Part shown: one piece after another, positions 1-64,000 of the stretch | How positions within the stretch are numbered: the stretch's first letter is position 1 | Layout: every line of letters starts with the position of its first letter | NCBI GenBank assembly: GCA_903902705.1 | Contig: CAIUVX010000063.1 | Span: forward strand, 1 to 64,000 | Origin: an uncultured Methylococcales bacterium | GTDB lineage: Bacteria; Pseudomonadota; Gammaproteobacteria; Methylococcales; Methylomonadaceae | Length of the DNA: 64,000 nucleotides | Direction of reading: 5' to 3' | Notes under the pieces: model-generated | What the model saw: only the letters and a program-made list of their open reading frames with translations | Databases searched by the model: none | Told to the model about the DNA's origin: nothing | Program-made: the position numbers and the translations under genes

Positions 1-1
1 A

Positions 2-1825
2 AAAGATCCAGCTAACTGGGCAACTTGGGGTGGCGATTACGCCGGCACTCGTTATAGTTCACTTAACGAAATCAATGCTGACAACGTTAAAAATCTACAA
101 CCAGCATGGACTTTCTCTACAGGCGTATTACGTGGTCATGAAGGTGGTCCATTAGTTGTTGATGGTGTTATCTACATTCACACACCATTCCCTAACACTG
201 TATACGCTCTTGATCAAAAAACTCAGTCAGTTATCTGGGAATTTACTCCTACTCAAGATGCTGACGTTACTATCCCAGTTATGTGCTGCGATACAGTTAA
301 CCGTGGCTTAGCTTACGGTGACGGCAAAATTTTCTTACAACAATCTAACACTGTTTTAACTGCATTAGATGCAAAAACGGGTAAAAGAGTGTGGAGCGTT
401 CAAAACGGTGATCCTAAATTAGGTATGACCAACACTAACGCACCTTTAGTTGTTAAAGATACCGTTTTAACAGGTATTTCTGGTGGTGAGTTTGGTGTGC
501 GTGGTTTCTTAGCCGCTTATGACATCAACACTGGCAAATTGGCATGGAAAGGTTATAGCATCGGTCCCGATAAAGACACGTTAATCAATGCTGATAAAAC
601 CACGACTTGGGAAGACGGCAAAGTTGCTAAAGTTGGCGAAAATTCAAGTATCAAAACGTGGGAAGGTGACCAATGGAAAATTGGTGGCGGTACTACTTGG
701 GGCTGGACTAGCTACGATTCTAAATTGAATCTGATTTACTACGGATCAGGCAACCCATCAACTTGGAACCCAGTACAACGTCCTGGTGACAACAAATGGT
801 CTATGTCATTGTGGGCGCGTGATGCGGACACAGGTGAAGTTAAATGGGTTTACCAAATGACTCCACATGACGAATGGGACTTTGACGGTATCAACGAAAC
901 TGTGTTAGTTGACCAAGAAGTGAAAGGCAAGCTGCACAAAACTATCGTGCATTTCGACCGTAACGGTTTTGGCTATACACTGGATCGTGAAACAGGTGAA
1001 TTGTTAGTTGCTGAAAAATTCGACAAATCAGTCAACTGGGCATCTCATGTTGATATGAAATCAGGTCGTCCAGCGGTTGTTGCTAAATACTCAACTGAAC
1101 AAAATGGCGAAGATGTTAAATCTGAAGGCGTATGTCCAGCTGCGTTAGGTTCTAAAAACCAACAACCCGTGTCTTACTCTCCACAAACTGGCTTGTTCTA
1201 CATCTCAGGCAACCACTTATGTATGAACTACGAACCTTTCCAAGTTTCATACACAGCAGGTCAACCTTATGTCGGCGCAACGCTAGACATGATGCCAGCT
1301 GGTGCAGACGTTATCACAGGCAAACCAGACGGTACACACAACTTAGGTCAGTTCACCGCGTTTGATGCTAAAACAGGCAAAATTGCTTGGTCTAATAAAG
1401 AACCGTTCTCTGTCTGGTCAGGTTCAGTGGCAACTGCTGGTGGCATCGTATTCTACGGCACATTAGAAGGTTACTTGAAAGCAGTTGATGCAAAAACAGG
1501 TAAAGAATTGTACAAATTCAAAACCCCATCAGGCATCATCGGTAACGTTAATACTTGGAGCTACGAAGGCAAACAATATGTTGGCGTATTGTCAGGTATT
1601 GGCGGCTGGGCAGGTATCGGTATCGCAACTGATTTCGGCAAACAGTTAGAAGAAGCAGAAGCGAAAGCGGCAGCAGAAACTGATCCTGTGAAAAAAGCAG
1701 AGCTACAAAAAATTGCTCTGAAAATCTCACAAGAAGGTTTAGGTGCTAACGGCGCGTATGCAAGCTTGGGTTCATTCACCAAACAAGGTGGCGTGTTCAC
1801 AGTATTTGCATTGCCTAATAACTAA
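2..1825 (+). CDS. xoxF: XoxF-type lanthanide-dependent methanol dehydrogenase, 5' end outside window
   Basis: Periplasmic PQQ enzyme that oxidises methanol to formaldehyde (or formate) and passes electrons to a cytochrome c. The reading frame is open from base 2, well upstream of the ORF-track start at 281. About 608 residues are visible, so only the signal peptide and a few mature residues are missing. Family marks seen: the adjacent Cys-Cys pair ([10 protein letters not shown]), repeated propeller W-motifs (AxDxxTGK..W), a GNPSTWN motif, and the catalytic region [10 protein letters not shown]. The second Asp of D-F-D, two residues after the catalytic Asp, is the known lanthanide ligand of XoxF; calcium MxaF enzymes have Ala there. 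A Lys/Ala/Glu-rich stretch ([20 protein letters not shown]) lies near the C-terminus and looks long for the family. A strong terminator follows, and no xoxJ or xoxG lies downstream. Confidence 0.95.
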
Positions 1826-1853
1826 TTAATCTAGTTTTTTAGATTGCTAGTTG

Positions 1854-1890
1854 AAGCCTTGGTTGAGCGATTGACCAAGGCTTTTTTTTA
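1854..1890 (+). terminator. Rho-independent terminator of xoxF
   Basis: A perfect 10-bp stem (AAGCCTTGGT / ACCAAGGCTT) with a 10-base loop runs into a run of T residues, 28 bp after the xoxF stop codon. It should end xoxF transcription before the lipoprotein gene. Confidence 0.93.
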
Positions 1891-1908
1891 ACTCTATTGC
1901 GAGAAAAA

Positions 1909-2559
1909 ATGAGAAGATATAAATATCAATTAGTTACAGTTATTGGTTTTACAACCATGCTTTTATTTGGCTGTGCATCCCAACCACCCTTATCAGTAGG
2001 TCAGCTTACTGAATATAACGCGGTTTCTATTAACAAAGATGTCTCTGTACCGAGCATTGCTTTTTATCATGGTCAAGTCCAATCATTTGCTGGTGTATTT
2101 GGAGTTTTAGGAGCGTTAGCAACAATGGATGATGCTAAAAGTAATGGAATACAACTCGCTGAATTTATGAAAAAAGAAAACATCAACGTTGGTGAAATTT
2201 TTATCAAAGATTTTGAGAAACAAATCATCGAAACAAAAACATTTAAAGTTGTTCAACCTAACTCTGAAAAAGCGATATTTAAAACAAAAATAGAACTTTT
2301 TGGTCTCAATCAAGGTAATGGACTTACCAGCACACTCTATCCTCAATTGACTGTTTCTGCTCAATTGACAAAACTAGATGGAACTATTTTATGGAAAGGA
2401 CAGCAGTACATTACTCCGATAAACAGTGAAAACAATATTGGTGATACGCTTGAAAATTTTTACAAAGAGCCGAACAAACTTAGACTATCTTTTGAAAAGA
2501 CATCTCATATTCTGGCAAAATTTCTGATTGAAGAAATAATTGGTAGCAAAACGCAATAA
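1909..2559 (+). CDS. Hypothetical outer-membrane-type lipoprotein
   Basis: About 216 residues. The N-terminus is a lipoprotein signal (MRRYKYQLVTVIGFTTMLLFGCAS), with lipobox LFGC placing the lipidated Cys near residue 22. The ATG at 1909 is preferred to the TTG at 1897 used by the ORF track, because it puts the basic residues directly before the hydrophobic core. The mature part has alternating hydrophobic strands and a TILWKGQQYI segment, resembling small periplasm-facing lipoproteins of unknown role. I do not recognise a specific family. It sits after the xoxF terminator, so it probably has its own promoter. The gene is AT-rich compared with xoxF. Confidence 0.8.
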   Translation: MRRYKYQLVTVIGFTTMLLFGCASQPPLSVGQLTEYNAVSINKDVSVPSIAFYHGQVQSFAGVFGVLGALATMDDAKSNGIQLAEFMKKENINVGEIFIKDFEKQIIETKTFKVVQPNSEKAIFKTKIELFGLNQGNGLTSTLYPQLTVSAQLTKLDGTILWKGQQYITPINSENNIGDTLENFYKEPNKLRLSFEKTSHILAKFLIEEIIGSKTQ

Positions 2560-2575
2560 GCCATGTAACACGATA

Positions 2576-2760
2576 AGATGGGCATAGGATGTGCTGAGGT
2601 ACGAAGCGCATCGTTCGAGAAACTTGACACGAATGATGCGCCTCCTATCGTCGGCACATCCTATGGCACTAGCGCGTAGGATGGCTAGAGCGATAGCGAA
2701 ACCCATCACTAACCCTTGAAAATATCTCGTTCCCACACTCTGGAGTTTGAGAACGAGAAA
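2576..2760. repeat. Composite of interspersed palindromic repeats
   Basis: The whole gap is made of repeat units. CATAGGATGTGC (2583-2594) pairs with GCACATCCTATG (2654-2665), with GAAGCGCATC/GATGCGCCTC inside; a half copy recurs near 40496. Next comes a copy of the GTAGGATGG-CTAGAGCG-AAACCCATC repeat. Last is TCTCGTTC...GAACGAGA (2725-2758), a hairpin of the widespread 'CGTTCCCACGCTC' type. No gene is seen here. Confidence 0.8.
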
Positions 2761-2848
2761 AACCATTTTTATTGCTGATGTAGGTTGTGAGGTGAGGTAC
2801 GAATCCCGATGCACATAAAAACACCTCAACTTAATTTAAGGTAGCGTG

Positions 2849-3346
2849 ATGTTCAAAAAATATTTTTCCCTAATTATACTTTTGCTAATGACAAATCATG
2901 CTGTTGTGGCGAACGAGTTGTCTTTACTTACCGAAGAACGAATAGGTGATTTTGAACTTGGGATATTTGAAAAGGACTTGCAAGGAAAAATACCTTGCCC
3001 ATTAAAACGCGGTGAAGAACAATTATGGGGCGCGGATGGAATTTATCATCAAGCATGGAATTATCCTAAGTGCGGGCTAAGTTTTAACATGAGTTCAGAA
3101 GAAAAAGGAGCAACTAAATTGATTTATTCCATTACAGTAACCGCACCTAGCACGCTGAAAACTAAACGCGGTATTCATATCGGTAGTAGTGAACAAGAAG
3201 TTGCGAAAGCCTATCAAGATGAAAAAGATACCAAGGCTAGTATTGCGAAACAAACCTTCGTGGCGGGTTCTTTGTATGGTGGACTTGTTTTTGACTTTCA
3301 ACATAATAAAGTCATAAGCATCTTTTTGGGCGCGGGTGCTGAGTAG
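2849..3346 (+). CDS. Hypothetical secreted protein
   Basis: 165 residues starting at ATG 2849, placed by an upstream AAGG about 7 bases away; the GTG at 2846 used by the ORF track is less likely. There is a Sec signal peptide (MFKKYFSLIILLLMTNHAVVA), with cleavage likely before NELSLL. Two Cys residues (KIPCPL and PKCGLSF) could form a periplasmic disulfide. A GIHIGSSEQEVAKAYQ segment resembles the two-helix repeat of small periplasmic proteins of unknown function. The family was not recognised. It ends 10 bases before the end of the convergent gene. Confidence 0.75.
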   Translation: MFKKYFSLIILLLMTNHAVVANELSLLTEERIGDFELGIFEKDLQGKIPCPLKRGEEQLWGADGIYHQAWNYPKCGLSFNMSSEEKGATKLIYSITVTAPSTLKTKRGIHIGSSEQEVAKAYQDEKDTKASIAKQTFVAGSLYGGLVFDFQHNKVISIFLGAGAE

Positions 3347-3356
3347 ACTACCCAGC

Positions 3357-3827
3357 CTACCGTGCTGAACCATTATTATAATTTTCACGCTTAATATCAT
3401 ATTGATTTTCCATGCCTTCGGTTAGATTATAACCTTCGGCATTTAATAAATCGCCGACAAAAAATAAACGCAGATCGATAATATAAGCGATTTGTTTTAT
3501 TTTATTTTTTTCAATCATAATAATGGCAAAATGCTGATTATTATCTATCAATTGGATAACAAGTGTTTGCGGATTACTGGGGTCTTCTTTTAATGCACCA
3601 GCAACAATTTGTCTGGCTTTTTCTGTGGTGAGTATGGGATTAGTCGTGGATAATTGTGCGTTTTTTTCTCGTTTTAATGCCTCTGCATTAAAGTAACCGA
3701 TGTCATAGGCGATCTTAAATATTAGGCAAAGTAGAATGATGCAACCGTAGATAGACAGTCCAATTTTTAAACGTCTTCTAACACGCGGATTAGATAATCT
3801 TTTAATAATAAGGCGAATTTTCGACAT
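3357..3827 (-). CDS. Hypothetical single-pass membrane protein
   Basis: 156 residues. A strongly basic N-terminus (MSKIRLIIKRLSNPRVRRRLK) is followed by one transmembrane helix (IGLSIYGCIILLCLIFKIAYDIG) and a soluble domain of about 100 residues. By the positive-inside rule the soluble domain faces the periplasm. No catalytic motif is visible and the family is not recognised. It converges on the secreted-protein gene at 2849-3346. A repeat-rich region and an IS110 remnant lie upstream. Confidence 0.7.
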   Translation of the reverse strand: MSKIRLIIKRLSNPRVRRRLKIGLSIYGCIILLCLIFKIAYDIGYFNAEALKREKNAQLSTTNPILTTEKARQIVAGALKEDPSNPQTLVIQLIDNNQHFAIIMIEKNKIKQIAYIIDLRLFFVGDLLNAEGYNLTEGMENQYDIKRENYNNGSAR

Positions 3828-3873
3828 ATGGGGTCAGAATAATTGGGGGCAGAGTAAAATTAATTTGAATAAT

Positions 3874-3981
3874 TCAATTATTCCTTTTTAGTTTCTTCTT
3901 GGTCGCTTTGCCATTTATCCCCAGACTGTAATAATGGAAGATGTTTTTTGCTATGTCCAAACCAACTACGTTAGTATTCAT
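3874..3981 (-). pseudogene. N-terminal fragment of an IS110-family transposase
   Basis: This reading frame is missing from the ORF track. It encodes 35 residues, MNTNVVGLDIAKNIFHYYSL followed by GINGKATKKKLKRNN and a stop. VVGLDIAKNIF is the classic start of IS110 DEDD (RuvC-like) transposases, with the first catalytic Asp. A full enzyme is roughly 300-350 residues, so about 90 percent is gone. IS110 elements carry a structured non-coding RNA region outside the transposase gene; the AT-rich bases beyond 3981 may be its residue, but no element ends can be defined. Confidence 0.75.
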
Positions 3982-4073
3982 CTCGGATGCCTCTTTATTC
4001 CGTTATTTGATTGGGTGCATTATGACACCGTTTGGAGTGGAGAGGAGTCCATATTATCAAGGTACGCGGTTTA

Positions 4074-4172
4074 AGAAGCAAGTAGCCCAGATGGAGCGAT
4101 AGCGGAATCTGGGAATGACCACAAGTGTGAAGGTTTATCCCGCATTTCGCAAAGCTCCACGCGGGCTACTTG
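4074..4172. repeat. Palindromic repeat of the 'agcaagtagcccg' family
   Basis: The outer arms AGCAAGTAGCCC (start) and GGGCTACTTGCT (end) are exact complements about 100 bases apart. The interior is degenerate (ATGGAGCGATAGCGGAATCTGGGA...CGCATTTCGCAAAGCTCCACG). Related copies lie near 23508-23545 and 24730-24845. Confidence 0.8.
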
Positions 4173-4283
4173 CTTTTACAGTCTCTGGAGCTGGAACGAG
4201 ACGATTTTTCCCTTGCTTTCTGCATAACAAGACGGTATCTATGTAGCCCATCTTATCGCGTTCAACCTGTAAAATGGGCAAGT

Positions 4284-4360
4284 GTAGGATGGGTAGAACG
4301 CAGTGAAACCCATCATTTACGCGGGTTTATGATGGGTTTCGCAAGCTCTACCCATCCTAC
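4284..4360. repeat. 77-bp nested palindrome inserted in the pqqE remnant
   Basis: Outer arms GTAGGATGGGTAGA / TCTACCCATCCTAC are perfect (14 bp). Inner arms GAAACCCATCAT / ATGATGGGTTTC are also perfect (12 bp). The element can fold into a single long cruciform. Its translation ([11 protein letters not shown]...GFASSTHPT) is a familiar artefact of this repeat in predicted proteins, which explains the first half of the ORF at 4170-4622. Confidence 0.88.
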
Positions 4361-4364
4361 GAGT

Positions 4365-4622
4365 TTCAATTTTTTCCGTGGCGATGACTGGATGCAAGAA
4401 CCTTGTCGTTCGTGTGATGAAAAAGAAAAAGATAAAGGCGGTTGCCGCTGTCAGGCGTATTTATTGGCAGACGATATGTATGCCACTGATCCTGTGTGCA
4501 GCAAATCACCGAATCATCATGTAATTGAGGAGGCGATTGCTTCGGCTAGAAATAGTGCATTGACTGAAAATGAAAAACCGCTGATTTTTAGGAATAGTAA
4601 AAATTCGCGGCTGTTGTCTTGA
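4365..4622 (+). pseudogene. pqqE: 3' remnant of pqqE (PQQ biosynthesis radical-SAM enzyme)
   Basis: From about [16 protein letters not shown] onward the translation matches the PqqE C-terminus: [34 protein letters not shown]. These Cys residues belong to the auxiliary iron-sulfur cluster (SPASM) domain, which in intact PqqE helps join Glu and Tyr of PqqA. The N-terminal radical-SAM domain with its CxxxCxxC motif (about 290 residues) is absent, and its place is taken by palindromic repeats. The fragment cannot be active. The cell still needs PQQ for XoxF, so a full pqq operon should exist elsewhere. The ORF-track start at 4170 is an artefact of the repeats. Confidence 0.9.
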
Positions 4623-4675
4623 AAAACTGGAATACATCGCAAATAGCTCAAGCCAGTTTGCGATAAGGTAAAAAC

Positions 4676-4879
4676 ATGAAATTAAAAGTTATCATTCATC
4701 CAGCCGAAGAAGGCGGATTTTGGGCAGAAGTCCCTGCTATTCAAGGTTGTGCAACACAAGGCGAGACTATTGAAGAGCTTTTAACCAATCTTTATGAAGC
4801 GGTTGAAGCCTGTCTTTCTGTGGACTTGGAAGACATTGAACTGGCGCAAAATGACAGGGTTTTGGAGATTGCCGTGTGA
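4676..4879 (+). CDS. hicB: HicB-type antitoxin
   Basis: 67 residues (MKLKVIIHPAEEGGFWAEVP ...), with the HicB signature: a short partial RNase H-like fold, a GGFWAEVPAIQGCATQGET strand-turn, and ETIEELLTNLYEAVEACL. This class binds and neutralises the HicA RNase and represses its own promoter. A hicA reading frame starts inside its stop codon (GTGA overlap), the usual translational coupling of this pair. The gene is intact although its partner is not. The likely DNA-binding C-terminus of longer HicB proteins is missing, which is normal for the short form. Confidence 0.9.
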   Translation: MKLKVIIHPAEEGGFWAEVPAIQGCATQGETIEELLTNLYEAVEACLSVDLEDIELAQNDRVLEIAV

Positions 4880-4968
4880 AAGCTGTTTCAGGAAAACACT
4901 TTGCCAAAATTCTGGAAAGTCATGGCTGGGTGTTAGTTCGGGTTAATGGCAGTCACCACGTTACTTAA
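4876..4968 (+). pseudogene. hicA: Truncated hicA toxin (mRNA interferase)
   Basis: GTG start overlapping the hicB stop by 4 bases. The 30 residues (VKAVSGKHFAKILESHGWVL, then VRVNGSHHVT) match the start of HicA, whose double-stranded-RNA-binding fold uses the His in the GSHH motif. A normal HicA continues for about 30 more residues (strand plus helix), but here a TAA follows GSHHVT. Too short for the ORF track. Probably an inactive toxin left beside its antitoxin. Confidence 0.85.
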
Positions 4969-4998
4969 AAGAGGCTTCTAGTATGAGGAAATATTACA

Positions 4999-5391
4999 AT
5001 GCGTGATTTCAAACCAGGTTTCAGGCTTTCTTTTACAGACATCATTGTCTTGGTTATTGGGCTTTCAGGTGCTATATTTTTTTATAACATTAACCCACTC
5101 GTCAGTATCATGGTTACTTTTGTTCTTGCACACTTTTTTCTTTTTTGTAACGTCATAAGAATATCAAGAATCCCTGAGTTAATTTGGGCGGCTATTTTTC
5201 TTATTCTGGTAGGCTCTTCACTAATTTTCAATAAATCTGTATTGGCAGTAGCATTTTCAATATCGTTAGTTTCCACTTTAACGCTAATTATACTAGAATT
5301 AAAAAAGCCAAGTTATCACGGCATTCTGTGGCAAAAAATCAATCCATCGTTACTGCAATGGTTTGAACAAAATCGTAGTAAACTACCCTAA
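4999..5391 (+). CDS. Hypothetical membrane protein
   Basis: 130 residues with about four transmembrane segments: FTDIIVLVIGLSGAIFFYN, PLVSIMVTFVLAHFFLFC, LIWAAIFLILVGSSLIF, and VLAVAFSISLVSTLTLIIL. The C-terminal tail is soluble (HGILWQKINPSLLQWFEQNR). A GAGG motif about 11 bases upstream supports the start. I do not recognise the family. It follows the broken hicBA pair by 30 bases with no obvious functional link. Confidence 0.7.
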   Translation: MRDFKPGFRLSFTDIIVLVIGLSGAIFFYNINPLVSIMVTFVLAHFFLFCNVIRISRIPELIWAAIFLILVGSSLIFNKSVLAVAFSISLVSTLTLIILELKKPSYHGILWQKINPSLLQWFEQNRSKLP

Positions 5392-5753
5392 TTTTCTGAG
5401 GCGAAGTTATAAAAAATCACAACCTTTCTAATTTGTTTTTATTGAAAATGGTTGCCCATAAATCGTATTAATCATTCTACATTAAGGGGATTTTTTATAG
5501 CTCCATCGCTCCAGCGGCGTGTGTTAGATCAAGAAGACGCTGGAGTGTTTACTAAGTCATGTAGGGTGTGCAGCGTTTTTCTGCCCACTGGGATTATCGG
5601 CAAATGGTGGGTAAAAAAGCGTTGTCCACCTACAAGTATCGTAGTGCGTGGAAACGAGACACGTCCAAAACTTGTTTTTGAACTCCATGGAATTGTGCTA
5701 AAGAAAAAATGCTAAAATCCACGCTTTTAATCCTATCCTCATTTTAACAAACC
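5392..5753. other. Intergenic region with degraded repeats
   Basis: No convincing gene. The 87-residue ORF at 5452-5715 has no ribosome binding site and consists of repeat text: GTAGGGTGTGC...TGCCCACTGG near 5560-5610 is a worn copy of the GTAGGGTGGGC family, and GTGGAAACGAGAC (near 5649) recurs at 7126. The metZ promoter is presumably in the last 100 bases. Confidence 0.6.
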
Positions 5754-6935
5754 ATGACTGATACCAACTGGAACGATTATTCCCTTGAAACCCAAGCTAT
5801 CCGCGCTGGTCATCGACGCACCCACGAAGATGAACACAGCATTCCTATTTTTGCTACGTCTAGCTATGTGTTTAAAAGTGCCGAAGAAGCGTCATTACGT
5901 TTTACAGGCAAAATAGCGGGTAATATTTATTCGCGCTTTACTAATCCTACGGTGGATGCGTTTCAACAACGCTTGGCATTGATGGAAAAAGGTGAACGCT
6001 GTTTGGCATTTGCGTCGGGTATGGCGGCGATTATGGCGGTCGGCATGGGTTTGTTAAAAGCAGGCGATCACGTTGTATGTTCACGCGGGGTGTTTGGTAA
6101 TACGGTGATGATTTTCACTAATTATTTTGCTAAGTTTGGCGTGGAAACGGATTTTGTCGATTTGATTGATACAGCGGCGTGGGAAGCGGCGATTAAACCC
6201 AATACGCGGTTTTTATTTTTAGAAACGCCGTCCAATCCGTTGACGGAAATTGCCGATATTCAAGCGTTGGCGGATATTGCTCATGCGCATGGTTGTTTAT
6301 TAATCGTTGATAATTGTTTTTGTACACCTGTATTACAAAAGCCATTTGAATTAGGCGCGGATATTGTGGTGCATTCGGCAACTAAATATATTGATGGTCA
6401 AGGGCGTTGTGTCGGCGGCGCGGTGATTGCTAGTAATGAGATTATCGAGCAGTTTATTTATCCGTATTTACGCACAGGCGGCGCGACTATGAGTCCGTTT
6501 AATGCGTGGGTATTTTTGTCGGGTTTAGAAACTTTGGCAATTCGTATGAAAGCGCATTGTGACAGCGCGTTTGAATTAGCGAAGTGGTTAGAGCAACAGC
6601 CGAGTGTGGCGAAAGTGCATTACGCGGGTTTGCCGTCTCATGCGCAACATGAACTCGCCAAACGCCAGCAAAGTCATTTTGGCGGTATTGTTAGTTTTGA
6701 ATTAACTGGCGGAAAAGAACACGCGTGGCGTTTGATTGATGCTACCCGCATGATTTCCATTACTGCTAATCTGGGTGATGTGAAAACCACCATTACCCAT
6801 CCTGCAACCACTACGCATGGTCGTTTAACGCCTGAATTGCGTGCTAAAGCGGGTATTAAAGATGGCTTGGTACGACTTTCGGTGGGTTTGGAAAATCTGG
6901 ATGATATTAAGAACGACTTGCTAAATGGCTTGTAA
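5754..6935 (+). CDS. metZ: O-succinylhomoserine sulfhydrylase
   Basis: 393 residues, a full-length Cys/Met-metabolism PLP enzyme. It makes homocysteine directly from O-succinylhomoserine and sulfide in methionine synthesis. Seen: YSRFTNPTVDAFQQRLALME, the PLP-phosphate-binding region FASGMAAIMAV, the VDNCFCTPVLQKPFELGAD segment, and the PLP lysine in HSATKYIDGQGR (K211). NLGDVKTTITHPATTTH near residue 340 is typical of MetZ rather than cystathionine enzymes. Translation starts at MTDTNWNDYS. The gene stands alone between repeat regions; purF, a common neighbour, is not here. Confidence 0.93.
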   Translation: MTDTNWNDYSLETQAIRAGHRRTHEDEHSIPIFATSSYVFKSAEEASLRFTGKIAGNIYSRFTNPTVDAFQQRLALMEKGERCLAFASGMAAIMAVGMGLLKAGDHVVCSRGVFGNTVMIFTNYFAKFGVETDFVDLIDTAAWEAAIKPNTRFLFLETPSNPLTEIADIQALADIAHAHGCLLIVDNCFCTPVLQKPFELGADIVVHSATKYIDGQGRCVGGAVIASNEIIEQFIYPYLRTGGATMSPFNAWVFLSGLETLAIRMKAHCDSAFELAKWLEQQPSVAKVHYAGLPSHAQHELAKRQQSHFGGIVSFELTGGKEHAWRLIDATRMISITANLGDVKTTITHPATTTHGRLTPELRAKAGIKDGLVRLSVGLENLDDIKNDLLNGL

Positions 6936-6969
6936 TTATTACCCCTTATGACCTAGTTCCTACTCACTG

Positions 6970-7107
6970 CCATTAAGTTAAGGATTTTTCCGTTCGCCCT
7001 GAGCATGTCGAAGAGTGAATGGAAAAACTCCAGCCCCGAAGTTAAGCCGTTCATGCTTCGACTGTTCGACAAGCTCACAGCTCAGCACGAACGGCTTAAC
7101 TTAATGG
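6970..7107. repeat. 138-bp MITE-like element with 13-bp terminal inverted repeats
   Basis: Ends CCATTAAGTTAAG and CTTAACTTAATGG are perfect inverted repeats. The 3' half holds a second inverted repeat, GTTAAGCCGTTC (7041-7052) / GAACGGCTTAAC (7089-7100), around a 'GCTTCGACTGTTCGACAAGC' core. The 5' half has a related, worn core (CCGTTCGCCCTGAGCATGTCGAAG). The 15-base flank/end TCACTGCCATTAAGT also occurs at 46342. There is no coding capacity. Confidence 0.85.
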
Positions 7108-7146
7108 TATTGACGGACGCGCCGCGTGGAAACGAGAAATCTGCTT

Positions 7147-8010
7147 ATGAATATTGATGTTTTATGTGTTGGTCATGCGTCTTACGATTTAGTGTTTTCA
7201 GTTGACCATCACCCTACTAAAAATGAAAAAACGGTCGCCGATAGTTTTATTGCCTGTGGCGGTGGCCCTGCGGTGAATGCTGCGGTGATGGTGGCGAAAC
7301 TGGGTTTGTCTGCGGCGTTTGCAGGTTATTGGGACTCGATGTGCATGGTGAACTGCACGCTCAAGAGTTGGTCGCACACGGTGTTAATACTCAATGTGTG
7401 GTTCGTGGCGATTCGCCTACGCCCTTATCCACCGTGAGGCAATCGTGCCTTAATTAATTACAAAGGTGACACTAAACCCTTAACAGCGAGTTCAGTTGAT
7501 TTTTCCGTACTTAATCCAAAAGTGATTTTATTCGATGGGCATGAACCACATATTTCTATACCTTTAGCAGAACACGCCCGAAAAGTAGGTATTCCCACCG
7601 TATTGGATGCAGGTTCTGTGCATGACGGCACATTGGCACTGATGGGCATGGTGGATTATTTGGTATGCTCAGAAAAATTCGCCCTGCAACTGAAAGGTGA
7701 TGAGAATACCGCATTAGCCTATTTAGCAACGCTCGTGCCTTATGTCGTTATCACGTTGGGTGAGCGGGGGTTGATTTGGCAACACGACACACAATGCGGC
7801 GCGTTACCTGCATTGGCAATTAATGCAATTGATACCACAGGTGCGGGTGATGCGTTTCATGGCGCATTTGCAGCAGGGATAGCAGCAGGATTGGATTGGC
7901 TAACGACGTTACGTTATGCCAGTGTTGCTGGGTCGCTGTGTTGTACAAAAATGGGGGCGCGGCTGGGATTGCCGTCTAAAAAAGAACACGAAATTGTGTT
8001 TGCTTGTTAG
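7147..8010 (+). pseudogene. PfkB/ribokinase-family sugar kinase, two compensating frameshifts
   Basis: The 5' part (MNIDVLCVGHASYDLVFSVD ... CGGGPAVNAAVMVAKLG) and 3' part (VILFDGHEPH ... INAIDTTGAGDAFHGAFAAG) share one frame and together make a PfkB kinase of about 288 residues. The DTTGAGDAFHG motif carries the catalytic Asp and anion hole. Between about 7328 and 7440 the homologous text moves to another frame (LDVHGELHAQELVAHGVNTQ), and returns at NRALINYKGDTKPL. So one base is lost near 7330 and one gained near 7437. In frame, the protein stops at 7437. Either a real pseudogene or two sequencing errors; intact, it would phosphorylate a sugar or nucleoside. Confidence 0.88.
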
Positions 8011-8026
8011 CAGAGGGGTTCTATTG

Positions 8027-8623
8027 ATGAAAAAAATAATTTTTGGCTTATTGCTATTAGTTGGCGGTGCGTTATTCCTTATCAATCATTTAGCAGGAAT
8101 AACCTCAGATGCTACCGATAAGGTCAGCAACAAAGCACTAAGTCAATTAATAGCGACAGGCAACAAACCAGAACAAAATCAGCCTACGACTAATGCGCAA
8201 GTAGCAGAGGATAAATCAATTTCGGAACAAGTAGTGACACCATTGATGAAGCCACTTATGGATGATATTCGCAAAATAACGGATAAACGCTCACTCAGCA
8301 ATGCGGAACAAATTGAGAGTTCGACAAAAAATAACACTACAACCAAACCCCCCATTGCCACCATTAAAATCTACGATAAAAAAACCAATAAGGAAATTAT
8401 CATAGAAACGCAAACAACATTAGAAGCGCGACAACAAGCAATCACGACGCAACAAAAAGAAGAGCAACAACAAAAGGATGCGCGATTTAGAGCGTATTAT
8501 CAAAAATCTGAAAAATGTCTGTCACCTAGCGATAATGAAACCCGCGTCGCCTGTGGTAATGAATATATACGCGCTAAAGCGAAGTTTGAAGAATTATATC
8601 AACAAGAAAAATCTAAAAATTAA
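8027..8623 (+). CDS. Hypothetical membrane-anchored Gln-rich protein
   Basis: 198 residues from ATG 8027, chosen because AGAGGGG lies about 8 bases upstream; the ORF-track start at 7916 runs back into the kinase gene. The N-terminus is a signal/anchor (MKKIIFGLLLLVGGALFLIN). The rest is polar and low-complexity with a Gln/Lys-rich helix (QQKEEQQQKDARFRAYYQK) and a C-terminal segment with two Cys (KCLSPSDNETRVACGNEYI). The family was not recognised. It overlaps the convergent TonB-receptor gene by 11 bases. Confidence 0.7.
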   Translation: MKKIIFGLLLLVGGALFLINHLAGITSDATDKVSNKALSQLIATGNKPEQNQPTTNAQVAEDKSISEQVVTPLMKPLMDDIRKITDKRSLSNAEQIESSTKNNTTTKPPIATIKIYDKKTNKEIIIETQTTLEARQQAITTQQKEEQQQKDARFRAYYQKSEKCLSPSDNETRVACGNEYIRAKAKFEELYQQEKSKN

Positions 8624-10643
8624 CCGCCAAGCGCACACCAAATAACCTAGGATCACTAGGCACTCCGCGTAGGCTGTCGATTTTGAAAATGTAATAGTGG
8701 GTATCGGCGATGTTTTTCACAAACGCATAAATGCTGTAATTTTTCCACTCATAACCGACACGCGCATTGGCAAGCGCGTAAGCATTCTGGCTCATGATGC
8801 TGGTATTGTTTTCATCAAAATAAGTTCTACCCGTCCATACACCTTCAACGCGAGCAAAATAACCTTGTGGGTACTTGTATTGCAAGGCGAGTAGTCCCGT
8901 AAATTCAGGGACAAACGGGGCAATTTTTCCCGCATAATCAATTTTAGTAATCGGATCACGGTATTGGTCGAGTTGTGTATGGGTGTAACCGAAGTTACCA
9001 TCTAGGCTTAGATTGTCTATGAGTTGTGCTTGGGATTCAACTTCAAAACCGACACTGTGCGCTCTGGGTGCATTGACCACAGCATAATCGGTTTGGGTAA
9101 AAAATCGTTCAACTTGGTAATTTTCAATGTCGTAATAAAAGCCCGCCACATTGAATTTAAGGCGATCATTCAACCATTGGCTCTTTACACCTAGCTCATT
9201 GTTCCAAAGCCGCTCTTGCTTATAGTGGGATAAATTTTCGTTGATGTTGGCAATGGTATATCCAGCGGGTTTAAAAGATAAACCTGTTGCCGCATAAAGC
9301 AGAGCATTGTCCGATAGCGTGACATCAATGCCGAATTTAGGGCTAACAAAAAACGAACTATCATGTTGTTGTAAACTGGTTTTCTTGCCGTTAGGAAAGC
9401 TATTAGCTGCATCAATCACGTTTTCCACATAATCGACTCGCAAATCCAGATGAGGTTTTATTTGCTTAAAGCCTTGATAAGCAAGTTGTCCAAACACCGC
9501 GTAACTATCGACATTATTTTTTTTCATATCGTAGTGGGTATTGGCTTGTAGTATCAAGGTGTCGATAACGCTATGTTTTTTGTCATTGCTATAGAACAAC
9601 CCTGTGTGCCAGTTCCAAGTGCTGTGCTGGTCTTTGGGACGTAAACGAAATTCCTGTGTCCACGCGGTTTCGGCGACAGTCTGCGTGCGGTTATACACGG
9701 TAGGTATTAAATTCAAATCTGTCACACGCGGATTCATTTGCCAAAACCGCCGACTGCTGACAGACAATAATTCATAATCACCTGTGTCGTAGGCAATGCG
9801 TATCGCTTGGCTATCCGCTTGTTGCTTAAGTTGTTCAGTCGTTTCAGAACGGACGGTATAAAAATCAGGCGAATCCAAACGCGTATAGCGACTCGAACCG
9901 TAATTAAAATTTTCTTTACTCAGTATTAATCGGACATCCCACGCCTTAGTCGGTGTCCATTTTAATGCGGCTCGTCCACTAAAATTTGTTTGATTATCAG
10001 GGATGGTATTTAAATAACTGTTAGTTAGAAAACCATCCCGCTGTTGAAAATCACCGCTTAAATTAAAATACAGTTTATCTTTTATTAACGCGCCTGAACT
10101 ATTAGCCGTCACTTGATGTTGATTAAAGTTACCCAATTCTAAAGCGACACCTGCGTGCAAATCGTTTTCCGCTTGTTTGGTTTTAATATCAATCGCCCCT
10201 GCATAGGCATTTTTACCAAACCTTGCAGGTTGTGAACTGCGATACACATCCAAACTATCAATGGCAAATAATCGCCCCATTGCCGCCGTTGAACTACTAT
10301 ACGGTACATCATCGACATACACCACCACCGCTGGCGCACTAAACAGAGCGGTATTGGTCAAACCACGCAAACTAAATTTTTGCCCATAAGAGCCAAAGCC
10401 ATCATTGGTTAAATGCAGATTGGCAATCTGTTGTGTCACATTTTCCAAATTATTAATACTGCGTTCGATTAATTCTAGTGCATAAAATTCATCTTTACTG
10501 ACAGGTTCAGTATTAAACGAGGGAGCGGTTGATGGTTTTTCAGAAACAGTAATGGTATCAAGCTCAGTTGTTGCTTGTGCTGCCGCTACAGTGCCTATTG
10601 AAAATAAATAATGAATTACAATGAACGACGGTTTATATCTCAT
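8613..10643 (-). CDS. TonB-dependent outer-membrane receptor
   Basis: 676 residues: signal peptide to about AAAQA, a TonB box (TELDTITVSEK), a plug domain (FSLRGLTNTALFSAPAVVVYVDDVPY, AIDIKTK) and a 22-strand barrel. KNIADTHYYIF and a terminal aromatic (RLAVNF) are typical of the barrel end. It imports a ligand that the sequence does not identify (siderophore, metal chelate or cobalamin). Its ATG overlaps the stop of the upstream diguanylate cyclase gene (ATGA), so the two are translationally coupled. No FecR/FecI-type regulator lies nearby. Confidence 0.9.
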   Translation of the reverse strand: MRYKPSFIVIHYLFSIGTVAAAQATTELDTITVSEKPSTAPSFNTEPVSKDEFYALELIERSINNLENVTQQIANLHLTNDGFGSYGQKFSLRGLTNTALFSAPAVVVYVDDVPYSSSTAAMGRLFAIDSLDVYRSSQPARFGKNAYAGAIDIKTKQAENDLHAGVALELGNFNQHQVTANSSGALIKDKLYFNLSGDFQQRDGFLTNSYLNTIPDNQTNFSGRAALKWTPTKAWDVRLILSKENFNYGSSRYTRLDSPDFYTVRSETTEQLKQQADSQAIRIAYDTGDYELLSVSSRRFWQMNPRVTDLNLIPTVYNRTQTVAETAWTQEFRLRPKDQHSTWNWHTGLFYSNDKKHSVIDTLILQANTHYDMKKNNVDSYAVFGQLAYQGFKQIKPHLDLRVDYVENVIDAANSFPNGKKTSLQQHDSSFFVSPKFGIDVTLSDNALLYAATGLSFKPAGYTIANINENLSHYKQERLWNNELGVKSQWLNDRLKFNVAGFYYDIENYQVERFFTQTDYAVVNAPRAHSVGFEVESQAQLIDNLSLDGNFGYTHTQLDQYRDPITKIDYAGKIAPFVPEFTGLLALQYKYPQGYFARVEGVWTGRTYFDENNTSIMSQNAYALANARVGYEWKNYSIYAFVKNIADTHYYIFKIDSLRGVPSDPRLFGVRLAVNF

Positions 10644-11803
10644 GGTTGCTCTGCGTTAAAAATACACACTTGATTTCTACCTTGAGTCTTAGCTTGATAC
10701 AAGGCGTGATCAGCATCATTGATTAATTCATCAAAATTATGACCGTCTTTTTTACTGCAAATACCAAAGCTGGTGGTAAAGCATAATTCTGGGTGTTCTG
10801 GAAAAATTAGTTGTTCACAAGCAACGCGGATTTTCTCAGCAATCATCAACGCCTCTTGCTCATCAGTTAATGGCAAAATAATTAAAAATTCCTCACCGCC
10901 CCAGCGGGTACAAATATCGGTTTTCCGCGTTGATTCTTTAAGCTGTCTAGCAAAAGATTTAATCACAATATCGCCTACATGATGACCATAATGGTCATTA
11001 ATTAATTTAAAGTGGTCAATGTCACACATTATCACCGCTAATGGTTTGTCAAAAAAAGCGTTATCCTGCTCCATTGTATGATCTAAACCACGCCGATTAT
11101 AGAGTGTGGTCAGCGAATCTCTATACGCTAATTCAGCTATTTTTTGTACTAATTGATCGGTGGCGATCAAGACAATAAAAAAATCCAGTAGTGCAATATA
11201 GAGCATCAGAAAAATAACTTGCAATGCCTGCATGATGCTTCCTGTCAGCCCATAAATAGCAATGAAGTGATCATCAAACAGGGCGACAACAAAGCGAAAA
11301 ACAAAAAATAGCGCGAAACCTCCAGCAATGACGCTTAAAGGTGTGTAAATTCGTTGCTGGCTTTGTTGTTGAAAATGCCAGACTGTATAGGCAATCAAGG
11401 CAAACTGTAGAAAGTAAAAGAGGCTTAGCAGGGTAATTCTAGTATTAGCATCTGGAATGCCATAAGTAGAAATAAACAGCAAAACGATAGTGAAGATTAA
11501 GATAGCCGTTGATGGAATGGCTGATTTTTTCTCAATATTAATAAATCGTAGATGCGCCTGATAAGTCAGGTTGGCGCTCAGTAGTATTAAACTATTTCCA
11601 ACTATAATCGACCAAAATATATCAATATAGTCCCTTAAAAAAATAAGAGACATACCTATTGCGAGTAAGAAGTTGACAATAGCCAGTAAATACAGCCCAT
11701 TATATGAAGGCATTTTACGCGCAAAAGTCATCATGCCGATACCGTACAAAAAGACAAAGCTAGTGCAAACAATAAAAATGGTACGCACATCGAGTAGGTG
11801 CAT
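10640..11803 (-). CDS. Membrane diguanylate cyclase (GGDEF)
   Basis: 387 residues. The first 220 hold about seven hydrophobic segments, forming an integral membrane sensor. The C-terminal GGDEF domain makes cyclic di-GMP from two GTP. Active-site motif RWGGEEF is intact, and the inhibitory I-site RKTD sits five residues before it. The metal-binding Asp is in VIMCDIDHFKLIND. The gene is in the middle of a three-gene minus-strand run, 27 bases after a second GGDEF gene and overlapping the TonB-receptor gene by 4 bases, which suggests shared regulation. Confidence 0.93.
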   Translation of the reverse strand: MHLLDVRTIFIVCTSFVFLYGIGMMTFARKMPSYNGLYLLAIVNFLLAIGMSLIFLRDYIDIFWSIIVGNSLILLSANLTYQAHLRFINIEKKSAIPSTAILIFTIVLLFISTYGIPDANTRITLLSLFYFLQFALIAYTVWHFQQQSQQRIYTPLSVIAGGFALFFVFRFVVALFDDHFIAIYGLTGSIMQALQVIFLMLYIALLDFFIVLIATDQLVQKIAELAYRDSLTTLYNRRGLDHTMEQDNAFFDKPLAVIMCDIDHFKLINDHYGHHVGDIVIKSFARQLKESTRKTDICTRWGGEEFLIILPLTDEQEALMIAEKIRVACEQLIFPEHPELCFTTSFGICSKKDGHNFDELINDADHALYQAKTQGRNQVCIFNAEQP

Positions 11804-11830
11804 AATGTTTTTTTAAGAAAGGTTTTTTTA

Positions 11831-12985
11831 TTAAGTGAATGTTACCACACAATTACGTCCACTATCTTTAGCCTTATACAGTGCGTCATCGGCACGTTTT
11901 ACGGCTTCATCAATGGTATGGTCATTGTTGTCGAGCATTTTTACCCCTAAACTGATGGTGCAAGTAATATTATCCACGTCATTTTTAGCAATTTCTCTTC
12001 TAAGTTTTTCAGCGACTGCCTTGGCTTCTTGTAGGCTGGTATTGGGTAAAATACACAAGAACTCCTCGCCGCCCCAGCGTCCTAATATATCAGTTTTACG
12101 GAGCTGAGATTTTAAAGTGTGTGCAACCATTTGTAATATTTTATCGCCTGTTTCATGTCCATGAGTGTCATTGACTATTTTAAAATGATCTATATCTAAA
12201 AGAATCAGTGAGCAAGCAGTTTTATAACGTTGAAATTGATTAAATTGCTGATCTAAAAATTGTTGCGTGGCACGGCGATTGTAAATTTGCGTTAAAAAGT
12301 CGCATAAAGCTGCTTCGCGTAAATCCTGATAAAGACGCTGACTGACCATCATAATAAAACCGACATTACGCAAGTAACCACTTATGAATATTGCTAACAA
12401 AAAGCCGTTATTAATGGACTGGCTTTGAATTGGACAAGAATAGGTGGAAGTAGCTGGATAAACAATCACCATATAGCAACGCACAACAAATACCAAAATG
12501 ATAAAAATAAGGCTGAATAGCATGAAATAGAGGGAGCTGGAAAAATTTACATGGCGACGCTGCCACAGAAAATAGCAGGCTATGCCATAAAAAATAATGC
12601 CATAAATAGGCACAAATAGAATAACAATAATGCTTATGCAGTGAAAAATGACAATATAATTAATCGTAGCAATGCTCAAAACTAGAAAACCAAATAACCA
12701 GCGCGAATTAAAATCAAACTCTAAAAACCGTGCAATACCTAAGTAATAAAAATAACACGCCAGTATTAAAAAATCGCCTGCCCCACAACGTAATACAAGA
12801 TTGTCAGGAAAAAGAAAACACAGTGTGGTTGCAAAAAAACCGATTGCCGCACAAACCGCTCCCCACATATACAGGCTAATACCTTTATATTGATTAGCTT
12901 GTGAATTAAAAAAAGCAATGGTAATAGCGTACAAAAAAGAGCTAATAACGATCATCAGCGACAGGGTTTTAAAATCTAGCAACAT
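11831..12985 (-). CDS. Membrane diguanylate cyclase (GGDEF), first gene of operon
   Basis: 384 residues from the ATG at 12985, which has an ideal AAGGAGT six bases upstream; the ORF-track start at 13051 lies further back and is not needed. Seven or so transmembrane helices precede a GGDEF domain with RWGGEEF, I-site RKTD and LILLDIDHFKIVND. It is clearly related to the next gene in both membrane part and catalytic part, so the two look like a tandem duplication that has diverged. The product would be cyclic di-GMP. Confidence 0.92.
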   Translation of the reverse strand: MLLDFKTLSLMIVISSFLYAITIAFFNSQANQYKGISLYMWGAVCAAIGFFATTLCFLFPDNLVLRCGAGDFLILACYFYYLGIARFLEFDFNSRWLFGFLVLSIATINYIVIFHCISIIVILFVPIYGIIFYGIACYFLWQRRHVNFSSSLYFMLFSLIFIILVFVVRCYMVIVYPATSTYSCPIQSQSINNGFLLAIFISGYLRNVGFIMMVSQRLYQDLREAALCDFLTQIYNRRATQQFLDQQFNQFQRYKTACSLILLDIDHFKIVNDTHGHETGDKILQMVAHTLKSQLRKTDILGRWGGEEFLCILPNTSLQEAKAVAEKLRREIAKNDVDNITCTISLGVKMLDNNDHTIDEAVKRADDALYKAKDSGRNCVVTFT

Positions 12986-13049
12986 CGTATCACTCCTTAA
13001 TTTCAACCAAATAAGTTCATCGTAATTAGTTGCATGTATAAAACACATC

Positions 13050-13165
13050 ATTCTGGCAGGGATGCCAGAATCCAGTTACAGTGAGAGCGTAGCGAGGGTT
13101 CTGTTTAATGTAATGTCATCCTTGGCACTAGATTCCATCATACCTGCTGGAATGGAGATGACCTA
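13050..13165. repeat. Interspersed 'attccagcatgctggaat' repeat
   Basis: CATTCTGGCAGGGATGCCAGAATCCAG and, on the other side, GTCATCCTTGGCACTAGATTCCATCATACCTGCTGGAATGGAGATGACC. A second copy is at 20728-20775 (CCATCCTTGGCACTGAATTCCAGCATTCATGCTGGAATGACGATGG). Confidence 0.75.
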
Positions 13166-13202
13166 GCTTTAACATTATAGTTATGCTGATTTTTAGAGCT
13201 AT

Positions 13203-14675
13203 TCATAAAAATCGTTTGCTGTATGAGGTGTTGATTTGTTTGAGGGTACTGGCAGATAAATCAATGAGCGGCGTGGGTGCTAAACCGAATAACACAATAC
13301 TCCCCACTAATAAACTGACTGCTAACATTTCGGGGAGTCGTAAATCTTCAATCGACTGCATGGAGGGTTTGACTGTGCCAGTAAATAATAAGCCAATGGT
13401 GCGTATGGCGTAGGCGGCACTGATTAGCACACAGATACTAAAAAACACCATCCAATAGCCCCATTGTTGAAAGCCACCAATAAATATTTGTAATTCGGCA
13501 ATAAATCCGACTGTGCTGGGCAGTCCCATTGCCGCAAATAAGCTGAGGGTCATAAACACCGCAAAGCGTGGCATGATGTGGATTAAGGAGCGGTAATCCT
13601 GAATATTGCGGGTATGAGTGCGTTCGTATAGCAAGCCAACCAGCAAAAATAATACCCCTGCAATCAAGCCGTGAGCAGTCATTTGTAACACCGCGCCTGT
13701 CATACCTAATGGCGTTAAACTAGCAATACCTAATAATACTAGCCCCATGTGACTGATGGATGAATAGGCGATCATGGCTTTTAAATCGCTTTGTCGCCAT
13801 GCCAACAGACCACCATAAATCATACTAAATAAGGCTAAAAATAATAAAAATGGTTGCAAGGTTTGTGCCGCTTCGGGCAACATCACCACGGCACGGATTA
13901 GCCCATAAGCACCCATTTTTAATAAAATACCCGACAGTAAAATACTAACAGGGCTAGGGGCTTCAACGTGTGCTAAGGGTAACCAGCCGTGTAAGGGAAA
14001 AATTGGCATTTTTACCCCAAAGCCTATTAAAAAACCTAACAACACTAATACTTGTTCGGTCGCTGGCATATCTTGTGCAGCTTGATTCATAGAGGTCATT
14101 AATGAGCCACTATGTTGGAGGTCATATTGACTGACTGCCAATAAACTCATCAGCATAAAGACTGAACCGCCCATGGTGTACAGCACAAAATTAAGACTAG
14201 CAGAATGTCGCCGCTGTCCGCCCCAACGATCAATTAGGAAAAATAGCGGAATTAAGGTGATTTCCCAAAAAATATAAAACAATGCCCAGTCTTGGGATAG
14301 AAACACGCCTAACATACCAAATTCTAATAACATTAGACAAATATGGTAGCCTTTAACGCGTTCCGATAATGTCAAGGAAGCGAGCAAAGCAATGCAGGTC
14401 AATAAGGTAGCTAACATCAACATAGGCATAGACAAACCATCAACACCTAATGCGTAAGCACTGCCTAAATCTGGATTGAGAGGGAAATATTCTTTAAATT
14501 GCAGGCTGGCAGTATGGGAGTCATATCGACTCAGTAACCAGCAACTCAAAATAAAAGCCAAGCTGGCAAACGCCAAACTGATTAAGCGTATTAGTTGGGT
14601 TTTTTGTGCCGGGGTAAAAACTAAAAATAAAACTCCTAGCGCAGGAGTCCAGAGAAGTAGACTAAGTATGTCCAT
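13203..14675 (-). CDS. Orphan NuoM-like proton-pumping subunit
   Basis: 490 residues, about 14 transmembrane helices, with the antiporter-like motifs of complex I subunit M: FYIFWEITLIPLFFLI (key Glu in TM5), GFGVKMPIFPLHGWLPLAHVEAPSPVSILLSGILLKMG (key Lys and the HVEAP loop) and a Lys in RQSDLKAMIAYSSISHMGL. In complex I this subunit moves protons across the inner membrane. No other nuo gene is nearby, so it may be a second copy for a modified complex I or part of another ion-translocating assembly. Starts at MDILSLLLW. Confidence 0.88.
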   Translation of the reverse strand: MDILSLLLWTPALGVLFLVFTPAQKTQLIRLISLAFASLAFILSCWLLSRYDSHTASLQFKEYFPLNPDLGSAYALGVDGLSMPMLMLATLLTCIALLASLTLSERVKGYHICLMLLEFGMLGVFLSQDWALFYIFWEITLIPLFFLIDRWGGQRRHSASLNFVLYTMGGSVFMLMSLLAVSQYDLQHSGSLMTSMNQAAQDMPATEQVLVLLGFLIGFGVKMPIFPLHGWLPLAHVEAPSPVSILLSGILLKMGAYGLIRAVVMLPEAAQTLQPFLLFLALFSMIYGGLLAWRQSDLKAMIAYSSISHMGLVLLGIASLTPLGMTGAVLQMTAHGLIAGVLFLLVGLLYERTHTRNIQDYRSLIHIMPRFAVFMTLSLFAAMGLPSTVGFIAELQIFIGGFQQWGYWMVFFSICVLISAAYAIRTIGLLFTGTVKPSMQSIEDLRLPEMLAVSLLVGSIVLFGLAPTPLIDLSASTLKQINTSYSKRFL

Positions 14676-14754
14676 AAATTTTATGTGATTGTCAGACGGT
14701 TATTGTGGGCAATTGTACGTTAAGCGCATGGTTTGGCAAAGGTTACGCAATTTT

Positions 14755-14925
14755 TTAGCGATTGAGTGAAATAAAGTCAAAAAACATATTTTTTGATTCG
14801 GTGACCTCATAGGCATTTTTACCATTACCAAAAAACTTAGTGAGCAACCAATGCACAAATGAAGCAATACGATAATTGAAGGATTGGTATAATGCGCCTA
14901 TTAAAAATAATTTAGCATCAAGCAT
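14755..14925 (-). CDS. Possible small protein upstream of the NuoM-like gene
   Basis: A 56-residue frame, below the ORF-track cutoff: MLDAKLFLIGALYQSFNYRI, ASFVHWLLTKFFGN, then GKNAYEVTESKNMFFDFISL. It has a hydrophobic first half and a polar tail, and natural-looking composition. No clear ribosome binding site precedes the ATG. It lies 79 bases before the NuoM-like gene on the same strand, so it could be a small partner, or a gene remnant, or chance. Confidence 0.35.
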   Translation of the reverse strand: MLDAKLFLIGALYQSFNYRIASFVHWLLTKFFGNGKNAYEVTESKNMFFDFISLNR

Positions 14926-14969
14926 GAATTAAGCTTGTACTTATAATGCTACAAAAGGAGTAATGAGTT

Positions 14970-16358
14970 TTGACAAACGTGCAAGATATTACCAGTCCGA
15001 TGAGTCCATCGGAAAAACGCGCTACTTGGTCGCTGGCAAGTATTTACGCCTTGCGAATGTTGGGGCTATTTATGATTTTGCCCGTATTATCGCTATTTGC
15101 CGAACAGCTAGAAGGTTCGACCCACGCGCTGATAGGCTTGGCAATGAGTATTTATGGTTTGCCACAGGTGATATTGCAAATTCCTTTTGGTTTACTGTCA
15201 GATAAATTTGGGCGCAAAAAAATCATTCTTATCGGACTCTTGTTATTTTTTATCGGTAGCACGATTGCCGCCTTTTCTACCACGATTTACGGCGTTTTGG
15301 TGGGTCGTGCTTTTCAAGGTGCGGGGGCAGTTTCTGCTGTCGTAATGGCATTGGTGGCAGATTTAACCCAAGAAGTGCATCGAACCAAAGCAATGGCAAC
15401 TATCGGCGTGAGTATTGGGATGTCATTTGGTGTAGGCATCATTGCAGGCCCTATTATTTCAGGGTTTGGCGGTGTACAAGCGGTATTTGGGGTAACGGCG
15501 GTATTAACCGTGTTTGCGATGTTGACGGTTATTTATATTGTTCCCAATCCTCAACATTCCAAATTACATCGAGATGCCGAATTTGTACCCGCACAGGCAA
15601 TGAACGCACTGAAAAATCCTGATTTGTTGCGTTTAAATTATGGCATTTTTGTTCTGCATTTGATTTTAATGGCGATTTTTGTGGTCGTACCGTCGTTAAT
15701 GCGTCAAGCGGGTTTAGAAGCTGGACACGAATGGCAAGTTTATCTGCCTGTATTTGCGGGTTCAATGGCAGTGATGATTCCATTCATTATTTTGGCAGAA
15801 AAAAAACGCAAAATGAAACAAGTGTTTCTTGGCGCGATTGCTGTTTTGGTGCTTGCTGAAGTGGGCTTGTCACAGTTTCATGATAACTTAATCGGCATTG
15901 TCGGCTTTTTGGCGGTGTTTTTTTGTGGTTTCAATTTGCTGGAATCCACTTTGCCTTCACTCATTTCCAAAACCGCACCCGCAGATTTAAAAGGTACAGC
16001 AATGGGTGCGTATTCAAGCTCTCAATTTATGGGCTTATTTTTGGGTGGTGTTATTGGCGGCTGGTTTAACGGGCAATTTGGCGTAACAGCGGTATTTTTA
16101 TTTTGTGCGGCTGCGGCATTCAGTTGGTTTTTAGTGTCGTTGACCATGAATCCACCACGCTATTTAGCCAATATGCTAATTTCGTTGGAAAATTTAAACC
16201 AACAAACCAGTGACAACTTTGTGAATCAATTGCTGGCAGTTGTCGGTGTTGTTGAAGTGACGGTACACATTGAAGAGGCTGTGGCGTATCTTAAAGTGGA
16301 TAGCCAACAATTGAATAAAGACCAGTTACAACAGTTACTTGGTCAATACGGGATTTAA
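14970..16358 (+). CDS. yajR: YajR-like MFS transporter with C-terminal YAM domain
   Basis: 462 residues. AAAGGAG at 14954-14960 points to the TTG at 14970 as start, giving MTNVQDITSPMSPSEKRATW. Twelve transmembrane helices follow, with the MFS motif A region (GLLSDKFGRKKIILIG) between TM2 and TM3 and the motif D-like R in ALRMLGLFMILPVL. After TM12 a soluble ferredoxin-like domain of about 65 residues (FVNQLLAVVGVVEVTVHIEE...) matches the YAM domain of E. coli YajR. The exported substrate is unknown. The stop is directly next to the end of the convergent YcgN gene. Confidence 0.9.
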   Translation: MTNVQDITSPMSPSEKRATWSLASIYALRMLGLFMILPVLSLFAEQLEGSTHALIGLAMSIYGLPQVILQIPFGLLSDKFGRKKIILIGLLLFFIGSTIAAFSTTIYGVLVGRAFQGAGAVSAVVMALVADLTQEVHRTKAMATIGVSIGMSFGVGIIAGPIISGFGGVQAVFGVTAVLTVFAMLTVIYIVPNPQHSKLHRDAEFVPAQAMNALKNPDLLRLNYGIFVLHLILMAIFVVVPSLMRQAGLEAGHEWQVYLPVFAGSMAVMIPFIILAEKKRKMKQVFLGAIAVLVLAEVGLSQFHDNLIGIVGFLAVFFCGFNLLESTLPSLISKTAPADLKGTAMGAYSSSQFMGLFLGGVIGGWFNGQFGVTAVFLFCAAAAFSWFLVSLTMNPPRYLANMLISLENLNQQTSDNFVNQLLAVVGVVEVTVHIEEAVAYLKVDSQQLNKDQLQQLLGQYGI

Positions 16359-16796
16359 CTATTCCAACCAGTCGAGAATAAAGTCTTCCAAATCCTCTAA
16401 GTCATCGTCTTTGGTTTCAATCCGTGCATAGCTACGGATTGAAATTCCTGCTTTCTCAACACTATCGTGCGTTTTTGTTAGCAACGGATGCCATTCGGGT
16501 AGCTCTTTGCCTTCGTGCAGCAATCGATAAGCGCAACTTGAAGGCAACCAGTGATATTGAGTGGCTTCCAGTTGTCTTAAATCGACACAATCAGAAATAA
16601 TCTGAGTGCGCTCGGCATAACGGGTACAACGACAACTTGTTAAATCAAGTAAACGACAAGCAATGCTGGTGAAGTAAATATCACCCGTGTCTTCGTCTTC
16701 CAGTTTGTGTAGACAACATTTGGCACAGCCATCACACAGTGACTCCCATTCTTGGTTAGTCATTTCTGACAGGGTTTTGGTTTTCCAAAAATTCAT
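16359..16796 (-). CDS. ycgN: YcgN-family (UPF0260) cysteine-cluster protein
   Basis: 145 residues. The N-terminus has the family's Cys cluster, LCDGCAKCCLHK, followed by IACRLLDLTSCRCTRYAERT and DCVDL, and ends with an acidic tail (DDDLEDLEDFILDWLE). This is the CxxCxxCC zinc/iron-binding group of unknown function. Full length for the family. It begins 88 bases beyond the 3' end of the tetR gene on the same strand, with hairpins between. Confidence 0.9.
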   Translation of the reverse strand: MNFWKTKTLSEMTNQEWESLCDGCAKCCLHKLEDEDTGDIYFTSIACRLLDLTSCRCTRYAERTQIISDCVDLRQLEATQYHWLPSSCAYRLLHEGKELPEWHPLLTKTHDSVEKAGISIRSYARIETKDDDLEDLEDFILDWLE

Positions 16797-16830
16797 CTTG
16801 TGCAGGTGGGGATTTTAGATATGAGGGGTT

Positions 16831-16881
16831 ACAGATAACATCCCTTTAAAGGATGTTATCTGTCTCGCCTTATTATTAGGC
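16831..16881. terminator. Two adjacent hairpins after the tetR gene
   Basis: ACAGATAACATCC / GGATGTTATCTGT (13-bp perfect stem, loop CTTTAAA) is followed by CGCCTTATTATTAGGCG. They sit just past the tetR stop on the minus strand. No strong T-run follows on that strand, so termination efficiency is uncertain. Confidence 0.6.
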
Positions 16882-16883
16882 GA

Positions 16884-17480
16884 TTATTTTTTAGCAATAG
16901 CATTCCAAGCAATCAACCATGTTTGTGATTGATAAGCTTCGGCTTTTTTATCTAGCGCACCTGTTAGCACCATGCGCAAGGTGTTTTGAATAATACCAAA
17001 AAAGTATGTCTGTGCCAGTAAGGGATCAATATTGCGTATCTCTCCTTCGCTGATACCATTTCTAATCACTTTGATGATTTTAACGAAAGCCGCCGTTTCT
17101 AATAGTGGTTTGGCTTCGGGTAAAAATTCATTGATTTTGAGTATCAGCAAAAACTGCATTATCTCAGGTGCTTCGTCAGTCAGTTTAAAAAATAAATCGA
17201 CGACAGCGTGTAATTGCTCTGAGGGTTTTTGATTTTTGCGGCGTATCTCATCAATGGATATATTTAAACTATCTAGGATGTTTGCATATAAAGCCGTGGC
17301 AATCATTTGTTTGTGCTTAAAATGGTGATAAATAGCACTGGCTGTTTTAATACCTGACGCTTCGGCAATATCGCTTAATGAGGTATTGAAATAGCCTTTT
17401 TCAGCAAATAACTTTAGGGCAGCTAACAAGATTTCATCTTGAGTTTCTGTTTTTGTGTGAGTATCTTTTTCTTGATCCAT
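16884..17480 (-). CDS. TetR-family transcriptional regulator
   Basis: 198 residues. The helix-turn-helix occupies residues 15-60: ILLAALKLFAEKGYFNTSLS, then DIAEASGIKTASAIYHHFKH. The C-terminal all-helical domain (about 130 residues) would bind a ligand and dimerise. It is more diverged and gives no clue to the ligand. No divergent transporter gene sits next to it, so its target is not obvious; the YajR-like transporter 0.5 kb away is a possible but unproven candidate. Starts at MDQEKDTHTK. Confidence 0.9.
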   Translation of the reverse strand: MDQEKDTHTKTETQDEILLAALKLFAEKGYFNTSLSDIAEASGIKTASAIYHHFKHKQMIATALYANILDSLNISIDEIRRKNQKPSEQLHAVVDLFFKLTDEAPEIMQFLLILKINEFLPEAKPLLETAAFVKIIKVIRNGISEGEIRNIDPLLAQTYFFGIIQNTLRMVLTGALDKKAEAYQSQTWLIAWNAIAKK

Positions 17481-17570
17481 GTTCTTATTTCACAGCTGAT
17501 TCAATATGCTGTATCTCTTTGATGTTAGTAAAATACAGAAGGTTTAATGAAAACCTTGAGACGTGTGTTT

Positions 17571-18134
17571 TTATTTTTCCGCGATAGCTATTAAGGCAGC
17601 GCGTAGGTAGCTAACCATAGACCATAATGTTAATGCGGCGGCAATATATAAAAGTCCATAGCCGATTAAATTAATTGGTAGCCCTAGTAAATCTTCACGA
17701 TACAATAAAAATCCAATGGACAGCATTTGTGCAGTGGTTTTCCATTTGCCGATGTCAGACACTTTAACGGTTGCGCGTTGACCAATTTCTGCCATCCATT
17801 CTCGCAACGAAGCGATGGTAATTTCCCTGCCAACAATAATTGCGGCTGGAATGGCTAAATACGCAGTGTGTTGTTGCTCAACTAGCAATACCAACACAAT
17901 CGCCACCATTAATTTATCCGCAACAGGGTCTAAAAACGCGCCAAAAGGCGTTTCCAATTGCATTTTTCGCGCAAGATAACCATCTAACCAATCGGTAATA
18001 CCTGCCGCTAGAAAAATCAGCATACACGCCACATTGGAATACTGCCAAGGCAGATAAAAAATCACGGCTAACAACGGAATTAAGGCAATCCGTAGTAGGG
18101 TGAGATTAGTCGGTAAGTTAAATTGAATGGTCAT
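17571..18134 (-). CDS. pgsA: CDP-diacylglycerol-glycerol-3-phosphate 3-phosphatidyltransferase
   Basis: 187 residues with four to six membrane helices and the CDP-alcohol phosphotransferase motif D-G-xx-A-R-(x8)-G-xxx-D-xxx-D, seen as DWLDGYLARKMQLETPFGAF then LDPVADKL. It makes phosphatidylglycerol phosphate, the committed step to phosphatidylglycerol and cardiolipin. The first 17 bases overlap the 3' end of uvrC, the conserved uvrC-pgsA order of gammaproteobacteria. Confidence 0.95.
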   Translation of the reverse strand: MTIQFNLPTNLTLLRIALIPLLAVIFYLPWQYSNVACMLIFLAAGITDWLDGYLARKMQLETPFGAFLDPVADKLMVAIVLVLLVEQQHTAYLAIPAAIIVGREITIASLREWMAEIGQRATVKVSDIGKWKTTAQMLSIGFLLYREDLLGLPINLIGYGLLYIAAALTLWSMVSYLRAALIAIAEK

Positions 18135-19935
18135 CTGACTGATGAAAAGTATCGTAAATTCGTTGTGCCAATACTCGGCTAATGCCGTCTATGCTACAAA
18201 GTGCGTCCACACTTGCGCGTGCTACCCCTTGCAACCCCCCAAATTGTTTTAATAATGTCTGCCGCCGCTTCGTTCCCAGTCCTGAAAGTGATTCTAAAAC
18301 CGATTGCTTACTTGCTTTAGCTCGACGTTGCCGATGTCCTGTTAGTGCAAATCGATGTGCTTCATCACGAATTTGTTGAATCAACAACCCACCCGCTTCC
18401 ACTGTGATAGGAATAGGTTGTTCTTGAGTCAAGACAATTAGCTTTTCCCTGCCAGATTTTCGATTTTCTCCTTTTGCAACACCGACTATCATAACATTGT
18501 TTATGGCTAATTCTGCTAATGCCTTTTGCGCTTCATGAACTTGAGGTTTGCCACCGTCGATAAATGCTATATCGGGAGTCTCATGTTGACCTTGTTGCAA
18601 GCGTTTAAAGCGTCGAAAAACCGCTTGATAAATCGCCGCACAATCATCACCGCCCGTAATACCCGTAATATTAAATCGTCGATAAGCGGATTTAACCGCG
18701 CCTTCTCTGTCAAATACCACACACGAGGCAACCGTTTGTTCACCTTGAGTATGACTAATATCGAAACATTCCAAACGCTTAGGCACAGTTTCACAACCCA
18801 GTAACTGCTGCAAACTGACAAACCGCGCCAGCATATTTTGCTTGGATGCTAACTGTGTTGCCAGAGCGTTTTCAACATTGCTAGCCGCCATTTGCAACCA
18901 TTTCAGCCGCTCGCCTTTCACCTTAGTGACAATGCTCAGCGCGTGTTTCGCTTGCGTTGCCAACACCTCACGCACTAAATTCACTTCTTCTAGCGCGTGA
19001 CTGATGATTAACTCATACGGCACAGGTTTATCCAAATAATACTGTGGAATAAACGCCTGCAACACAGCGGCAGGTTGGTACGCATCGGTCATTTTAGGAA
19101 AAAATGCTTTATTGCCTAAATGCTGGCCGCCGCGAATAAAAAACACCTGCACACAGGCGACATTACCCTCAGTTGCACAAGCAATAATATCCATATCACC
19201 ACCTTCACCATCAATAAACTGTTTTTCCAATACCGAACGCAAACGCACAATTTGATCGCGTACACTTGCCGCCTGCTCAAACGCTAATGCCGCCGCTGCT
19301 GTTTCCATTTTAACAATCAAATTATCGATTAATAACCCACTTTTTCCCTCCAAAAACAATACGGTATTATCCACATCCAATGTGTAATCGGTTTTATCAA
19401 TCAAACCCACACACGGCGCGGTACAGCGTCCTATTTGATGTTGCAAACAAGGGCGAGTACGGTTGTTATACACCGTGTCCTCACATTGACGCACAGGAAA
19501 CAAGCGTTGCAATAATTTCAAACTTTCCGATGCTGCACCTGAACTAGGATAAGGGCCAAAATAACGCCCTAGCTTGCGTTTCGCACCACGGTGAATAGAA
19601 ATTTGCGGAAACTTGTGATTAGATAAAAAAATATAAGGATAGGATTTATCATCGCGCAAACAAATATTATAACGTGGCTTATGGCGTTTAATTTGCTGGC
19701 TTTCCAGTATTAAAGCCTCGTTTTCGGTACGCGTTATTGTCACCTCAATAGCGGCAATCTTAGCCACCATCACCTGTTGCTTAGTGGTCGCCGATGAGTT
19801 TTTAAAATAACTGGAAACGCGGTTTTTAAGATTTTTCGCCTTACCGATATAAATAATCTCGCCCTCGGCATTCAGCATTTTATAAATACCAGCCTGTGTG
19901 GTTAGATTTTTTAAAAATGATGCACTATCAAACAC
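18118..19935 (-). CDS. uvrC: Excinuclease ABC subunit C
   Basis: 605 residues, normal length. Domains in order: GIY-YIG nuclease (AGIYKMLNAEGEIIYIGKAKNL, residues 14-95) for the 3' cut; Cys cluster (CEDTVYNNRTRPCLQHQIGRCTAPC); UVR domain near 205-240 that contacts UvrB; RNase-H-like nuclease (FDISHTQGEQTVASCVVFD, FIDGGKPQ, DEAHRFALTGHR) for the 5' cut; and a C-terminal helix-hairpin-helix pair (LSGLGTKRRQTLLKQFGG). Acts with UvrAB in nucleotide excision repair. Confidence 0.97.
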   Translation of the reverse strand: MFDSASFLKNLTTQAGIYKMLNAEGEIIYIGKAKNLKNRVSSYFKNSSATTKQQVMVAKIAAIEVTITRTENEALILESQQIKRHKPRYNICLRDDKSYPYIFLSNHKFPQISIHRGAKRKLGRYFGPYPSSGAASESLKLLQRLFPVRQCEDTVYNNRTRPCLQHQIGRCTAPCVGLIDKTDYTLDVDNTVLFLEGKSGLLIDNLIVKMETAAAALAFEQAASVRDQIVRLRSVLEKQFIDGEGGDMDIIACATEGNVACVQVFFIRGGQHLGNKAFFPKMTDAYQPAAVLQAFIPQYYLDKPVPYELIISHALEEVNLVREVLATQAKHALSIVTKVKGERLKWLQMAASNVENALATQLASKQNMLARFVSLQQLLGCETVPKRLECFDISHTQGEQTVASCVVFDREGAVKSAYRRFNITGITGGDDCAAIYQAVFRRFKRLQQGQHETPDIAFIDGGKPQVHEAQKALAELAINNVMIVGVAKGENRKSGREKLIVLTQEQPIPITVEAGGLLIQQIRDEAHRFALTGHRQRRAKASKQSVLESLSGLGTKRRQTLLKQFGGLQGVARASVDALCSIDGISRVLAQRIYDTFHQSDDHSI

Positions 19936-20145
19936 AGCTTAACCTGCCCATAGTTATCAAAAAGTTAAACGGCTTTGTTTGTGAAAATTTGACTGAGATC
20001 AAAAGGGCTGTCACCACCATCCATCTGTCCGACAGTTTTGACCAGTGGGTTGCCCTAAAATTGACATAGATGTATGGCTTAACACACCTAGCATGGGAAC
20101 GTTTTTCTGAGTAACAAAAAATAAATGGGGAAAACGGCAGAACAC

Positions 20146-20178
20146 AAACCTTCGAGGTTTTTAAAACCCCGAAGGTTT
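20146..20178. repeat. Hairpin repeat 'accttcgaggttttaaaaccccgaaggt'
   Basis: AAACCTTCG...CGAAGGTTT with an internal GGTTTT/AAAACC fold, 9 bases past the stop of the DUF3597 gene. It resembles the copy at 52284-52314. It may double as that gene's terminator. Confidence 0.6.
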
Positions 20179-20186
20179 TTAACTAG

Positions 20187-20597
20187 TTAGTCCAATAAAT
20201 CTTGCGGAATATTGCCGCCATTTGCTGCGAGTTTTTGCAAGACAGTTTTGTGTAGCCACATATTCATACGAGCAGAATCGCCCATTTTTTCATCGGGACA
20301 ACCTAATTCTGCTGCCAATTCTTTACGCGAATGCAAACTACTGTCCAGTTCCAGTAACTTTAACAAATCGACTATCGAAACTTTCCAGTTCAGTTTTTCG
20401 GCATGAGATGCCGCTAATGCTTCCAGTTTGGCAGCGACATCAACCACAGCGATTGTAGCAACTGGAGAAGGTACGGCAGATTGTTCGATATTTTCACTTT
20501 CCTCAGCGACAACATTATCTGGCGCGGATTCGGGTGCTTCAGCCGCTTCGTCACTGCCAAAACCCAGTTTGCTAGCGATACTACTAAATATACTCAT
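20187..20597 (-). CDS. DUF3597 domain protein
   Basis: 136 residues. The start MSIFSSIASKLGFGSDEAAEAPE and the C-terminal domain (LDVAAKLEALAASHAEKLNW, SIVDLLKLLELDSSLHSRKE, LAAELGCPDEKMGDSARMNM) are those of the DUF3597 family, which has an Ala/Glu/Pro-rich linker between an N-terminal hydrophobic tip and a small helical domain. The biochemical role is unknown, though the fold resembles LysM-linked helical proteins. The gene stands alone, bounded by repeats. Confidence 0.88.
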   Translation of the reverse strand: MSIFSSIASKLGFGSDEAAEAPESAPDNVVAEESENIEQSAVPSPVATIAVVDVAAKLEALAASHAEKLNWKVSIVDLLKLLELDSSLHSRKELAAELGCPDEKMGDSARMNMWLHKTVLQKLAANGGNIPQDLLD

Positions 20598-20719
20598 GGT
20601 GATTCCTCAAAGTTAAAGTGGAGTGTGTTGTTAAGCTAATTTGTTGCTCAGAAAACTACTGAGTTCAATTAACGCAAGTTGTTGTAAATTGCCATTGTCA
20701 GGCACATATCATATCCAGT

Positions 20720-20775
20720 TTCAATAATGCCATCCTTGGCACTGAATTCCAGCATTCATGCTGGAATGACGATGG
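20720..20775. repeat. Second copy of the 'attccagcatgctggaat' repeat
   Basis: ATTCCAGCAT / ATGCTGGAAT hairpin within AATGCCATCCTTGGCACTGAATTCCAG...GACGATGG, sharing about 20 bases with the copy at 13108-13150. Confidence 0.75.
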
Positions 20776-20848
20776 TTGACCTTAATATTATAGCTGCCGC
20801 TTTTTTTGCTCATAGATCACCGACCGCGTAACCTTGATAGGTATATAT

Positions 20849-23266
20849 TTAATGCGCGGTCAACGTCTGATTTTTTATCGTGACACGATCAGCCTCTGCT
20901 TTACTTTGCTCTTCTAGGCTTTTTTGAGTGATGGGTACAGGCATATATTGCAACGCAACTTCCAAGACTTCGTCTATCCAATGCACGGGTCTTATGTCTA
21001 AATTTTGTTTAATGTTGTCTGGAATTTCCACGAGGTCTTTGGCATTGTCTGCTGGAATCAATACCGTAGTAATACCGCCACGATGCGCTGCCAACAGTTT
21101 TTCTTTTAAGCCGCCGATAGGTAATACTTCGCCACGCAGAGTGATTTCGCCTGTCATAGCAACATTTGCCCGCACAGGTATTTTGGTTAAGGCGGAAATA
21201 ATAGCGGTACACATACCTATGCCCGCGCTAGGTCCATCTTTAGGGGTCGCGCCTTCGGGTACATGGACATGAATGTCATTGTTCTGAAATACGCTATTAT
21301 CAAGCCCTAAAATATCTGCACGACTTCTGACGACGGTCATGGCGGCTTCAATGGATTCTTTCATTACATCGCCCAGTTTTCCTGTTGCCGAATGCTTGCC
21401 TTTACCCGCAATAACGGCGGTTTCAATAGTGAGTAATTCGCCGCCCACTTCTGTCCAAGCCAAGCCAGTCACTTGTCCAACTTGGTCTTGCTCTTCTGCT
21501 AAGCCATAACTAAAGCGTCTAACCCCTAAATAATCTTGCAGGTTTTCAGGGGTAATAAACACTTTTTCTTTTTTAGCACTTAATAATAAGGCTTTGACCA
21601 CTTTACGACAAATTTTAGAAATATCTCGTTCCAGATTACGCACCCCCGCTTCACGCGAGTAGTAACGAATCATGTCTCTAACCACCGCTTCGGGAATCTC
21701 AATCTCGTGTTCTTTAAGACCGTTATTAGTAATTTGCTTGGGGATTAAATAACGCAAGGCTATATTGATTTTTTCATCTTCGGTGTAACCTGCTAAACGT
21801 ATGACTTCCATTCTGTCCAATAGGGCAGGGGGGATATTCATAGTGTTAGCGGTCGCTACAAACATGACATCGGATAAATCAAAATCGACTTCTAAATAGT
21901 GATCGGAAAACGTGTGATTTTGCTCAGGGTCTAATACTTCTAATAATGCTGATGCAGGATCGCCACGAAAATCCGCCGCCATTTTATCGATTTCATCCAA
22001 CAAAAACATCGGATTGCGGGTTTTTATTTTGGCTAAATTTTGTAAAATTTTCCCAGGCATCGAACCAATATAGGTGCGTCTATGCCCGCGAATTTCCGCT
22101 TCATCACGCACACCACCTAATGCCATGCGCACATAGCTACGATTAGTGGCTCTAGCAATCGATTCACCTAAAGAAGTTTTGCCTACACCTGGAGGTCCAA
22201 CTAAACACAGAATTGGACCTTTCAGTTGTTTTACCCGTTGATGTACAGCGAGGTATTCCAAAATCCGTTCTTTGACTTTTTCTAAACCGTAATGCTCAGT
22301 TTCCAGCACTTGTTCAGCAATTTTTAAATCATGGCGGACTTTGGTTTTTTTCTTCCACGGTACGTTAATCATCCAGTCAATGTAATTGCGTACCACGGTT
22401 GCTTCTGCTGACATCGGCGACATCATTTTAAGTTTGTTCAACTCAGCGTCTGCCTTGGTTTTCGCTTCCTTGGACATACCTGCGTCGGCAATTTTTTTGG
22501 CTAATTCTTCAATTTCATTAGGCACATCTTCCATTTCACCTAATTCTTTTTGAATCGCCTTCATTTGTTCGTTTAGGTAATATTCGCGCTGATTTTTCTC
22601 CATCTGTTGTTTAACGCGCCCGCGAATTTTCTTTTCCATTTCCAGAATATCCACTTCGCCTTCCATCAGCGTCATTAAATGTTCCAGACGTTTTTCAATG
22701 TCTACCGTTTCAAGAATAATCTGCTTGTCATGCACTTTTAAACTCATGTGCGCGGCAATGGTATCCGCAAGCCGACTAGGATCATCAATGCCTGTTAATG
22801 AAATCAATACTTCAGGCGGAATTTTGTTATTCAGCTTAACGTATTGTTCAAATGAACTGATGGCAGTGCGTTGCAATACATCTTGACCTTGATCAGATAA
22901 GCTTGAAACATCGTCAAGTGGGGCAATCAGTGCAGTAAAAAAATGCGCTGTCTCATCATAGCGCAGCACTTCACAGCGTTGATCACCTTCAACTAAGACT
23001 TTGACTGTACCATCAGGGAGTTTTAACAATTGCAGAATGTTGGCTAGTGTACCGATTCGATAAAGATCTGTAACCTCAGGATCATCAATTTCCGCTTCTT
23101 TTTGCGCCACCAACAACACTTGTTTGTCATCTTTCATGGCAGCTTCTAAAGCATCTATCGATTTTTCCCTGCCGACAAATAACGGGATCACCATGTGCGG
23201 GTAAACCACAACATCTCTTAGCGGCAAGACGGGGATTAATACATCGGTTGATTGGTGCGTTTCCAC
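20849..23266 (-). CDS. lon: ATP-dependent protease Lon
   Basis: About 805 residues. The GTG at 23266 is preferred because AGGAA lies seven bases upstream; the ORF track uses a TTG at 23284 that is itself part of that leader. Lon substrate-binding N-domain ([20 protein letters not shown]), long coiled middle, AAA+ module with Walker A ([11 protein letters not shown]) and Walker B ([10 protein letters not shown]), and the protease domain with catalytic Ser in [11 protein letters not shown] and Lys in [11 protein letters not shown]. It degrades misfolded and regulatory proteins. A TTGCTA-16-CATAAT promoter-like pair lies about 55-80 bases upstream. Confidence 0.96.
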
Positions 23267-23362
23267 AATGAATTCCTGTGTCAAATTTACGATGTAACCA
23301 TTATGAGGATGCTAATCAAAATAGCAAGGCGTAGAAGTGGGTTTTTGTAAGTTTTAAAGGCA

Positions 23363-23396
23363 AAAAAGGGAGCTTTCGCAAAAAAGCTCCCTTTTT
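23363..23396. terminator. Bidirectional rho-independent terminator
   Basis: AAAAAGGGAGCTTT / AAAGCTCCCTTTTT, a perfect 14-bp stem with a 6-base loop, T-rich on both strands. It lies upstream of lon, so on the minus strand it would insulate lon from transcription coming from the repeat/rtcB-remnant side. Confidence 0.85.
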
Positions 23397-23402
23397 CCTT
23401 CG

Positions 23403-23607
23403 CGGGGTGGGTTATTCAACTCACCCGCACGTTTAAATTAAAATGTGATTCGTGACATATCCAAAACGTTACGACGGGGGTGAATACCCCGTCGCGCTTC
23501 GGAAAGCCCCCGCATTCTCCAAGCTCCATGCGGGTTACTTGCTATTCCGCCTTACGGATTAATTGTAGGGTGGGCAAGCGATAGAGCAGTTTGCCCACGC
23601 TACCTGA
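23403..23607. repeat. Cluster of three repeat families
   Basis: CGGGGTGGGTTATTCAACTCACCCGC (the GGGCGGGTTGAATAACCCGCC family, also near 40540 and 52107). CCCCGCATTCTCCAAGCTCCATGCGGGTTACTTGCT (also at 24807). GTAGGGTGGGCAAGC...GTTTGCCCACGCTACC (also at 24857 and 51991). Confidence 0.8.
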
Positions 23608-23649
23608 CTTTGATGGGTGTGTCGCCAGCTTGCCAGTCACTTGAAGTTT

Positions 23650-23858
23650 CAGCGTAGCACGATTACTGATAGCCGTAGTGCGGCAAAACAGCAGATGATG
23701 TTCATGCGCAAACTCTGGGTGTAGAATGTCGTAAAGATAGCGGGGTGATTGATGAAATTCCAGCGGCTTATAAAGACATCGATAAAGTGATGGAACACCA
23801 AAGCGATTTAGTGGAAGTGGTGCATACACTGAAACAGGTATTGTGCATTAAGGGTTAA
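23650..23858 (+). pseudogene. rtcB: 3' remnant of rtcB (RNA ligase), frameshifted
   Basis: The frame ending at 23858 reads LGVECRKDSGVIDEIPAAYK then DIDKVMEHQSDLVEVVHTLK and QVLCIKG, an unmistakable RtcB C-terminus (about 55 residues of a roughly 400-480-residue enzyme). Just upstream, SRSAAKQQ in a different frame fits the RtcB stretch before it, so there is also a frameshift near 23687. RtcB joins 2',3'-cyclic phosphate and 5'-OH RNA ends. The fragment lacks all the manganese-binding His residues except downstream text, and cannot work. Not in the ORF track. Repeat elements abut its 5' side. Confidence 0.85.
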
Positions 23859-23867
23859 AGTGCAATC

Positions 23868-23899
23868 GTCGGAGTACAAATTTAGGTTTGTACTCCGAC
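23868..23899. repeat. Perfect 13-bp hairpin
   Basis: GTCGGAGTACAAA / TTTGTACTCCGAC with loop TTTAGG, 10 bases after the rtcB remnant stop. No T-run follows. It may be the old rtcB terminator or a small repeat. Confidence 0.65.
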
Positions 23900-23940
23900 T
23901 AATCTATTATTACGACTCCAACATTAACGAGGTTTTTCTG

Positions 23941-24663
23941 ATGAAAATAACGCCAATATTACTGTGTACTACTGCACTAATAATCACAGCTTGCACCGCG
24001 CTACCATTAAAACAACAATATAATAAGGCAGTCAAAGATGCCGCTATTGTCAAAGCCAAAGAAAAAACCAACACATTACTGGCAATTACCCCTAATAATC
24101 CTAAATTGGTATGGAATGCCGATAAAACTAAACTACTGGTAGTGACGTGGAAAAGTCGTGATGCTTACGAAAAATTTGTCAAAAATAACACCCAAGCCCC
24201 TAGCAATCCAAACTATGCACTGTGGGTGAGTGCTGCTCCGCAAGTTAAGGCATTCTGTCAAGCTTACGAGCGTGACACCGACGATGAATTGAATTTACGC
24301 TTGAAGCAATATCTGGGTTTAGCTCCCGAATGGCAATACGATGTTTTTGTGGAAATGTGGGTTAGCCCAGAACACTTATTCCGTCCTTGTGTTGACCCAG
24401 AAATTAACGATACCCAATGTGAAACCAAAGTACCTGCAAAATTTCCTGCGGTAGCCAATATTCCTGACTACGGTTTGTTTTACAAAAATCTGTATTTTAA
24501 AAGTTTCAGAGAATCGGCAGGCGTACCGTGGACGGGTTTAGGTTATACCTACGATTGGGGCAATGATGACAGCGACATCGGTGCGAGTGAATTTATTTTA
24601 ATGCCTAACGCACCTTATCAAATCAAACAAGTGCTAACCACCCATGAGTATTGCGCAAAATAA
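23941..24663 (+). CDS. Hypothetical lipoprotein
   Basis: 240 residues from ATG 23941 (CGAGG about 8 bases upstream); the ORF-track start 27 codons earlier runs into the hairpin. Lipoprotein signal MKITPILLCTTALIITACTA with lipobox ITAC. The mature protein is soluble with four further Cys (AFCQAYER, FRPCVDPEIND, TQCETK, HEYCAK) and many Trp/Tyr. PWTGLGYTYDWGNDDSDIGASEF near the end looks conserved in character but I cannot name a family. Repeats lie on both sides. Confidence 0.75.
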   Translation: MKITPILLCTTALIITACTALPLKQQYNKAVKDAAIVKAKEKTNTLLAITPNNPKLVWNADKTKLLVVTWKSRDAYEKFVKNNTQAPSNPNYALWVSAAPQVKAFCQAYERDTDDELNLRLKQYLGLAPEWQYDVFVEMWVSPEHLFRPCVDPEINDTQCETKVPAKFPAVANIPDYGLFYKNLYFKSFRESAGVPWTGLGYTYDWGNDDSDIGASEFILMPNAPYQIKQVLTTHEYCAK

Positions 24664-24719
24664 AATTTGCTAGATTGTTATTCACTCAAACTCGCTGTTT
24701 ATTAACATAGGGCAGAATA

Positions 24720-25020
24720 CGCGGTCGCTATTACGGGTTGCGTAGCCCGTGTGGAGCATAGCGGAACACGGGGAACAATAGCATCATCACGAAAAGCCCC
24801 CGCATTCCGCAAGCTCCATGCGGGTTACTTGCTATTCCGCCTTACGGATTAATTTGTAGGGTGGGCAAGCATCTTTTTGCTTGCCCACCGATTATGCTGA
24901 TTCCGCGTGGGTAAACGATAAAGCCGTTTGCCAACCCTAACTGACTGGGATAACGTAAGGAATCCCAACATAACATCGAAAAAATGCTGGAATTCGACTG
25001 ACCCTCAGCCTACTACTGCT
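24720..25020. repeat. Repeat cluster between the lipoprotein gene and gspE
   Basis: GGGTTGCGTAGCCCGTGTGGAGCATAGCGGAACACGGGG, then CCCCCGCATTCCGCAAGCTCCATGCGGGTTACTTGCTATTCCGCC (shared with 23508), then two GTAGGGTGGGCAAGC-type units. A TAAGGAATCCCAACATAACATCGAAAAAATGCTGGAATT segment has a diverged copy at 37390-37433. No gene is seen. Confidence 0.75.
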
Positions 25021-25159
25021 ATTAGTAAGTAGTCAGCATGAAGCTTGCGGAATGCAGGGGCTAATATAGATTTTACGATAGTAATTAACATTGGGTATTA
25101 CCTGCTTAGGCACAAATAGCGTATCATTTTCCACTTACTGTAATTTAAGACTACGACTT

Positions 25160-26860
25160 ATGATCGAGCAAAAAATACCCTATCAAGCCTTACTTAAAAC
25201 GCTACAGGACAAAGGTAGCTTGTCTGCTATCGAGTTAAAAAAAGTAGAGCGCGTACAAAAAACTGCTGTGGCAGAAAGTTTGCCACAATTATTGGTTAAA
25301 CTTGGCTTGTGTTCCGAACAAGATGTCGCCAACGCTTTTGTTGAATCGGGGCAGTTTGAAAAAGTTGTTGCAGAACAATATCCCCAAGAAAGACAACTAC
25401 CCGAAAACATCTCGTTACGGTTTTTAAAAAATTATCATGTGATAGGGCTGGGTGATACCCAAGACACGGCGACTGTCGCTCTCATGGATCCTGAAGATTC
25501 ATTTGTGCTGGACGCATTACGTTTAGCAACAGGTAAAAAAGTCATTGCTAAAGTCGGCTTATTATCCGAAATTGATGCAGCATTGGAAGAGCAGTACAGT
25601 CACGATCGCTCAAAAACTGATAAATTACTGGATGAGTCAGGGGATTATGACATTCGTGAAGAAGACCTTGAGCATTTAAAAGACCTCGCCAGTGAAGCTC
25701 CTGTTATCAAAATGGTTAATTTGATTATGCAGCGAGCTATCGAATTAAAAGCTTCCGATATTCATATTGAACCGTTTGAGCAATCTTTAAAAGTGAGATT
25801 ACGCGTCGATGGGGTGTTACAAGAAATTGACGCGCCGCCCGTTAAATCCACCGCAGCGGTGATTTCGCGTATTAAAATCATGGCTAAATTGAATATTGCC
25901 GAACGCCGTTTGCCGCAAGATGGTCGAATCAAAATACAAATGCTGGGCAAAGAATTGGATTTGCGTATTTCAACCATTCCAACCATGTATGGTGAAAGCG
26001 TGGTGATTCGTTTGCTGGATAAGGAAAACACAGTATTAGATTTTGAAGCACTGGGTTTTTCGGGTAAACATTTAAAGCAGTTTTCCGATATTTTAGCATT
26101 GCCGCATGGCATTATTTTAATTACAGGTCCAACGGGTAGCGGTAAATCAACCACGCTGTACGCAGCTCTTAAGCAATTAAATACCTCAGCGCGTAAAATC
26201 ATCACCGTTGAAGACCCCGTAGAATACCAAATGGAAGGTATTAACCAGATTCAGGCAAAACCACAAATCGGTTTAACCTTTGCCACCGCATTGCGTTCTA
26301 TCGTTCGACAAGACCCTGACGTTATTATGATTGGCGAAATGCGTGACTTAGAAACTGCGCGTATTGCGGTGCAGTCGGCGTTAACAGGTCACTTAGTGTT
26401 ATCGACTTTACATACCAATAATGCCGCTGGGGGTATCACACGGTTATTAGATATGGGGCTGGAGGAATATTTACTCACCTCCACCGTCAACGGCATATTA
26501 GCGCAACGCTTAGTCAGAAAACTTTGCCCCGCTTGTAAGCAGGCGACTCCCGCTCCCGCTGTGTTAATTGACGATTTGAAGTTACGCCGCTACGCTCCCG
26601 AAGGCGATATTATGCTATACAAACCCATTGGTTGCGCGGCTTGTAGCGGAGTCGGCTATCGTGGACGCTTAGCGATTATCGAATTTTTACCGATGAGCAA
26701 TGGCATTCGTCAAGCGGTCATGGCGCATGAAGAAGCGGGCGCTATTCAAAATCTGGCAGTGGAAGAAGGTATGTCCACACTTTATGAAAATGGTTTAGTA
26801 AAAGTGATTCAAGGTATCACCACCCTAGAAGAAGTTTTACGCGTTACCTCGGAAACCTGA
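25160..26860 (+). CDS. gspE: Type II secretion ATPase GspE
   Basis: 566 residues from ATG 25160 (MIEQKIPYQALLKTL); the ORF-track start at 25091 adds an unlikely 23-residue lead. N-terminal GspE_N domain to about residue 150, then the secretion ATPase core: Walker A GPTGSGKST, Asp box ITVEDPVEYQ, Walker B MIGEMRDLETA, His box LSTLHTNNA, and the CM zinc site CPACK...CAACSG. It powers pseudopilus growth for outer-membrane secretion. Its stop shares one base with the gspF start. The other gsp genes are not in the window. Confidence 0.93.
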   Translation: MIEQKIPYQALLKTLQDKGSLSAIELKKVERVQKTAVAESLPQLLVKLGLCSEQDVANAFVESGQFEKVVAEQYPQERQLPENISLRFLKNYHVIGLGDTQDTATVALMDPEDSFVLDALRLATGKKVIAKVGLLSEIDAALEEQYSHDRSKTDKLLDESGDYDIREEDLEHLKDLASEAPVIKMVNLIMQRAIELKASDIHIEPFEQSLKVRLRVDGVLQEIDAPPVKSTAAVISRIKIMAKLNIAERRLPQDGRIKIQMLGKELDLRISTIPTMYGESVVIRLLDKENTVLDFEALGFSGKHLKQFSDILALPHGIILITGPTGSGKSTTLYAALKQLNTSARKIITVEDPVEYQMEGINQIQAKPQIGLTFATALRSIVRQDPDVIMIGEMRDLETARIAVQSALTGHLVLSTLHTNNAAGGITRLLDMGLEEYLLTSTVNGILAQRLVRKLCPACKQATPAPAVLIDDLKLRRYAPEGDIMLYKPIGCAACSGVGYRGRLAIIEFLPMSNGIRQAVMAHEEAGAIQNLAVEEGMSTLYENGLVKVIQGITTLEEVLRVTSET

Positions 26861-28098
26861 TGCCTTTATTTTCCTACAAAGTAATTAATGATAACGGTAT
26901 AACTGAAGAAGGTGTGAGAGGAGCGGCTGATGAACAGAGTTTAGTCGTCACTTTGCAATCAGAAGGTTATATTCCTGTTCAAATTAAACCCGCTCATGCA
27001 GGCACGTTTTTGGGCTTAAAAATGCTTAGCCGACGCAATCAGTTGTCAGGCAAAGACATTCTGTTATTTACCAGTGAATTGGCGGTATTGCTAGAGTCGG
27101 GTTTACCTTTAGATCGTTCATTAACCGTATTAATGAGTGTCACCGAAGGTAATGAACCACTGACTAATTTTATTACCCGTGTTCTTGCCAAAGTTAAAGG
27201 TGGTTCTTCATTGACTGACGCAATGGAGCGACGAAAATCAGGTGATAGACCCTCCTCCAAAATTATCAGCAAATTTTACTTGAATATGATTCGAGCAGGT
27301 GAAGCCAGCGGGAGTTTAGGCGAAGTTTTAACGCGCTTGTCTCAATATATGGAAAGCTCACAAGAATTAAAAAGTACGGTAAGTACCGCCTTGATTTACC
27401 CAGTAATTTTGCTAGTCATGTCGGTCGCATCTTTATTAGTCATGTTGGTTTTTGTTGTGCCGCAATTCACTGAAATGTTTGAAAGTGCAGGCAAGGCGTT
27501 ACCTGTATCCACACAGGTCGTGATAGGCATGGCGCAATTATTAAAAGATTATTGGTGGCTATTACTGAGTACCGTATTGTTTATTTACTATTATATGCGC
27601 TCTCAATTAGCCTACCCTATCACCAAAAAAGTATGGGACAGACGTTTTTTTAATATCCCCTTACTTGGCAATATTATACTCAATAAAGAAACCGCTAGTT
27701 TTAGTCAAACCTTAGGTACATTATTATCAAATGGCGTTTCTTTATTAACCGCTTTAGCCATTGCGCGTGAAACTGTGAGTAACTTAGTATTAGTTGATGC
27801 TATCGCCGATGTACAAGAACAAGTAAAACAAGGTAAGAATATGTCAGTCGCTTTATTAGAAAAAAACATATTCCCTAAAATGGCAATGCAAATGATTAAA
27901 ACAGGCGAAGAAACAGGACGCTTAGAAGAAATGTTACTACGCGTTTCCACCATTTACGATAAACAACTTAAAGTATCTATTCAGCGTATGTTAGCAGTTT
28001 TAGAACCCGCATTAATTCTTAGTCTAGGGCTAATGATTGCAGGAATTATCGTCTCTATATTATTGGCTATTTTAAGCGTTAATGATTTGGCATTTTAA
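26860..28098 (+). CDS. gspF: Type II secretion inner-membrane platform protein GspF
   Basis: 412 residues. N-terminal segment LFSYKVINDNGITEEGVRGA, then two repeats of the T2SS-F domain: the first near residues 70-190 (FTSELAVLLESGLPLDRSLT), the second near 270-395 (FSQTLGTLLSNGVSLLTALA). Three transmembrane helices lie around 170-190, 225-245 and 385-405. It connects the GspE motor to the pseudopilus. Translational coupling to gspE (TGATG) indicates one operon. Confidence 0.93.
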   Translation: MPLFSYKVINDNGITEEGVRGAADEQSLVVTLQSEGYIPVQIKPAHAGTFLGLKMLSRRNQLSGKDILLFTSELAVLLESGLPLDRSLTVLMSVTEGNEPLTNFITRVLAKVKGGSSLTDAMERRKSGDRPSSKIISKFYLNMIRAGEASGSLGEVLTRLSQYMESSQELKSTVSTALIYPVILLVMSVASLLVMLVFVVPQFTEMFESAGKALPVSTQVVIGMAQLLKDYWWLLLSTVLFIYYYMRSQLAYPITKKVWDRRFFNIPLLGNIILNKETASFSQTLGTLLSNGVSLLTALAIARETVSNLVLVDAIADVQEQVKQGKNMSVALLEKNIFPKMAMQMIKTGEETGRLEEMLLRVSTIYDKQLKVSIQRMLAVLEPALILSLGLMIAGIIVSILLAILSVNDLAF

Positions 28099-28194
28099 TA
28101 GGATTATAGTGAGGTATGTATTGTGTACCTTGCTTTTGTCTAGCAAGAGCTAATTGATATTTAATTACGCGCTAACTATTTTATAAAAATTTAT

Positions 28195-29223
28195 ATGTTA
28201 AAAAAACTAAGTTTAGATAATTTCACCACCTTTCAACACGCAGAATTTAATTTTTCCAAAGGGATTAATATTATTATTGGCGAAAATTCTAGCGGTAAAA
28301 GTCATGTATTAAAATTAGCTTATAGTGTCGCTACTGTTTGGGAGCAATGCGGTAAAACGGGCTGGCGTGAACAATTAGTTGAAAAATTGCATGGCGTATT
28401 TGGTATAGATTTATTGCTCGACTTAAAAAATTCTGCAACAAGATCCACAGCAGAAAGATATAATGTCACATTAGAATTTTTTGTTAATCATAAAAGTGGT
28501 AGTCAGGAATTAAGCTTTGATTTTAACAAGCCAGATAATATAACTATTAATGGTAGTGTTCCTCATGCGGCATTGGTGAATAAGCCACTATTTTTTCCTG
28601 CTAAAGAAGTATTATCTATTTTTCCAAACTTCATCAGTTTATACGAAAAATACGAACTATCATTTGATGAAACCTATTACGATTTATGTAAAGCTCTTGA
28701 CAACCCATTATTAAAAGAACCTAATCAATTATTAATTAATAAATTAGAGAAGATTATGGGGGGTAAAATTGTGTTTAGAGGTAATAATTTTTATTTAAAA
28801 ACACAAAATGGTGAGATGAATATTTTTATGGTAGCTGAAGGCTGGCGTAAGTTGGGTATGTTGTCTTATTTAATTGCTAATGATTCGTTAAAAGAAAATA
28901 GTATTCTATTCTGGGATGAACCTGAAACAAATTTAAATCCTAGATTAATCAAGCAATTAGTATCTTTTCTGGTGGAGCTAAGTCAACATAACATTCAAAT
29001 TGTTATTGCTACCCATAATTTATTTTTAATGAAATATTTTGATTATCTTATCGGACAATCAAATAACAAAGTTCCTGCCGCTTTTTTCAGTTTAGTGCGT
29101 ACTGAACAGGGCGTTACTGTAGAGCAAGGCGAACGCTTAAATCAATTAACCACCATTGTTGCATTAGAAGAAGAATTGGCTTTATATGACCAAGAACAAT
29201 CTTTAATGTATAGCCAATGGTAG
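28195..29223 (+). CDS. ABC/SMC-type ATPase of a two-gene cassette (possible defence system)
   Basis: 342 residues. Opens LKKLSLDNFTTFQHAEFNFS, the RecF/SMC-like N-terminus. Walker A GENSSGKS (29-36), a PLFFPAKEVLSIFPNF element (131-146) typical of OLD/AAA_15/AAA_21-like ATPases, a signature-like VAEGWRKLG (213-221), Walker B ILFWDEPE (237-244) and switch His in ATHN (272-275). All parts needed for ATP hydrolysis at a dimer interface are present. The next gene overlaps or abuts it and encodes a putative nuclease. Such ATPase/nuclease pairs are common in anti-phage systems, but this exact pair is not one I can name. The gene is AT-richer than its neighbours. Confidence 0.85.
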   Translation: MLKKLSLDNFTTFQHAEFNFSKGINIIIGENSSGKSHVLKLAYSVATVWEQCGKTGWREQLVEKLHGVFGIDLLLDLKNSATRSTAERYNVTLEFFVNHKSGSQELSFDFNKPDNITINGSVPHAALVNKPLFFPAKEVLSIFPNFISLYEKYELSFDETYYDLCKALDNPLLKEPNQLLINKLEKIMGGKIVFRGNNFYLKTQNGEMNIFMVAEGWRKLGMLSYLIANDSLKENSILFWDEPETNLNPRLIKQLVSFLVELSQHNIQIVIATHNLFLMKYFDYLIGQSNNKVPAAFFSLVRTEQGVTVEQGERLNQLTTIVALEEELALYDQEQSLMYSQW

Positions 29224-29228
29224 AAATT

Positions 29229-29882
29229 ATGACAACTATTTTCACCGAACAAACAGCAGGTGGAAAATTAGTATTTGAATTTTCTGATAAATGGCAAGTT
29301 TGTAAATATGATGAACAGTATTTTTACCAGAAAATTAAAAATCAAAGTTTAAAAGTTGTCGATTTTATAGCATTATCCGATAAAGGATTGTTATTAATGG
29401 AAATAAAATATGTTGTGGCATCCGATGAAAATAGTAAGTTACGTTTTACTATCGATGCAGATAGTGAAAAAATTAAAGCCATAAAATCTCAATTCAGACC
29501 TGAACAATTAAATACCGTCAATATTAGTTCAGCCCGTCCTTATTTAGTTGATGAGGTCAGTAAAAAAATCAGAGATACTTTATTAGGATTGTTTGCTAGT
29601 TATCGCGCACAAGAAGCAATATTATCACCTTATGCGCAATCGCTATTTACTAATCATGAACTACCGATTTTAGTATTACTATTTTTAGAACGCACCACTG
29701 AATTAAATAAAGCAGAAAACTTTAAACCCTTAGCTATTAATTTACAATTAGCTATTGAGCAGAAATTAAGTTTTTTAGGTAATATTCAAGTCGGTGTAGT
29801 CAATAGCTTGACATTACCGCCTGCACTAGAAATAAGTATCTTAGAAAATATCCCTGCTTGTTCTTTAAGAGCTACAGGATAA
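29229..29882 (+). CDS. Putative PD-(D/E)XK nuclease, partner of the ATPase
   Basis: 217 residues from ATG 29229; an ATG at 29217 overlapping the ATPase stop by 7 bases is equally possible. VVDFIALSDKGLLLMEIKYV (about residues 43-62) has the D-(x12)-E-x-K spacing and flanking strands of PD-(D/E)XK enzymes (D45, E58, K60). The remainder is mostly helical and not recognised (FASYRAQEAILSPYAQSLFT, LPILVLLFLERTTELNKAEN). Coupled to the ATPase gene, so the two probably act as a complex. Nuclease activity is inferred from the motif only. Its 3' end overlaps the convergent selO gene by 18 bases. Confidence 0.7.
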   Translation: MTTIFTEQTAGGKLVFEFSDKWQVCKYDEQYFYQKIKNQSLKVVDFIALSDKGLLLMEIKYVVASDENSKLRFTIDADSEKIKAIKSQFRPEQLNTVNISSARPYLVDEVSKKIRDTLLGLFASYRAQEAILSPYAQSLFTNHELPILVLLFLERTTELNKAENFKPLAINLQLAIEQKLSFLGNIQVGVVNSLTLPPALEISILENIPACSLRATG

Positions 29883-31466
29883 CATCGAACACCCTGCTCG
29901 TTGTCTTGCCCAATCTGGGCGTTTAGCGGCAAACTGTTGTTTGTCGGTTTGTTCGTGATATGGGTGACGCAGTAATTCTAATAATTCATGAATTTTGGCA
30001 AAATTGCCTTGCTCGGCATCATCGATGGCGAGTTGGGCTAGATAATTGCGTAATACATATTTGGGATTAACTGCATTCATAGCCTCACGTCTAACTTCAT
30101 TAGGCACGGCTTGCTGTTTTAACGTTTGAATATAAGCACTAAGCCAGTGGTTTAAGCGTTCTCGATAATCGGCGGTAAGTTGTTCTGGTAAATAGTAGGC
30201 ATCGGCAAGTTGTTCAATGGCATGATCTACGCTTTGCGCTAATTCAAGATTGCTATCAATTAGGGCAATTTGGCGAAAGAAAATCGTCATATCAGTTTCA
30301 ACCAGCGGCAATAGGGCTAACAGTTCGCTGCACAATGTTTCGTCAAAAACCGTTAAGCCTAACTTAGCGGCTATCATGGTTTGCCAGCCTTGTTCAAAGG
30401 TGTCGTTATAAACCGCTAAGCCCGCTTTTAAAGGTTCTACACGTTCAATTAGTGGATACAACGCATTTGCTAATTGAACTAAGTTCCAATAAGCCATAGC
30501 AGGCTGTCTGCCGAATCGATAGCGTTTTATATCGGCATCAGTGGTATTAGGTGTCCAATTAGGATCATAATTTTCTAGCCAACCGTAAGGACCATAATCA
30601 ATGGTTAAGCCTAGAATAGACATATTGTCGGTATTCATTACCCCATGCACAAAACCGACACGTTGCCAATGGACAATCATTTCGGCGGTGCGGCGACATA
30701 TTTCGCTAAACCATTGTGTATAAACAGCGGTTGATGGTTCACCTAATTCGGGAAAATCGGTGCGTATGGTGTAATCGGCGAGTGTTTTTAATAAAGAAGT
30801 ATCACTACGCGCAGTTAAAATTTGAAAACTGCCAAAACGGGTGAATGAGGGGGCGACACGACACACCACTGCACCCAGTTCTGCGCGTGGATTGCCGTCA
30901 TAAAACATATCTCTCACCACGGTTTCACCTGTTAGCGTTAGACTCAACGCACGGGTAGTCGGCACGCCTAAATGATACATGGCTTCGCTGCATAAAAATT
31001 CTCGCACTGAAGAACGCAATACTGCTAGACCGTCTGAATTGCGTGAATACGGCGTAGCCCCCGCGCCTTTGAGCTGTAATGTCCAGCGTTCACTACGTTG
31101 ATTAATCACTTCGCCTAAATTAATGGCTCGCCCATCACCTAATTGTCCCGCCCAGTTGCCAAATTGATGCCCTCCATAACAAGTGGCATAGCTTTCCATG
31201 CCATTGGCTAAACGATTGCCTGCAAAAACTTGAGTAAAATCATTGGACACACAGACTTCATCACTTAAATCCAATAAATCAGCAACTTCGTAGGAATACG
31301 CAACACAGTGTGGTTTTGCTACTTGTGTGGGCAATACCTTTGAATAGCACGCACCAAATACCTGACGGCGAGTATTAAGCGGCTCTTCATCAGCAGGTAA
31401 TTCTCCAATAAAACGATTATCAAATGTTAGCTGATCAAGATGCGTTATTTTTGCAAGAGATTTCAT
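29865..31466 (-). CDS. selO: Protein adenylyltransferase SelO (YdiU family)
   Basis: 533 residues, full length. Pseudokinase fold that transfers AMP to protein Ser/Thr/Tyr. Seen: YATCYGGHQFGNWAGQLGDG, LKGAGATPYSRNSDGLAVLR (nucleotide-binding loop), FVHGVMNTDNMSILGLTIDY with the catalytic HGxxNTDN and DYGP motifs, and the C-terminal CSMLSCSS. In many eukaryotic SelO proteins the third residue from the end is selenocysteine; here it is Cys. Role in redox stress is known for the E. coli and yeast proteins. Starts MKSLAKITHLDQ. Confidence 0.94.
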   Translation of the reverse strand: MKSLAKITHLDQLTFDNRFIGELPADEEPLNTRRQVFGACYSKVLPTQVAKPHCVAYSYEVADLLDLSDEVCVSNDFTQVFAGNRLANGMESYATCYGGHQFGNWAGQLGDGRAINLGEVINQRSERWTLQLKGAGATPYSRNSDGLAVLRSSVREFLCSEAMYHLGVPTTRALSLTLTGETVVRDMFYDGNPRAELGAVVCRVAPSFTRFGSFQILTARSDTSLLKTLADYTIRTDFPELGEPSTAVYTQWFSEICRRTAEMIVHWQRVGFVHGVMNTDNMSILGLTIDYGPYGWLENYDPNWTPNTTDADIKRYRFGRQPAMAYWNLVQLANALYPLIERVEPLKAGLAVYNDTFEQGWQTMIAAKLGLTVFDETLCSELLALLPLVETDMTIFFRQIALIDSNLELAQSVDHAIEQLADAYYLPEQLTADYRERLNHWLSAYIQTLKQQAVPNEVRREAMNAVNPKYVLRNYLAQLAIDDAEQGNFAKIHELLELLRHPYHEQTDKQQFAAKRPDWARQRAGCSMLSCSS

Positions 31467-31536
31467 GACAGTTTTGGTATTTGTTAAGGAAAAATACTAG
31501 CATACGCCTTTTTTAGCGGCTCTGATAAGAGTTAAG

Positions 31537-32289
31537 CTAGAAAAAACTAATAACCATTGCTTGAACAACGTGTTCATCAACGCCTTTGATACCAAATTTA
31601 TTGTGCCAATGGGAATATTCTGTGCCGACATAAACTTTATTACTCTTCAAACCAACCAAATCACCGACATCTAACAATAATTGTGGCTGAGAAAGAATGG
31701 TAAATATACCCGAAGCATTGGTATTGCCGATATTAAAATCAGTAAAGCCTCTAAATTTGAATTTTAATTCAGCTAGTTCAAATGGAATACTCCAGACAGG
31801 GGTGATTTGCGTGCCATATTTGTTGCTGAGATTATCATCTTTATAAGCCGATACACTGATTTGTAAATAATCAAATAATGGCGCAGATAGTTCAAAATTA
31901 AGCCCCAGCAAGTAGGCTTTGAAATTATCATTTTCGGGTTTATTGCTGATATTTAATCCAGCCATTAGGGAAACATCTTTAATGACTCCTAGCGACCAAT
32001 CATGACCAGATAGTTTATTTAAACTCAGATAAGAATAAACCTCCGCATAAATTTCGACACCAATATCGTTGCGGGCAATAATATCAGCAAAAAAGAAATT
32101 AGAACCATACTTCCAAGCATCGGAATGTTCGATTGTAATAGTAGTTCTTTCTTTATCACCCAATTTAAAATCATTGCCATGTAGTAGTTGAATATCATTA
32201 GAAGTCCATTCAAAGGCAGCAGCAGTAGATTGACTGACTAAGCTTAATAAACAAAATAGGGGTAATGATTTTGAGAGAATACTATTCAT
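31537..32289 (-). CDS. Tsx/OmpK-like outer-membrane channel
   Basis: 250 residues from the ATG at 32289, which gives a clean signal peptide (MNSILSKSLPLFCLLSLVSQ STAAA); the ORF-track start at 32370 adds 27 unlikely residues. The mature part shows alternating beta strands (FEWTSNDIQLLHGNDFKLGD, ERTTITIEHSDAWKYGSNFF). The end, WHNKFGIKGVDEHVVQAMVI, is the mark of the nucleoside-specific channel family (Tsx, OmpK). Likely passes nucleosides or small solutes. Single gene, 15 bases upstream of which the DUF748 gene ends. Confidence 0.82.
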   Translation of the reverse strand: MNSILSKSLPLFCLLSLVSQSTAAAFEWTSNDIQLLHGNDFKLGDKERTTITIEHSDAWKYGSNFFFADIIARNDIGVEIYAEVYSYLSLNKLSGHDWSLGVIKDVSLMAGLNISNKPENDNFKAYLLGLNFELSAPLFDYLQISVSAYKDDNLSNKYGTQITPVWSIPFELAELKFKFRGFTDFNIGNTNASGIFTILSQPQLLLDVGDLVGLKSNKVYVGTEYSHWHNKFGIKGVDEHVVQAMVISFF

Positions 32290-32383
32290 TGGTTTTAATG
32301 AGCCTTTGTTACTTAATGATATTTTTGAAGGAAAGCATTTAAAGAGTCTAATAGACTTAGCTATTGCCATAAAATGTTTGCCA

Positions 32384-35300
32384 TTAATTAGCTTTCAACG
32401 ACAATAAACTAGCAATTTCATTATTATCTCTTTTTGGATCAACTGAGGGATCAAGAATAAAGACTTGTTCATTATTAACGCCGCTTTTTTGTACCAGATA
32501 ACTGGCGATTGCTTGGGCTCTTTGTGCTGCAAGTTTTTTAAGTCGGGGTTGTTCACGTTTAAGTGCAGTGGACAATTGTTGTTTAGCTACTTCATAAAAA
32601 TCACCTGCTTTGCTGTCAATGAGTTCGGGTGTGCCAAGTAGTGATTTTTTTGCCAATTTTGGAAATGTCTCTATAAATAGTTCTGCTAATAGGCGTTTGT
32701 AATCGCTATCCGATAGTTTGACATATTCGGCTACTGTTTTTATGTTTGCCTGTTTATTAATTTCATCGGCTCTTATTTTTTTGAGTTTATCATACAAAGC
32801 GGCTTCTCGCATGGCTGACCAATCTTGGGTTTGGAATGCCGTGCCTTTTATGTCTAAAATCAATACGGGTCGCTCCTTTAGTATTTTGGCTAATACAGCG
32901 AGTTTTTCTTGTTGGGTCTTATCCAAGATTGCATTACCCGCTTTAAAGCTGATGGTACTCATGTCTTCCTCACTGTCAGCGAGTGATGCAATGGCGCGAA
33001 AAGGTGATGAGATTATTTTACTTAGAGTATTTTTCAACGCATCTGCGATAATCGCGCCCATATCAAATTGTGGGTTGTTTAAACTACCTGTAATTGGCAC
33101 GTCAATTTTTATTTTGCCATCGCTATCTTTAAGCAAGGCAACGGCAAATTCCAAAGGTAAGGAAACAGCTTTGGGGTTGTCAACTTTTTCACCCAGTTCA
33201 AATTGATCAATCAATATGCTGTTACTCGCTGTCAGTTCTTCGTTGACGACTTTATATTTTAGACCTAGGGTTAATTTGCCTTTTTCAACTTTATAGCCAG
33301 CAAACTGTACCATGTAAGGTGAAATTAACGGCATGGGCATTCCTTTAAAGTTTAAATTTAAATCGTAATTCCCCAAATAAGGGCTGATATGCCCATCAAT
33401 ATCTACGGGTGACAAATCGTAGGCATTGCCTTTTAATGACAGTTTGATGGTGGATTTTTTATCAGAGGAAATATCGCTCGCGCCCCCATCTAAACTTTTA
33501 ATTTGCGCGGCAAAAGGTAAAATCAGCGAGTTATCGGCAAAATCAGAAGAGCCATCAATGATTTGAATATTAGCCAATTTAAAATAAGCTGGATGCTGAA
33601 CGCTTGCTTTAATGGGCGTTTTACTGGGTTCTGGGTCAGAAATGAAGATGTCTGAAAAATTGACGGATTTGTCTTTCTTAATAGTCACTCGCGTGTAGGG
33701 TTTATCAATAACTAGCGCGTCAGCGGTATAGCTGTCTTTTTGTAAATCAACGCTCAAGGCTTTTAAAGTTAATGTTTTCCAAGTGATGAAATCTTTGTGG
33801 AATTTTTGATCGCGGGTGATTAATTGGCTAATACTAGAATCACCTGTAAATTTAAGTTCTAGTGGCTGGTTGTCTGGCATGGTAACGGCGAGTTTGCCCG
33901 TCGTTGTCAACTGCCCATCGATAATATCTAAATGGGCAATTTTTTCTAGGTAGGATTGAAAGGGTTCTAAGTTTATTGCCTTGGCATTAATCGATAAATT
34001 TGTTGCGAACGGTTCAAAAACGGTGTCGCCGTTGACTTGAATACTACCCGTTTTATTAATCCCAACCGTTAACTGAAAAGGCAATTTTACGCCTGTTTTA
34101 TTGCTATAAGCTGTGAGTTTAAAATCGATGGGTTTAAGCGTAACCATGACTGGCTTGACTTGGGTTTTATCTTCAAAGGTCGTACCAAAATTAGTAAGCT
34201 CGATGGTATTAATTTTAATCGCCAGTGGTGTCGATGTTGATTTGGTAGTGCTAATAACGGGTGTCGTTTTGGCGGGAGTGAATAAAGTCTGATAATTGCA
34301 AATACCTTTGTGGTTTAGCCAAGTACGAAAATCAGCATCTTTTGCTAACACGGATTCAATCGCAAGCTGTTGTTCGTTTAGGGTAAAGTCAACGCCATTC
34401 AGTGCTAAGTTGGCTATGTCTATGAGTGGCTTGTCCTGATTTTTTTCAAATAGTTGAACGCCATGACTGTTAAATTTACCTTGTTTAGTATTTACTAATA
34501 CTTTGTCATCAACAAGACGAATATCGATAGCCGTTTCTAATGCGGTTTCTGGCACTTTAACTGTGATGTCTGAGTAAGCGAGTTGTGAATCACGCAGCTC
34601 AACTTTAGTGTTATTGACAAAAAATTGCCAAGCATCGTGTACATAGCTAATTTTAAAATCGGTTTCGTGGGTAAACTTAGGAACTTTGATGAAAGTTTCC
34701 GTTGGCGTTAATTGAGAAAATTCAAAATCACGCAGATTAACTTTCGATTTATTGGCAGTAAATAGCCAGGCATTGTCCGCATAAGTTATCTTAAGATCGG
34801 TTTCGTGAATAAACTCAGGGGTTTTAATCAGAATAGGATTTTGGTCTTTTTCGGCATACTGAAAATCATGTAACTCCATTTTAGCTTTATCAGCAGTAAC
34901 GTTGAGGTGCTGATCGACATAACTAACGTGGTAATCAGTGTTAAATAACGCATCGCCGTTTAAACTAAACGCTATCGATTTTGGCAAACTGACAGCTAAT
35001 AGCTGGGGCAGTTTTAACGCATTAAGCTCGATATGACCGTTTGATAGCAACGGATTGAGACTGGCTTCTCCTTGCCAGTTCAACTGTCCGCCTGAGCTTA
35101 GACTAAGTTGCAAACTTAACTGGCATTTTTTATTAACCGCCGTACTCAGGTTTTCAATACTGAGGTTAATCGGCTGAATAGTTTCCTTGCTGGGCTGATC
35201 CTCCCACTCTAACTTTCCATCCGATAGCGATAACAAACCGATATTGACAGGAAAAAACGGCGTGTCCTGTTGATTATTTGCTTGAGATTTAAACAAGCTA

Positions 35301-35668
35301 TTAATATTATAAGTACCCTTTTTTTCTTTAATAAGACGAACGATGGGCTTTACTATCGCCAGTTTATCAATAACAAATACACGCTGTTTGACCGACTGCC
35401 AAGCATTCACCGTTACATAAAAACTATCAAAGCCAGCGAATGGCTTGCCATCAGCTTCTTGAATAGAAAAATTTTGTAGCTCAATAGACAGTGGCAATAG
35501 AGCAAACTGAACCTTTTCCAGCGAGGCTTTTCTACTGGTTTGTTGTTCTATGATGGCGAGTATTTTTGACCGCAATACTATCGGCAAACCATAAGTTGCC
35601 AATGCAGATAAGCTGCTTACTATAAGCAAAGCGATGGCAAGCTTGGTGAGTAAATGGTGGTTTATCAT
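32384..35668 (-). CDS. Large AsmA-like DUF748 envelope protein
   Basis: About 1,094 residues from ATG 35668 (MINHHLLTKLAIALLIVSSL). One N-terminal membrane helix, then a long run of beta-rich repeats typical of AsmA/DUF748 proteins, which span the periplasm and are linked to lipid transport or outer-membrane upkeep. Internal near-repeats are visible: VKVPETALETAIDI, IKVPKFTHETDFKISYVHDA and IKTPEFIHETDLKITYADNA, about 45-50 residues apart. The C-terminal 200 residues (LAVLAKILKERPVLILDIKG, RAQAIASYLVQKSGVNNEQV) resemble an OmpA-type domain. The upstream 17 residues in the ORF track are probably not translated. Confidence 0.85.
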   Translation of the reverse strand: MINHHLLTKLAIALLIVSSLSALATYGLPIVLRSKILAIIEQQTSRKASLEKVQFALLPLSIELQNFSIQEADGKPFAGFDSFYVTVNAWQSVKQRVFVIDKLAIVKPIVRLIKEKKGTYNINSLFKSQANNQQDTPFFPVNIGLLSLSDGKLEWEDQPSKETIQPINLSIENLSTAVNKKCQLSLQLSLSSGGQLNWQGEASLNPLLSNGHIELNALKLPQLLAVSLPKSIAFSLNGDALFNTDYHVSYVDQHLNVTADKAKMELHDFQYAEKDQNPILIKTPEFIHETDLKITYADNAWLFTANKSKVNLRDFEFSQLTPTETFIKVPKFTHETDFKISYVHDAWQFFVNNTKVELRDSQLAYSDITVKVPETALETAIDIRLVDDKVLVNTKQGKFNSHGVQLFEKNQDKPLIDIANLALNGVDFTLNEQQLAIESVLAKDADFRTWLNHKGICNYQTLFTPAKTTPVISTTKSTSTPLAIKINTIELTNFGTTFEDKTQVKPVMVTLKPIDFKLTAYSNKTGVKLPFQLTVGINKTGSIQVNGDTVFEPFATNLSINAKAINLEPFQSYLEKIAHLDIIDGQLTTTGKLAVTMPDNQPLELKFTGDSSISQLITRDQKFHKDFITWKTLTLKALSVDLQKDSYTADALVIDKPYTRVTIKKDKSVNFSDIFISDPEPSKTPIKASVQHPAYFKLANIQIIDGSSDFADNSLILPFAAQIKSLDGGASDISSDKKSTIKLSLKGNAYDLSPVDIDGHISPYLGNYDLNLNFKGMPMPLISPYMVQFAGYKVEKGKLTLGLKYKVVNEELTASNSILIDQFELGEKVDNPKAVSLPLEFAVALLKDSDGKIKIDVPITGSLNNPQFDMGAIIADALKNTLSKIISSPFRAIASLADSEEDMSTISFKAGNAILDKTQQEKLAVLAKILKERPVLILDIKGTAFQTQDWSAMREAALYDKLKKIRADEINKQANIKTVAEYVKLSDSDYKRLLAELFIETFPKLAKKSLLGTPELIDSKAGDFYEVAKQQLSTALKREQPRLKKLAAQRAQAIASYLVQKSGVNNEQVFILDPSVDPKRDNNEIASLLSLKAN

Positions 35669-35927
35669 AACTATGCAGCCCCAATCTACGTTGATGGTTA
35701 TTATTTCAAATAAAAACACATTGATTCAGTTATTTTTAGTACTCTTTTGAAAAATCAGCTCACTGAATCGTAGTCTACATTTTTAGCTAGTCTATACTGA
35801 TGGTGTAAACTAACGTGATTAACGTACACTAGTAATGATAGCTAATGAGCTTTTTTATGCCTAGACACGCTAGCTTAGTGTTACTATTATCAACATTATT
35901 GCCGATCTAACTTGCTTTGGAGGAAAA

Positions 35928-36518
35928 ATGAGATTTACATTGATTATCTTGGGCTGCTTCATATCTTCCTATGTCTTTGCTAATAATATTTATAAATGCG
36001 TTGATGCGTCTGGTAAAAAGGACTATCAATATAGTCCTTGTGGCGCAGGAATCGCTAATAGCACGCTGAATATTAAAACGGGTGGTGCTACTGATTTGGA
36101 AAAGGAAAAACAACAACAGGAGTCAAAGCAACAGGAAGAACAAGCCAAGCTTGACGAACAAAAATTAACCAAACAACAGCAAATGGAAAATCAAGCGGCT
36201 ATTGATAAACTGGCGATTGCTGAGAGTGAAAGCAATCAAGCACTCATCAAAGCTAATCCTAAAAAGTATTCACCGTTTGCTATTCCGCCTTATGTACCTA
36301 ATAAATTACCTGTATTGGTCAAAAATTTTCAAGAAAGACTCGCCGATATTGAACATTTAAGACGAGCTGCTGCCGAAAACGCATTAGCGTCTGGTGAATG
36401 TGAGCGAGTTGAAGCCTCTGAATTGGATGGTAAAAGCACTAAAATTTTGCTGAGTTTCTTGGTTAATTGCAGTAGTGGTAAAGCATTTTATCTTACCGAG
36501 AAAGAATTAAAAAATTAG
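35928..36518 (+). CDS. DUF4124 domain secreted protein
   Basis: 196 residues with a perfect GGAGG seven bases before the ATG. Signal peptide MRFTLIILGCFISSYVFA, then the DUF4124 core NIYKCVDASGKKDYQYSPCG with its two Cys. A Gln/Lys/Glu-rich coiled stretch follows (EKEKQQQESKQQEEQAKLDE) and a C-terminal domain with two more Cys (SGECERVEASELDG, LVNCSSGKAFYL). Role unknown; the family is periplasmic and widespread in gammaproteobacteria. The next gene begins eight bases after the stop. Confidence 0.85.
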   Translation: MRFTLIILGCFISSYVFANNIYKCVDASGKKDYQYSPCGAGIANSTLNIKTGGATDLEKEKQQQESKQQEEQAKLDEQKLTKQQQMENQAAIDKLAIAESESNQALIKANPKKYSPFAIPPYVPNKLPVLVKNFQERLADIEHLRRAAAENALASGECERVEASELDGKSTKILLSFLVNCSSGKAFYLTEKELKN

Positions 36519-36526
36519 TACCGCTC

Positions 36527-37357
36527 ATGACAATAGCAAAAACGATATTAATTACAGGTTGCTCTTCTGGCATTGGCTACGATAGTGCGGTTGCCTTAAA
36601 AAATAGAGGGCATCAAGTCATTGCAACGGCAAGACAAACAAAAGATGTTGTTCGTTTACAGCAAGAGGGTTTTATCAGCCTGCAATTGGATTTAGCTGAT
36701 AGTTTCAGCATTCAACAAGCTGTTACTCAAATGCTGGCGTTAACCAACGGACGTTGTGATGCTCTATTCAATAACGGCGCGTTTGGTCAACCAGGCGCGG
36801 TGGAAGATTTAAGCCGTGAAGTATTGCGCTATCAATTTGAAACCAATCTATTTGGTACTCACGAATTAACTAATCTGCTGATTCCCATCATGCGCCAACA
36901 AGGGCATGGACGAATTATCTACAACAGCTCAGTATTGGGTTTGGTTGCCATGCGTTATCGTGGCGCGTATAACGCCAGCAAATTTGCCCTAGAAGGGCTA
37001 GCCGACACCCTACGTTTAGAACTGCATGGTACGAATATTCATATTTCACTGATAGAACCAGGTCCAATCTTAACCAACTTTAGACAAAACAGTCTGGCTT
37101 TGTATCAGAAAAATATTGATGCCGCACACAGCGTCCACAAAGAAACCTATAAGGTTATGGAAGAACGTTTACAAAAGGAAGGGGCAGCGGTTCAGTTTAC
37201 TTTGCCTGCCAAAGCTGTCACCGAAAAAGTCATTCACGCATTAGAAGCTAAAAATCCCAAAATACGCTACTACGTTACCTTTCCCACTTATTTATTCGCC
37301 ATACTTAAGAGACTTCTGCCTGTGTCATGGTTGGATAGTTTGCTTAGAAAAGTTTAA
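36527..37357 (+). CDS. Short-chain dehydrogenase/reductase
   Basis: 276 residues. Rossmann nucleotide-binding motif ITGCSSGIGYDSAVAL (TGxxxGIG), ATARQ after the second strand, NNGAFG in place of the usual NNAG, active-site Ser in IIYNSSVLGL and the YxxxK pair in YRGAYNASKFALEG. Cofactor is probably NADP(H), from the Arg in ATARQTKDV. The C-terminal tail is hydrophobic (YYVTFPTYLFAILKRLLPVS), as in retinol-type or membrane-linked SDRs. Substrate unknown. Likely co-transcribed with the DUF4124 gene. Confidence 0.9.
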   Translation: MTIAKTILITGCSSGIGYDSAVALKNRGHQVIATARQTKDVVRLQQEGFISLQLDLADSFSIQQAVTQMLALTNGRCDALFNNGAFGQPGAVEDLSREVLRYQFETNLFGTHELTNLLIPIMRQQGHGRIIYNSSVLGLVAMRYRGAYNASKFALEGLADTLRLELHGTNIHISLIEPGPILTNFRQNSLALYQKNIDAAHSVHKETYKVMEERLQKEGAAVQFTLPAKAVTEKVIHALEAKNPKIRYYVTFPTYLFAILKRLLPVSWLDSLLRKV

Positions 37358-37734
37358 AAACATAAATACCCTTATAGGCTGAGATGATGCAAGGAATTTC
37401 AGCGTAACATCGACAAAATTCTAGAATTTTTGCCGCATCACAGTCTTCAAGTAATAATAGAGCTGGAAAGTTTTTTAGAAATATCAAGGAATCTTTTGTG
37501 TTGAGCATAAAACGAAAACGTTTTTAAGCTGCTGCTTTGAGTAAAAACAAAGAGATGAGATTATTTTTTCAGTTTAATATTGATTGCGCTTGTTCTGAAT
37601 AGAACTTGCGTTTATAGACTTAGACGTGTGTTCGATTTAGAAAAATCACCTCAAACACAAGTAAAATGTAGCACTGGCAACCATTTCAAATCAGATTTTC
37701 GATTGCTGCCGCTGATGATTATAATTACTTCATT
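37358..37734. other. Intergenic region between the SDR gene and tRNA-His
   Basis: Holds a diverged copy (37390-37433) of the GGAATCCCAACATAACATCG repeat found at 24957. The 82-residue ORF at 37580-37828 is not a gene because it runs through tRNA-His. Nothing else is seen. Confidence 0.6.
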
Positions 37735-37811
37735 TGGGGTGAGCGACGGGGCTCGAACCCGCGACAACCGGAATCACAATCCGGGACTCTACCAACTGAG
37801 CTACGCCCACC
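37735..37811 (-). tRNA. tRNA-His (GTG)
   Basis: Read on the minus strand: GGTGGGCGTAGCTCAGTTGG, D-arm, anticodon loop with GTG (CCGGATTGTGATTCCGG), T-arm GCGGGTTCGAGCCCCGT, then an acceptor stem pairing with 5' GGTGGGC and an encoded CCA. The extra G at position -1 faces C73, the identity mark of tRNA-His. All four arms pair, with one G-U in the acceptor stem. Confidence 0.97.
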
Positions 37812-37871
37812 ACGATATGAATTATTAAAACATCTATGTTTGACATAAGGAACTAGCCGAAACATTCGCCC

Positions 37872-37899
37872 ATTATAGAATACTTAGTTAATATGTCAA
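37872..37899 (-). promoter_or_regulatory. Consensus sigma70 promoter of tRNA-His
   Basis: On the minus strand TTGACA, 16 bases, TATAAT: both hexamers match the consensus exactly. Transcription would start near 37865 and give a leader of about 50 bases before the tRNA 5' end at 37811, to be removed by RNase P. Confidence 0.88.
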
Positions 37900-37985
37900 C
37901 AAAATAGGTTAGCTAGTGATACTAGCTAATCAAACTAAGCCTATTAATTACTAGGCTATATGCACACCGAACACCACTCTGAATT

Positions 37986-38267
37986 TTAGGGATTTCCAGA
38001 ATTTTGGCGATTTTTCCATTTAGCATAAAAATATGCACCACTTGAAACAACACCTGCCACCGTTGCAGCAGCACCGACAATAGGTGCTGCCATAACAATT
38101 AAAGGTGCGCTGGTAATGCCAAGCGCGATAGTGATTGCTGATAAGCCAGTGGGTGCGGCTATTGTTGCACCAACAGTCACAGCGGCGGATACCACACCCG
38201 CTACCATCGAAATATCTTCCGCCCGTTTCGATATTTTTTCATGTGTTGGTGTAGTTTCTTCCGCCAT
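37986..38267 (-). CDS. Small Ala/Gly/Val-rich membrane protein
   Basis: 93 residues, ATG 10 bases after a GGAG. The first 20 residues are polar (MAEETTPTHEKISKRAEDIS). Then come two or three small-residue hydrophobic helices (VAGVVSAAVTVGATIAAPTG, APIVGAAATVAGVVSSGAYF) and a basic tail (AKWKNRQNSGNP). It has no recognised family. It takes the position right after fdsB where fdsA would be expected, 36 bases downstream, so it may be co-transcribed with fdsGB. The composition resembles holins or helical membrane peptides, but no lysis partner is present. Confidence 0.65.
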   Translation of the reverse strand: MAEETTPTHEKISKRAEDISMVAGVVSAAVTVGATIAAPTGLSAITIALGITSAPLIVMAAPIVGAAATVAGVVSSGAYFYAKWKNRQNSGNP

Positions 38268-38303
38268 GATTCCAGCTCCAAGTTGGTAACCGAATAAAAC
38301 TAA

Positions 38304-39842
38304 TTATCCATCAATGCCAAAATCTTCTGGAAAGTGATTTAACGCACTTAACACAGGATAGGGAGTCATTCCACCTAAAGCACATAATGAACCATTCAAT
38401 AAAGTGTCACACAATGAACGCAACAAGACGACATTTTTTTCACGATCAACATTGTTGATGATGTCGTCCATTACTTCCATGCCGCGTGTTGATCCAATAC
38501 GGCAAGGAGTACATTTACCACAAGATTCAATTGCACAAAACTCCATTGCATAACGCGCCATCTCAGCCATATTCATAGTGTCATCAAATGCCACTACGCC
38601 GCCATGACCCAATACCGTCCAATTTGCGGCAAAGGCTTCATAATCGAGTGGCGTGTCAAATTGTGATTCAGGGACGAATGCACCTAAAGGACCGCCGACT
38701 TGCACCGCTTTAATCGGTCTACCAGTTGTAGAACCACCGCCGAAATCATACAGCAGTTCGCGCAAGGTCATACCGAAAGCGATTTCTACTAAGCCCGTAT
38801 GTTTTAAATTACCAGCCAATTGTAATGGCAATGTGCCGCGTGAGCGTCCCATGCCAAAATCACGGTAATAATCGCCACCTTTGTCCAAAATAATTGGCAC
38901 AGAGGCTAAAGAAATGACGTTATTTACCACGGTAGGTTTACCAAATAAACCGCTGATAGCAGGTAAGGGCGGTTTGAAGCGCACTAAACCACGTTTACCT
39001 TCCAAGCTTTCCATGAGTGACGTTTCTTCGCCGCAGACATAAGCACCCGCGCCTAAACGTACTTCTAAATCAAATTTTTTGCCGCTGCCTTGAATATTGT
39101 CGCCTAAATAACCCGCTTCGTAGGCTTTAGCAATGGCGGCATTCAGGGCTTTATGGGCATGGGGATATTCAACACGCAAATAAATATAACCTTGATTTGC
39201 GCCCACCGCTAACCCTGCAATGGTCATGCCTTCAATCAGTACAAACGGATCGCCTTCCATAATCATACGGTCAGAGAATGTGCCTGAGTCGCCTTCGTCA
39301 GCATTACAGATAATGTATTTTTGTTCGGAGGGTGTATTTAACACCGTATTCCATTTAATGCCTGTTGGAAACGCCGCGCCGCCGCGTCCTCTTAAACCTG
39401 AATCAGTGACTTGTTTAACCACCTCGGCTTGGCTGGATGCCAAAGCGTTTTTTAAACCGCGATAACCGTCATGAGCAATATAATCATCCAAACTGATTGG
39501 ATCAGTAATGCCAACCCGCGCAAACGTTAGGCGTTGTTGCTTTTTGAAATAGGGAATTTCTTCTACGCTACCCAAGGCAAGTGGATGTTGTCCTCCATTC
39601 AAAAAATCAGCATCGAACAAACTAGCGACATCACTGGGCTTAACTGCGCCATAAGCCACCCGCTCATTATTAACCACCACTTCAATCAACGGCTCTAACC
39701 AATACAATCCGCGTGAACCATTGCGAACTAGATTAATCTCTACACCCCGTTGCGCTGCTTCTTTAACCACAGCTGCGGCAGTGCGATTTGCACCGATAGA
39801 AATAGCGGTAGAGTCACCTGAAATATAAACCGTGATGCTCAT
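38304..39842 (-). CDS. fdsB: NAD-dependent formate dehydrogenase beta subunit
   Basis: 512 residues, NuoF-like. An N-terminal thioredoxin-like/NuoE-type segment of about 110 residues is followed by the flavoprotein core: NAD/FMN loop [51 protein letters not shown], and the 4Fe-4S ligands in [13 protein letters not shown] with a distal Cys ([10 protein letters not shown]). It carries FMN and an Fe-S cluster and reduces NAD+ with electrons from formate. The start overlaps the fdsG stop (ATGA). The catalytic alpha subunit gene does not follow. Confidence 0.9.
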
Positions 39843-40312
39843 GCCTCTACTCCTAAGTCGTTAATGATTTCATCAAATGATTCAGCCGATACTCGACCAT
39901 AAATCTCTTCGCCGATTTGCATAGCGGGTGAACACGCGCAGTTGCCCAGACAATACACAGGTTCTAAAGAAAACAGCCCGTCAGCCGTGGTTTCGTGATA
40001 ATCAATGCCTAGCGTGTTTTTAACATGGGCTTCTAGCGCGTTGCTACCCATAGACTGACACGATTCAGCGCGGCATAAATGTACCGTGTGTTTGCCCGCT
40101 GGCGTATCACGGAAATAATGGTAAAAACTAATCACGCCATGCACTTCCGCACGCGACAAATTTAATCCCCCTGCAATAGCAGGAACGCTATCGGCAGGAA
40201 TATAACCTAGCGCGTCCTGTATGCCGTGTAGTATGGGTAATAACGCGCCTGGCTTATCTTTGAGTTCAGCGATGATGCTTTGTACGGTTTCGGTAGTCGT
40301 TGATTCGGTCAT
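39839..40312 (-). CDS. fdsG: NAD-dependent formate dehydrogenase gamma subunit
   Basis: About 157 residues, NuoE-like. A helical N-terminus ([40 protein letters not shown]) precedes the 2Fe-2S thioredoxin-like domain, with ligands in CRAESC and [11 protein letters not shown]. It relays electrons to FdsB. ATG 40312 is chosen over the GTG two codons earlier. First gene of the fdsGB pair. A repeat-rich gap lies upstream and no promoter stands out. Confidence 0.9.
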
Positions 40313-40688
40313 GTTCACTCACTATGGCGATTTCATTTTGATTGACAACACGCTATATCCCTATAGTTGCAGTCTGTTTAAGTGTTGGTTAGCATAGCAT
40401 AAGAACAATTATGTGTAAAAAGACATACAAGCTAGTAATTTTGGCTCTTCCCGATTTCGAGGGGGTAGGCACTATATGTAACTCGATAAGATGAGCATAG
40501 GATGTGTTGAGGAACGAAGCGCATCATATTTAAAGGTGCGGGCGGGTTGAATAACCCGCCCCACGAAGCCATGTAGACTTATGCGATGTCGGAAACGCCC
40601 GTCCTGCGCTAGAATAACAATGGCAATAACTTACAGCGAATGTATTCCATTAATCGATCAATTTAAATTCATCACAATAAACCTTGCG
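40313..40688. other. Intergenic region with repeats
   Basis: Contains a half copy of the GCATAGGATGTGTTGAGGAACGAAGCGCATC repeat (40496-40527) and a GGGCGGGTTGAATAACCCGCCCC palindrome (40540-40562). The fdsG promoter should lie in 40320-40440, which is AT-rich. No gene is seen. Confidence 0.65.
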
Positions 40689-43010
40689 CTACTGTTGGTA
40701 CATACTCCACAGTGCGGCTTCAAAATTTCTGGCAAAATTCACTGTATCAAATAATGGCGACGCTAATACTTTTTCACGAAGCTGGGTTCTTAATTCTGCT
40801 AACTTGGCAATATCCCAAGAAAAATAAACGGCTTTTGCCAGATAATCGTCATCATCGGTCGCAATCCAGTCATCTAATTCGGCATTGGATAAAATACTCT
40901 CACCACAACGGCTGCCTGCATGGGTAATTACAGGCACTGCCATCCATAAAGCGTCTGCGCTGGTGTGTGTGCCATTGTAAGGAAAGGTATCTAGGGCAAT
41001 GTCTACACGGTGATAAGCGGCAAGTAATTCAGCGCGTGATGACACGCCTTCTAATATTAATCGCTCAGGTAAAATGCCTTGTTCGGCAAAGCGTTGGCAG
41101 GTTGTTTGCCGCACCGCTACGTTGTTTAATAGCTCAGTTTTTAATAATAACCGTGAGTATGGCACGGCGTTGAGAAGTCGCGCCCATAAAATTACCACTG
41201 CATTGGTTATTTGGCTAAGCGGATTAAAACACCCAAAAGTAACTGCGTAGTTGTTTAAAGCAGGAGATTCATTAACATCCAAATCAATCTCTGGCACACT
41301 AAAACAGCAATAGGATTCGGGCAGTTGCCAGATGGTTTCTGAAAAATAGTCGCTATTGGCTAAGGGTGTTGCGTAAGGATCGCCGAGGATATAATCCATT
41401 TCGCTAAGCCCAGTGGTGGCAAGCAAGCCTAAGCAATTGACTTGTATCGGTGCGGGTTTCCACGCGAATACGGGCAAGCGATTGTAGGTATCGTGACCAG
41501 ATAAGTTAAGCAAAATATGAATACCATCAGTATGTATTAAACGCGCTGCGGCTTCATCGTCTAAAGTGTTTAATGGCTGGATCGCGCTAAAGTAAGCACT
41601 GAATTCATCTGCTTTAGTATGAGTAGGATAAGCAATCAGTTCAATACAACTGCTATCAAGTTCTGACAGCAAGCCGATTACAGAACTCGATAAATCAGCA
41701 AACACCATACCGACACGCAAGCGTTCAGGTTTTTCTTCACAATGCCACATTGTAAACGGCGCGTTGATGTTATTTTTTACGCTTAATGCGTATAACCGCG
41801 CTTCTGCTAAATAGTCAGCGGGACTATGGGCAGGATTGTAATTCATGGCAAACAGTAAATTACTGTGTGCTTCGATATGATCTGGATTAATGGCTAACAC
41901 GCGGCGAAAGCTGGCTTCTGCTTTCAGAAATTGCCCTAAATCTTTGTAGAATTCACCTAGATTATTATGGACTTGGGCATCATTGGGTTTTATGGCGAGT
42001 GCGCGTTGATAGCTTGCTTCCGCTTCCATAAATTGCCCACGCGCTTGAAAAACTATGCCTATGTTATTGTGTGATTCTGGATTATTGGGATTATGTGTCA
42101 AGGCGTTGCGATAGGCGGTTTCTGCTTCTGCTAACAGCCCTCGTTTTTGCAAACTTAGTCCTAAGTTATTATGGGCTTCCGAATAATTTGGCTTGATGTC
42201 CAAGGCGCGTTGATAACAGGCTTCTGCTTCGTGTGCAAAACCCAATTCATGAAACACAATGCCTAAATTATTATGCAGTTCGGCAAACTGTGGATAAATA
42301 ATGAGTGCTTGTTGATAGCATTGCTGAGCTTCTAATAATCGCCCTTGCATTTGCAGCATAAGCCCTAAATGGCTATGAGCTTTTTCATCTTGTGGGTTGA
42401 GAGTTAATGCGTGTCGATAACTGGCTTCGGCTGCACTCAAATGTCCTTGGTTATGCAATATCCACGCTAAATTGCTATGCGCATCACTCAATTCAGGCTG
42501 TGTTTCTAAAACATGGCGATAGCAATTTTCAGCGTCGGCTAGTTGTCCTTGCTGTTGAAAAACAAGCCCTAAATTATAACGTGCATCAAAATGCTCTGGA
42601 TTGAGTGCTAACACTCGCTGAAAACAGTCGCCTGCTTCTGTTACTTGCCCTAGCGTCATCAAGGTTAAACCCAAATTATGATGAACATCGATATAGTCTG
42701 GATAGAGTTCCAACGCACGACGATAACTCAGCACGGCATCGGCTAACAATCCTTGATTCATTAGGGTAACGGCTAAATTGCTGTGCGCTTCGGCATCATT
42801 GGGAAGTAATTCGGCGGCTTTTTGCATGGGCTGTAATGAGTCGGCGATTTGCCCTTGTTGCTTGAGTACCACGCCTAAGACTTTCCAGCCAAAGCCATGC
42901 GCTGGAAACAGGACAGTGAGTTCACGAGCGCGGGCTTCTGTTTCTGAGTAGTGACCTTGGCTAAATAAAATCAGTATCTGATTAATGTCATCATCGGTAA
43001 GTTCTAACAT
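40689..43010 (-). CDS. TPR protein with O-GlcNAc-transferase-like (GT41) domain
   Basis: 773 residues. About eleven 34-residue TPR units fill residues 1-385 (DVHHNLGLTLMTLGQVTEAG, EAHNNLGLSLQKRGLLAEAE and so on). The C-terminal half is a GT41/SPINDLY-type transferase: VGMVFADLSS, FGCFNPLSQITNAVVILWAR, LDTFPYNGTHTSADALWMAV with the sugar-nucleotide site, and VITHAGSRCGESIL. Probably adds a sugar to proteins in the cytoplasm. Bacterial homologues sometimes glycosylate surface proteins. The acceptor is unknown. It ends a minus-strand run with pcm and surE, eight bases after pcm. Confidence 0.9.
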   Translation of the reverse strand: MLELTDDDINQILILFSQGHYSETEARARELTVLFPAHGFGWKVLGVVLKQQGQIADSLQPMQKAAELLPNDAEAHSNLAVTLMNQGLLADAVLSYRRALELYPDYIDVHHNLGLTLMTLGQVTEAGDCFQRVLALNPEHFDARYNLGLVFQQQGQLADAENCYRHVLETQPELSDAHSNLAWILHNQGHLSAAEASYRHALTLNPQDEKAHSHLGLMLQMQGRLLEAQQCYQQALIIYPQFAELHNNLGIVFHELGFAHEAEACYQRALDIKPNYSEAHNNLGLSLQKRGLLAEAETAYRNALTHNPNNPESHNNIGIVFQARGQFMEAEASYQRALAIKPNDAQVHNNLGEFYKDLGQFLKAEASFRRVLAINPDHIEAHSNLLFAMNYNPAHSPADYLAEARLYALSVKNNINAPFTMWHCEEKPERLRVGMVFADLSSSVIGLLSELDSSCIELIAYPTHTKADEFSAYFSAIQPLNTLDDEAAARLIHTDGIHILLNLSGHDTYNRLPVFAWKPAPIQVNCLGLLATTGLSEMDYILGDPYATPLANSDYFSETIWQLPESYCCFSVPEIDLDVNESPALNNYAVTFGCFNPLSQITNAVVILWARLLNAVPYSRLLLKTELLNNVAVRQTTCQRFAEQGILPERLILEGVSSRAELLAAYHRVDIALDTFPYNGTHTSADALWMAVPVITHAGSRCGESILSNAELDDWIATDDDDYLAKAVYFSWDIAKLAELRTQLREKVLASPLFDTVNFARNFEAALWSMYQQ

Positions 43011-43018
43011 GAAAGTGA

Positions 43019-43696
43019 CTATTCTTTTCCTGATAAAAAAGGCACAAAAATCACGGAATCAAATTGTTCGATGTCGTAACTATCATCGCTAATACGCGTG
43101 ACGCGCTGTAAAACTTGTTTGCCTGCCATACCAACAGGAATAACCAACACACCACCGATTGCCAATTGTTGCAACAGGGTATTGGGGATTTGTGAAGGCG
43201 CGGCAGACACTAAAATTCCGTCGAATGGTGCGTAATCTGCCCAACCTACACCACCATCGCCGTACATAAAGCTGATGTTTTTTAGTTTCAAATCCCATAA
43301 ATAGCTTTTTGCTTTACGCTGTAACGGCAAAATACGTTCAATGCTATACACATGATCGACAAGTTGTGCCAATACAGCGGTTTGATAACCACTACCCGTA
43401 CCGATTTCCAACACTTTTTTTAAATGATGCTGCGGGGATTTAATCAGCAACTCAGTCATTTTGGCAACAATATAAGGCTGAGAAATGGTTTGGTTGTAGC
43501 CGATGGGTAAGGCGACATCTTCATAAGCGCGACTAGCTAGAGCTTCATCGACAAAAATATGCCGTGGTGTGCTACGCAGTGTTTCCAGAATTTTTGTATT
43601 TTTAATTCCTTGTTCGGACAAGCGTTTAATCATACGCTCCCGCGTCCGTAACGAAGTCATACCAATGCCTTGTAGGCTTTGAACCATTTTATTCAT
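43019..43696 (-). CDS. pcm: Protein-L-isoaspartate O-methyltransferase
   Basis: 225 residues. SAM-binding motif [19 protein letters not shown] near residue 95-113, the family strand [20 protein letters not shown] and [16 protein letters not shown], and the end [26 protein letters not shown]. It repairs damaged Asp/Asn residues in proteins. Eight bases overlap surE, the standard surE-pcm order of gammaproteobacteria. rpoS and nlpD, usual neighbours further down, are replaced by the GT41 gene. Confidence 0.95.
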
Positions 43697-44441
43697 GCTC
43701 CTTAGGTAGCCATGCGGTTAACGCATTGATGCGTTCATACCATGTTAAATCAATTTGTAGAGGAGTGACTGAAACAAATCCAGCATTAATCGCATAAAAA
43801 TCTGTGCCTTCACCCGCATCTTGTTCTGCACCTGGTGGACCTACCCAATAAATGCTGCGACCACGCGGATCGATACTTTTAATAACAGGTTCGGATTTAT
43901 GGCGTTGCCCCAAGCGTGTCGCCTGATAACCTCTTAAGGCGTACAAGGGCAAATCGGGGACGTTGACATTAAGAATAGTATCGCGTGGTAACGGCTGTTT
44001 AATTAATTGTTTTAATAGCGTCAGTGCGACTATCCCTGCGGTGTCAAAATGGGTAGGATTGCTACCTGCTAAGGAAATAGCCATTGCGGGTAATCCTAAA
44101 AATCGCCCTTCGGTGGCAGCAGCGACCGTGCCAGAATACAGCACATCATCACCCAGATTAGCACCGTGATTGATTCCTGCAATCACCATATCAGGTTCTT
44201 GATCGAGCAAACCTGTAATGGCTAAATGCACACAATCGGTGGGTGTTCCGTCCACTTTAATAAAACCGTTGTCCATAGTATGGGCGCGTAACGGCATTTC
44301 TAAGGTCAACGAATTACTTGCTGCACTACGGTTTCTATCGGGTGCAACTACCGATAATTCGGCATGATCACGCAACGCATTGGCTAATGCACACAGCCCT
44401 TCAGCCAAGTAGCCGTCATCATTACTTAACAGAATACGCAT
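43689..44441 (-). CDS. surE: 5'/3'-nucleotidase SurE
   Basis: 250 residues from the ATG at 44441 ([20 protein letters not shown]); the ORF-track start is 27 codons too early. Metal-site motifs [25 protein letters not shown], and [24 protein letters not shown] are all intact. It removes phosphate from nucleoside monophosphates and is a stationary-phase survival factor. The divergent Smr gene starts 74 bases away, so their promoters share that gap. Confidence 0.95.
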
Positions 44442-44515
44442 GATTATTATGCCCTGTCGCCGTGAGGCTATAAAATAGAGCATCTTAGCAACAATAGACG
44501 ACAAAATCAGCTTTC

Positions 44516-45088
44516 GTGGCAAAAAAAATTCTTACTCCAGAAGATAGTGATTTGTTTCACCAAACAGTTGGCAAAGTACATAGCGTAAAGACCGATAAGG
44601 TTTTGCTCACGCCTACTGACAAACCCAAACCCTATCCAAAACCTGCCGTTATCAATGTTAATGGTCACTTAATCGACAGCGTGACTGCGTTGCCTATTGA
44701 AAAAGTAGGCATTGAAGATAGCCTGAGTTTTTTAAATACAGGCTTACAACATAAAGTATTAAAAAAACTCCGCACTGGATTTTTTGGCTTAGATGCTGAC
44801 ATTGATCTGCATGGTTTAAGTAGTGATGAAGCCAAACGCCAGTTGCTCAATTTTCTACACCGTTGCGTAGAAGACGGCTGCCGTTGTGTGCATATCGTGC
44901 ATGGTAAAGGGCATCGTTCACCCGATCAGCACCCCATTTTAAAAAACAATATTAATCTGTGGCTAAGACAGCACAAAGACGTACAAGCATTCTGTTCTGC
45001 ATCGCCAAAAGACGGCGGCACAGGTGCGGTATTTGTATTATTGCAATTGTCAGAAAAATACAGCTATCAAGAACCAATGGATAAATGA
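44516..45088 (+). CDS. Smr-domain DNA endonuclease-like protein
   Basis: 190 residues. An N-terminal polar region with KPYPKP is followed by a C-terminal Smr domain: [40 protein letters not shown], and [24 protein letters not shown] and HGKG are the family motifs. This is the stand-alone (SmrA/YdaL-like) class with nicking or RNA-cleavage activity in studied members. Divergent from surE. Confidence 0.92.
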
Positions 45089-45167
45089 TTTTGTTACCCA
45101 TTAGCGGCAAAAATTCGGCTTAATTCGGTATAATTGCCACCATAATAATCATTCTTAGGAGAATTTC

Positions 45168-45644
45168 ATGAATATCATCCAACTATTATCAGCGGCTTTA
45201 AGTTTGTTTCAAAAACTGCTGAATGATTTAAGTGGCAAACGTAGCCTATTTTACTTACTGATATTAGCTTTTGCGGTATCTTTTGGTGCGGGGTTCATAC
45301 TTTATGTTATCGACCCTAATATTCATTCAATAACCGATGGTATATGGTCTGCTTGGGTAACGATGACTCATGTTGGTTTTGGTGATGTTGTGCCTACGTC
45401 ATTATTGGGACGCTTATTATCAGCCGCCCTTATTCTGTTTGGACTCACGATATTTTCTTTATGTACTGCCATACTGTCTGCTTCATTAATCGGCAAAAAT
45501 ATGGATAGTTGGGAAAACAACGTGCGCCAGATTGAACAAGAAACCAATCATATTGAAGCGAATGAAAGTAAAATTCTTAGCGAATTAGTCAGACTACATC
45601 AACGACTAGATAGCTTAGAACAACAACTTAACGATAAAAAATAA
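45168..45644 (+). CDS. Two-helix potassium-channel-like protein
   Basis: 158 residues: a membrane helix (FYLLILAFAVSFGAGFILYV), a pore helix and selectivity-filter loop (AWVTMTHVGFGDVVPTSLLG), a second helix (LLSAALILFGLTIFSLCTAI), and a coiled-coil tail (NHIEANESKILSELVRLHQR LDSLEQQL). The filter THVGFGD stands in for the canonical TTVGYGD, so it may be less selective. AGGAG precedes the ATG. Its stop overlaps the ispD start by one base. Confidence 0.88.
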   Translation: MNIIQLLSAALSLFQKLLNDLSGKRSLFYLLILAFAVSFGAGFILYVIDPNIHSITDGIWSAWVTMTHVGFGDVVPTSLLGRLLSAALILFGLTIFSLCTAILSASLIGKNMDSWENNVRQIEQETNHIEANESKILSELVRLHQRLDSLEQQLNDKK

Positions 45645-46336
45645 TGGCAGCTTCTCAAAAAATCTGGGCAGTTGTACCAGCGGCAGGCGTTGGTAAACGC
45701 ATGAATGCTGACCGCCCCAAACAATATTTAGAGTTGGCAGGTAAAACCGTTATTGAACATACCTTATCTCGGTTATTACAGGCTGAAGTTTTCGCGGCGG
45801 TGGCGGTGGCAATTTCTGAAGAAGACCCGTATTGGTCAGAACTTAGCATCGCTAACCACGAAAAAATAATCACCGCCGCTGGGGGTAAAGAACGCGCTGA
45901 TTCAGTGTTATCTGGTTTACACGCTATTCGCACTCAAGCTACAGATGATGATTGGGTATTAGTGCATGACGCGGCAAGACCGTGTATCACCCATGCTGAT
46001 ATTCACCACTTGATTGAGTCTTTAATCAATGATGAAGTCGGCGGTATTTTGGCGTTACCCTGTGCCGATACTTTAAAAAATGTTCAAGGCAAAAACATTC
46101 TTGGCACAGTAGACCGCAGTGTTATATGGCGGGCATTAACTCCGCAAATGTTTCGTTATGGAACGTTAAAAACCGCTTTAGAACACGCGGTAGGAAATCC
46201 TGTCATAACCGATGAAGCCAGTGCCTTAGAACTGCAAGGCTTACAACCGAAAATTGTCGAAGGTCGTCCTGATAATATCAAAATTACCAGACCCGAAGAT
46301 TTAGCATTAGCGCAGTTTTTTATGGCGCAGCAATAA
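45644..46336 (+). CDS. ispD: 2-C-methyl-D-erythritol 4-phosphate cytidylyltransferase
   Basis: 230 residues. CTP-binding VPAAGVGKRMNADRPKQYLE, WVLVHDAARPCITHADIHHL, and VEGRPDNIKITRPEDLALAQ are intact. Third step of the non-mevalonate isoprenoid pathway: MEP plus CTP gives CDP-ME. It is translationally coupled to the channel gene. ispF, its usual downstream partner, is not here; a repeat and a long non-coding region follow. Confidence 0.95.
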   Translation: MAASQKIWAVVPAAGVGKRMNADRPKQYLELAGKTVIEHTLSRLLQAEVFAAVAVAISEEDPYWSELSIANHEKIITAAGGKERADSVLSGLHAIRTQATDDDWVLVHDAARPCITHADIHHLIESLINDEVGGILALPCADTLKNVQGKNILGTVDRSVIWRALTPQMFRYGTLKTALEHAVGNPVITDEASALELQGLQPKIVEGRPDNIKITRPEDLALAQFFMAQQ

Positions 46337-47029
46337 TCACTTCACTGCCATTAAGTCAAAGACATGAAGGTGGGGTGCAAGCTCTGCTTGCAATTGCAGG
46401 CAAAGCCTGCACTCCAGTAGCACTACTTCTTTATTCGCAATCCGCACACAACATTTTAAATCCTGCTTAAAGACCAACTGCCTCCATATTTAAAATATTT
46501 CAGCAAGTAAATATCTCACAAAACTTCCTTCAAAAACGTCAGTATTTTGTATATTTAAATATAGAAATCCATTAATTAAAGTAATTTATTTTAATTATAC
46601 TTATATTTCAATATGTTATAAATTTTTCTGGCTTTAAAAAAACTCCCAAAATGAATGATCTTGCCATTGTTGCTATACGATGATGTTGATAAACTATAAA
46701 TCATCCCAAGACTGATTCTCATTAAGAATTAAGTGGGAGTTAGCAAGGTTGGAATATTTTAAAACTTAGCTGTGTATTAAATTTCAGATAAGTTAAAGCT
46801 GTACCTAAATAGCTTCCATCAATTTTGATAGAGCTTTGAATACAAACAAAACCATAATTACAACCGTCAGCAAGAGAGTTTTTATAAGATGACTGATGGG
46901 ATCAACGACGAACATAATAATAATTTTTCATCGTCACCTGTGTGCCGAGATTATTAATATTACTTAAGTTTTAACCTAATAAACCGTCAGATATTATTAA
47001 TCTTTGACAAAAATGATGAGGTGACTCTA
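46337..47029. other. 693-bp non-coding region upstream of the secreted-protein pair
   Basis: The first 100 bases hold a repeat, TGCAAGCTCTGCTTGCA then TGCAGGCAAAGCCTGCA, beside the TCACTGCCATTAAGT sequence seen at 6964. The other 550 bases are AT-rich with no open frame, and should hold the promoter and a long leader for the gene at 47030. GAGGTGA at 47018-47024 is that gene's ribosome binding site. Confidence 0.6.
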
Positions 47030-49480
47030 ATGAAAACCAAACATACATTCCTTGCGACAGCAAGTTTTCCTCTTTCTAACAAAAACCGCCTACGGCAGTT
47101 TATTCGGCTTGCGTTAGTTGGTTCAGTGATGGTAAGCAACATGGCATCAGCGGTACTGCAAGATCATGGTCCATCTGATCCAACATTAACATGGCCAATG
47201 TGGTATCGCGATACCAACGGTCTTGCACTGGGCAAATGTCAATCGACATCCAATTTCTGTTTTCCACTGATTTCAGAACCTGCTGGTTTTGCAGGCAATA
47301 TAGGTCCTGAAATATTTTACAACCTTGTTGAATTTAAAGGCGCAGTCGGTACACCTACAGCAACTGGTTCTGATTTTGAATACCGCTACCTAGGTGCATT
47401 AGAAGCCTCTTACATTCCAGGTCCAAACCCTACACGCGGTCAAGAAACCGTGTTTGCGCGTATTCGTATTACATTCAACTTCAATGATCCCAACAAAAAT
47501 GGTGATTATGTCGTCACCCATCCATTCGGCGTTAATACGTTCCCGAATGTGCAAGCAACGGACAAAACCAATTTAATTGGTGCGCAAGCAGCTAACTTCT
47601 TTACTGTGGATGTTCCATTAGCTGTTTCTGGAAACTTTGGTTTAGCACTGGGCGGTCCAGTTGGTCCATTTATTCAATGGGATACCGATCAAGCTACACT
47701 GGTATCAGCAGCGGGAGAGCAATTCGTTGGTGACCCAACTGTTGCCCATACATTCACAGGCAGTCCATTCGGTACTAACTTCCTGACAATTCAAGGTCCT
47801 CCTGGGTCTAACTTAGATGGATTAGAACCAGTAGACCCAGTAACTGGTAAAGCTGCCGCATCAATTCACGATACACTTCACTTTGACTTAGGTAACGTGT
47901 TAGGTCAAAAATGGACGCAACCCATCGCTGAGCCTTTAAAAATTGATGCAGCGACGTTGACTCGTACAACTGGCGCAACAGGTATTAACGGTATAGATAT
48001 TTGGGCAACCTCATCACCTAACCAACGTGTGATTGCGACTGCACCAGGTATGCCAAGTTTGCAATTAATTGCAGATGGCACAACGCCAGGCAAATACCAT
48101 GGTCATATCGAATATCCATCTGCTCAAGCAGTTCCAGCACAAGTTACTATTACTAACCTCACCAGTAACCCTGTGAACAGTATATCCGCAGGACTTGAAG
48201 ATGATGTTCAAATTACTCGTGCAACTTTCGGTACTACCTCTCGCCAACTCACAGTAGTAGCGAGTTCAACTGACCATGTCGTTCCACCTGCGCTGACAGT
48301 ACAAGGCGTACCAGGTGTTGCTGCGGGCATAATGTCAACAGCAGCGTGTGCGGGCGTTACTCCAGCCGTCGCTGACCCTGTTAATGATTTTTGCTACACA
48401 ACTTTATTACCAGCCGCGATAGAACAACCAGAAAGCATCTCGGTCGTTTCAACTGAACTGGGTCATCATGTACAGCATGTAATCAGTGGTCCAGATACTC
48501 AGGTAAATACACCTGCACCTGCAACACCAACTGTTGTCACTGCTGGACTAAACGGAGCGGGCAATGGTATTGCGGTAAGCTGGACAGATGCTTCGACTAA
48601 CGAAACCACCTTTACTGTATTCCGTTCAGGCGATGGTGGTGCAACATTTGCGCAAGTTGGCACACCCGTAACGAGTACAACGTCAGCAACAACAGGTGCT
48701 TCTTACACATTTAACGATACGACAGCTGGTTTAGTAGTCGGTGGTACTTATAGTTACTATGTAGTTGCTAACAAAGCCACAGCGGCGTTCTCATCTGCGA
48801 ACTCTAATATCGTGTCTTACACAATTGCGGCTCCCGTGGTTAATGCACCAAGCACACCAACATTTACTGTTGCTGGAACGACAGCTACTGTTCGTTGGAT
48901 AGATAACTCAACCAATGAAAACAGCTTTACTGTAACGCGTACTGATACTAATGCGAGTACTGGTGCTGTGGTGACAACGCCATCAACGGTAGCTAGTACA
49001 ACTGGGGCTGCGACTGGAGGAGCAAAAACAACTACGTTAACATTAGTATTGGGGCATACTTATACTTTCTCAGTAGTTGCTAACAAAACCTCGGCATTTG
49101 CGGCTACGTCAGCTTCATCAGCGACATCTGCGCTATTATCGTATATCAGACCAGCAACACCAACGCTTCCTACGGCGGTTCTAAGTAGAATTGGTGTTAC
49201 TAACAATGATCAGGCTGTTTTAACTTGGGTAGATAACGCGACCAATGAAACAAGTTATACCGTTGCATACACAGCTGTAGGTGGAACTACTGGTTCAGTT
49301 AACCTACCTGCAAATTCAACAGGTACGCCAACGCCAACGAATATAACGACTCTGGCTCGTGGTGCTGCAACTTTAGCAGCAAACAAGCGACCAGTGTATT
49401 CGTTCACTATTACCGCAACCGATAGTGTAACTGGCTTGGTATCTACTGCAGCAACTGTACCTAATAAAACCGCACAATAG
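47030..49480 (+). CDS. Secreted modular protein with fibronectin type III repeats, paralogue 1
   Basis: 816 residues from ATG 47030 (GAGGTGA upstream). A long signal region ends near LALVGSVMVSNMASA. Residues about 40-480 form a domain shared with the next gene: DHGPSDPTLTWPMWYRDTNG, LGKCQSTSNFCFP, FNFNDPNKNGDYVVTHPFGV. Residues about 500-810 hold three FnIII-type units, each with a W-x-D-x-(S/A)TNE pattern (SWTDASTNETTFTVFRSGDG, RWIDNSTNENSFTVTRTDTN, TWVDNATNETSYTVAYTAVG). Low Cys, Thr-rich, no sorting motif seen. Probably exported and possibly surface-associated; function unknown. Confidence 0.85.
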   Translation: MKTKHTFLATASFPLSNKNRLRQFIRLALVGSVMVSNMASAVLQDHGPSDPTLTWPMWYRDTNGLALGKCQSTSNFCFPLISEPAGFAGNIGPEIFYNLVEFKGAVGTPTATGSDFEYRYLGALEASYIPGPNPTRGQETVFARIRITFNFNDPNKNGDYVVTHPFGVNTFPNVQATDKTNLIGAQAANFFTVDVPLAVSGNFGLALGGPVGPFIQWDTDQATLVSAAGEQFVGDPTVAHTFTGSPFGTNFLTIQGPPGSNLDGLEPVDPVTGKAAASIHDTLHFDLGNVLGQKWTQPIAEPLKIDAATLTRTTGATGINGIDIWATSSPNQRVIATAPGMPSLQLIADGTTPGKYHGHIEYPSAQAVPAQVTITNLTSNPVNSISAGLEDDVQITRATFGTTSRQLTVVASSTDHVVPPALTVQGVPGVAAGIMSTAACAGVTPAVADPVNDFCYTTLLPAAIEQPESISVVSTELGHHVQHVISGPDTQVNTPAPATPTVVTAGLNGAGNGIAVSWTDASTNETTFTVFRSGDGGATFAQVGTPVTSTTSATTGASYTFNDTTAGLVVGGTYSYYVVANKATAAFSSANSNIVSYTIAAPVVNAPSTPTFTVAGTTATVRWIDNSTNENSFTVTRTDTNASTGAVVTTPSTVASTTGAATGGAKTTTLTLVLGHTYTFSVVANKTSAFAATSASSATSALLSYIRPATPTLPTAVLSRIGVTNNDQAVLTWVDNATNETSYTVAYTAVGGTTGSVNLPANSTGTPTPTNITTLARGAATLAANKRPVYSFTITATDSVTGLVSTAATVPNKTAQ

Positions 49481-49490
49481 GCTAAGGCTA

Positions 49491-49516
49491 GGCTGGTGTG
49501 ATGTATCACACCAGCC
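49491..49516. terminator. Hairpin between the tandem secreted-protein genes
   Basis: GGCTGGTGTGA / TCACACCAGCC, 11-bp perfect stem with loop TGTA, ten bases after the first gene's stop. No T-run follows, so it may act as an mRNA-stabilising or attenuating hairpin rather than a full terminator. Confidence 0.65.
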
Positions 49517-49604
49517 ATCAAGAGCAAATAAACAGTTAATCCAGTTTGACTCCATCGATTTTTATCTTTGGTGTACTGGTAAATGAAATAACGAGGTTAT
49601 CCCA

Positions 49605-51983
49605 ATGAAAAATGAACACAGCTTATTTGTGACAACAGATTCTTGCACAAATGTAGTAAACAACGGCTCTGCCCCACACTCAGGCAAACGCCACTTACGC
49701 AACTTAATTAAACTGGCACTGGTCGGCTCAGTATTAAGCAGTGCATCAGCATTTGCGATATTACTAGACCATGGTCCAAGTAATCCAATCGTCACCTATC
49801 CAGACTGGTATAGAGACACCAATGGTCTTGCTATTGGCTTGTGTCAATCGACCACTGCGTTCTGTTTCCCACTGGTTCCAGATGCCGCTGGTTTTCCAGG
49901 CAACGTTGGCCCTGAAATATTTTACAACATGGTTGAGTTCAAGGGTACAGCGGGTACAGCGACTGCGACAAATACAGATTTTGAATACCGTTATATGGGT
50001 GCATTAGAAGCATCCTATATCCCAGGTCCAGTGCCTACGCATGGCACAGAAGCTGTATTTGCGCGGATTCGTATCACCTTTAACTTTAATGACATCAACA
50101 AAAACGGGACTTATGTAGTCACGCATCCATTCGGTGTGCATACCTTTCCTAACGTACAAGCGACCACTAAAACCAATTTAATTGGTGCGCAAGCGGCTAA
50201 CTTCTTCACTGTGGATGTTCCATTAGGCACGCCTATGGATTTTGACACCTCACTGACGGGTCCAATCGGTCCTTTTATTCAGTGGGATACTGGATTACCG
50301 CTGATATCGGGTACCGAGCAATTCGTGGGTGACCCAACTGTTCTCCATACCTTCAAAGGCAGTCCGTTTAATACTAACTTCCTGAGAATTCAAGGTCCAG
50401 TCGGTTCTAAACTGGATGGCGTGAACGACTTTATTCAGGTTAATCTGGGTAGTGTTCTGGGTCAAAAATGGACGCAACCCATTCCGCAACCGTTAAGAGT
50501 TGATTCAGCGTATTTTACCCGTTCAAATGCGGTGGGTAACGCTGTTGATGTCTGGGCAACCTCATCAGCTAACCAAACCTTAGTTGCAACAGGTAATGGT
50601 ATACCCGCACCAGGTATCGCCTTAAAACCCGATGGCGTAATTCCTGGTAAATATCATGGTCGTGTGGTGTATTCTTCGGCGTTACCTGTTCCACCAGAAA
50701 TTACTGTCACTGACAGTACCAGTGTTCCTGTAATCAGCGTTTTAGCACCTGTTAAAGATGTCGTTGAAATTGTGCAAGCAAGTTTTAACACCAACACCCG
50801 CAAGATTACTGTTGAAGCAAGATCAGATGATGAGATTACTAATCCTCAATTGAGTGTACAAGGTGTACCTGGTGTACCAACTGCCGCAACCGTTGCGCCA
50901 GCTATTACAGGTGTACTGACAGCCGCACAATGTACAGCAGCGGGTATTACCGTCGCAAATCCAGTGAATGTCTGCTTCACTTACACGTTGCCACCAGCAA
51001 TAGAAGCACCCGAAAAAGTATCCGTTGTTTCAGCTAAAGCGGGTGGTCATGCTGATGAGTATTTACAAATTGCTGGTACACCTGAAAACGCAGCTAACCC
51101 ACCTGTTGCAACTGATATTCCTGCACCAGGCTTTAGCGTGACTTCAAGCGGCGCAACTGATCTAATCCCTAATCTGCCATTGGATGCGCAAATCATCCAA
51201 CAACCAGTAAACGGTATCGTTAGTTTGCTGAACGGGCAATGGATTTTCACGGCTAATGCAGGAATTGCAGCAGGTGGAATTACCGATGCGTTTAAATTTG
51301 TAACTCAAGCGGCGAATAGCGCACCTGTCTCTAACGTTGCTACGGGTAATCTGTCAATCGGCTTTACATCAACTGCGCCTAATGTTGCTGCTGACCAATT
51401 TGCTGGCAGAACCACTGTTGCGCGTTCATTCAATGTATTGGCTAATGACAAAGCAGCGTCTACTAATGCACTTGATCAAACCGCCCCAGGTACTGTCGTA
51501 ATTGTTACGCCTCCAACCAAAGGCAATGCAACTGCCAATGCCAATGGTACAATTAGTTACACTGCAACATCTGGCTCGGCAGCGGGTATTGTAGACACCT
51601 TTACTTACACCGTGAAAAACGCGGCGGGTAAAACGTCTACACCTGCAACAGTGACCGTCACTAACTTTAATGCCAATGAAGCGGTTGCGATTATTAAATC
51701 AGATTACGTTGTTAATCGTGGAGTGTGGACTGTTACGGGTACCACAACCTGGTTTGCACCAAGCCTGACTACTACGATAGCGACTTGCTGGACTGGTAGC
51801 GAGTTGACACCAACCACAGCCACTACCATCGGTACTGCAACAGTTGATGTGACAGGTAAGTTCCAAATCATCCCTGTAGGCACTGCACCAATCCCAACAG
51901 CGGCTGGTCCATTGCGTTGCATAACGTCTAATAATGGTACTAATGGCGGATTTCCTGCTGCTGGAACGATTGGGATTAAATAG
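49605..51983 (+). CDS. Secreted modular protein with cadherin/Big-like end, paralogue 2
   Basis: 792 residues, CGAGG before the ATG. A 25-residue polar lead precedes a signal core (LIKLALVGSVLSSASAFA). The shared domain (DHGPSNPIVTYPDWYRDTNG, LCQSTTAFCFPLVPDAAGFP, FNFNDINKNGTYVVTHPFGV) is closely alike to the upstream protein. The C-terminal part is different: a tandem Ig/cadherin-like unit, NVLANDKAASTNALDQTAPG, GNATANANGTISYTATSGSA, DTFTYTVKNAAGKTSTPATV. So the two genes keep one N-terminal domain and swap the C-terminal modules. Function unknown. Confidence 0.85.
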   Translation: MKNEHSLFVTTDSCTNVVNNGSAPHSGKRHLRNLIKLALVGSVLSSASAFAILLDHGPSNPIVTYPDWYRDTNGLAIGLCQSTTAFCFPLVPDAAGFPGNVGPEIFYNMVEFKGTAGTATATNTDFEYRYMGALEASYIPGPVPTHGTEAVFARIRITFNFNDINKNGTYVVTHPFGVHTFPNVQATTKTNLIGAQAANFFTVDVPLGTPMDFDTSLTGPIGPFIQWDTGLPLISGTEQFVGDPTVLHTFKGSPFNTNFLRIQGPVGSKLDGVNDFIQVNLGSVLGQKWTQPIPQPLRVDSAYFTRSNAVGNAVDVWATSSANQTLVATGNGIPAPGIALKPDGVIPGKYHGRVVYSSALPVPPEITVTDSTSVPVISVLAPVKDVVEIVQASFNTNTRKITVEARSDDEITNPQLSVQGVPGVPTAATVAPAITGVLTAAQCTAAGITVANPVNVCFTYTLPPAIEAPEKVSVVSAKAGGHADEYLQIAGTPENAANPPVATDIPAPGFSVTSSGATDLIPNLPLDAQIIQQPVNGIVSLLNGQWIFTANAGIAAGGITDAFKFVTQAANSAPVSNVATGNLSIGFTSTAPNVAADQFAGRTTVARSFNVLANDKAASTNALDQTAPGTVVIVTPPTKGNATANANGTISYTATSGSAAGIVDTFTYTVKNAAGKTSTPATVTVTNFNANEAVAIIKSDYVVNRGVWTVTGTTTWFAPSLTTTIATCWTGSELTPTTATTIGTATVDVTGKFQIIPVGTAPIPTAAGPLRCITSNNGTNGGFPAAGTIGIK

Positions 51984-51987
51984 CCTA

Positions 51988-52135
51988 GCCCAGTAGGGTG
52001 GGCAAACGGCTCTATCGTTTGCCCACGCCGTGGCATAACGAAGCGCGACGGGGTATTCTCGCAACGTTTTGACTGTGACCTTGAACACCGTAATAAAATT
52101 CAAACAGTGGGGCGGGTTGAATAACCCGCCCCGCT
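51988..52135. repeat. Repeat cluster after the secreted-protein pair
   Basis: GTAGGGTGGGCAAACG...CGTTTGCCCACGCC hairpin and a GGGGCGGGTTGAATAACCCGCCCC palindrome (52109-52132). Confidence 0.8.
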
Positions 52136-52153
52136 TATGCAATATCCAAAAAC

Positions 52154-52180
52154 AAAAACGCCCCTTCACGGGGCGTTTTT
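52154..52180 (+). terminator. Rho-independent terminator
   Basis: AAAAACGCCCC / GGGGCGTTTTT, loop TTCAC, T-run after. Probably ends transcription of the secreted-protein genes; it works in either direction. Confidence 0.85.
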
Positions 52181-52283
52181 CGTTAAGCCGATTTACAAAT
52201 AATTTTTGCTAGTGCTAAACATTGAGTGATTGGAATACAAACCTAGTACATCGTCAGTTTAGTTATGACGGGTAACGTTACTA

Positions 52284-52314
52284 GACCTGCGAGGTTTTTA
52301 AAACCTCGCAGGTC
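52284..52314. repeat. Perfect hairpin repeat 'gacctgcgaggtttt'
   Basis: GACCTGCGAGGTTT / AAACCTCGCAGGTC, 14-bp perfect arms around TTA. Related to the copy at 20146-20178. Confidence 0.75.
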
Positions 52315-52543
52315 TTTACTGCGCACGTCAGAATAAAATGGACTGAGTATCTACCTGACTAGCCAGAGCAGCAACACCAATTGGAAAGAAACGCTGTTTT
52401 ATAACGATAAGTTACTATGACATTTTATGCGTGTACCCGCTTACTCTTAAGATAAATAAATACTTTGTACTAATCGTTCAAGACTGTATAAAATCGCAGG
52501 TTTTCTGTCCCGTTTATTTTATTTTCAGCAAGGAGTGACGCTT

Positions 52544-54238
52544 ATGAACGAAAACAACTTTTTTATCCGATTTGTGCGGTTAGCGGGTGGTTTTTGGTAT
52601 TCTGAAGATGAGGCAACTATACGCCGATCGACCTTAATATTGGTCATCCTTACTGTGGCGCAAATTGCTATTGCCGTTGTCATCAACAAATGGAGTGCCG
52701 CTTTGTTTGATGCCTTGGAGCAGCGGTCGATGTCTAAATTAGTCACCCAAATCGGGGCTATTTTTTTGATTTTCGCCGCTAATATTATTTTAAACGCGAC
52801 TCATGTAAAAATAAAACGGGACTTACAAATAGGTTGGCGTGAATGGTTAACGGAGCATTTACTCAGTCGTTGGATGTATAAGGGGCGGCATTATTTGGTG
52901 ACGCACACCGAAAAAGGCGAACACGATAATCCAGATGGGCGTATTGCAGAGGATATTCGTATTGCGACAGAATCTGCTATCGAGTTATGCCATTCCCTAT
53001 TTTACAATCTATTGTTGTTGATTAGTTTTAGCCAAATTTTGTGGTCATTGTCGGGTGTGGTGATATTGGATTTGGGGATTATAAAAATGCCTATTTATGG
53101 GCATTTAGTCTGGTTGGCATTGATGTATGCCAGTGCCGCCTCTTTGTTAGGTTGGTTGATAGGACGACCATTGACCAGCGCAACCGATGCAAAACAGACC
53201 GCAGAAGCTAATTTCCGCTTTTCCTTAGTGACAGCGCAAGAGCATTCTTTATCCATTGCGATGATTCATGGTGAAGGCAATGAACGCCAACGCTTTCGTG
53301 TGTTGTTTGATGAAATACATAACGCATGGCAACAACAAACCAAAGCATGGGAACATATTTTAATGTTTTCTTCGGGTTATTCAGTATTGTCGATGGCTTT
53401 TCCTATTCTTATTTCCTCGCCACGTTATATTTGGGGCAGTATTTCACTGGGTGGATTGATGCAATCTGCGCAATCTTTTCAACAAATGGCTTCCGCGTTA
53501 TCGTGGCCTGTTGACAATATGACCAGAGTATTTGAATGGCGTGCTTCGGTAGAGCGTATTTTAGGTTTGCTAGAATCATTGGATTATTTGGAAGAAGAAA
53601 TCATCAGCCCTGATCCGCGCCGTATTATTTTAGAAAAAACAGATTGTTCGGTGTTAGCTTTTGAAAAGCTCTGTATCAACAAACTGAACGGTGAAGAAAT
53701 AATATCCTGTATCAATACTGAAATCAGAGCGGGAGAACATGTGCTTATTACGGGCAATTTCTTTACGGGGTCTAAATTATTTAAAGCCATCACGGGTTTG
53801 TGGCCTTGGGGCTATGGACGTATCGGTTTACCTGATAGCGAGCTGTTATTTTTTATGCCGCCGCGCCCTTATTTGCCCAAAGATACGCTACGGTCAGCTA
53901 TTTGTTATCCTACCGCTGATGACGCATTTGCTGACAACCTGTTGGAGTCAAAACTTAAATTGGTAGGCTTAGACGAATTAATTCCACAACTGGATTGCAT
54001 TGATACTTGGGATAAAGCCTTGTCGCGAGAAACACAACAGCGTTTAGGGTTAGTGCGCGTACTGTTGTATCAACCTAAATGGATATTTTTACAGGAGGCG
54101 TTTGATTCACTCGATAGTGCAGGTGAGGAAGCTATGTTGCGCTTACTTTGTCGAGAATTACCTGATGCTACTCTGATAACTGTCACCAATCTGCCGACTG
54201 CATCGCGCTTTCATTCACATAATCTGCCCTTGGCTTAA
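52544..54238 (+). CDS. BacA/YddA-type ABC transporter with degenerate nucleotide-binding domain
   Basis: 564 residues from ATG 52544, which AAGGAG (52530-52535) supports; the GTG at 52535 is not needed. Six membrane helices carry the SbmA/BacA fold signature (LQIGWREWLTEHLLSRWMYK, NPDGRIAEDIRIATESAIEL). The ATPase domain is unusual: Walker A reads ITGNFFTGSKLFKAITGLWP where GESGTGKSSLFRAIAGLWPW is normal. The ABC signature reads LSRETQQRLGLVRVLL, not LSLGEQQRL, and Walker B ends IFLQEAFDSLD instead of FLDEATSALD. ATP binding is probably weakened or lost. It precedes the GH5 gene by 20 bases. Confidence 0.88.
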   Translation: MNENNFFIRFVRLAGGFWYSEDEATIRRSTLILVILTVAQIAIAVVINKWSAALFDALEQRSMSKLVTQIGAIFLIFAANIILNATHVKIKRDLQIGWREWLTEHLLSRWMYKGRHYLVTHTEKGEHDNPDGRIAEDIRIATESAIELCHSLFYNLLLLISFSQILWSLSGVVILDLGIIKMPIYGHLVWLALMYASAASLLGWLIGRPLTSATDAKQTAEANFRFSLVTAQEHSLSIAMIHGEGNERQRFRVLFDEIHNAWQQQTKAWEHILMFSSGYSVLSMAFPILISSPRYIWGSISLGGLMQSAQSFQQMASALSWPVDNMTRVFEWRASVERILGLLESLDYLEEEIISPDPRRIILEKTDCSVLAFEKLCINKLNGEEIISCINTEIRAGEHVLITGNFFTGSKLFKAITGLWPWGYGRIGLPDSELLFFMPPRPYLPKDTLRSAICYPTADDAFADNLLESKLKLVGLDELIPQLDCIDTWDKALSRETQQRLGLVRVLLYQPKWIFLQEAFDSLDSAGEEAMLRLLCRELPDATLITVTNLPTASRFHSHNLPLA

Positions 54239-54258
54239 TCTACCTTTGAGGATCAAAC

Positions 54259-55380
54259 ATGACTCACGCATTTGATAATAAATTTGGCAAAAAACTACGC
54301 GGCGTTAATTTAGGTGGTTGGTTAGTATTGGAAAAATGGATAACGCCCAGTGTGTTTGAGGGTCTTGATGCCACCGATGAAACCACCTACTGCGTTGAAT
54401 TAGGCGACCGCGCTGATGCTATTCTAAAACAACACTGGAACAGCTATATCACCCGCGATGATTTTGCGTGGCTTGCCAAAACGGGCATTAATGCCGTGCG
54501 CTTGCCTGTCGGTCATTGGTTGTTTGGCAAGGATTATCCCTATCACCACAGCTATGGTGACAACCGTTATCCATTTGTGGTCGGTGGCTTGGAAATTGTG
54601 GATAAGGTGTTTGATTGGGCAGAAGAATTTGGGTTACACGTTCTGCTCGATTTACACGCTGCCCCTGGCTGTCAAAATGGCTTTGATAATGGCGGCATTA
54701 AAGATATTTGTGAATGGCATACTGACCCTGACTACCTTGAGCATTCACTTAGCGTGTTGGAACGCTTAGCGCAACGCTATCAAAACCGTCCTGCGTTACA
54801 TGGCATCGAAACACTTAATGAACCGCGCTGGGATGTTGATACCGATTTACTGAAAAAATACCATACTGATGCTTATCACCGCATTCGTAAATACTGCAAA
54901 CCCGAAGAGGTTGCAGTGGTATTTCATGACGGTTTTCGCTCGCACCGTGAATATCTGGGTTTTTTGAAAGGTGAAGAATTTCGTAATGTGGTATTTGATA
55001 TTCATCGCTACCAATGTTTTGCTCGCGAAGAAATCGATATGGATATTTATCATCATATCCAACGCGCTGCCATTGACTGGAAAAATGAAGCCGATGACAT
55101 TATTCATGAACTAGGACATCAAACCTATTGTGGTGAATGGAGTTTAGGGTTGGATTTACGCGTTGTTTCACTGTGGGCAGAAGGCCCTTTCAATCACGCG
55201 CTGGAGAATATGGATAATTTTCAGCTTAATGTTGCTTATCGTGGTTACGCGTCGGCGCAACTTTTGACCTTTGAAAAATATCTGGGCTGGTTTTTTTGGA
55301 ATTACAAAACCGAAACTACTCCAGCGTGGTGTTTTCGAGATTGCGTAGAGCGTGGATGGTTTCCGAATAATTTTAGTTAG
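54259..55380 (+). CDS. GH5 family exo-1,3-beta-glucanase-like enzyme
   Basis: 373 residues. The start KLRGVNLGGWLVLEKWITPS and HVLLDLHAAPGCQNGFDNGG, with LNEPRW (acid/base E188) and YCGEWSLG (nucleophile E293), are those of GH5 exo-beta-1,3-glucanases, a subfamily best known from fungi. No signal peptide, so it works in the cytoplasm or by an unusual exit. The substrate is most likely a beta-1,3- or 1,6-glucan or glucoside. It lies 20 bases behind the ABC transporter gene, which may import or export its substrate. Confidence 0.85.
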   Translation: MTHAFDNKFGKKLRGVNLGGWLVLEKWITPSVFEGLDATDETTYCVELGDRADAILKQHWNSYITRDDFAWLAKTGINAVRLPVGHWLFGKDYPYHHSYGDNRYPFVVGGLEIVDKVFDWAEEFGLHVLLDLHAAPGCQNGFDNGGIKDICEWHTDPDYLEHSLSVLERLAQRYQNRPALHGIETLNEPRWDVDTDLLKKYHTDAYHRIRKYCKPEEVAVVFHDGFRSHREYLGFLKGEEFRNVVFDIHRYQCFAREEIDMDIYHHIQRAAIDWKNEADDIIHELGHQTYCGEWSLGLDLRVVSLWAEGPFNHALENMDNFQLNVAYRGYASAQLLTFEKYLGWFFWNYKTETTPAWCFRDCVERGWFPNNFS

Positions 55381-55451
55381 TGGGTTTTAGGAAAAATCAC
55401 CATTTAACTATAAAATAGCCGCTTTTTACTCAACACCTTAAGGAGTTCACT

Positions 55452-55859
55452 ATGAACCAAGACAGCATTAAGCTGATAGAAGACTATTATGCGGCGTTCA
55501 ACGGCGGCGATATGGATGCTTTTTTAAGTTTGCTCACCGATGATGTAATTCATGATATTAACCAAGGTAGACGCGAAATAGGCAAAGAAGCCTTCACTCA
55601 GTTTATGGCGTGTATGAACCATAACTATAAAGAACAATTGGTTGATATGGCGATTATGGCAACCGCTGATGGTAATCGTGCTGCAGCTGAATTTGTAGTA
55701 TTGGGTGAATACTTAAGAACTGATGAGGGTTTACCCGAAGCCCAAGGACAGAAATATAAACTACCCGCAGGTGCATTTTTTGATATTCGTGACGGTAAAG
55801 TGGCGCGTATTACTAATTATTACAACCTGCAAGATTGGATTGCTCAGGTTGGCGGTTAA
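55452..55859 (+). CDS. SnoaL/NTF2-like ketosteroid-isomerase-fold protein
   Basis: 135 residues, AAGGAG seven bases before the ATG. The fold is seen in IKLIEDYYAAFNGGDMDAFL, SLLTDDVIHDINQGRREIGK and PAGAFFDIRDGKVARITNYY. Small-molecule-binding or isomerase-like proteins of this family have many roles and no reaction can be named. It opens a possible operon with the MxaD-like genes, 90 bases downstream. TATAAA preceded at 17 bases by TTTAGG is a weak promoter candidate near 55390-55415. Confidence 0.85.
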   Translation: MNQDSIKLIEDYYAAFNGGDMDAFLSLLTDDVIHDINQGRREIGKEAFTQFMACMNHNYKEQLVDMAIMATADGNRAAAEFVVLGEYLRTDEGLPEAQGQKYKLPAGAFFDIRDGKVARITNYYNLQDWIAQVGG

Positions 55860-55948
55860 GGAGTAAAGCCGCTTTAGCTGTTTAGTTAAAGCTGTTGGAC
55901 TACAACGAAATGTTAGAACTATCTACTTACATTCTTTGAGGAATGAAT

Positions 55949-56512
55949 ATGAAAAAAAATTATTTTGGTCTATCAGCATTATTGTTTCTTTTTACTGCTG
56001 TGGCTAATGCGCATGGTCCAGTTCGACAAGATACCGATGAAACCATCACTATTAACGCTCCTGCGGAAAAAGTCTGGGGCATTATTAAAAATTACGGTGA
56101 TATGTCGTGGTTGCCTGCCATTAAAAGCACCGATGTTAAAGGCGGCAATGAAAAAGGCGCGACTCGTGTATTGACGCTACAAGACGGCGGCACAATTACC
56201 GAAGAATTGAAAAAATACGATGACGCTAAAATGTCGTATGCTTATAAAATCACTGAAATGAGTACCGCAAAAACCATTACTCATGCAGGCGTAGAAGAAA
56301 AAGTGCCTGTTGTGCCTGTCGATAACTACTCGGCAACTATTACCGTAGAAGCACAAGGCGCGACGACTAACGTACATTGGAAAGCAGGTTATTATCGCGC
56401 TTATACCAACAACAACCCACCTGATGAAATGAACGAAGCTGCTGCTAATGCTGCTATTAAAGGTATTTTTACCTCAGGTTTGAATAATCTGAAAGCCTTA
56501 GCTGAAAAATAA
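55949..56512 (+). CDS. MxaD-like periplasmic SRPBCC protein, copy 1
   Basis: 187 residues. The second ATG (55949) is chosen, because GAGGA ends at 55942 and leaves no spacing for the first ATG at 55943. Signal peptide MKKNYFGLSALLFLFTAVANA, then HGPVRQDTDETITINAPAEK VWGIIKNYGDMSWLPAIKST, ending in YYRAYTNNNPPDEMNEAAAN. This pattern (HGP after the signal, INAPAxKVW, GGNxKG, YRAYTNNNPP) matches MxaD, a helper in methanol oxidation between methanol dehydrogenase and its cytochrome. A second copy follows 81 bases on. Confidence 0.85.
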   Translation: MKKNYFGLSALLFLFTAVANAHGPVRQDTDETITINAPAEKVWGIIKNYGDMSWLPAIKSTDVKGGNEKGATRVLTLQDGGTITEELKKYDDAKMSYAYKITEMSTAKTITHAGVEEKVPVVPVDNYSATITVEAQGATTNVHWKAGYYRAYTNNNPPDEMNEAAANAAIKGIFTSGLNNLKALAEK

Positions 56513-56593
56513 CTTCGTAACCCAACACATCGCCCGTAAATTCTGGGTTACGCTGTCGCTAACCCAGCCCACAATATTCAAGAGACATCCATT

Positions 56594-57160
56594 ATGAAAA
56601 AAATACTTTTACCTTTAGCCGCTGCGTTATTGTGCTTCACTGGTTTAGCAAACGCACATGGTCCCGTGCGTCAAGACACTGATGAAAGTATCATCATTAA
56701 TGCACCCGCAGAGAAAGTCTGGGGTCTGATTAAAGATTTTGGTGATATTGCCGCATGGCATTCTGAGGTTTTTACTTCACCCGCCGAAGGCGGTAATCTG
56801 AAAGGCGGCAAACGCATATTGACTTTAAAAGACGGCAACACCGTCAACGAAGAACTGAAAAAATATGACGAAGCCAATATGTCTTACTCATACAAAATTA
56901 CCGATATGAGTATCGTAAAAACCATCAATTATGCGGGCGTAGATGAAAAAGTCCCCGCTATTCCTGTCGCTAATTTTTCTGCCACTATCACTGTTGCCCC
57001 TAAAGGCGATAACAGCGAAGTGACATGGAAAGCAGGTTATTACCGTGCTTACACCAACAACAATCCACCTGAAGAAATGAACGAAGCCACTGCTAATGCA
57101 GCGGTTAAATCATTTGTGATGACTGGTTTAATTGATCTGAAAAAAATCGCTGAGCAATAA
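56594..57160 (+). CDS. MxaD-like periplasmic SRPBCC protein, copy 2
   Basis: 188 residues, clearly a tandem duplicate of the gene before: HGPVRQDTDESIIINAPAEK VWGLIKDFGDIAAWHSEVFT, then KAGYYRAYTNNNPPEEMNEA. Signal peptide MKKILLPLAAALLCFTGLANA. The region after KVW differs most (SWLPAIKS against IAAWHSEVF), and AWH is closer to the standard MxaD. The spacer between the copies carries a TGGGTTACGCTGTCGCTAACCCA repeat. The next gene starts four bases after this stop, so they are co-transcribed. Confidence 0.87.
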   Translation: MKKILLPLAAALLCFTGLANAHGPVRQDTDESIIINAPAEKVWGLIKDFGDIAAWHSEVFTSPAEGGNLKGGKRILTLKDGNTVNEELKKYDEANMSYSYKITDMSIVKTINYAGVDEKVPAIPVANFSATITVAPKGDNSEVTWKAGYYRAYTNNNPPEEMNEATANAAVKSFVMTGLIDLKKIAEQ

Positions 57161-57164
57161 ATCT

Positions 57165-58121
57165 ATGTTGGCATTGAACACCCGTGCGGCAGCAATTGCT
57201 ATTGCTGCTTTATTATCGACACCACTGGCTGCCGCACCGTTTGCTTATATCAGCAATCAATTGGCAGACAGCGTGTCTGTTATTGATCTCGCTGACAATA
57301 AAGTGGTCAATACCATTGCTGTGAGTGGCAAACCCGCAGGCGTTGCCGTCTCGCCTAATGGTGATAAAGTCTATATCAGCACACCAGAAGCCCACGGTTT
57401 TGCAGTCATAGATGCCAGAAAACAGCAACTAATAACCACTGTTAAAACCAGCGAGGGGGCGTTAGGAATCACCGTTGCCCCCGATAGTAAACGTATTTAT
57501 GTTGCCGATTGGTTTATCAACACAGTGTCAGTACTGGACGCGGATAGCTTAGAAATTATTAAAACCATCACGGTAGGTCAATCACCCTCAGGGCTAGTGG
57601 TTAGTCCTGATAATCACTGGCTGTATGTTGCTAATCGCCTCGATAACTCAGTATCACAGATAGACACGCACACCCTGACTGTCAAGAAAACCACGCCTGT
57701 CGGTCAGCATCCATTTGGTCTAGCGATAGATTCACGCGGCGAAAAAGTGTATGCGGTTAATGTCGAAAGCGATAATGTCACCGTATTAGAAACACCACAG
57801 ATGAAAGCTATTGCCACTATTAAAGTGGGCGCGTTGCCTTATGCAGCTACCTTGGCTTTAAATGACAGTCGTTTATTCGTTACTAATATGGATGATGGTA
57901 CAGTCTCCGTCATTGATACCGAAAGCTTAACCACTATCGGCTTGATTGAAGTGGGTGAAAAACCCGAAGGTATCGGCACGCACTTGGATGATCGTCATAT
58001 TTATGTCGCCAACTGGTTTGATAAAAATGTCTCTTTGTTAGATGCTAAAACTTTGCAAGTCAAAGAAACAATTACCACTGCTCGCGGTAGTCGAGCCTTT
58101 GGGCAGTTTATTGGTAAATAG
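57165..58121 (+). CDS. Periplasmic YVTN beta-propeller protein
   Basis: 318 residues with signal peptide (AAIAIAALLSTPLAAAPFAY). Seven blades of about 42 residues carry the YVTN pattern (VADWFINTVSVLDADSLEII, VANRLDNSVSQIDTHTLTVK, VANWFDKNVSLLDAKTLQVK). Propellers of this kind occur beside PQQ dehydrogenases in several methylotrophs. Co-transcription with two MxaD-like genes supports a role near methanol oxidation or an associated redox step, but direct evidence is missing. No haem motif is present. Confidence 0.85.
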   Translation: MLALNTRAAAIAIAALLSTPLAAAPFAYISNQLADSVSVIDLADNKVVNTIAVSGKPAGVAVSPNGDKVYISTPEAHGFAVIDARKQQLITTVKTSEGALGITVAPDSKRIYVADWFINTVSVLDADSLEIIKTITVGQSPSGLVVSPDNHWLYVANRLDNSVSQIDTHTLTVKKTTPVGQHPFGLAIDSRGEKVYAVNVESDNVTVLETPQMKAIATIKVGALPYAATLALNDSRLFVTNMDDGTVSVIDTESLTTIGLIEVGEKPEGIGTHLDDRHIYVANWFDKNVSLLDAKTLQVKETITTARGSRAFGQFIGK

Positions 58122-58237
58122 AGGTAAGCGTTTTTTAGTAACCCAACAATCGTTATTATCATGAAGATTGTTTATTGACTCCCCCAAAATTGTTGGATTG
58201 GCTTATCGCTAATCCAACTTACCACCCAATAAATTCC

Positions 58238-58726
58238 ATGTCGTCTAATTCCTATCTCGATATTTGCATCACCAGCCAACAACTCTCGCTCATCGAAAAC
58301 GGACAAGCACTAAAAACCTACCCAATTTCCACAGCTAAAAATGGCGCGGGCGAACTAATGGGCAGTGGTTGTACACCCAGAGGTTGGCACAGCATTCGCG
58401 CAAAAATCGGCGCGGGGCTGTCGCTGTACAGTGTGTTTAAAGCCAGACGCGCCACAGGGGAGATTTATAGTCCAGAACTTGCCGCCCTGTACCCAGAAAG
58501 GGATTGGATTTTAACCCGCATTCTTTGGTTAGGCGGTTTAGAAGCGCGTAAAAATCGTTACGGCAATGTCGATACAACGTGGCGATATATCTATCTACAC
58601 GGTTGCCCAGATGAGTTAATGAATGGTCAACCTCAGTCACACGGTTGTATTCGCTTGTATAATACCGATATGGTGGATTTATTTAATCGAGTATCCGTAG
58701 GAATGAGAGTTTATAGTCATGAGTAA
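58238..58726 (+). CDS. L,D-transpeptidase (YkuD domain)
   Basis: 162 residues starting at MSSNSYLDICITSQQLSLIE; the ORF-track start 21 codons earlier is repeat sequence. The YkuD catalytic region is YLHGCPDE...QPQSHGCIRLYNTD, with active-site Cys in SHGCIRL and His in YLHG. No signal peptide is evident, so it could be cytosolic or exported atypically. It crosslinks or attaches peptidoglycan stems in studied members. Its end overlaps truA by 8 bases. Confidence 0.87.
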   Translation: MSSNSYLDICITSQQLSLIENGQALKTYPISTAKNGAGELMGSGCTPRGWHSIRAKIGAGLSLYSVFKARRATGEIYSPELAALYPERDWILTRILWLGGLEARKNRYGNVDTTWRYIYLHGCPDELMNGQPQSHGCIRLYNTDMVDLFNRVSVGMRVYSHE

Positions 58727-59528
58727 AACCCGTATGGTGTTGGGTGTGGAATATGATGGCAGTGGTTTTTGTGGCTGGCAATGGCAAGTTCAGCACCGCA
58801 ATGTTCAGCAGGTGTTAGAGCAGGCGTTAAGCAAAATTGCGAATCATCCTGTCACTGTGCAATGCGCAGGACGCACAGATACAGGCGTACACGCGCTGGA
58901 ACAAGTGGTGCATTTTGATACCACCACCACGCGAGAGCTTCGTGAGTGGTTGATGGGAGGTAATAGTTTTTTGCCTAATGATGTGCGTATTACTTGGGTG
59001 CAAACTGCTATTGGTGATTTTCATGCTCGTTATAGTGCGATTGCACGTTTTTATCGTTATGTTATTTTAAATCGTCCGATTAAATCAGCGTTATTGCGCA
59101 ATCAAGTAACGTGGCACGCAGCACCATTGGATGCAGAAAAAATGCACTCAGCCGCACAGGTGTTGATTGGTCAGCATGATTTTTCCTCGTTTCGCGCTCA
59201 AGGCTGCCAGTCTAAAAGTCCGTGTCGGTTGATGTATTTTATTGATGTTTATCGAGATGACGATAAAGTAATTATTGATATATCTGCCAATGCGTTTTTA
59301 CATCACATGGTACGCAATATTGCGGGCGTATTAATGGCGATAGGTGCGGGTAAACAGCCTGTCGAATGGACAGAGGAATTACTTCATGTTAAAAGTCGCA
59401 AACTCGGTGGAGTGACTGCGCCGCCCGATGGTTTGTATTTAGGTGCAGTGTATTACCCCAAACATTATGGACTTGCGAAACATTGCGTATTTGATAAATT
59501 GCCAGATAATGCGCGGCGGTTTGATTAG
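58719..59528 (+). CDS. truA: tRNA pseudouridine(38-40) synthase
   Basis: 269 residues. Opening MVLGVEYDGSGFCGWQWQVQ, catalytic Asp in CAGRTDTGVHALEQVVHFD, HDFSSFRAQGCQSKSPCRLM, HHMVRNIAGVLMAIGAG and TAPPDGLYLG region are intact. Isomerises uridines 38-40 of the tRNA anticodon stem. Overlap with the upstream L,D-transpeptidase gene suggests shared transcription. Confidence 0.96.
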   Translation: MSKTRMVLGVEYDGSGFCGWQWQVQHRNVQQVLEQALSKIANHPVTVQCAGRTDTGVHALEQVVHFDTTTTRELREWLMGGNSFLPNDVRITWVQTAIGDFHARYSAIARFYRYVILNRPIKSALLRNQVTWHAAPLDAEKMHSAAQVLIGQHDFSSFRAQGCQSKSPCRLMYFIDVYRDDDKVIIDISANAFLHHMVRNIAGVLMAIGAGKQPVEWTEELLHVKSRKLGGVTAPPDGLYLGAVYYPKHYGLAKHCVFDKLPDNARRFD

Positions 59529-59553
59529 TTTCTTTTACCAATAGGGTGATGAT

Positions 59554-60177
59554 ATGAATAATTTTTTAGCGTGGCAAGTTCATGGCAATGCCGATCAAGG
59601 TGGCGGTTTGCTGGAGATGTTGACAGGGATGCTGGCTTTTTTTGAAGGTTTAACCGCATCGGGTGGGGATGGCTTTTTTAATGCCTTGATGCCAGGACTA
59701 GCAGGAATGAATAATATTCATCCATTGTTAGTGCATTTTCCGATTGCATTTTTAGTGGTTTTTTTTCTGTTCGATGTTGTGGCTTGTTTGGCAAAAAAAC
59801 CACAGTGGCGTGAAGTCGCTAGTTATTTATTATATTTTGGCGCGATTGGTGCAGTTTTTACCGTTATCGCTGGCTTTGCAGCGGCTTATGAGGTGCCGCA
59901 TAATGATGTCGTTCATGCCATTATGGAACGGCATGAAAGTTTTGGCGTAGCGGTATTGACGTTGGCGGTGAGTTTGTCTTTGTGGCGATTAAAAAAAGGT
60001 GCGTTGCTAACAGGCGGGGCGAATACGTTTTTTCTTATCCTGTCAGGGTTAATGTGTGTGCTACTGGCACTGGGTGCAGATTTGGGCGGTTTGATGGTTT
60101 ATAAATACGGCACAGCGGTTCAACTTGTTCAACCGCAACCTGCAAGCGAAAGTAATCATCATGAACACGATCATTAA
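59554..60177 (+). CDS. DUF2231 membrane protein
   Basis: 207 residues. AGGGTGAT precedes the ATG. An N-terminal 65 residues is amphipathic, then [20 protein letters not shown] starts the four-helix DUF2231 domain: [60 protein letters not shown]. His residues in HPLLVHFP and in the HAIMERHE loop are conserved in the family and could bind haem or metal. Ends with a His-rich tail (NHHEHDH). Function unknown. Confidence 0.85.
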
Positions 60178-60186
60178 TTTCATCGT

Positions 60187-61254
60187 ATGAGCAAACCACG
60201 CAAAATCCTAGTCATTGCTTTGCGTTATTTGGGTGATGTGCTATTGACTACGCCGTTAATACACTCACTACGTCAAGCGTATCCCGATGCCCAGTTAGAT
60301 ATATTGGTCTATGCCAATACGGTTGTGATGTTGGAAGGTAATGCTGACATTAATCAACTTATTACCGTACCGAGCAAGGCAAAGTTAGCCGATCATTGGA
60401 CATTATTTAAACAACTTGCCAGAAGCTATGATCTGGCGATTACTACGCAATGCGGTGATCGTCCTTTTTTATACAGTTTGTTTGCCGCTTCACGGCGGAT
60501 AGGCGTAGTGCCGCCTAAACCTCATACAGGTTGGTGGAAACGGTTTTTTCTGCAATATTGGTTAGAATTTGATGATGACAATACCCATACGGTGTTACAG
60601 CATTTAAAAATACTGACATTAATTAATGTGCCGCCTTGTTTTTTGTTAGTTCCACCACAAACTGATGACACGCAGGCATTGAATCAATTAGTCGGCAATA
60701 GTGTTTACGCAGTTTTACACACCCATCCACAATGGACTTATAAACAATGGACGATTGCAGGCTGGACAGAAATAGGGCTTTATTTGCATGAGCTAGGCTT
60801 AAAGTTGGTACTGACAGGGGGAGCGGCACAAGCAGAAATTGATTATGTTGCGGATATTGCCAAGCAATTGCCTGAGGATACACTTAATCTTGCTGGGCGA
60901 GTGTCTTTAGCGCAATTGACACATTTATTGACTAACGCTGCATTATACATAGGCGTTGATACGGGTATTACACATTTGGCAGCCGCAACTAATGTGCCTG
61001 TTATTGCTCTGTATGGACCAACTAATCCTGTTAAATGGGCTCCTTGGCCATACCGCTTTGAGCAAAATACCAACCCATTTTCAAAAATAGGTAGTCAGAC
61101 GGTCAATAACATTTATTTGCTTCAAGGTGAAAAATCCTGTGTGCCTTGTCATTTGGAAGGCTGCGATAAGCATCAAGGTAGTCGCAGTGTCTGTTTGGAT
61201 ACGCTAAGCCCTGATCGAGTAAAGGCAACGATTCGATTGATACTCAATAAATAG
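60187..61254 (+). CDS. Heptosyltransferase-like GT9 glycosyltransferase
   Basis: 355 residues. Family 9 opening KILVIALRYLGDVLLTTPLI and C-terminal donor-binding region YIGVDTGITHLAAATNVPVI ALYGPTNPVKWAPW. It probably adds a heptose or related sugar to the lipopolysaccharide core. Four Cys near the end (EKSCVPCHLEGCDKHQGSRSV CLDTL) are seen in many heptosyltransferases. Ten bases separate it from the DUF2231 gene. Confidence 0.93.
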   Translation: MSKPRKILVIALRYLGDVLLTTPLIHSLRQAYPDAQLDILVYANTVVMLEGNADINQLITVPSKAKLADHWTLFKQLARSYDLAITTQCGDRPFLYSLFAASRRIGVVPPKPHTGWWKRFFLQYWLEFDDDNTHTVLQHLKILTLINVPPCFLLVPPQTDDTQALNQLVGNSVYAVLHTHPQWTYKQWTIAGWTEIGLYLHELGLKLVLTGGAAQAEIDYVADIAKQLPEDTLNLAGRVSLAQLTHLLTNAALYIGVDTGITHLAAATNVPVIALYGPTNPVKWAPWPYRFEQNTNPFSKIGSQTVNNIYLLQGEKSCVPCHLEGCDKHQGSRSVCLDTLSPDRVKATIRLILNK

Positions 61255-61256
61255 CG

Positions 61257-62078
61257 TTAGCTTTTTCTCTGAAATTTTGAAAACAGCGATTGGATAGGAT
61301 TTTTTTTAGTGATTTCTGGTTCTGGCTTTTCTGGAGGAGCTTGCTCATATTTTTTTTGATAGCTGGCGGCTTTGCTTTGTACTGCTGCCTTAATAGCATT
61401 TCTACGTTCAATGGACAAATCATCATCAACTTTGACGAAGCGTTTATCTTTACGCAGAAAATAACAGAGCAAGGCATCTAAAAAATCATTATCAAGCTCT
61501 TCGGGTGTATAGCTCTTGCTAAACGACTGAAGATTTTCATGATTTTTGATAAATACTTTCAACATTGATTGCTTATAATCAACCTCAATGCGAAAAGCAA
61601 CAGGAACTTTTTTTTGAACTGTAAAAATCGTGAAAGCTGGGCTACCAATGGGCGAGTGGTGTTTCCAATCAAAGGACAGTTTTTTAGCTTGTAGAAACTG
61701 AATTTCTTTATCAATTAAAGGTTCAGATTCTACCCGATAACTGAACTCGCCTTTTGCTTCGCAAAAAAAACCGACGTTAATTTGCATCAAGCGATTGTAA
61801 TCGGCAAGACCAATACGTCCATCAGTATTAATTCTATAATTTGATTGAAAAAGATTGCCAAATTGCGGATATTTCAAGCAATAGTTTCTTACCTCAACGG
61901 GTTCTTTCAGAAAATTGAGATACTCAATGGTTTCTTGAAAACTATCAAAAATAAACTGCATTTTGGGCAAAATTTTTGCCTGATAAATCTCCTCCAACTG
62001 CTCATTAGCCAAGGCTTCTTGCTGTTCAGCCGATTTTTTTTCATCGGCTTTTTTTCTTAACTCATCCAGCACACTCAT
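61257..62078 (-). CDS. Hypothetical cytoplasmic protein with charged ends
   Basis: 273 residues. A highly charged N-terminus (LRKKADEKKSAEQQEALANE) predicts coiled coil. The middle (YRINTDGRIGLADYNRLMQI, EGEFSYRVESEPLIDKEIQF) looks like a mixed alpha/beta domain, and the C-terminus is basic and Pro-rich (APPEKPEPEITKKNPIQSLF). No signal peptide or membrane helix. Family not recognised. It meets the convergent GT9 gene with two bases between them. Confidence 0.75.
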   Translation of the reverse strand: MSVLDELRKKADEKKSAEQQEALANEQLEEIYQAKILPKMQFIFDSFQETIEYLNFLKEPVEVRNYCLKYPQFGNLFQSNYRINTDGRIGLADYNRLMQINVGFFCEAKGEFSYRVESEPLIDKEIQFLQAKKLSFDWKHHSPIGSPAFTIFTVQKKVPVAFRIEVDYKQSMLKVFIKNHENLQSFSKSYTPEELDNDFLDALLCYFLRKDKRFVKVDDDLSIERRNAIKAAVQSKAASYQKKYEQAPPEKPEPEITKKNPIQSLFSKFQRKS

Positions 62079-62468
62079 CTTTATTTTCCTTGGAGTCTTT
62101 GCCTATTGAATTTAAAAAAGTAGATTGAGTACATAATATATTAAAAAGTAGCGTGGTAAGAAATAGCTACAAATGCGCCTAATCCAAACTACTACATCAA
62201 TCTGTCATTATAACCTACTCCTGCCCAGACCGATGAAAATAGCAAGTAAACTTAGCACAGTTTTAGATATAAATTTGCTTAATGATTATTCAATAATACG
62301 CACAACTCATGATTATTGAATCGTAATGTCACAAAAATTTAGTGTTACACCATGTAACGAAACTCGTAAAGCCTAGTATGATGTACTAGGAGATTTTGTA
62401 TTTTATTGGAAATTGTTTATCAAATTACCGAGCAAACAAATCAAATATAATCATAACTAAGGTTTTTT
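62079..62468. other. 390-bp AT-rich intergenic region
   Basis: No open frame or known repeat. CTAGTATGATGTACTAG (62375 region) is a small palindrome. TATAAT at 62446-62451 is a candidate -10 for the downstream genes, without a good -35. Confidence 0.55.
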
Positions 62469-62510
62469 ATGAAAATTAAATTGTCCACACGGGGTGGTGG
62501 TAGCACATGA
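62469..62510 (+). CDS. Possible 13-residue leader peptide
   Basis: MKIKLSTRGGGST, preceded by AAGG and overlapping the DUF1289 gene start (ATGA). The GGT GGT GGT run doubles as the ribosome binding site of the next gene. It may couple translation, or be chance. Confidence 0.3.
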   Translation: MKIKLSTRGGGST

Positions 62511-62710
62511 TAACTGATAAATTAACGCATCCAAATAATCAACTATCCTCGCCTTGCGTAAGAAATTGCTGTCTGGACGATAATGACATTTGCTTGGGTT
62601 GTTTTCGTACGCTTGATGAAATTACCCATTGGATTGACGTTGATGAACAAACTCGCCAGCTTTTTCTAGCAAATGCAAAGACTCGGCAACACCGCTATCA
62701 GCAAAAATAA
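62507..62710 (+). CDS. DUF1289 protein
   Basis: 67 residues with the family's Cys pattern: SPCVRNCCLDDNDICLGCFR TLDEITHW. The Cys-rich part would bind a metal or an Fe-S cluster. Function unknown; it is a short protein common in proteobacteria. It lies 31 bases before the metallo-beta-lactamase-fold gene and probably shares its transcript. Confidence 0.9.
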   Translation: MITDKLTHPNNQLSSPCVRNCCLDDNDICLGCFRTLDEITHWIDVDEQTRQLFLANAKTRQHRYQQK

Positions 62711-62741
62711 TGACTATAATGCTCAGCACAGGAGATATGCG

Positions 62742-63341
62742 ATGAAACAATTACACCGAAAAGATTTATTTGGCTGGTCAGAATTTGACAAACAACGCAA
62801 CCTAGATTTTCACAGCATATTGTGGGTGCGTGATGGAGGCAATGTATTGATTGATCCATTGCCCATGTCTGAACACGATCACGATCATTTACAACGTTTA
62901 GGTGGCGTTAATTATATTATCATCACCAATAGCGATCATTGTCGTGCCACTGAACAAATTGTCAGTAGCACTGGCGCGTTAGTTTATGCCCCTGCCGATG
63001 AAGAAGACCGCTTTCCTATATTTTGTGACCATTGGATTCATGATAAAGAAGAAGTGTTTGCAGGGCTAATTGCCTATCAACTGCACGGCTCAAAAACAGC
63101 AGGCGAACTGGCATTATTACTAGACCATCACACCCTTATCACAGGCGATTTAATTCGTTGTCATGTTGCGGGTGAATTATGTTTACTACCCGATGCTAAG
63201 CTTTCAAATAAACACTTAGCGGTAAAATCAGTTAAACGTCTTGCTGAATTACCAAACATCACCGCTGTATTGACGGGTGACGGGTGGCCTATCTTTAGTC
63301 ATGGTAGCGAAGCACTGCACCGTTTAGCGCGTTCGCTATAG
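62742..63341 (+). CDS. Metallo-beta-lactamase-fold protein lacking HxHxDH
   Basis: 199 residues from ATG 62742, with AGGAG about 7 bases upstream. The ORF-track start runs into DUF1289. Beta-lactamase-fold strands are clear (HSILWVRDGGNVLIDPLPMS, YIIITNSDHCRATEQIVSST, HTLITGDLIRCHVAGELCLL). Where the family has HxHxDH it shows TNSDHCRA, so two zinc His ligands are gone, while the second-site D/H residues remain (LLLDHHTLITGD). It may be a binding protein or a single-metal enzyme. Substrate unknown. Confidence 0.8.
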   Translation: MKQLHRKDLFGWSEFDKQRNLDFHSILWVRDGGNVLIDPLPMSEHDHDHLQRLGGVNYIIITNSDHCRATEQIVSSTGALVYAPADEEDRFPIFCDHWIHDKEEVFAGLIAYQLHGSKTAGELALLLDHHTLITGDLIRCHVAGELCLLPDAKLSNKHLAVKSVKRLAELPNITAVLTGDGWPIFSHGSEALHRLARSL

Positions 63342-63377
63342 TGAGGTCAATTTTTTTGGCAAATTAATGTTTGAACT

Positions 63378-64000
63378 ATGATGAAAAATGCGGCTTTAAA
63401 ACTTAACAGTTTTATCATTACCATTATTTTCAGCTGTTTTGCTGTCGTTTATAGCGATGTGCTTTCGTTCGCACATAAAGACAGTCAGCCCATAGCAATT
63501 AACACTCAACACGCACCTGTGTCTTACAGCAAGGATGTCAAACCGATACTGGATGCGCGTTGTGTTGCTTGCCATGCTTGTTACGACTCCCCATGTCAAT
63601 TAAAACTCACTGCTGCTGAAGGCTTAGCGCGAGGCGCGACTAAACATACTGTTTACGATCATGAACGACTGGAAGCCGTTGAACCCACACGTTTGTTCAT
63701 TGATGAAACCAGCACCGCAGACTGGCGAAAAAAGGACTTTTTTTCCGTCATTAATGAAGACAATAACAGCCCACAAGACAATCTCAATAAATCCTTAATC
63801 GCTAAATTGTTGCGCTTAAAACGTGAGCATCCGTTGCCAACCACAGGCAAGCTTCCTAAAGACATCGAACTGACCCTAGAGCGTAAATTACAATGCTCTA
63901 CGCTAGACGAATTTGCCGAGCATCAACAAAAACACCCACTGTGGGGTATGCCTTATGGAATGTCACCACTGACAGAGCAACAGGAAAATACCTTATTAAA
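63378..64000 (+). CDS. cti: Fatty acid cis/trans isomerase, 3' end outside window
   Basis: Open frame of 207 residues running off the window, not in the ORF track. Signal peptide MMKNAALKLNSFIITIIFSCF...SFA, then YSKDVKPILDARCVACHACYDSPCQLKLTAAEG with the haem-c motif CVACH, and RLFIDETSTADWRKKDFFSV. These match Cti, the periplasmic cytochrome that turns cis into trans membrane fatty acids under solvent or heat stress. About 560 residues of the usual 770 are missing. The gene upstream is unrelated, and no clear ribosome binding site precedes ATG 63378 or 63381. Confidence 0.92.
   Translation, partial: MMKNAALKLNSFIITIIFSCFAVVYSDVLSFAHKDSQPIAINTQHAPVSYSKDVKPILDARCVACHACYDSPCQLKLTAAEGLARGATKHTVYDHERLEAVEPTRLFIDETSTADWRKKDFFSVINEDNNSPQDNLNKSLIAKLLRLKREHPLPTTGKLPKDIELTLERKLQCSTLDEFAEHQQKHPLWGMPYGMSPLTEQQENTLL

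Follow-up and report, generated by a model that had tools for sequence, protein, structure and literature searches.

Is the AT-rich pair of genes that lies between gspF and selO in a methanotroph genome an undescribed anti-phage system, or does it belong to a system that already has a name? We addressed this question in a 64,000-nucleotide stretch of DNA (hereafter the window) from a genome that groups with Crenothrix-like methanotrophs. The original prediction, made from the letters of the window, described the pair as an ABC-type ATPase (gene A) coupled to a putative PD-(D/E)XK nuclease (gene B), likened it to known defence systems, and ranked it as an undescribed combination. We found that the coupling of the two activities is supported, the fold of B being likely, and that the pair already has a catalogue entry, HEC-02, and is thus not a new system. 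What is new here is the branch of the family that the window copy represents, an extra segment in B, the locations of the pair and the record of its gain and loss.

Two abutting genes between gspF and selO

Both open reading frames are present and abut or overlap, as had been predicted (Table 1). The frame of gene B is open from an ATG that lies 7 nt inside gene A. Translation of B, however, most likely starts at the next ATG, 5 nt past the stop codon of A, because B homologues begin at this second methionine (MTT...). The pair was described as AT-richer than its neighbours, and this was borne out: about 31% GC (A, 31.2%; B, 30.6%), compared with 38.0% for gspF, 43.8% for selO and 41.5% for the window. 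Copies of the pair in relatives are as AT-rich as the window copy. Scans for promoters and terminators returned nothing better than shuffled sequences did. B, on the + strand, and selO, on the - strand, overlap by 18 nt where they end (window positions 29865-29882), and the last codons of B therefore double as C-terminal codons of selO.

Table 1. Coordinates of the gene pair and its motifs in the window
Feature	Coordinates	Strand	Description
Gene A, 342 aa	28195..29223	+	OLD/PtuA-like ABC-type ATPase by prediction; HEC-02 ATPase subunit
Gene B, PD-(D/E)XK-type putative nuclease	29217..29882	+	221 aa from ATG 29217; 217 aa from probable ATG 29229
Walker A GENSSGKS (K35), gene A	28279..28302	+	G29, N31, G34 and K35 invariant in 32 homologues
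ABC-signature-like loop VAEGWRKLG, gene A	28831..28857	+	A214, E215, G216 and K219 invariant
Walker B ILFWDEPE (D241, E242), gene A	28903..28926	+	W240, D241, E242 and E244 invariant
Switch/H-loop ATHN (H274), gene A	29008..29019	+	T273 and H274 invariant
Putative nuclease core D49-x12-E62-x-K64, gene B	29355..29408	+	Invariant in 32 homologues
3' tail of B; in the closest relative (G006), this site retains nothing else of the pair	29809..29882	+	

Gene A is predicted to encode an ABC/OLD-type ATPase head

In a Pfam search, A matched AAA_21 (3.8e-20) and also AAA_15. Every ATPase motif cited in the original prediction is present (Table 1), and in an alignment of 32 sequences the Walker A, the VAEG.RK signature, WDEPE and TH were invariant or nearly so. 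The closest solved relatives by sequence were PtuA, from retron Ec78 and Septu, and then Rad50. An AlphaFold2 model of A (pLDDT 85.5) had PtuA (8eea, E 2e-14) as its nearest fold in the PDB, followed by SMC and Rad50 heads. On the strength of its motifs and its predicted structure, we conclude that A is an ABC/OLD-type ATPase head with a Walker A, a signature, a Walker B and an H-loop.

Gene B is likely a PD-(D/E)XK-type nuclease

The nuclease assignment was originally based on a D-x12-E-x-K spacing in B, which is present (VVDFIALSDKGLLLMEIK). We rejected this spacing as evidence on its own, because it is common in shuffled B sequences: 4.7% of them contain D-x12-E-x-K and about 40% contain a looser D-x9-20-ExK. 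We take the motif to be real because D32, D49, E62, K64 and K117 did not vary in 32 divergent homologues, whose identity to the window protein falls to about 21%.

Searches with profiles gave a fainter signal. B itself had no match in Pfam, and an NCBIfam search with B returned nothing useful. Its homologues had weak profile matches to DUF6661, NERD and pPIWI_RE_REase, and we take the latter two to be PD-(D/E)XK families. When a profile of B was compared with the PDB, the only matches were archaeal Hjc-type resolvases, and these were insignificant (E 0.6-0.8); although E was only 0.82 for Hjc 1gef, its D33, E46 and K48 fall without gaps on D49, E62 and K64 of B. An AlphaFold2 model of B had a pLDDT of 89.4, and its predicted helices and strands (H35-43, E50-53, E58-65, H110-130 and E151-158) are ordered as in the alpha-beta-beta-beta-alpha-beta core. 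A search of PDB folds with this model found no significant match (best E 0.03); the top 50 folds include SfsA, BstEII, Hjc, RecU and HincII, with poor TM-scores for BstEII and Hjc. Structure prediction, suggested earlier as a check on both proteins, thus bore out the ABC head of A and, for B, yielded a confident model whose topology is compatible with the nuclease core, the best PDB match being insignificant. We conclude that B is likely a PD-(D/E)XK-type nuclease; the call is made on its residues, and the fold is likely.

Behind its catalytic core, B also carries roughly 40 additional residues, an insert common to a Methylococcales/Thiotrichaceae subclade. Compared with relatives in the genus by the Nei-Gojobori method, dN/dS was approximately 0.10 for A and 0.20-0.27 for B; for comparison, selO and topA gave 0.04-0.09. 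Because the motif residues are invariant and dN/dS is low, we conclude that A and B are maintained as proteins.

The pair matches the catalogued candidate system HEC-02

Family assignment was made with the models of PADLOC-DB v2.0.0 (2023). A matched HEC-02A (PDLC04213) at 8.1e-90 over residues 1-336 of 342 and HEC-02B (PDLC04146) at 3.8e-88 over its full length, and B matched HEC-02B (PDLC04228) over residues 17-199 with a moderate 2.1e-22. All 32 of the 32 B homologues matched PDLC04145 and PDLC04228. With these matches, and with the ATPase preceding the nuclease as in HEC-02, the pair is, by sequence, a stand-alone copy of this catalogued candidate anti-phage system, and the earlier statement that the combination could not be identified no longer holds. 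The labels HEC-02A and HEC-02B appear to be swapped in PDLC04145, where the small partner is called A, and PDLC04146, where the ATPase is called B.

As cited in later papers (PMC12988326, PMC11411939, PMC12111858, PMC12137116), HEC stands for Hma-embedded candidate and comes from Payne et al. 2024 (bioRxiv 10.1101/2024.01.29.577857). Activity is mentioned for HEC-04, HEC-05 and HEC-06 (PMC12988326, PMC11411939, PMC12111858). The library of papers that we searched contained no anti-phage experiment on HEC-02. Among 63 homologous pairs, HmaB lies directly upstream in 8 and HmaC directly downstream in 6, the setting by which Hma-embedded candidates are defined. Defence neighbourhoods, which had been proposed as a test of the prediction, are therefore seen around homologues; the window copy, in contrast, stands alone and outside any defence island. 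The insert in B and its moderate score likewise set the window copy apart from HEC-02 at large.

The next-best PADLOC families for A were AriA of PARIS (2.7e-21, the best outside HEC-02) and PD-T4-4_A (5e-17), with AbiLi and PtuA also matched, in keeping with the predicted kinship to defence ATPases. We rejected membership in each of the better known systems on account of the partner. PD-T4-4 has a related ATPase, but A is far closer to HEC-02A, and B had no match to PD-T4-4_B at E <= 10. Septu PtuAB, like the retron Ec78 effector, supplies the closest solved fold and sequence relative of A; PtuB, however, is an HNH nuclease, whereas B has a PD-(D/E)XK signature and no HNH or PtuB match in Pfam or PADLOC. 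PARIS (AriAB) and Gabija similarly combine an OLD-family ABC ATPase sensor with a nuclease partner. Their nucleases are of the TOPRIM type, neither A nor B matched TOPRIM in Pfam, A matched only the ATPase parts of the AriA and GajA models in PADLOC, and B did not match their partners.

The combination of an OLD-ABC ATPase with a PD-(D/E)XK nuclease is itself already described. Krishnan et al. 2020 reportedly listed "OLD-ABC ATPase + novel REase" operons, which share the two-gene layout of ABC ATPase and nuclease, in the same order. Inside BREX and Hma loci (the latter named BR there), OLD-ABC ATPases are paired with PD-(D/E)XK, HNH or PIN nucleases, and these pairs are viewed as suicidal backups (PMC12839542). 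The experimentally studied analogue is WonAB of the Vibrio WASA-1 prophage, which couples an OLD-ABC ATPase to a PD-(D/E)xK nuclease and acts by abortive infection; it has been assigned to a wider family in which ABC-ATPase sensors are joined by nuclease effectors, with the Payne preprint cited among related operons (PMC12137116). Going by its published description, WonAB has the same two-gene order and the same motif set as our pair, but WonA is larger, with its motifs at K34, E300 and H333 and a C-terminal extension that binds WonB, whereas those of A are at K35, E242 and H274 and the protein ends at residue 342. With HEC-02 models matched by both proteins and the combination in print (PMC12839542, PMC12137116), the claim of an undescribed system has to be given up.

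The pair is linked, patchily distributed and subject to gain and loss

Scanning a single genome for each species turned up at least 526 relatives of A, of which the best 80 loci were kept. In 72 of these 80, B is the next gene after A, and the two often overlap by 4 nt. The tree of A is patchy across 16 phyla, and Pseudomonadota alone need at least five changes on strongly supported branches. Some of the records are metagenome bins, so contamination may explain single cross-phylum cases, such as the Ignavibacteriales record that falls among Methylomonas. Collections of phages, plasmids and viral contigs held few and distant matches (2 phage records, 3 plasmids and 10 viral contigs).

Comparison of the locus in close relatives, also proposed at the outset, was informative. 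The pair is found in four of the eight genomes of the genus. In G002, G005 and G007 (Crenothrix sp. D3), it lies directly after topA. In G001, the site is empty: the tsaC-like gene that stands behind the pair in G002 directly follows topA. G003 and G002, whose topA proteins share 99% identity, differ here: G003 has other genes after topA. The closest relative of the window genome, G006, with a selO 98% identical to that of the window, has a gspF-selO gap of about 150 nt that retains the last 74 nt of B. We rejected the idea that this site was never occupied, since the remnant is homologous to the tail of B in relatives with the pair at topA; its persistence indicates that the pair was deleted in G006. 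Besides this remnant, the gap (L054, C73) holds about 83 nt absent from the window at this site, including a terminator-like stem-loop (CAGATAATATCC...GGATGTTATCTG) with T's behind it.

The genome that contains the window has a second HEC-02 pair, more distantly related, between cysD and cysN (L055:7862-9652, contig C139), with an ATPase of 382 aa (2e-137 to HEC-02A) and a partner of 213 aa (8e-50 to HEC-02B). It is preceded by a gene of 153 aa, presumably DUF29-like (L055:7408-9652 for gene and pair). G003 likewise has a related pair between cysD and cysN (L019). Since the sites are gspF/selO, topA and cysD/cysN, the HEC-02 pairs of the genus occupy gaps in housekeeping neighbourhoods rather than islands. 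We conclude that the pair is an accessory cassette that is gained and lost, and that the window type occupies two different sites in the genus. What had been named beforehand as speaking against a defence system was not what we found: B has a genuine nuclease signature, the presence of the pair varies, and no housekeeping complex corresponds to it. Taken together, the pair is real, looks functional, is mobile and very probably serves as a defence system.

A model for HEC-02 and its alternatives

We put the probability that this HEC-02 member works as a coupled ATPase-nuclease defence module at roughly 0.7. By analogy with related systems, A would sense and B would execute. The compact OLD/PtuA-like ABC ATPase A would form a dimer over ATP, in which the Walker A of a subunit meets the VAEGxRKL loop of its partner, and would hold B in a complex. 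An infection signal may then change the state of A and so license B, which as a PD-(D/E)XK-type nuclease would cut nucleic acid. The most likely outcome would be that the infected cell is stopped by abortive infection, rather than that phage DNA is cut on entry. In WonAB, both proteins are needed, mutants of the ATP site or the nuclease lose phage defence, and the system acts once phage DNA replication has begun (PMC12137116).

The pair could also restrict DNA directly, with A loading on foreign or broken DNA as Rad50 and SMC heads do and B cutting that DNA so that the cell survives. The fold of A, which matches Rad50, SMC and PtuA heads, would suit such a role, as would the Holliday junction resolvases and restriction enzymes that come nearest to the B motif in sequence, and the homologues embedded in Hma, a restriction-like system. 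We consider direct restriction unlikely, however, because A has no coiled coil for clamping DNA, B has no target-recognition domain, and WonAB shuts down translation and leaves DNA undegraded (PMC12137116). A version of the defence-module reading, overlapping with it, changes the substrate: as in PARIS, the ATPase would keep the nuclease inactive until a trigger frees it to cut tRNA or rRNA instead of DNA. This variant is tentative, with the odds leaning against it. AriA is the ATPase family closest to A outside HEC-02, and WonB, also a PD-(D/E)xK nuclease, is thought to target tRNA or rRNA (PMC12137116). On the other hand, we saw no RNA-binding feature in B, and WonB is toxic only with WonA, which disfavours simple antitoxin behaviour in WonAB. 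Finally, an ABC-head ATPase with a nuclease is typical of repair machines, and the housekeeping surroundings and purifying selection would fit a host repair or maintenance pair (SbcCD/RecF-like) that varies by chance. Such a pair should not be missing from most relatives (B had a match in 6 of 61 genomes), lost with a scar in G006, patchy across phyla and embedded as homologues in Hma defence loci; we therefore rejected a housekeeping repair complex as highly improbable.

Implications and variation within the family

For the defence-module reading, WonAB offers a ready experimental template. HEC-02 itself gains a methanotroph branch and a documented history of gain and loss, and because copies can also occur away from defence islands, island-based surveys would miss these. 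The Methylococcales/Thiotrichaceae branch might be a functionally distinct variant of HEC-02, characterised by the extra nuclease segment of about 40 residues and by a bare 1.7-kb two-gene cassette that enters housekeeping gaps rather than Hma or defence islands, but we regard this as doubtful. Elsewhere in the family, at L024:1138-3045 and L023:1135-3051, the ATPase is fused to an extra N-terminal domain of about 110 residues (MDYWLVRAKWG...) that is possibly EVE-like, and a B homologue still comes next.

Follow-up and report, generated by a model that had tools for sequence, protein, structure and literature searches.

A conserved SRPBCC-propeller gene pair of Methylococcales as a probable periplasmic accessory module of the lanthanide-dependent methanol dehydrogenase XoxF

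Introduction

MxaD is a 17 kDa periplasmic protein of the mxa operon of Methylobacterium/Methylorubrum. It promotes the interaction of the methanol dehydrogenase MxaFI with cytochrome cL, as cited in PMC7391723 and PMC2577659. In M. extorquens, the mxaD gene is adjoined by mxaE (META1p4527) (PMC6414531). XoxF is a very widespread, lanthanide-dependent methanol dehydrogenase; apart from XoxG and XoxJ, its accessory proteins are little understood. M. extorquens AM1 also carries a stand-alone 'MxaD homolog', META1p1771, which is listed among the genes required only with lanthanum; its deletion lowered growth on methanol with lanthanum to 0.11 per hour, against 0.16 per hour in the wild type (PMC7391723). 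A further group of described proteins is formed by LutB and PedA2, the YVTN propellers of lanthanide/alcohol ABC systems (PMC9291206, PMC6839425). Our literature search returned no paper that joined xoxF with an SRPBCC protein, and those that joined xoxF with a YVTN protein concerned LutB or PedA2.

We analysed a 64,000-nucleotide stretch of DNA (the window) from an uncultured Methylococcales bacterium, in which two MxaD-like genes stand in tandem ahead of a gene for a beta-propeller.

Results

The open reading frames were where the earlier note had placed them, all on the + strand: a SnoaL-like gene, two tandem, co-directional MxaD-like genes and a propeller gene. The first (55452..55859) encodes a SnoaL-like, ketosteroid-isomerase-related protein, which matched TIGR02096 at 133.1 bits (cut-off 97.1). 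It is followed by D1 (55943..56512, 189 aa; PF10604, 4.9e-29) and its tandem paralogue D2 (56594..57160, 188 aa; PF10604, 5.8e-26). Both match the Pfam family far above its cut-off, and an NCBIfam profile search returned no model naming D1 or D2. A signal peptide ends just before the predicted mature start, HGPVRQ, at 56012 in D1 and at 56657 in D2, and the AHGP motif was kept in 99% of 116 SRPBCC homologues. The fourth gene (57165..58121, 318 aa; TIGR02276, 210 bits) begins 4 bp after the D2 stop and encodes a seven-bladed YVTN beta-propeller, also with a predicted export signal.

The AlphaFold2 model of D1 (pLDDT 90) had a START/Bet v 1-like fold, and that of the propeller (pLDDT 92) a seven-bladed architecture. 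The nearest solved structure to the propeller was 1l0q, the YVTN propeller of an archaeal surface-layer protein (TM 0.90, 38% identity), with which no functional relation is known. All four genes were under strong purifying selection within the genus of the window (dN/dS 0.03-0.12), which indicates that neither D1 nor D2 is decaying. A promoter and terminator scan gave nothing beyond chance level. Between D1 and D2, at 56544-56566, lies a near-perfect palindrome, TGGGTTACGCTGTCGCTAACCCA; we counted 7 copies of this motif in the genome and none in the reversed control, so that it resembles a REP-like repeat inside the tandem. Another duplication was seen elsewhere in the window, at 47021-51983, where two large exported proteins in tandem (819 and 792 aa) have closely similar N-terminal halves.

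The genome that contains the window is 3.97 Mb in size and 99.8% complete, and the public records nearest to it are MAGs of Methylococcales and of Crenothrix. The window opens with a lanthanide-type XoxF methanol dehydrogenase (1..1825, + strand; WDxD motif, EWDFDG). This was the only methanol dehydrogenase found in the genome and is the presumed client of the gene pair. We found no MxaF in the whole 3.97 Mb, so that the description of the locus as far from any mxaF was, if anything, understated. The xoxF gene lies 54 kb from the pair, and their common presence in the window is therefore, by itself, no evidence of association. Neither xoxJ nor xoxG follows xoxF directly (window 1-2600); a MoxJ-like gene (107 bits, below the cut-off) is present on another contig, C105. 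A 99% identical xoxF stub lies at the end of contig C134 and probably arose as a fragment during assembly.

The duplicated SRPBCC gene had been taken as the characteristic unit of the locus; this did not hold. What is conserved is the pair of one SRPBCC gene and one propeller gene, which is near-universal in Methylococcales. The propeller directly followed the SRPBCC gene on the same strand in 79 of 80 Methylococcales loci, typically after a gap of about 10 bp, and the lone exception ended at a contig edge. Outside Methylococcales, a propeller was present beside nearly every strong SRPBCC match with an annotated locus. The exceptions were G404, an mxaF-linked type with the propeller on the opposite strand, and G423, which ends at a contig edge; the matches in G421 and G444, which have no propeller, were not counted, as the tree placed them in another branch.

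A wider conserved operon was not supported. When the neighbours of the 80 loci were clustered, only a gene for a 96-aa protein (43 of 80) and scattered housekeeping genes recurred beyond the pair. Membership of the SnoaL-like gene is doubtful, since it was found solely at the loci of the window's genus. GH5/ABC genes, upstream of the pair in the window, also occur near it in a number of relatives; there they stand on its other side, and the arrangement is not a general one, which points to synteny rather than function.

We examined the distribution of the pair in 398 Pseudomonadota genomes, calling XoxF where an enzyme was at least 58% identical to that of the window. The pair was present in 28 of the 43 genomes with XoxF and in 1 of the 355 without it (p = 5e-31, a value that is too small, since related genomes are not independent samples). 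The earlier note had held that its proposal would fall if homologues were common in non-methylotrophs with no PQQ dehydrogenase; these counts did not refute it. Leaving out Methylococcales, we obtained 26 of 41 against 1 of 355. One genome, G281, had the pair together with MxaF and no XoxF was found in it. The absence of the pair from 15 of the 43 XoxF genomes indicates that it is not obligatory for XoxF.

The pair also lay within 30 kb of xoxF (1.2 to 27 kb) in 12 of the 28 genomes, belonging to six families, where about 1 was expected (p about 2e-10, assuming a genome size of 4.7 Mb and 1.5 XoxF copies, and likewise too small because relatedness is ignored). It was unlinked to xoxF in Methylococcales, in family f63 and in some others. 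Among Methylococcales genomes at least 80% complete, the SRPBCC gene of the pair was present in 50 of 52 with XoxF and lacking from all six without it; these six are not independent, because they belong to two families. Where XoxF occurred without MxaF, 24 of 26 Methylococcales genomes had the SRPBCC gene.

These distributions bear on the view that the proteins are general envelope components with no role in C1 metabolism, tied to XoxF by shared methylotroph ancestry alone. The situation in Methylococcales would suit it, as the pair there lies far from xoxF and has no generally conserved neighbour besides itself. However, the linkage to xoxF in six families, the tracking of XoxF by presence and absence within Methylococcales, and the parallel split of MxaF-linked and XoxF-linked clades (see below) make this view very improbable.

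The window copies had been called MxaD-like. As far as the SRPBCC fold, the export signal and the HGP mature N terminus are concerned, the name was apt; the proteins nevertheless belong to a sister paralogue clade and not to MxaD proper. Methylococcaceae genomes with mxaF encode a second protein, beginning HGPTPQ, whose gene is next to mxaFJG and to that of a response regulator. In a tree of 116 proteins, this mxaF-linked type was separated from the window copies with support of 100/100 by a branch of 1.9. Together with sequences from other proteobacteria, the mxaF-linked proteins formed one clade of 17 (SH-aLRT 100), with the window copies outside it. The propellers of the mxaF-linked and XoxF-linked pairs were also largely separate in their tree, and the window propeller fell in the XoxF-side group.

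The MxaD type was present in 29 of 29 genomes with MxaF in the order sample, and in one further genome (G031, 76% complete) with no detected methanol dehydrogenase; in the Pseudomonadota sample, MxaD-type matches lay 7-8.5 kb from mxaF. Within mxa clusters, MxaD was followed by a propeller in 7 of 10 of one examined set and in two of the Methylococcaceae clusters that we inspected. Since mxaE stands beside mxaD in M. extorquens, the propeller that follows MxaD in mxa clusters, that of G088 among them, is by its position MxaE. A fragment of the MxaD type with an internal stop (G010:C35:290-553) was seen in a relative with XoxF and without MxaF, and resembles a relic of a lost mxa system.

MxaD and the window copies are about 35-42% identical and share the residues H24, G25, P26, W45, W56, R75, Y151, R152, N157 and P159. 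They differ at position 28, where the window copies have R and MxaD has P, and the XoxF-side SRPBCC proteins of Methylococcaceae have an extra segment around residues 105-117, unlike MxaD. The window SRPBCC gene is moreover duplicated and stands in a genome with XoxF only, whereas MxaD is linked to mxaF. We also considered whether the N-terminal histidine, H24, might begin a copper 'His brace'. It is conserved, but it is the one histidine that both types have in common, and the idea was unsupported.

In G088, the genes run xoxF, pqq genes, an SRPBCC gene with its propeller and then LutB, an order that matches that of genes 1740 to 1779 of AM1 (PMC7391723). As the two orders agree, META1p1771 would be the SRPBCC gene of the pair. 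We infer from this gene order, and not from its sequence, that META1p1771 belongs to the XoxF-associated SRPBCC-propeller family. The corresponding gene of G088 is paired with a propeller and, unlike the window, has no tandem copy. The co-occurrence, the xoxF linkage in six families and the published lanthanum-only phenotype of a syntenic homologue support a connection with methanol oxidation, and specifically with XoxF.

The same neighbourhoods raise the question of whether the pair serves lanthanide uptake or delivery, as in the lut/ped systems, rather than the dehydrogenase itself. The pair adjoins genes for a LutB-type propeller and an ABC transporter in G088 and in the genomes of family f70, where the order is xoxF, xoxG/J-like genes, the pair and then the LutB-type propeller with the ABC genes. 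LutB and PedA2 are themselves YVTN propellers (PMC9291206, PMC6839425), and the window propeller is like them in being an exported YVTN propeller found in lanthanide-related clusters. Against TIGR03866, however, it scored 168.7 bits and its orthologues 132-178, all below the cut-off of 287.3, while the LutB of G088 scored 522. The window propeller and its orthologues also fell in a clade different from LutB; on this score and the tree, we ruled out that the window propeller is LutB or PedA2. The genome has a separate LutB-like/ABC cluster on another contig, and MxaD-MxaE, the sister pair, belongs to operons for the calcium enzyme, which has no need of lanthanide. A role in lanthanide uptake is therefore less likely, and we regard it as improbable.

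The separate cluster (contig C171, L214 2750-6630) consists of a LutB-like propeller, an ABC ATPase and a permease, and is of the lanthanide transport type. In G023, mxaD and its propeller have a further propeller nearby (L128 2390-3343), which is encoded on the opposite strand and groups with the LutB type.

D1 and D2 are 63% identical. The variable loop of D1 (residues 54-66, MSWLPAIKSTDVK; 56102..56140, + strand) has the common XoxF-associated form W[LH]P, and that of D2 (IAAWHSEVFTSPAE; 56747..56788, + strand) is one residue longer and has lost the otherwise conserved proline. In its length, the D2 loop equals that of MxaD (ISTWHPDV), and the D1 loop does not. The two differ at 13 of 14 aligned loop positions, against 47 of 153 (31%) in the rest of the mature protein (Fisher p = 7e-6). 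The loop is thus a hot spot of divergence, as had been noticed. The claim that the copies differ mostly in this loop was overstated, since 47 of the 60 differences in the mature proteins lie outside it.

Among the Methylococcales loci compared, the duplication and the SnoaL-like neighbour occurred only in the window's genus. All eight genomes searched from this genus had the duplication, one of them ending at a contig edge. In the 116-protein tree, D1 and D2 formed separate clades within the Methylococcaceae group, both with support of 100/100, which places the doubling before the radiation of the genus. Independent doublings of the SRPBCC gene were seen in G197 and G226, and in the second copy of G197, too, the proline of the loop is gone (WVDNV for WIPVV), as in D2 (WHSEV).

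The confinement of the duplication to one genus would fit a neutral amplification in which D2 has no function of its own. Its presence in all eight genomes (the one truncated locus included), a dN/dS of about 0.1 for D2 and the concentration of the divergence in one loop argue against this, and we consider it quite improbable. Separate partners for D1 and D2, which the earlier note had suggested, are plausible, since this loop has also changed in the independent duplicate of G197. A more specific reading is that D1 and D2 are two alternative XoxF adaptors, with one propeller that would couple XoxF to two electron acceptors or serve two PQQ enzymes. Under it, D1 would retain the XoxF-type loop and D2 would carry a loop of MxaD length (I-x-x-W-H, as in MxaD) without the proline. 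We put this forward as a tentative and rather doubtful proposal.

Discussion

Taken together, the evidence suggests that the D1/D2-propeller locus probably encodes a periplasmic accessory module dedicated to the lanthanide-dependent XoxF, the XoxF-side paralogue of MxaD-MxaE. The helper role in methanol oxidation that had been claimed for the cluster is supported, and the biochemical step is one that we infer. By analogy with the reported action of MxaD on MxaFI and cytochrome cL, the module would act on XoxF in the periplasm. The SRPBCC protein may bind XoxF or its cytochrome partner via the variable loop, and the propeller may hold or present the SRPBCC protein. In this way the module would help active XoxF to assemble, or electrons to pass to XoxG. 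In the window's genus, the SRPBCC gene is doubled and one copy has an altered loop, presumably adding a second contact or partner.

The pair may instead serve another step within this accessory role, as a maturation chaperone for PQQ or the apo-enzyme, which we think less likely but take as a serious rival. PQQ would then be carried in the SRPBCC pocket, or the pocket would close the cavity of apo-XoxF, and the propeller would be a scaffold for handling the cofactor, as NirF is when heme d1 matures. To this extent the maturation role overlaps with the explanation that we prefer. SRPBCC/START folds bind hydrophobic ligands, and D1 was modelled with that fold. NirF and NirN were among the fold matches of the propeller, but these matches are generic and include hundreds of propellers. 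The calcium and lanthanide methanol dehydrogenase systems both have an SRPBCC protein and a propeller, and their common need is PQQ and assembly; many genomes whose PQQ enzymes are only 40-45% identical, however, lack the pair, and the published data on MxaD indicate the step between the dehydrogenase and its cytochrome.

META1p1771 has stood as an isolated transposon hit, and MxaD-MxaE as an obscure pair of the mxa operon. A module dedicated to XoxF would unite them in a single paralogous system, divided into a calcium and a lanthanide branch, and would name the propeller as its missing second member. Gamma-proteobacterial methanotrophs carry the pair almost universally, among them those that have XoxF only. 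If the reading of D1 and D2 as alternative adaptors is true, the doubling in G197 with the same change in the loop would point to a recurrent way of diversifying methanol oxidation. With matched pairs in the calcium and lanthanide branches, the old question of the function of MxaD becomes testable.
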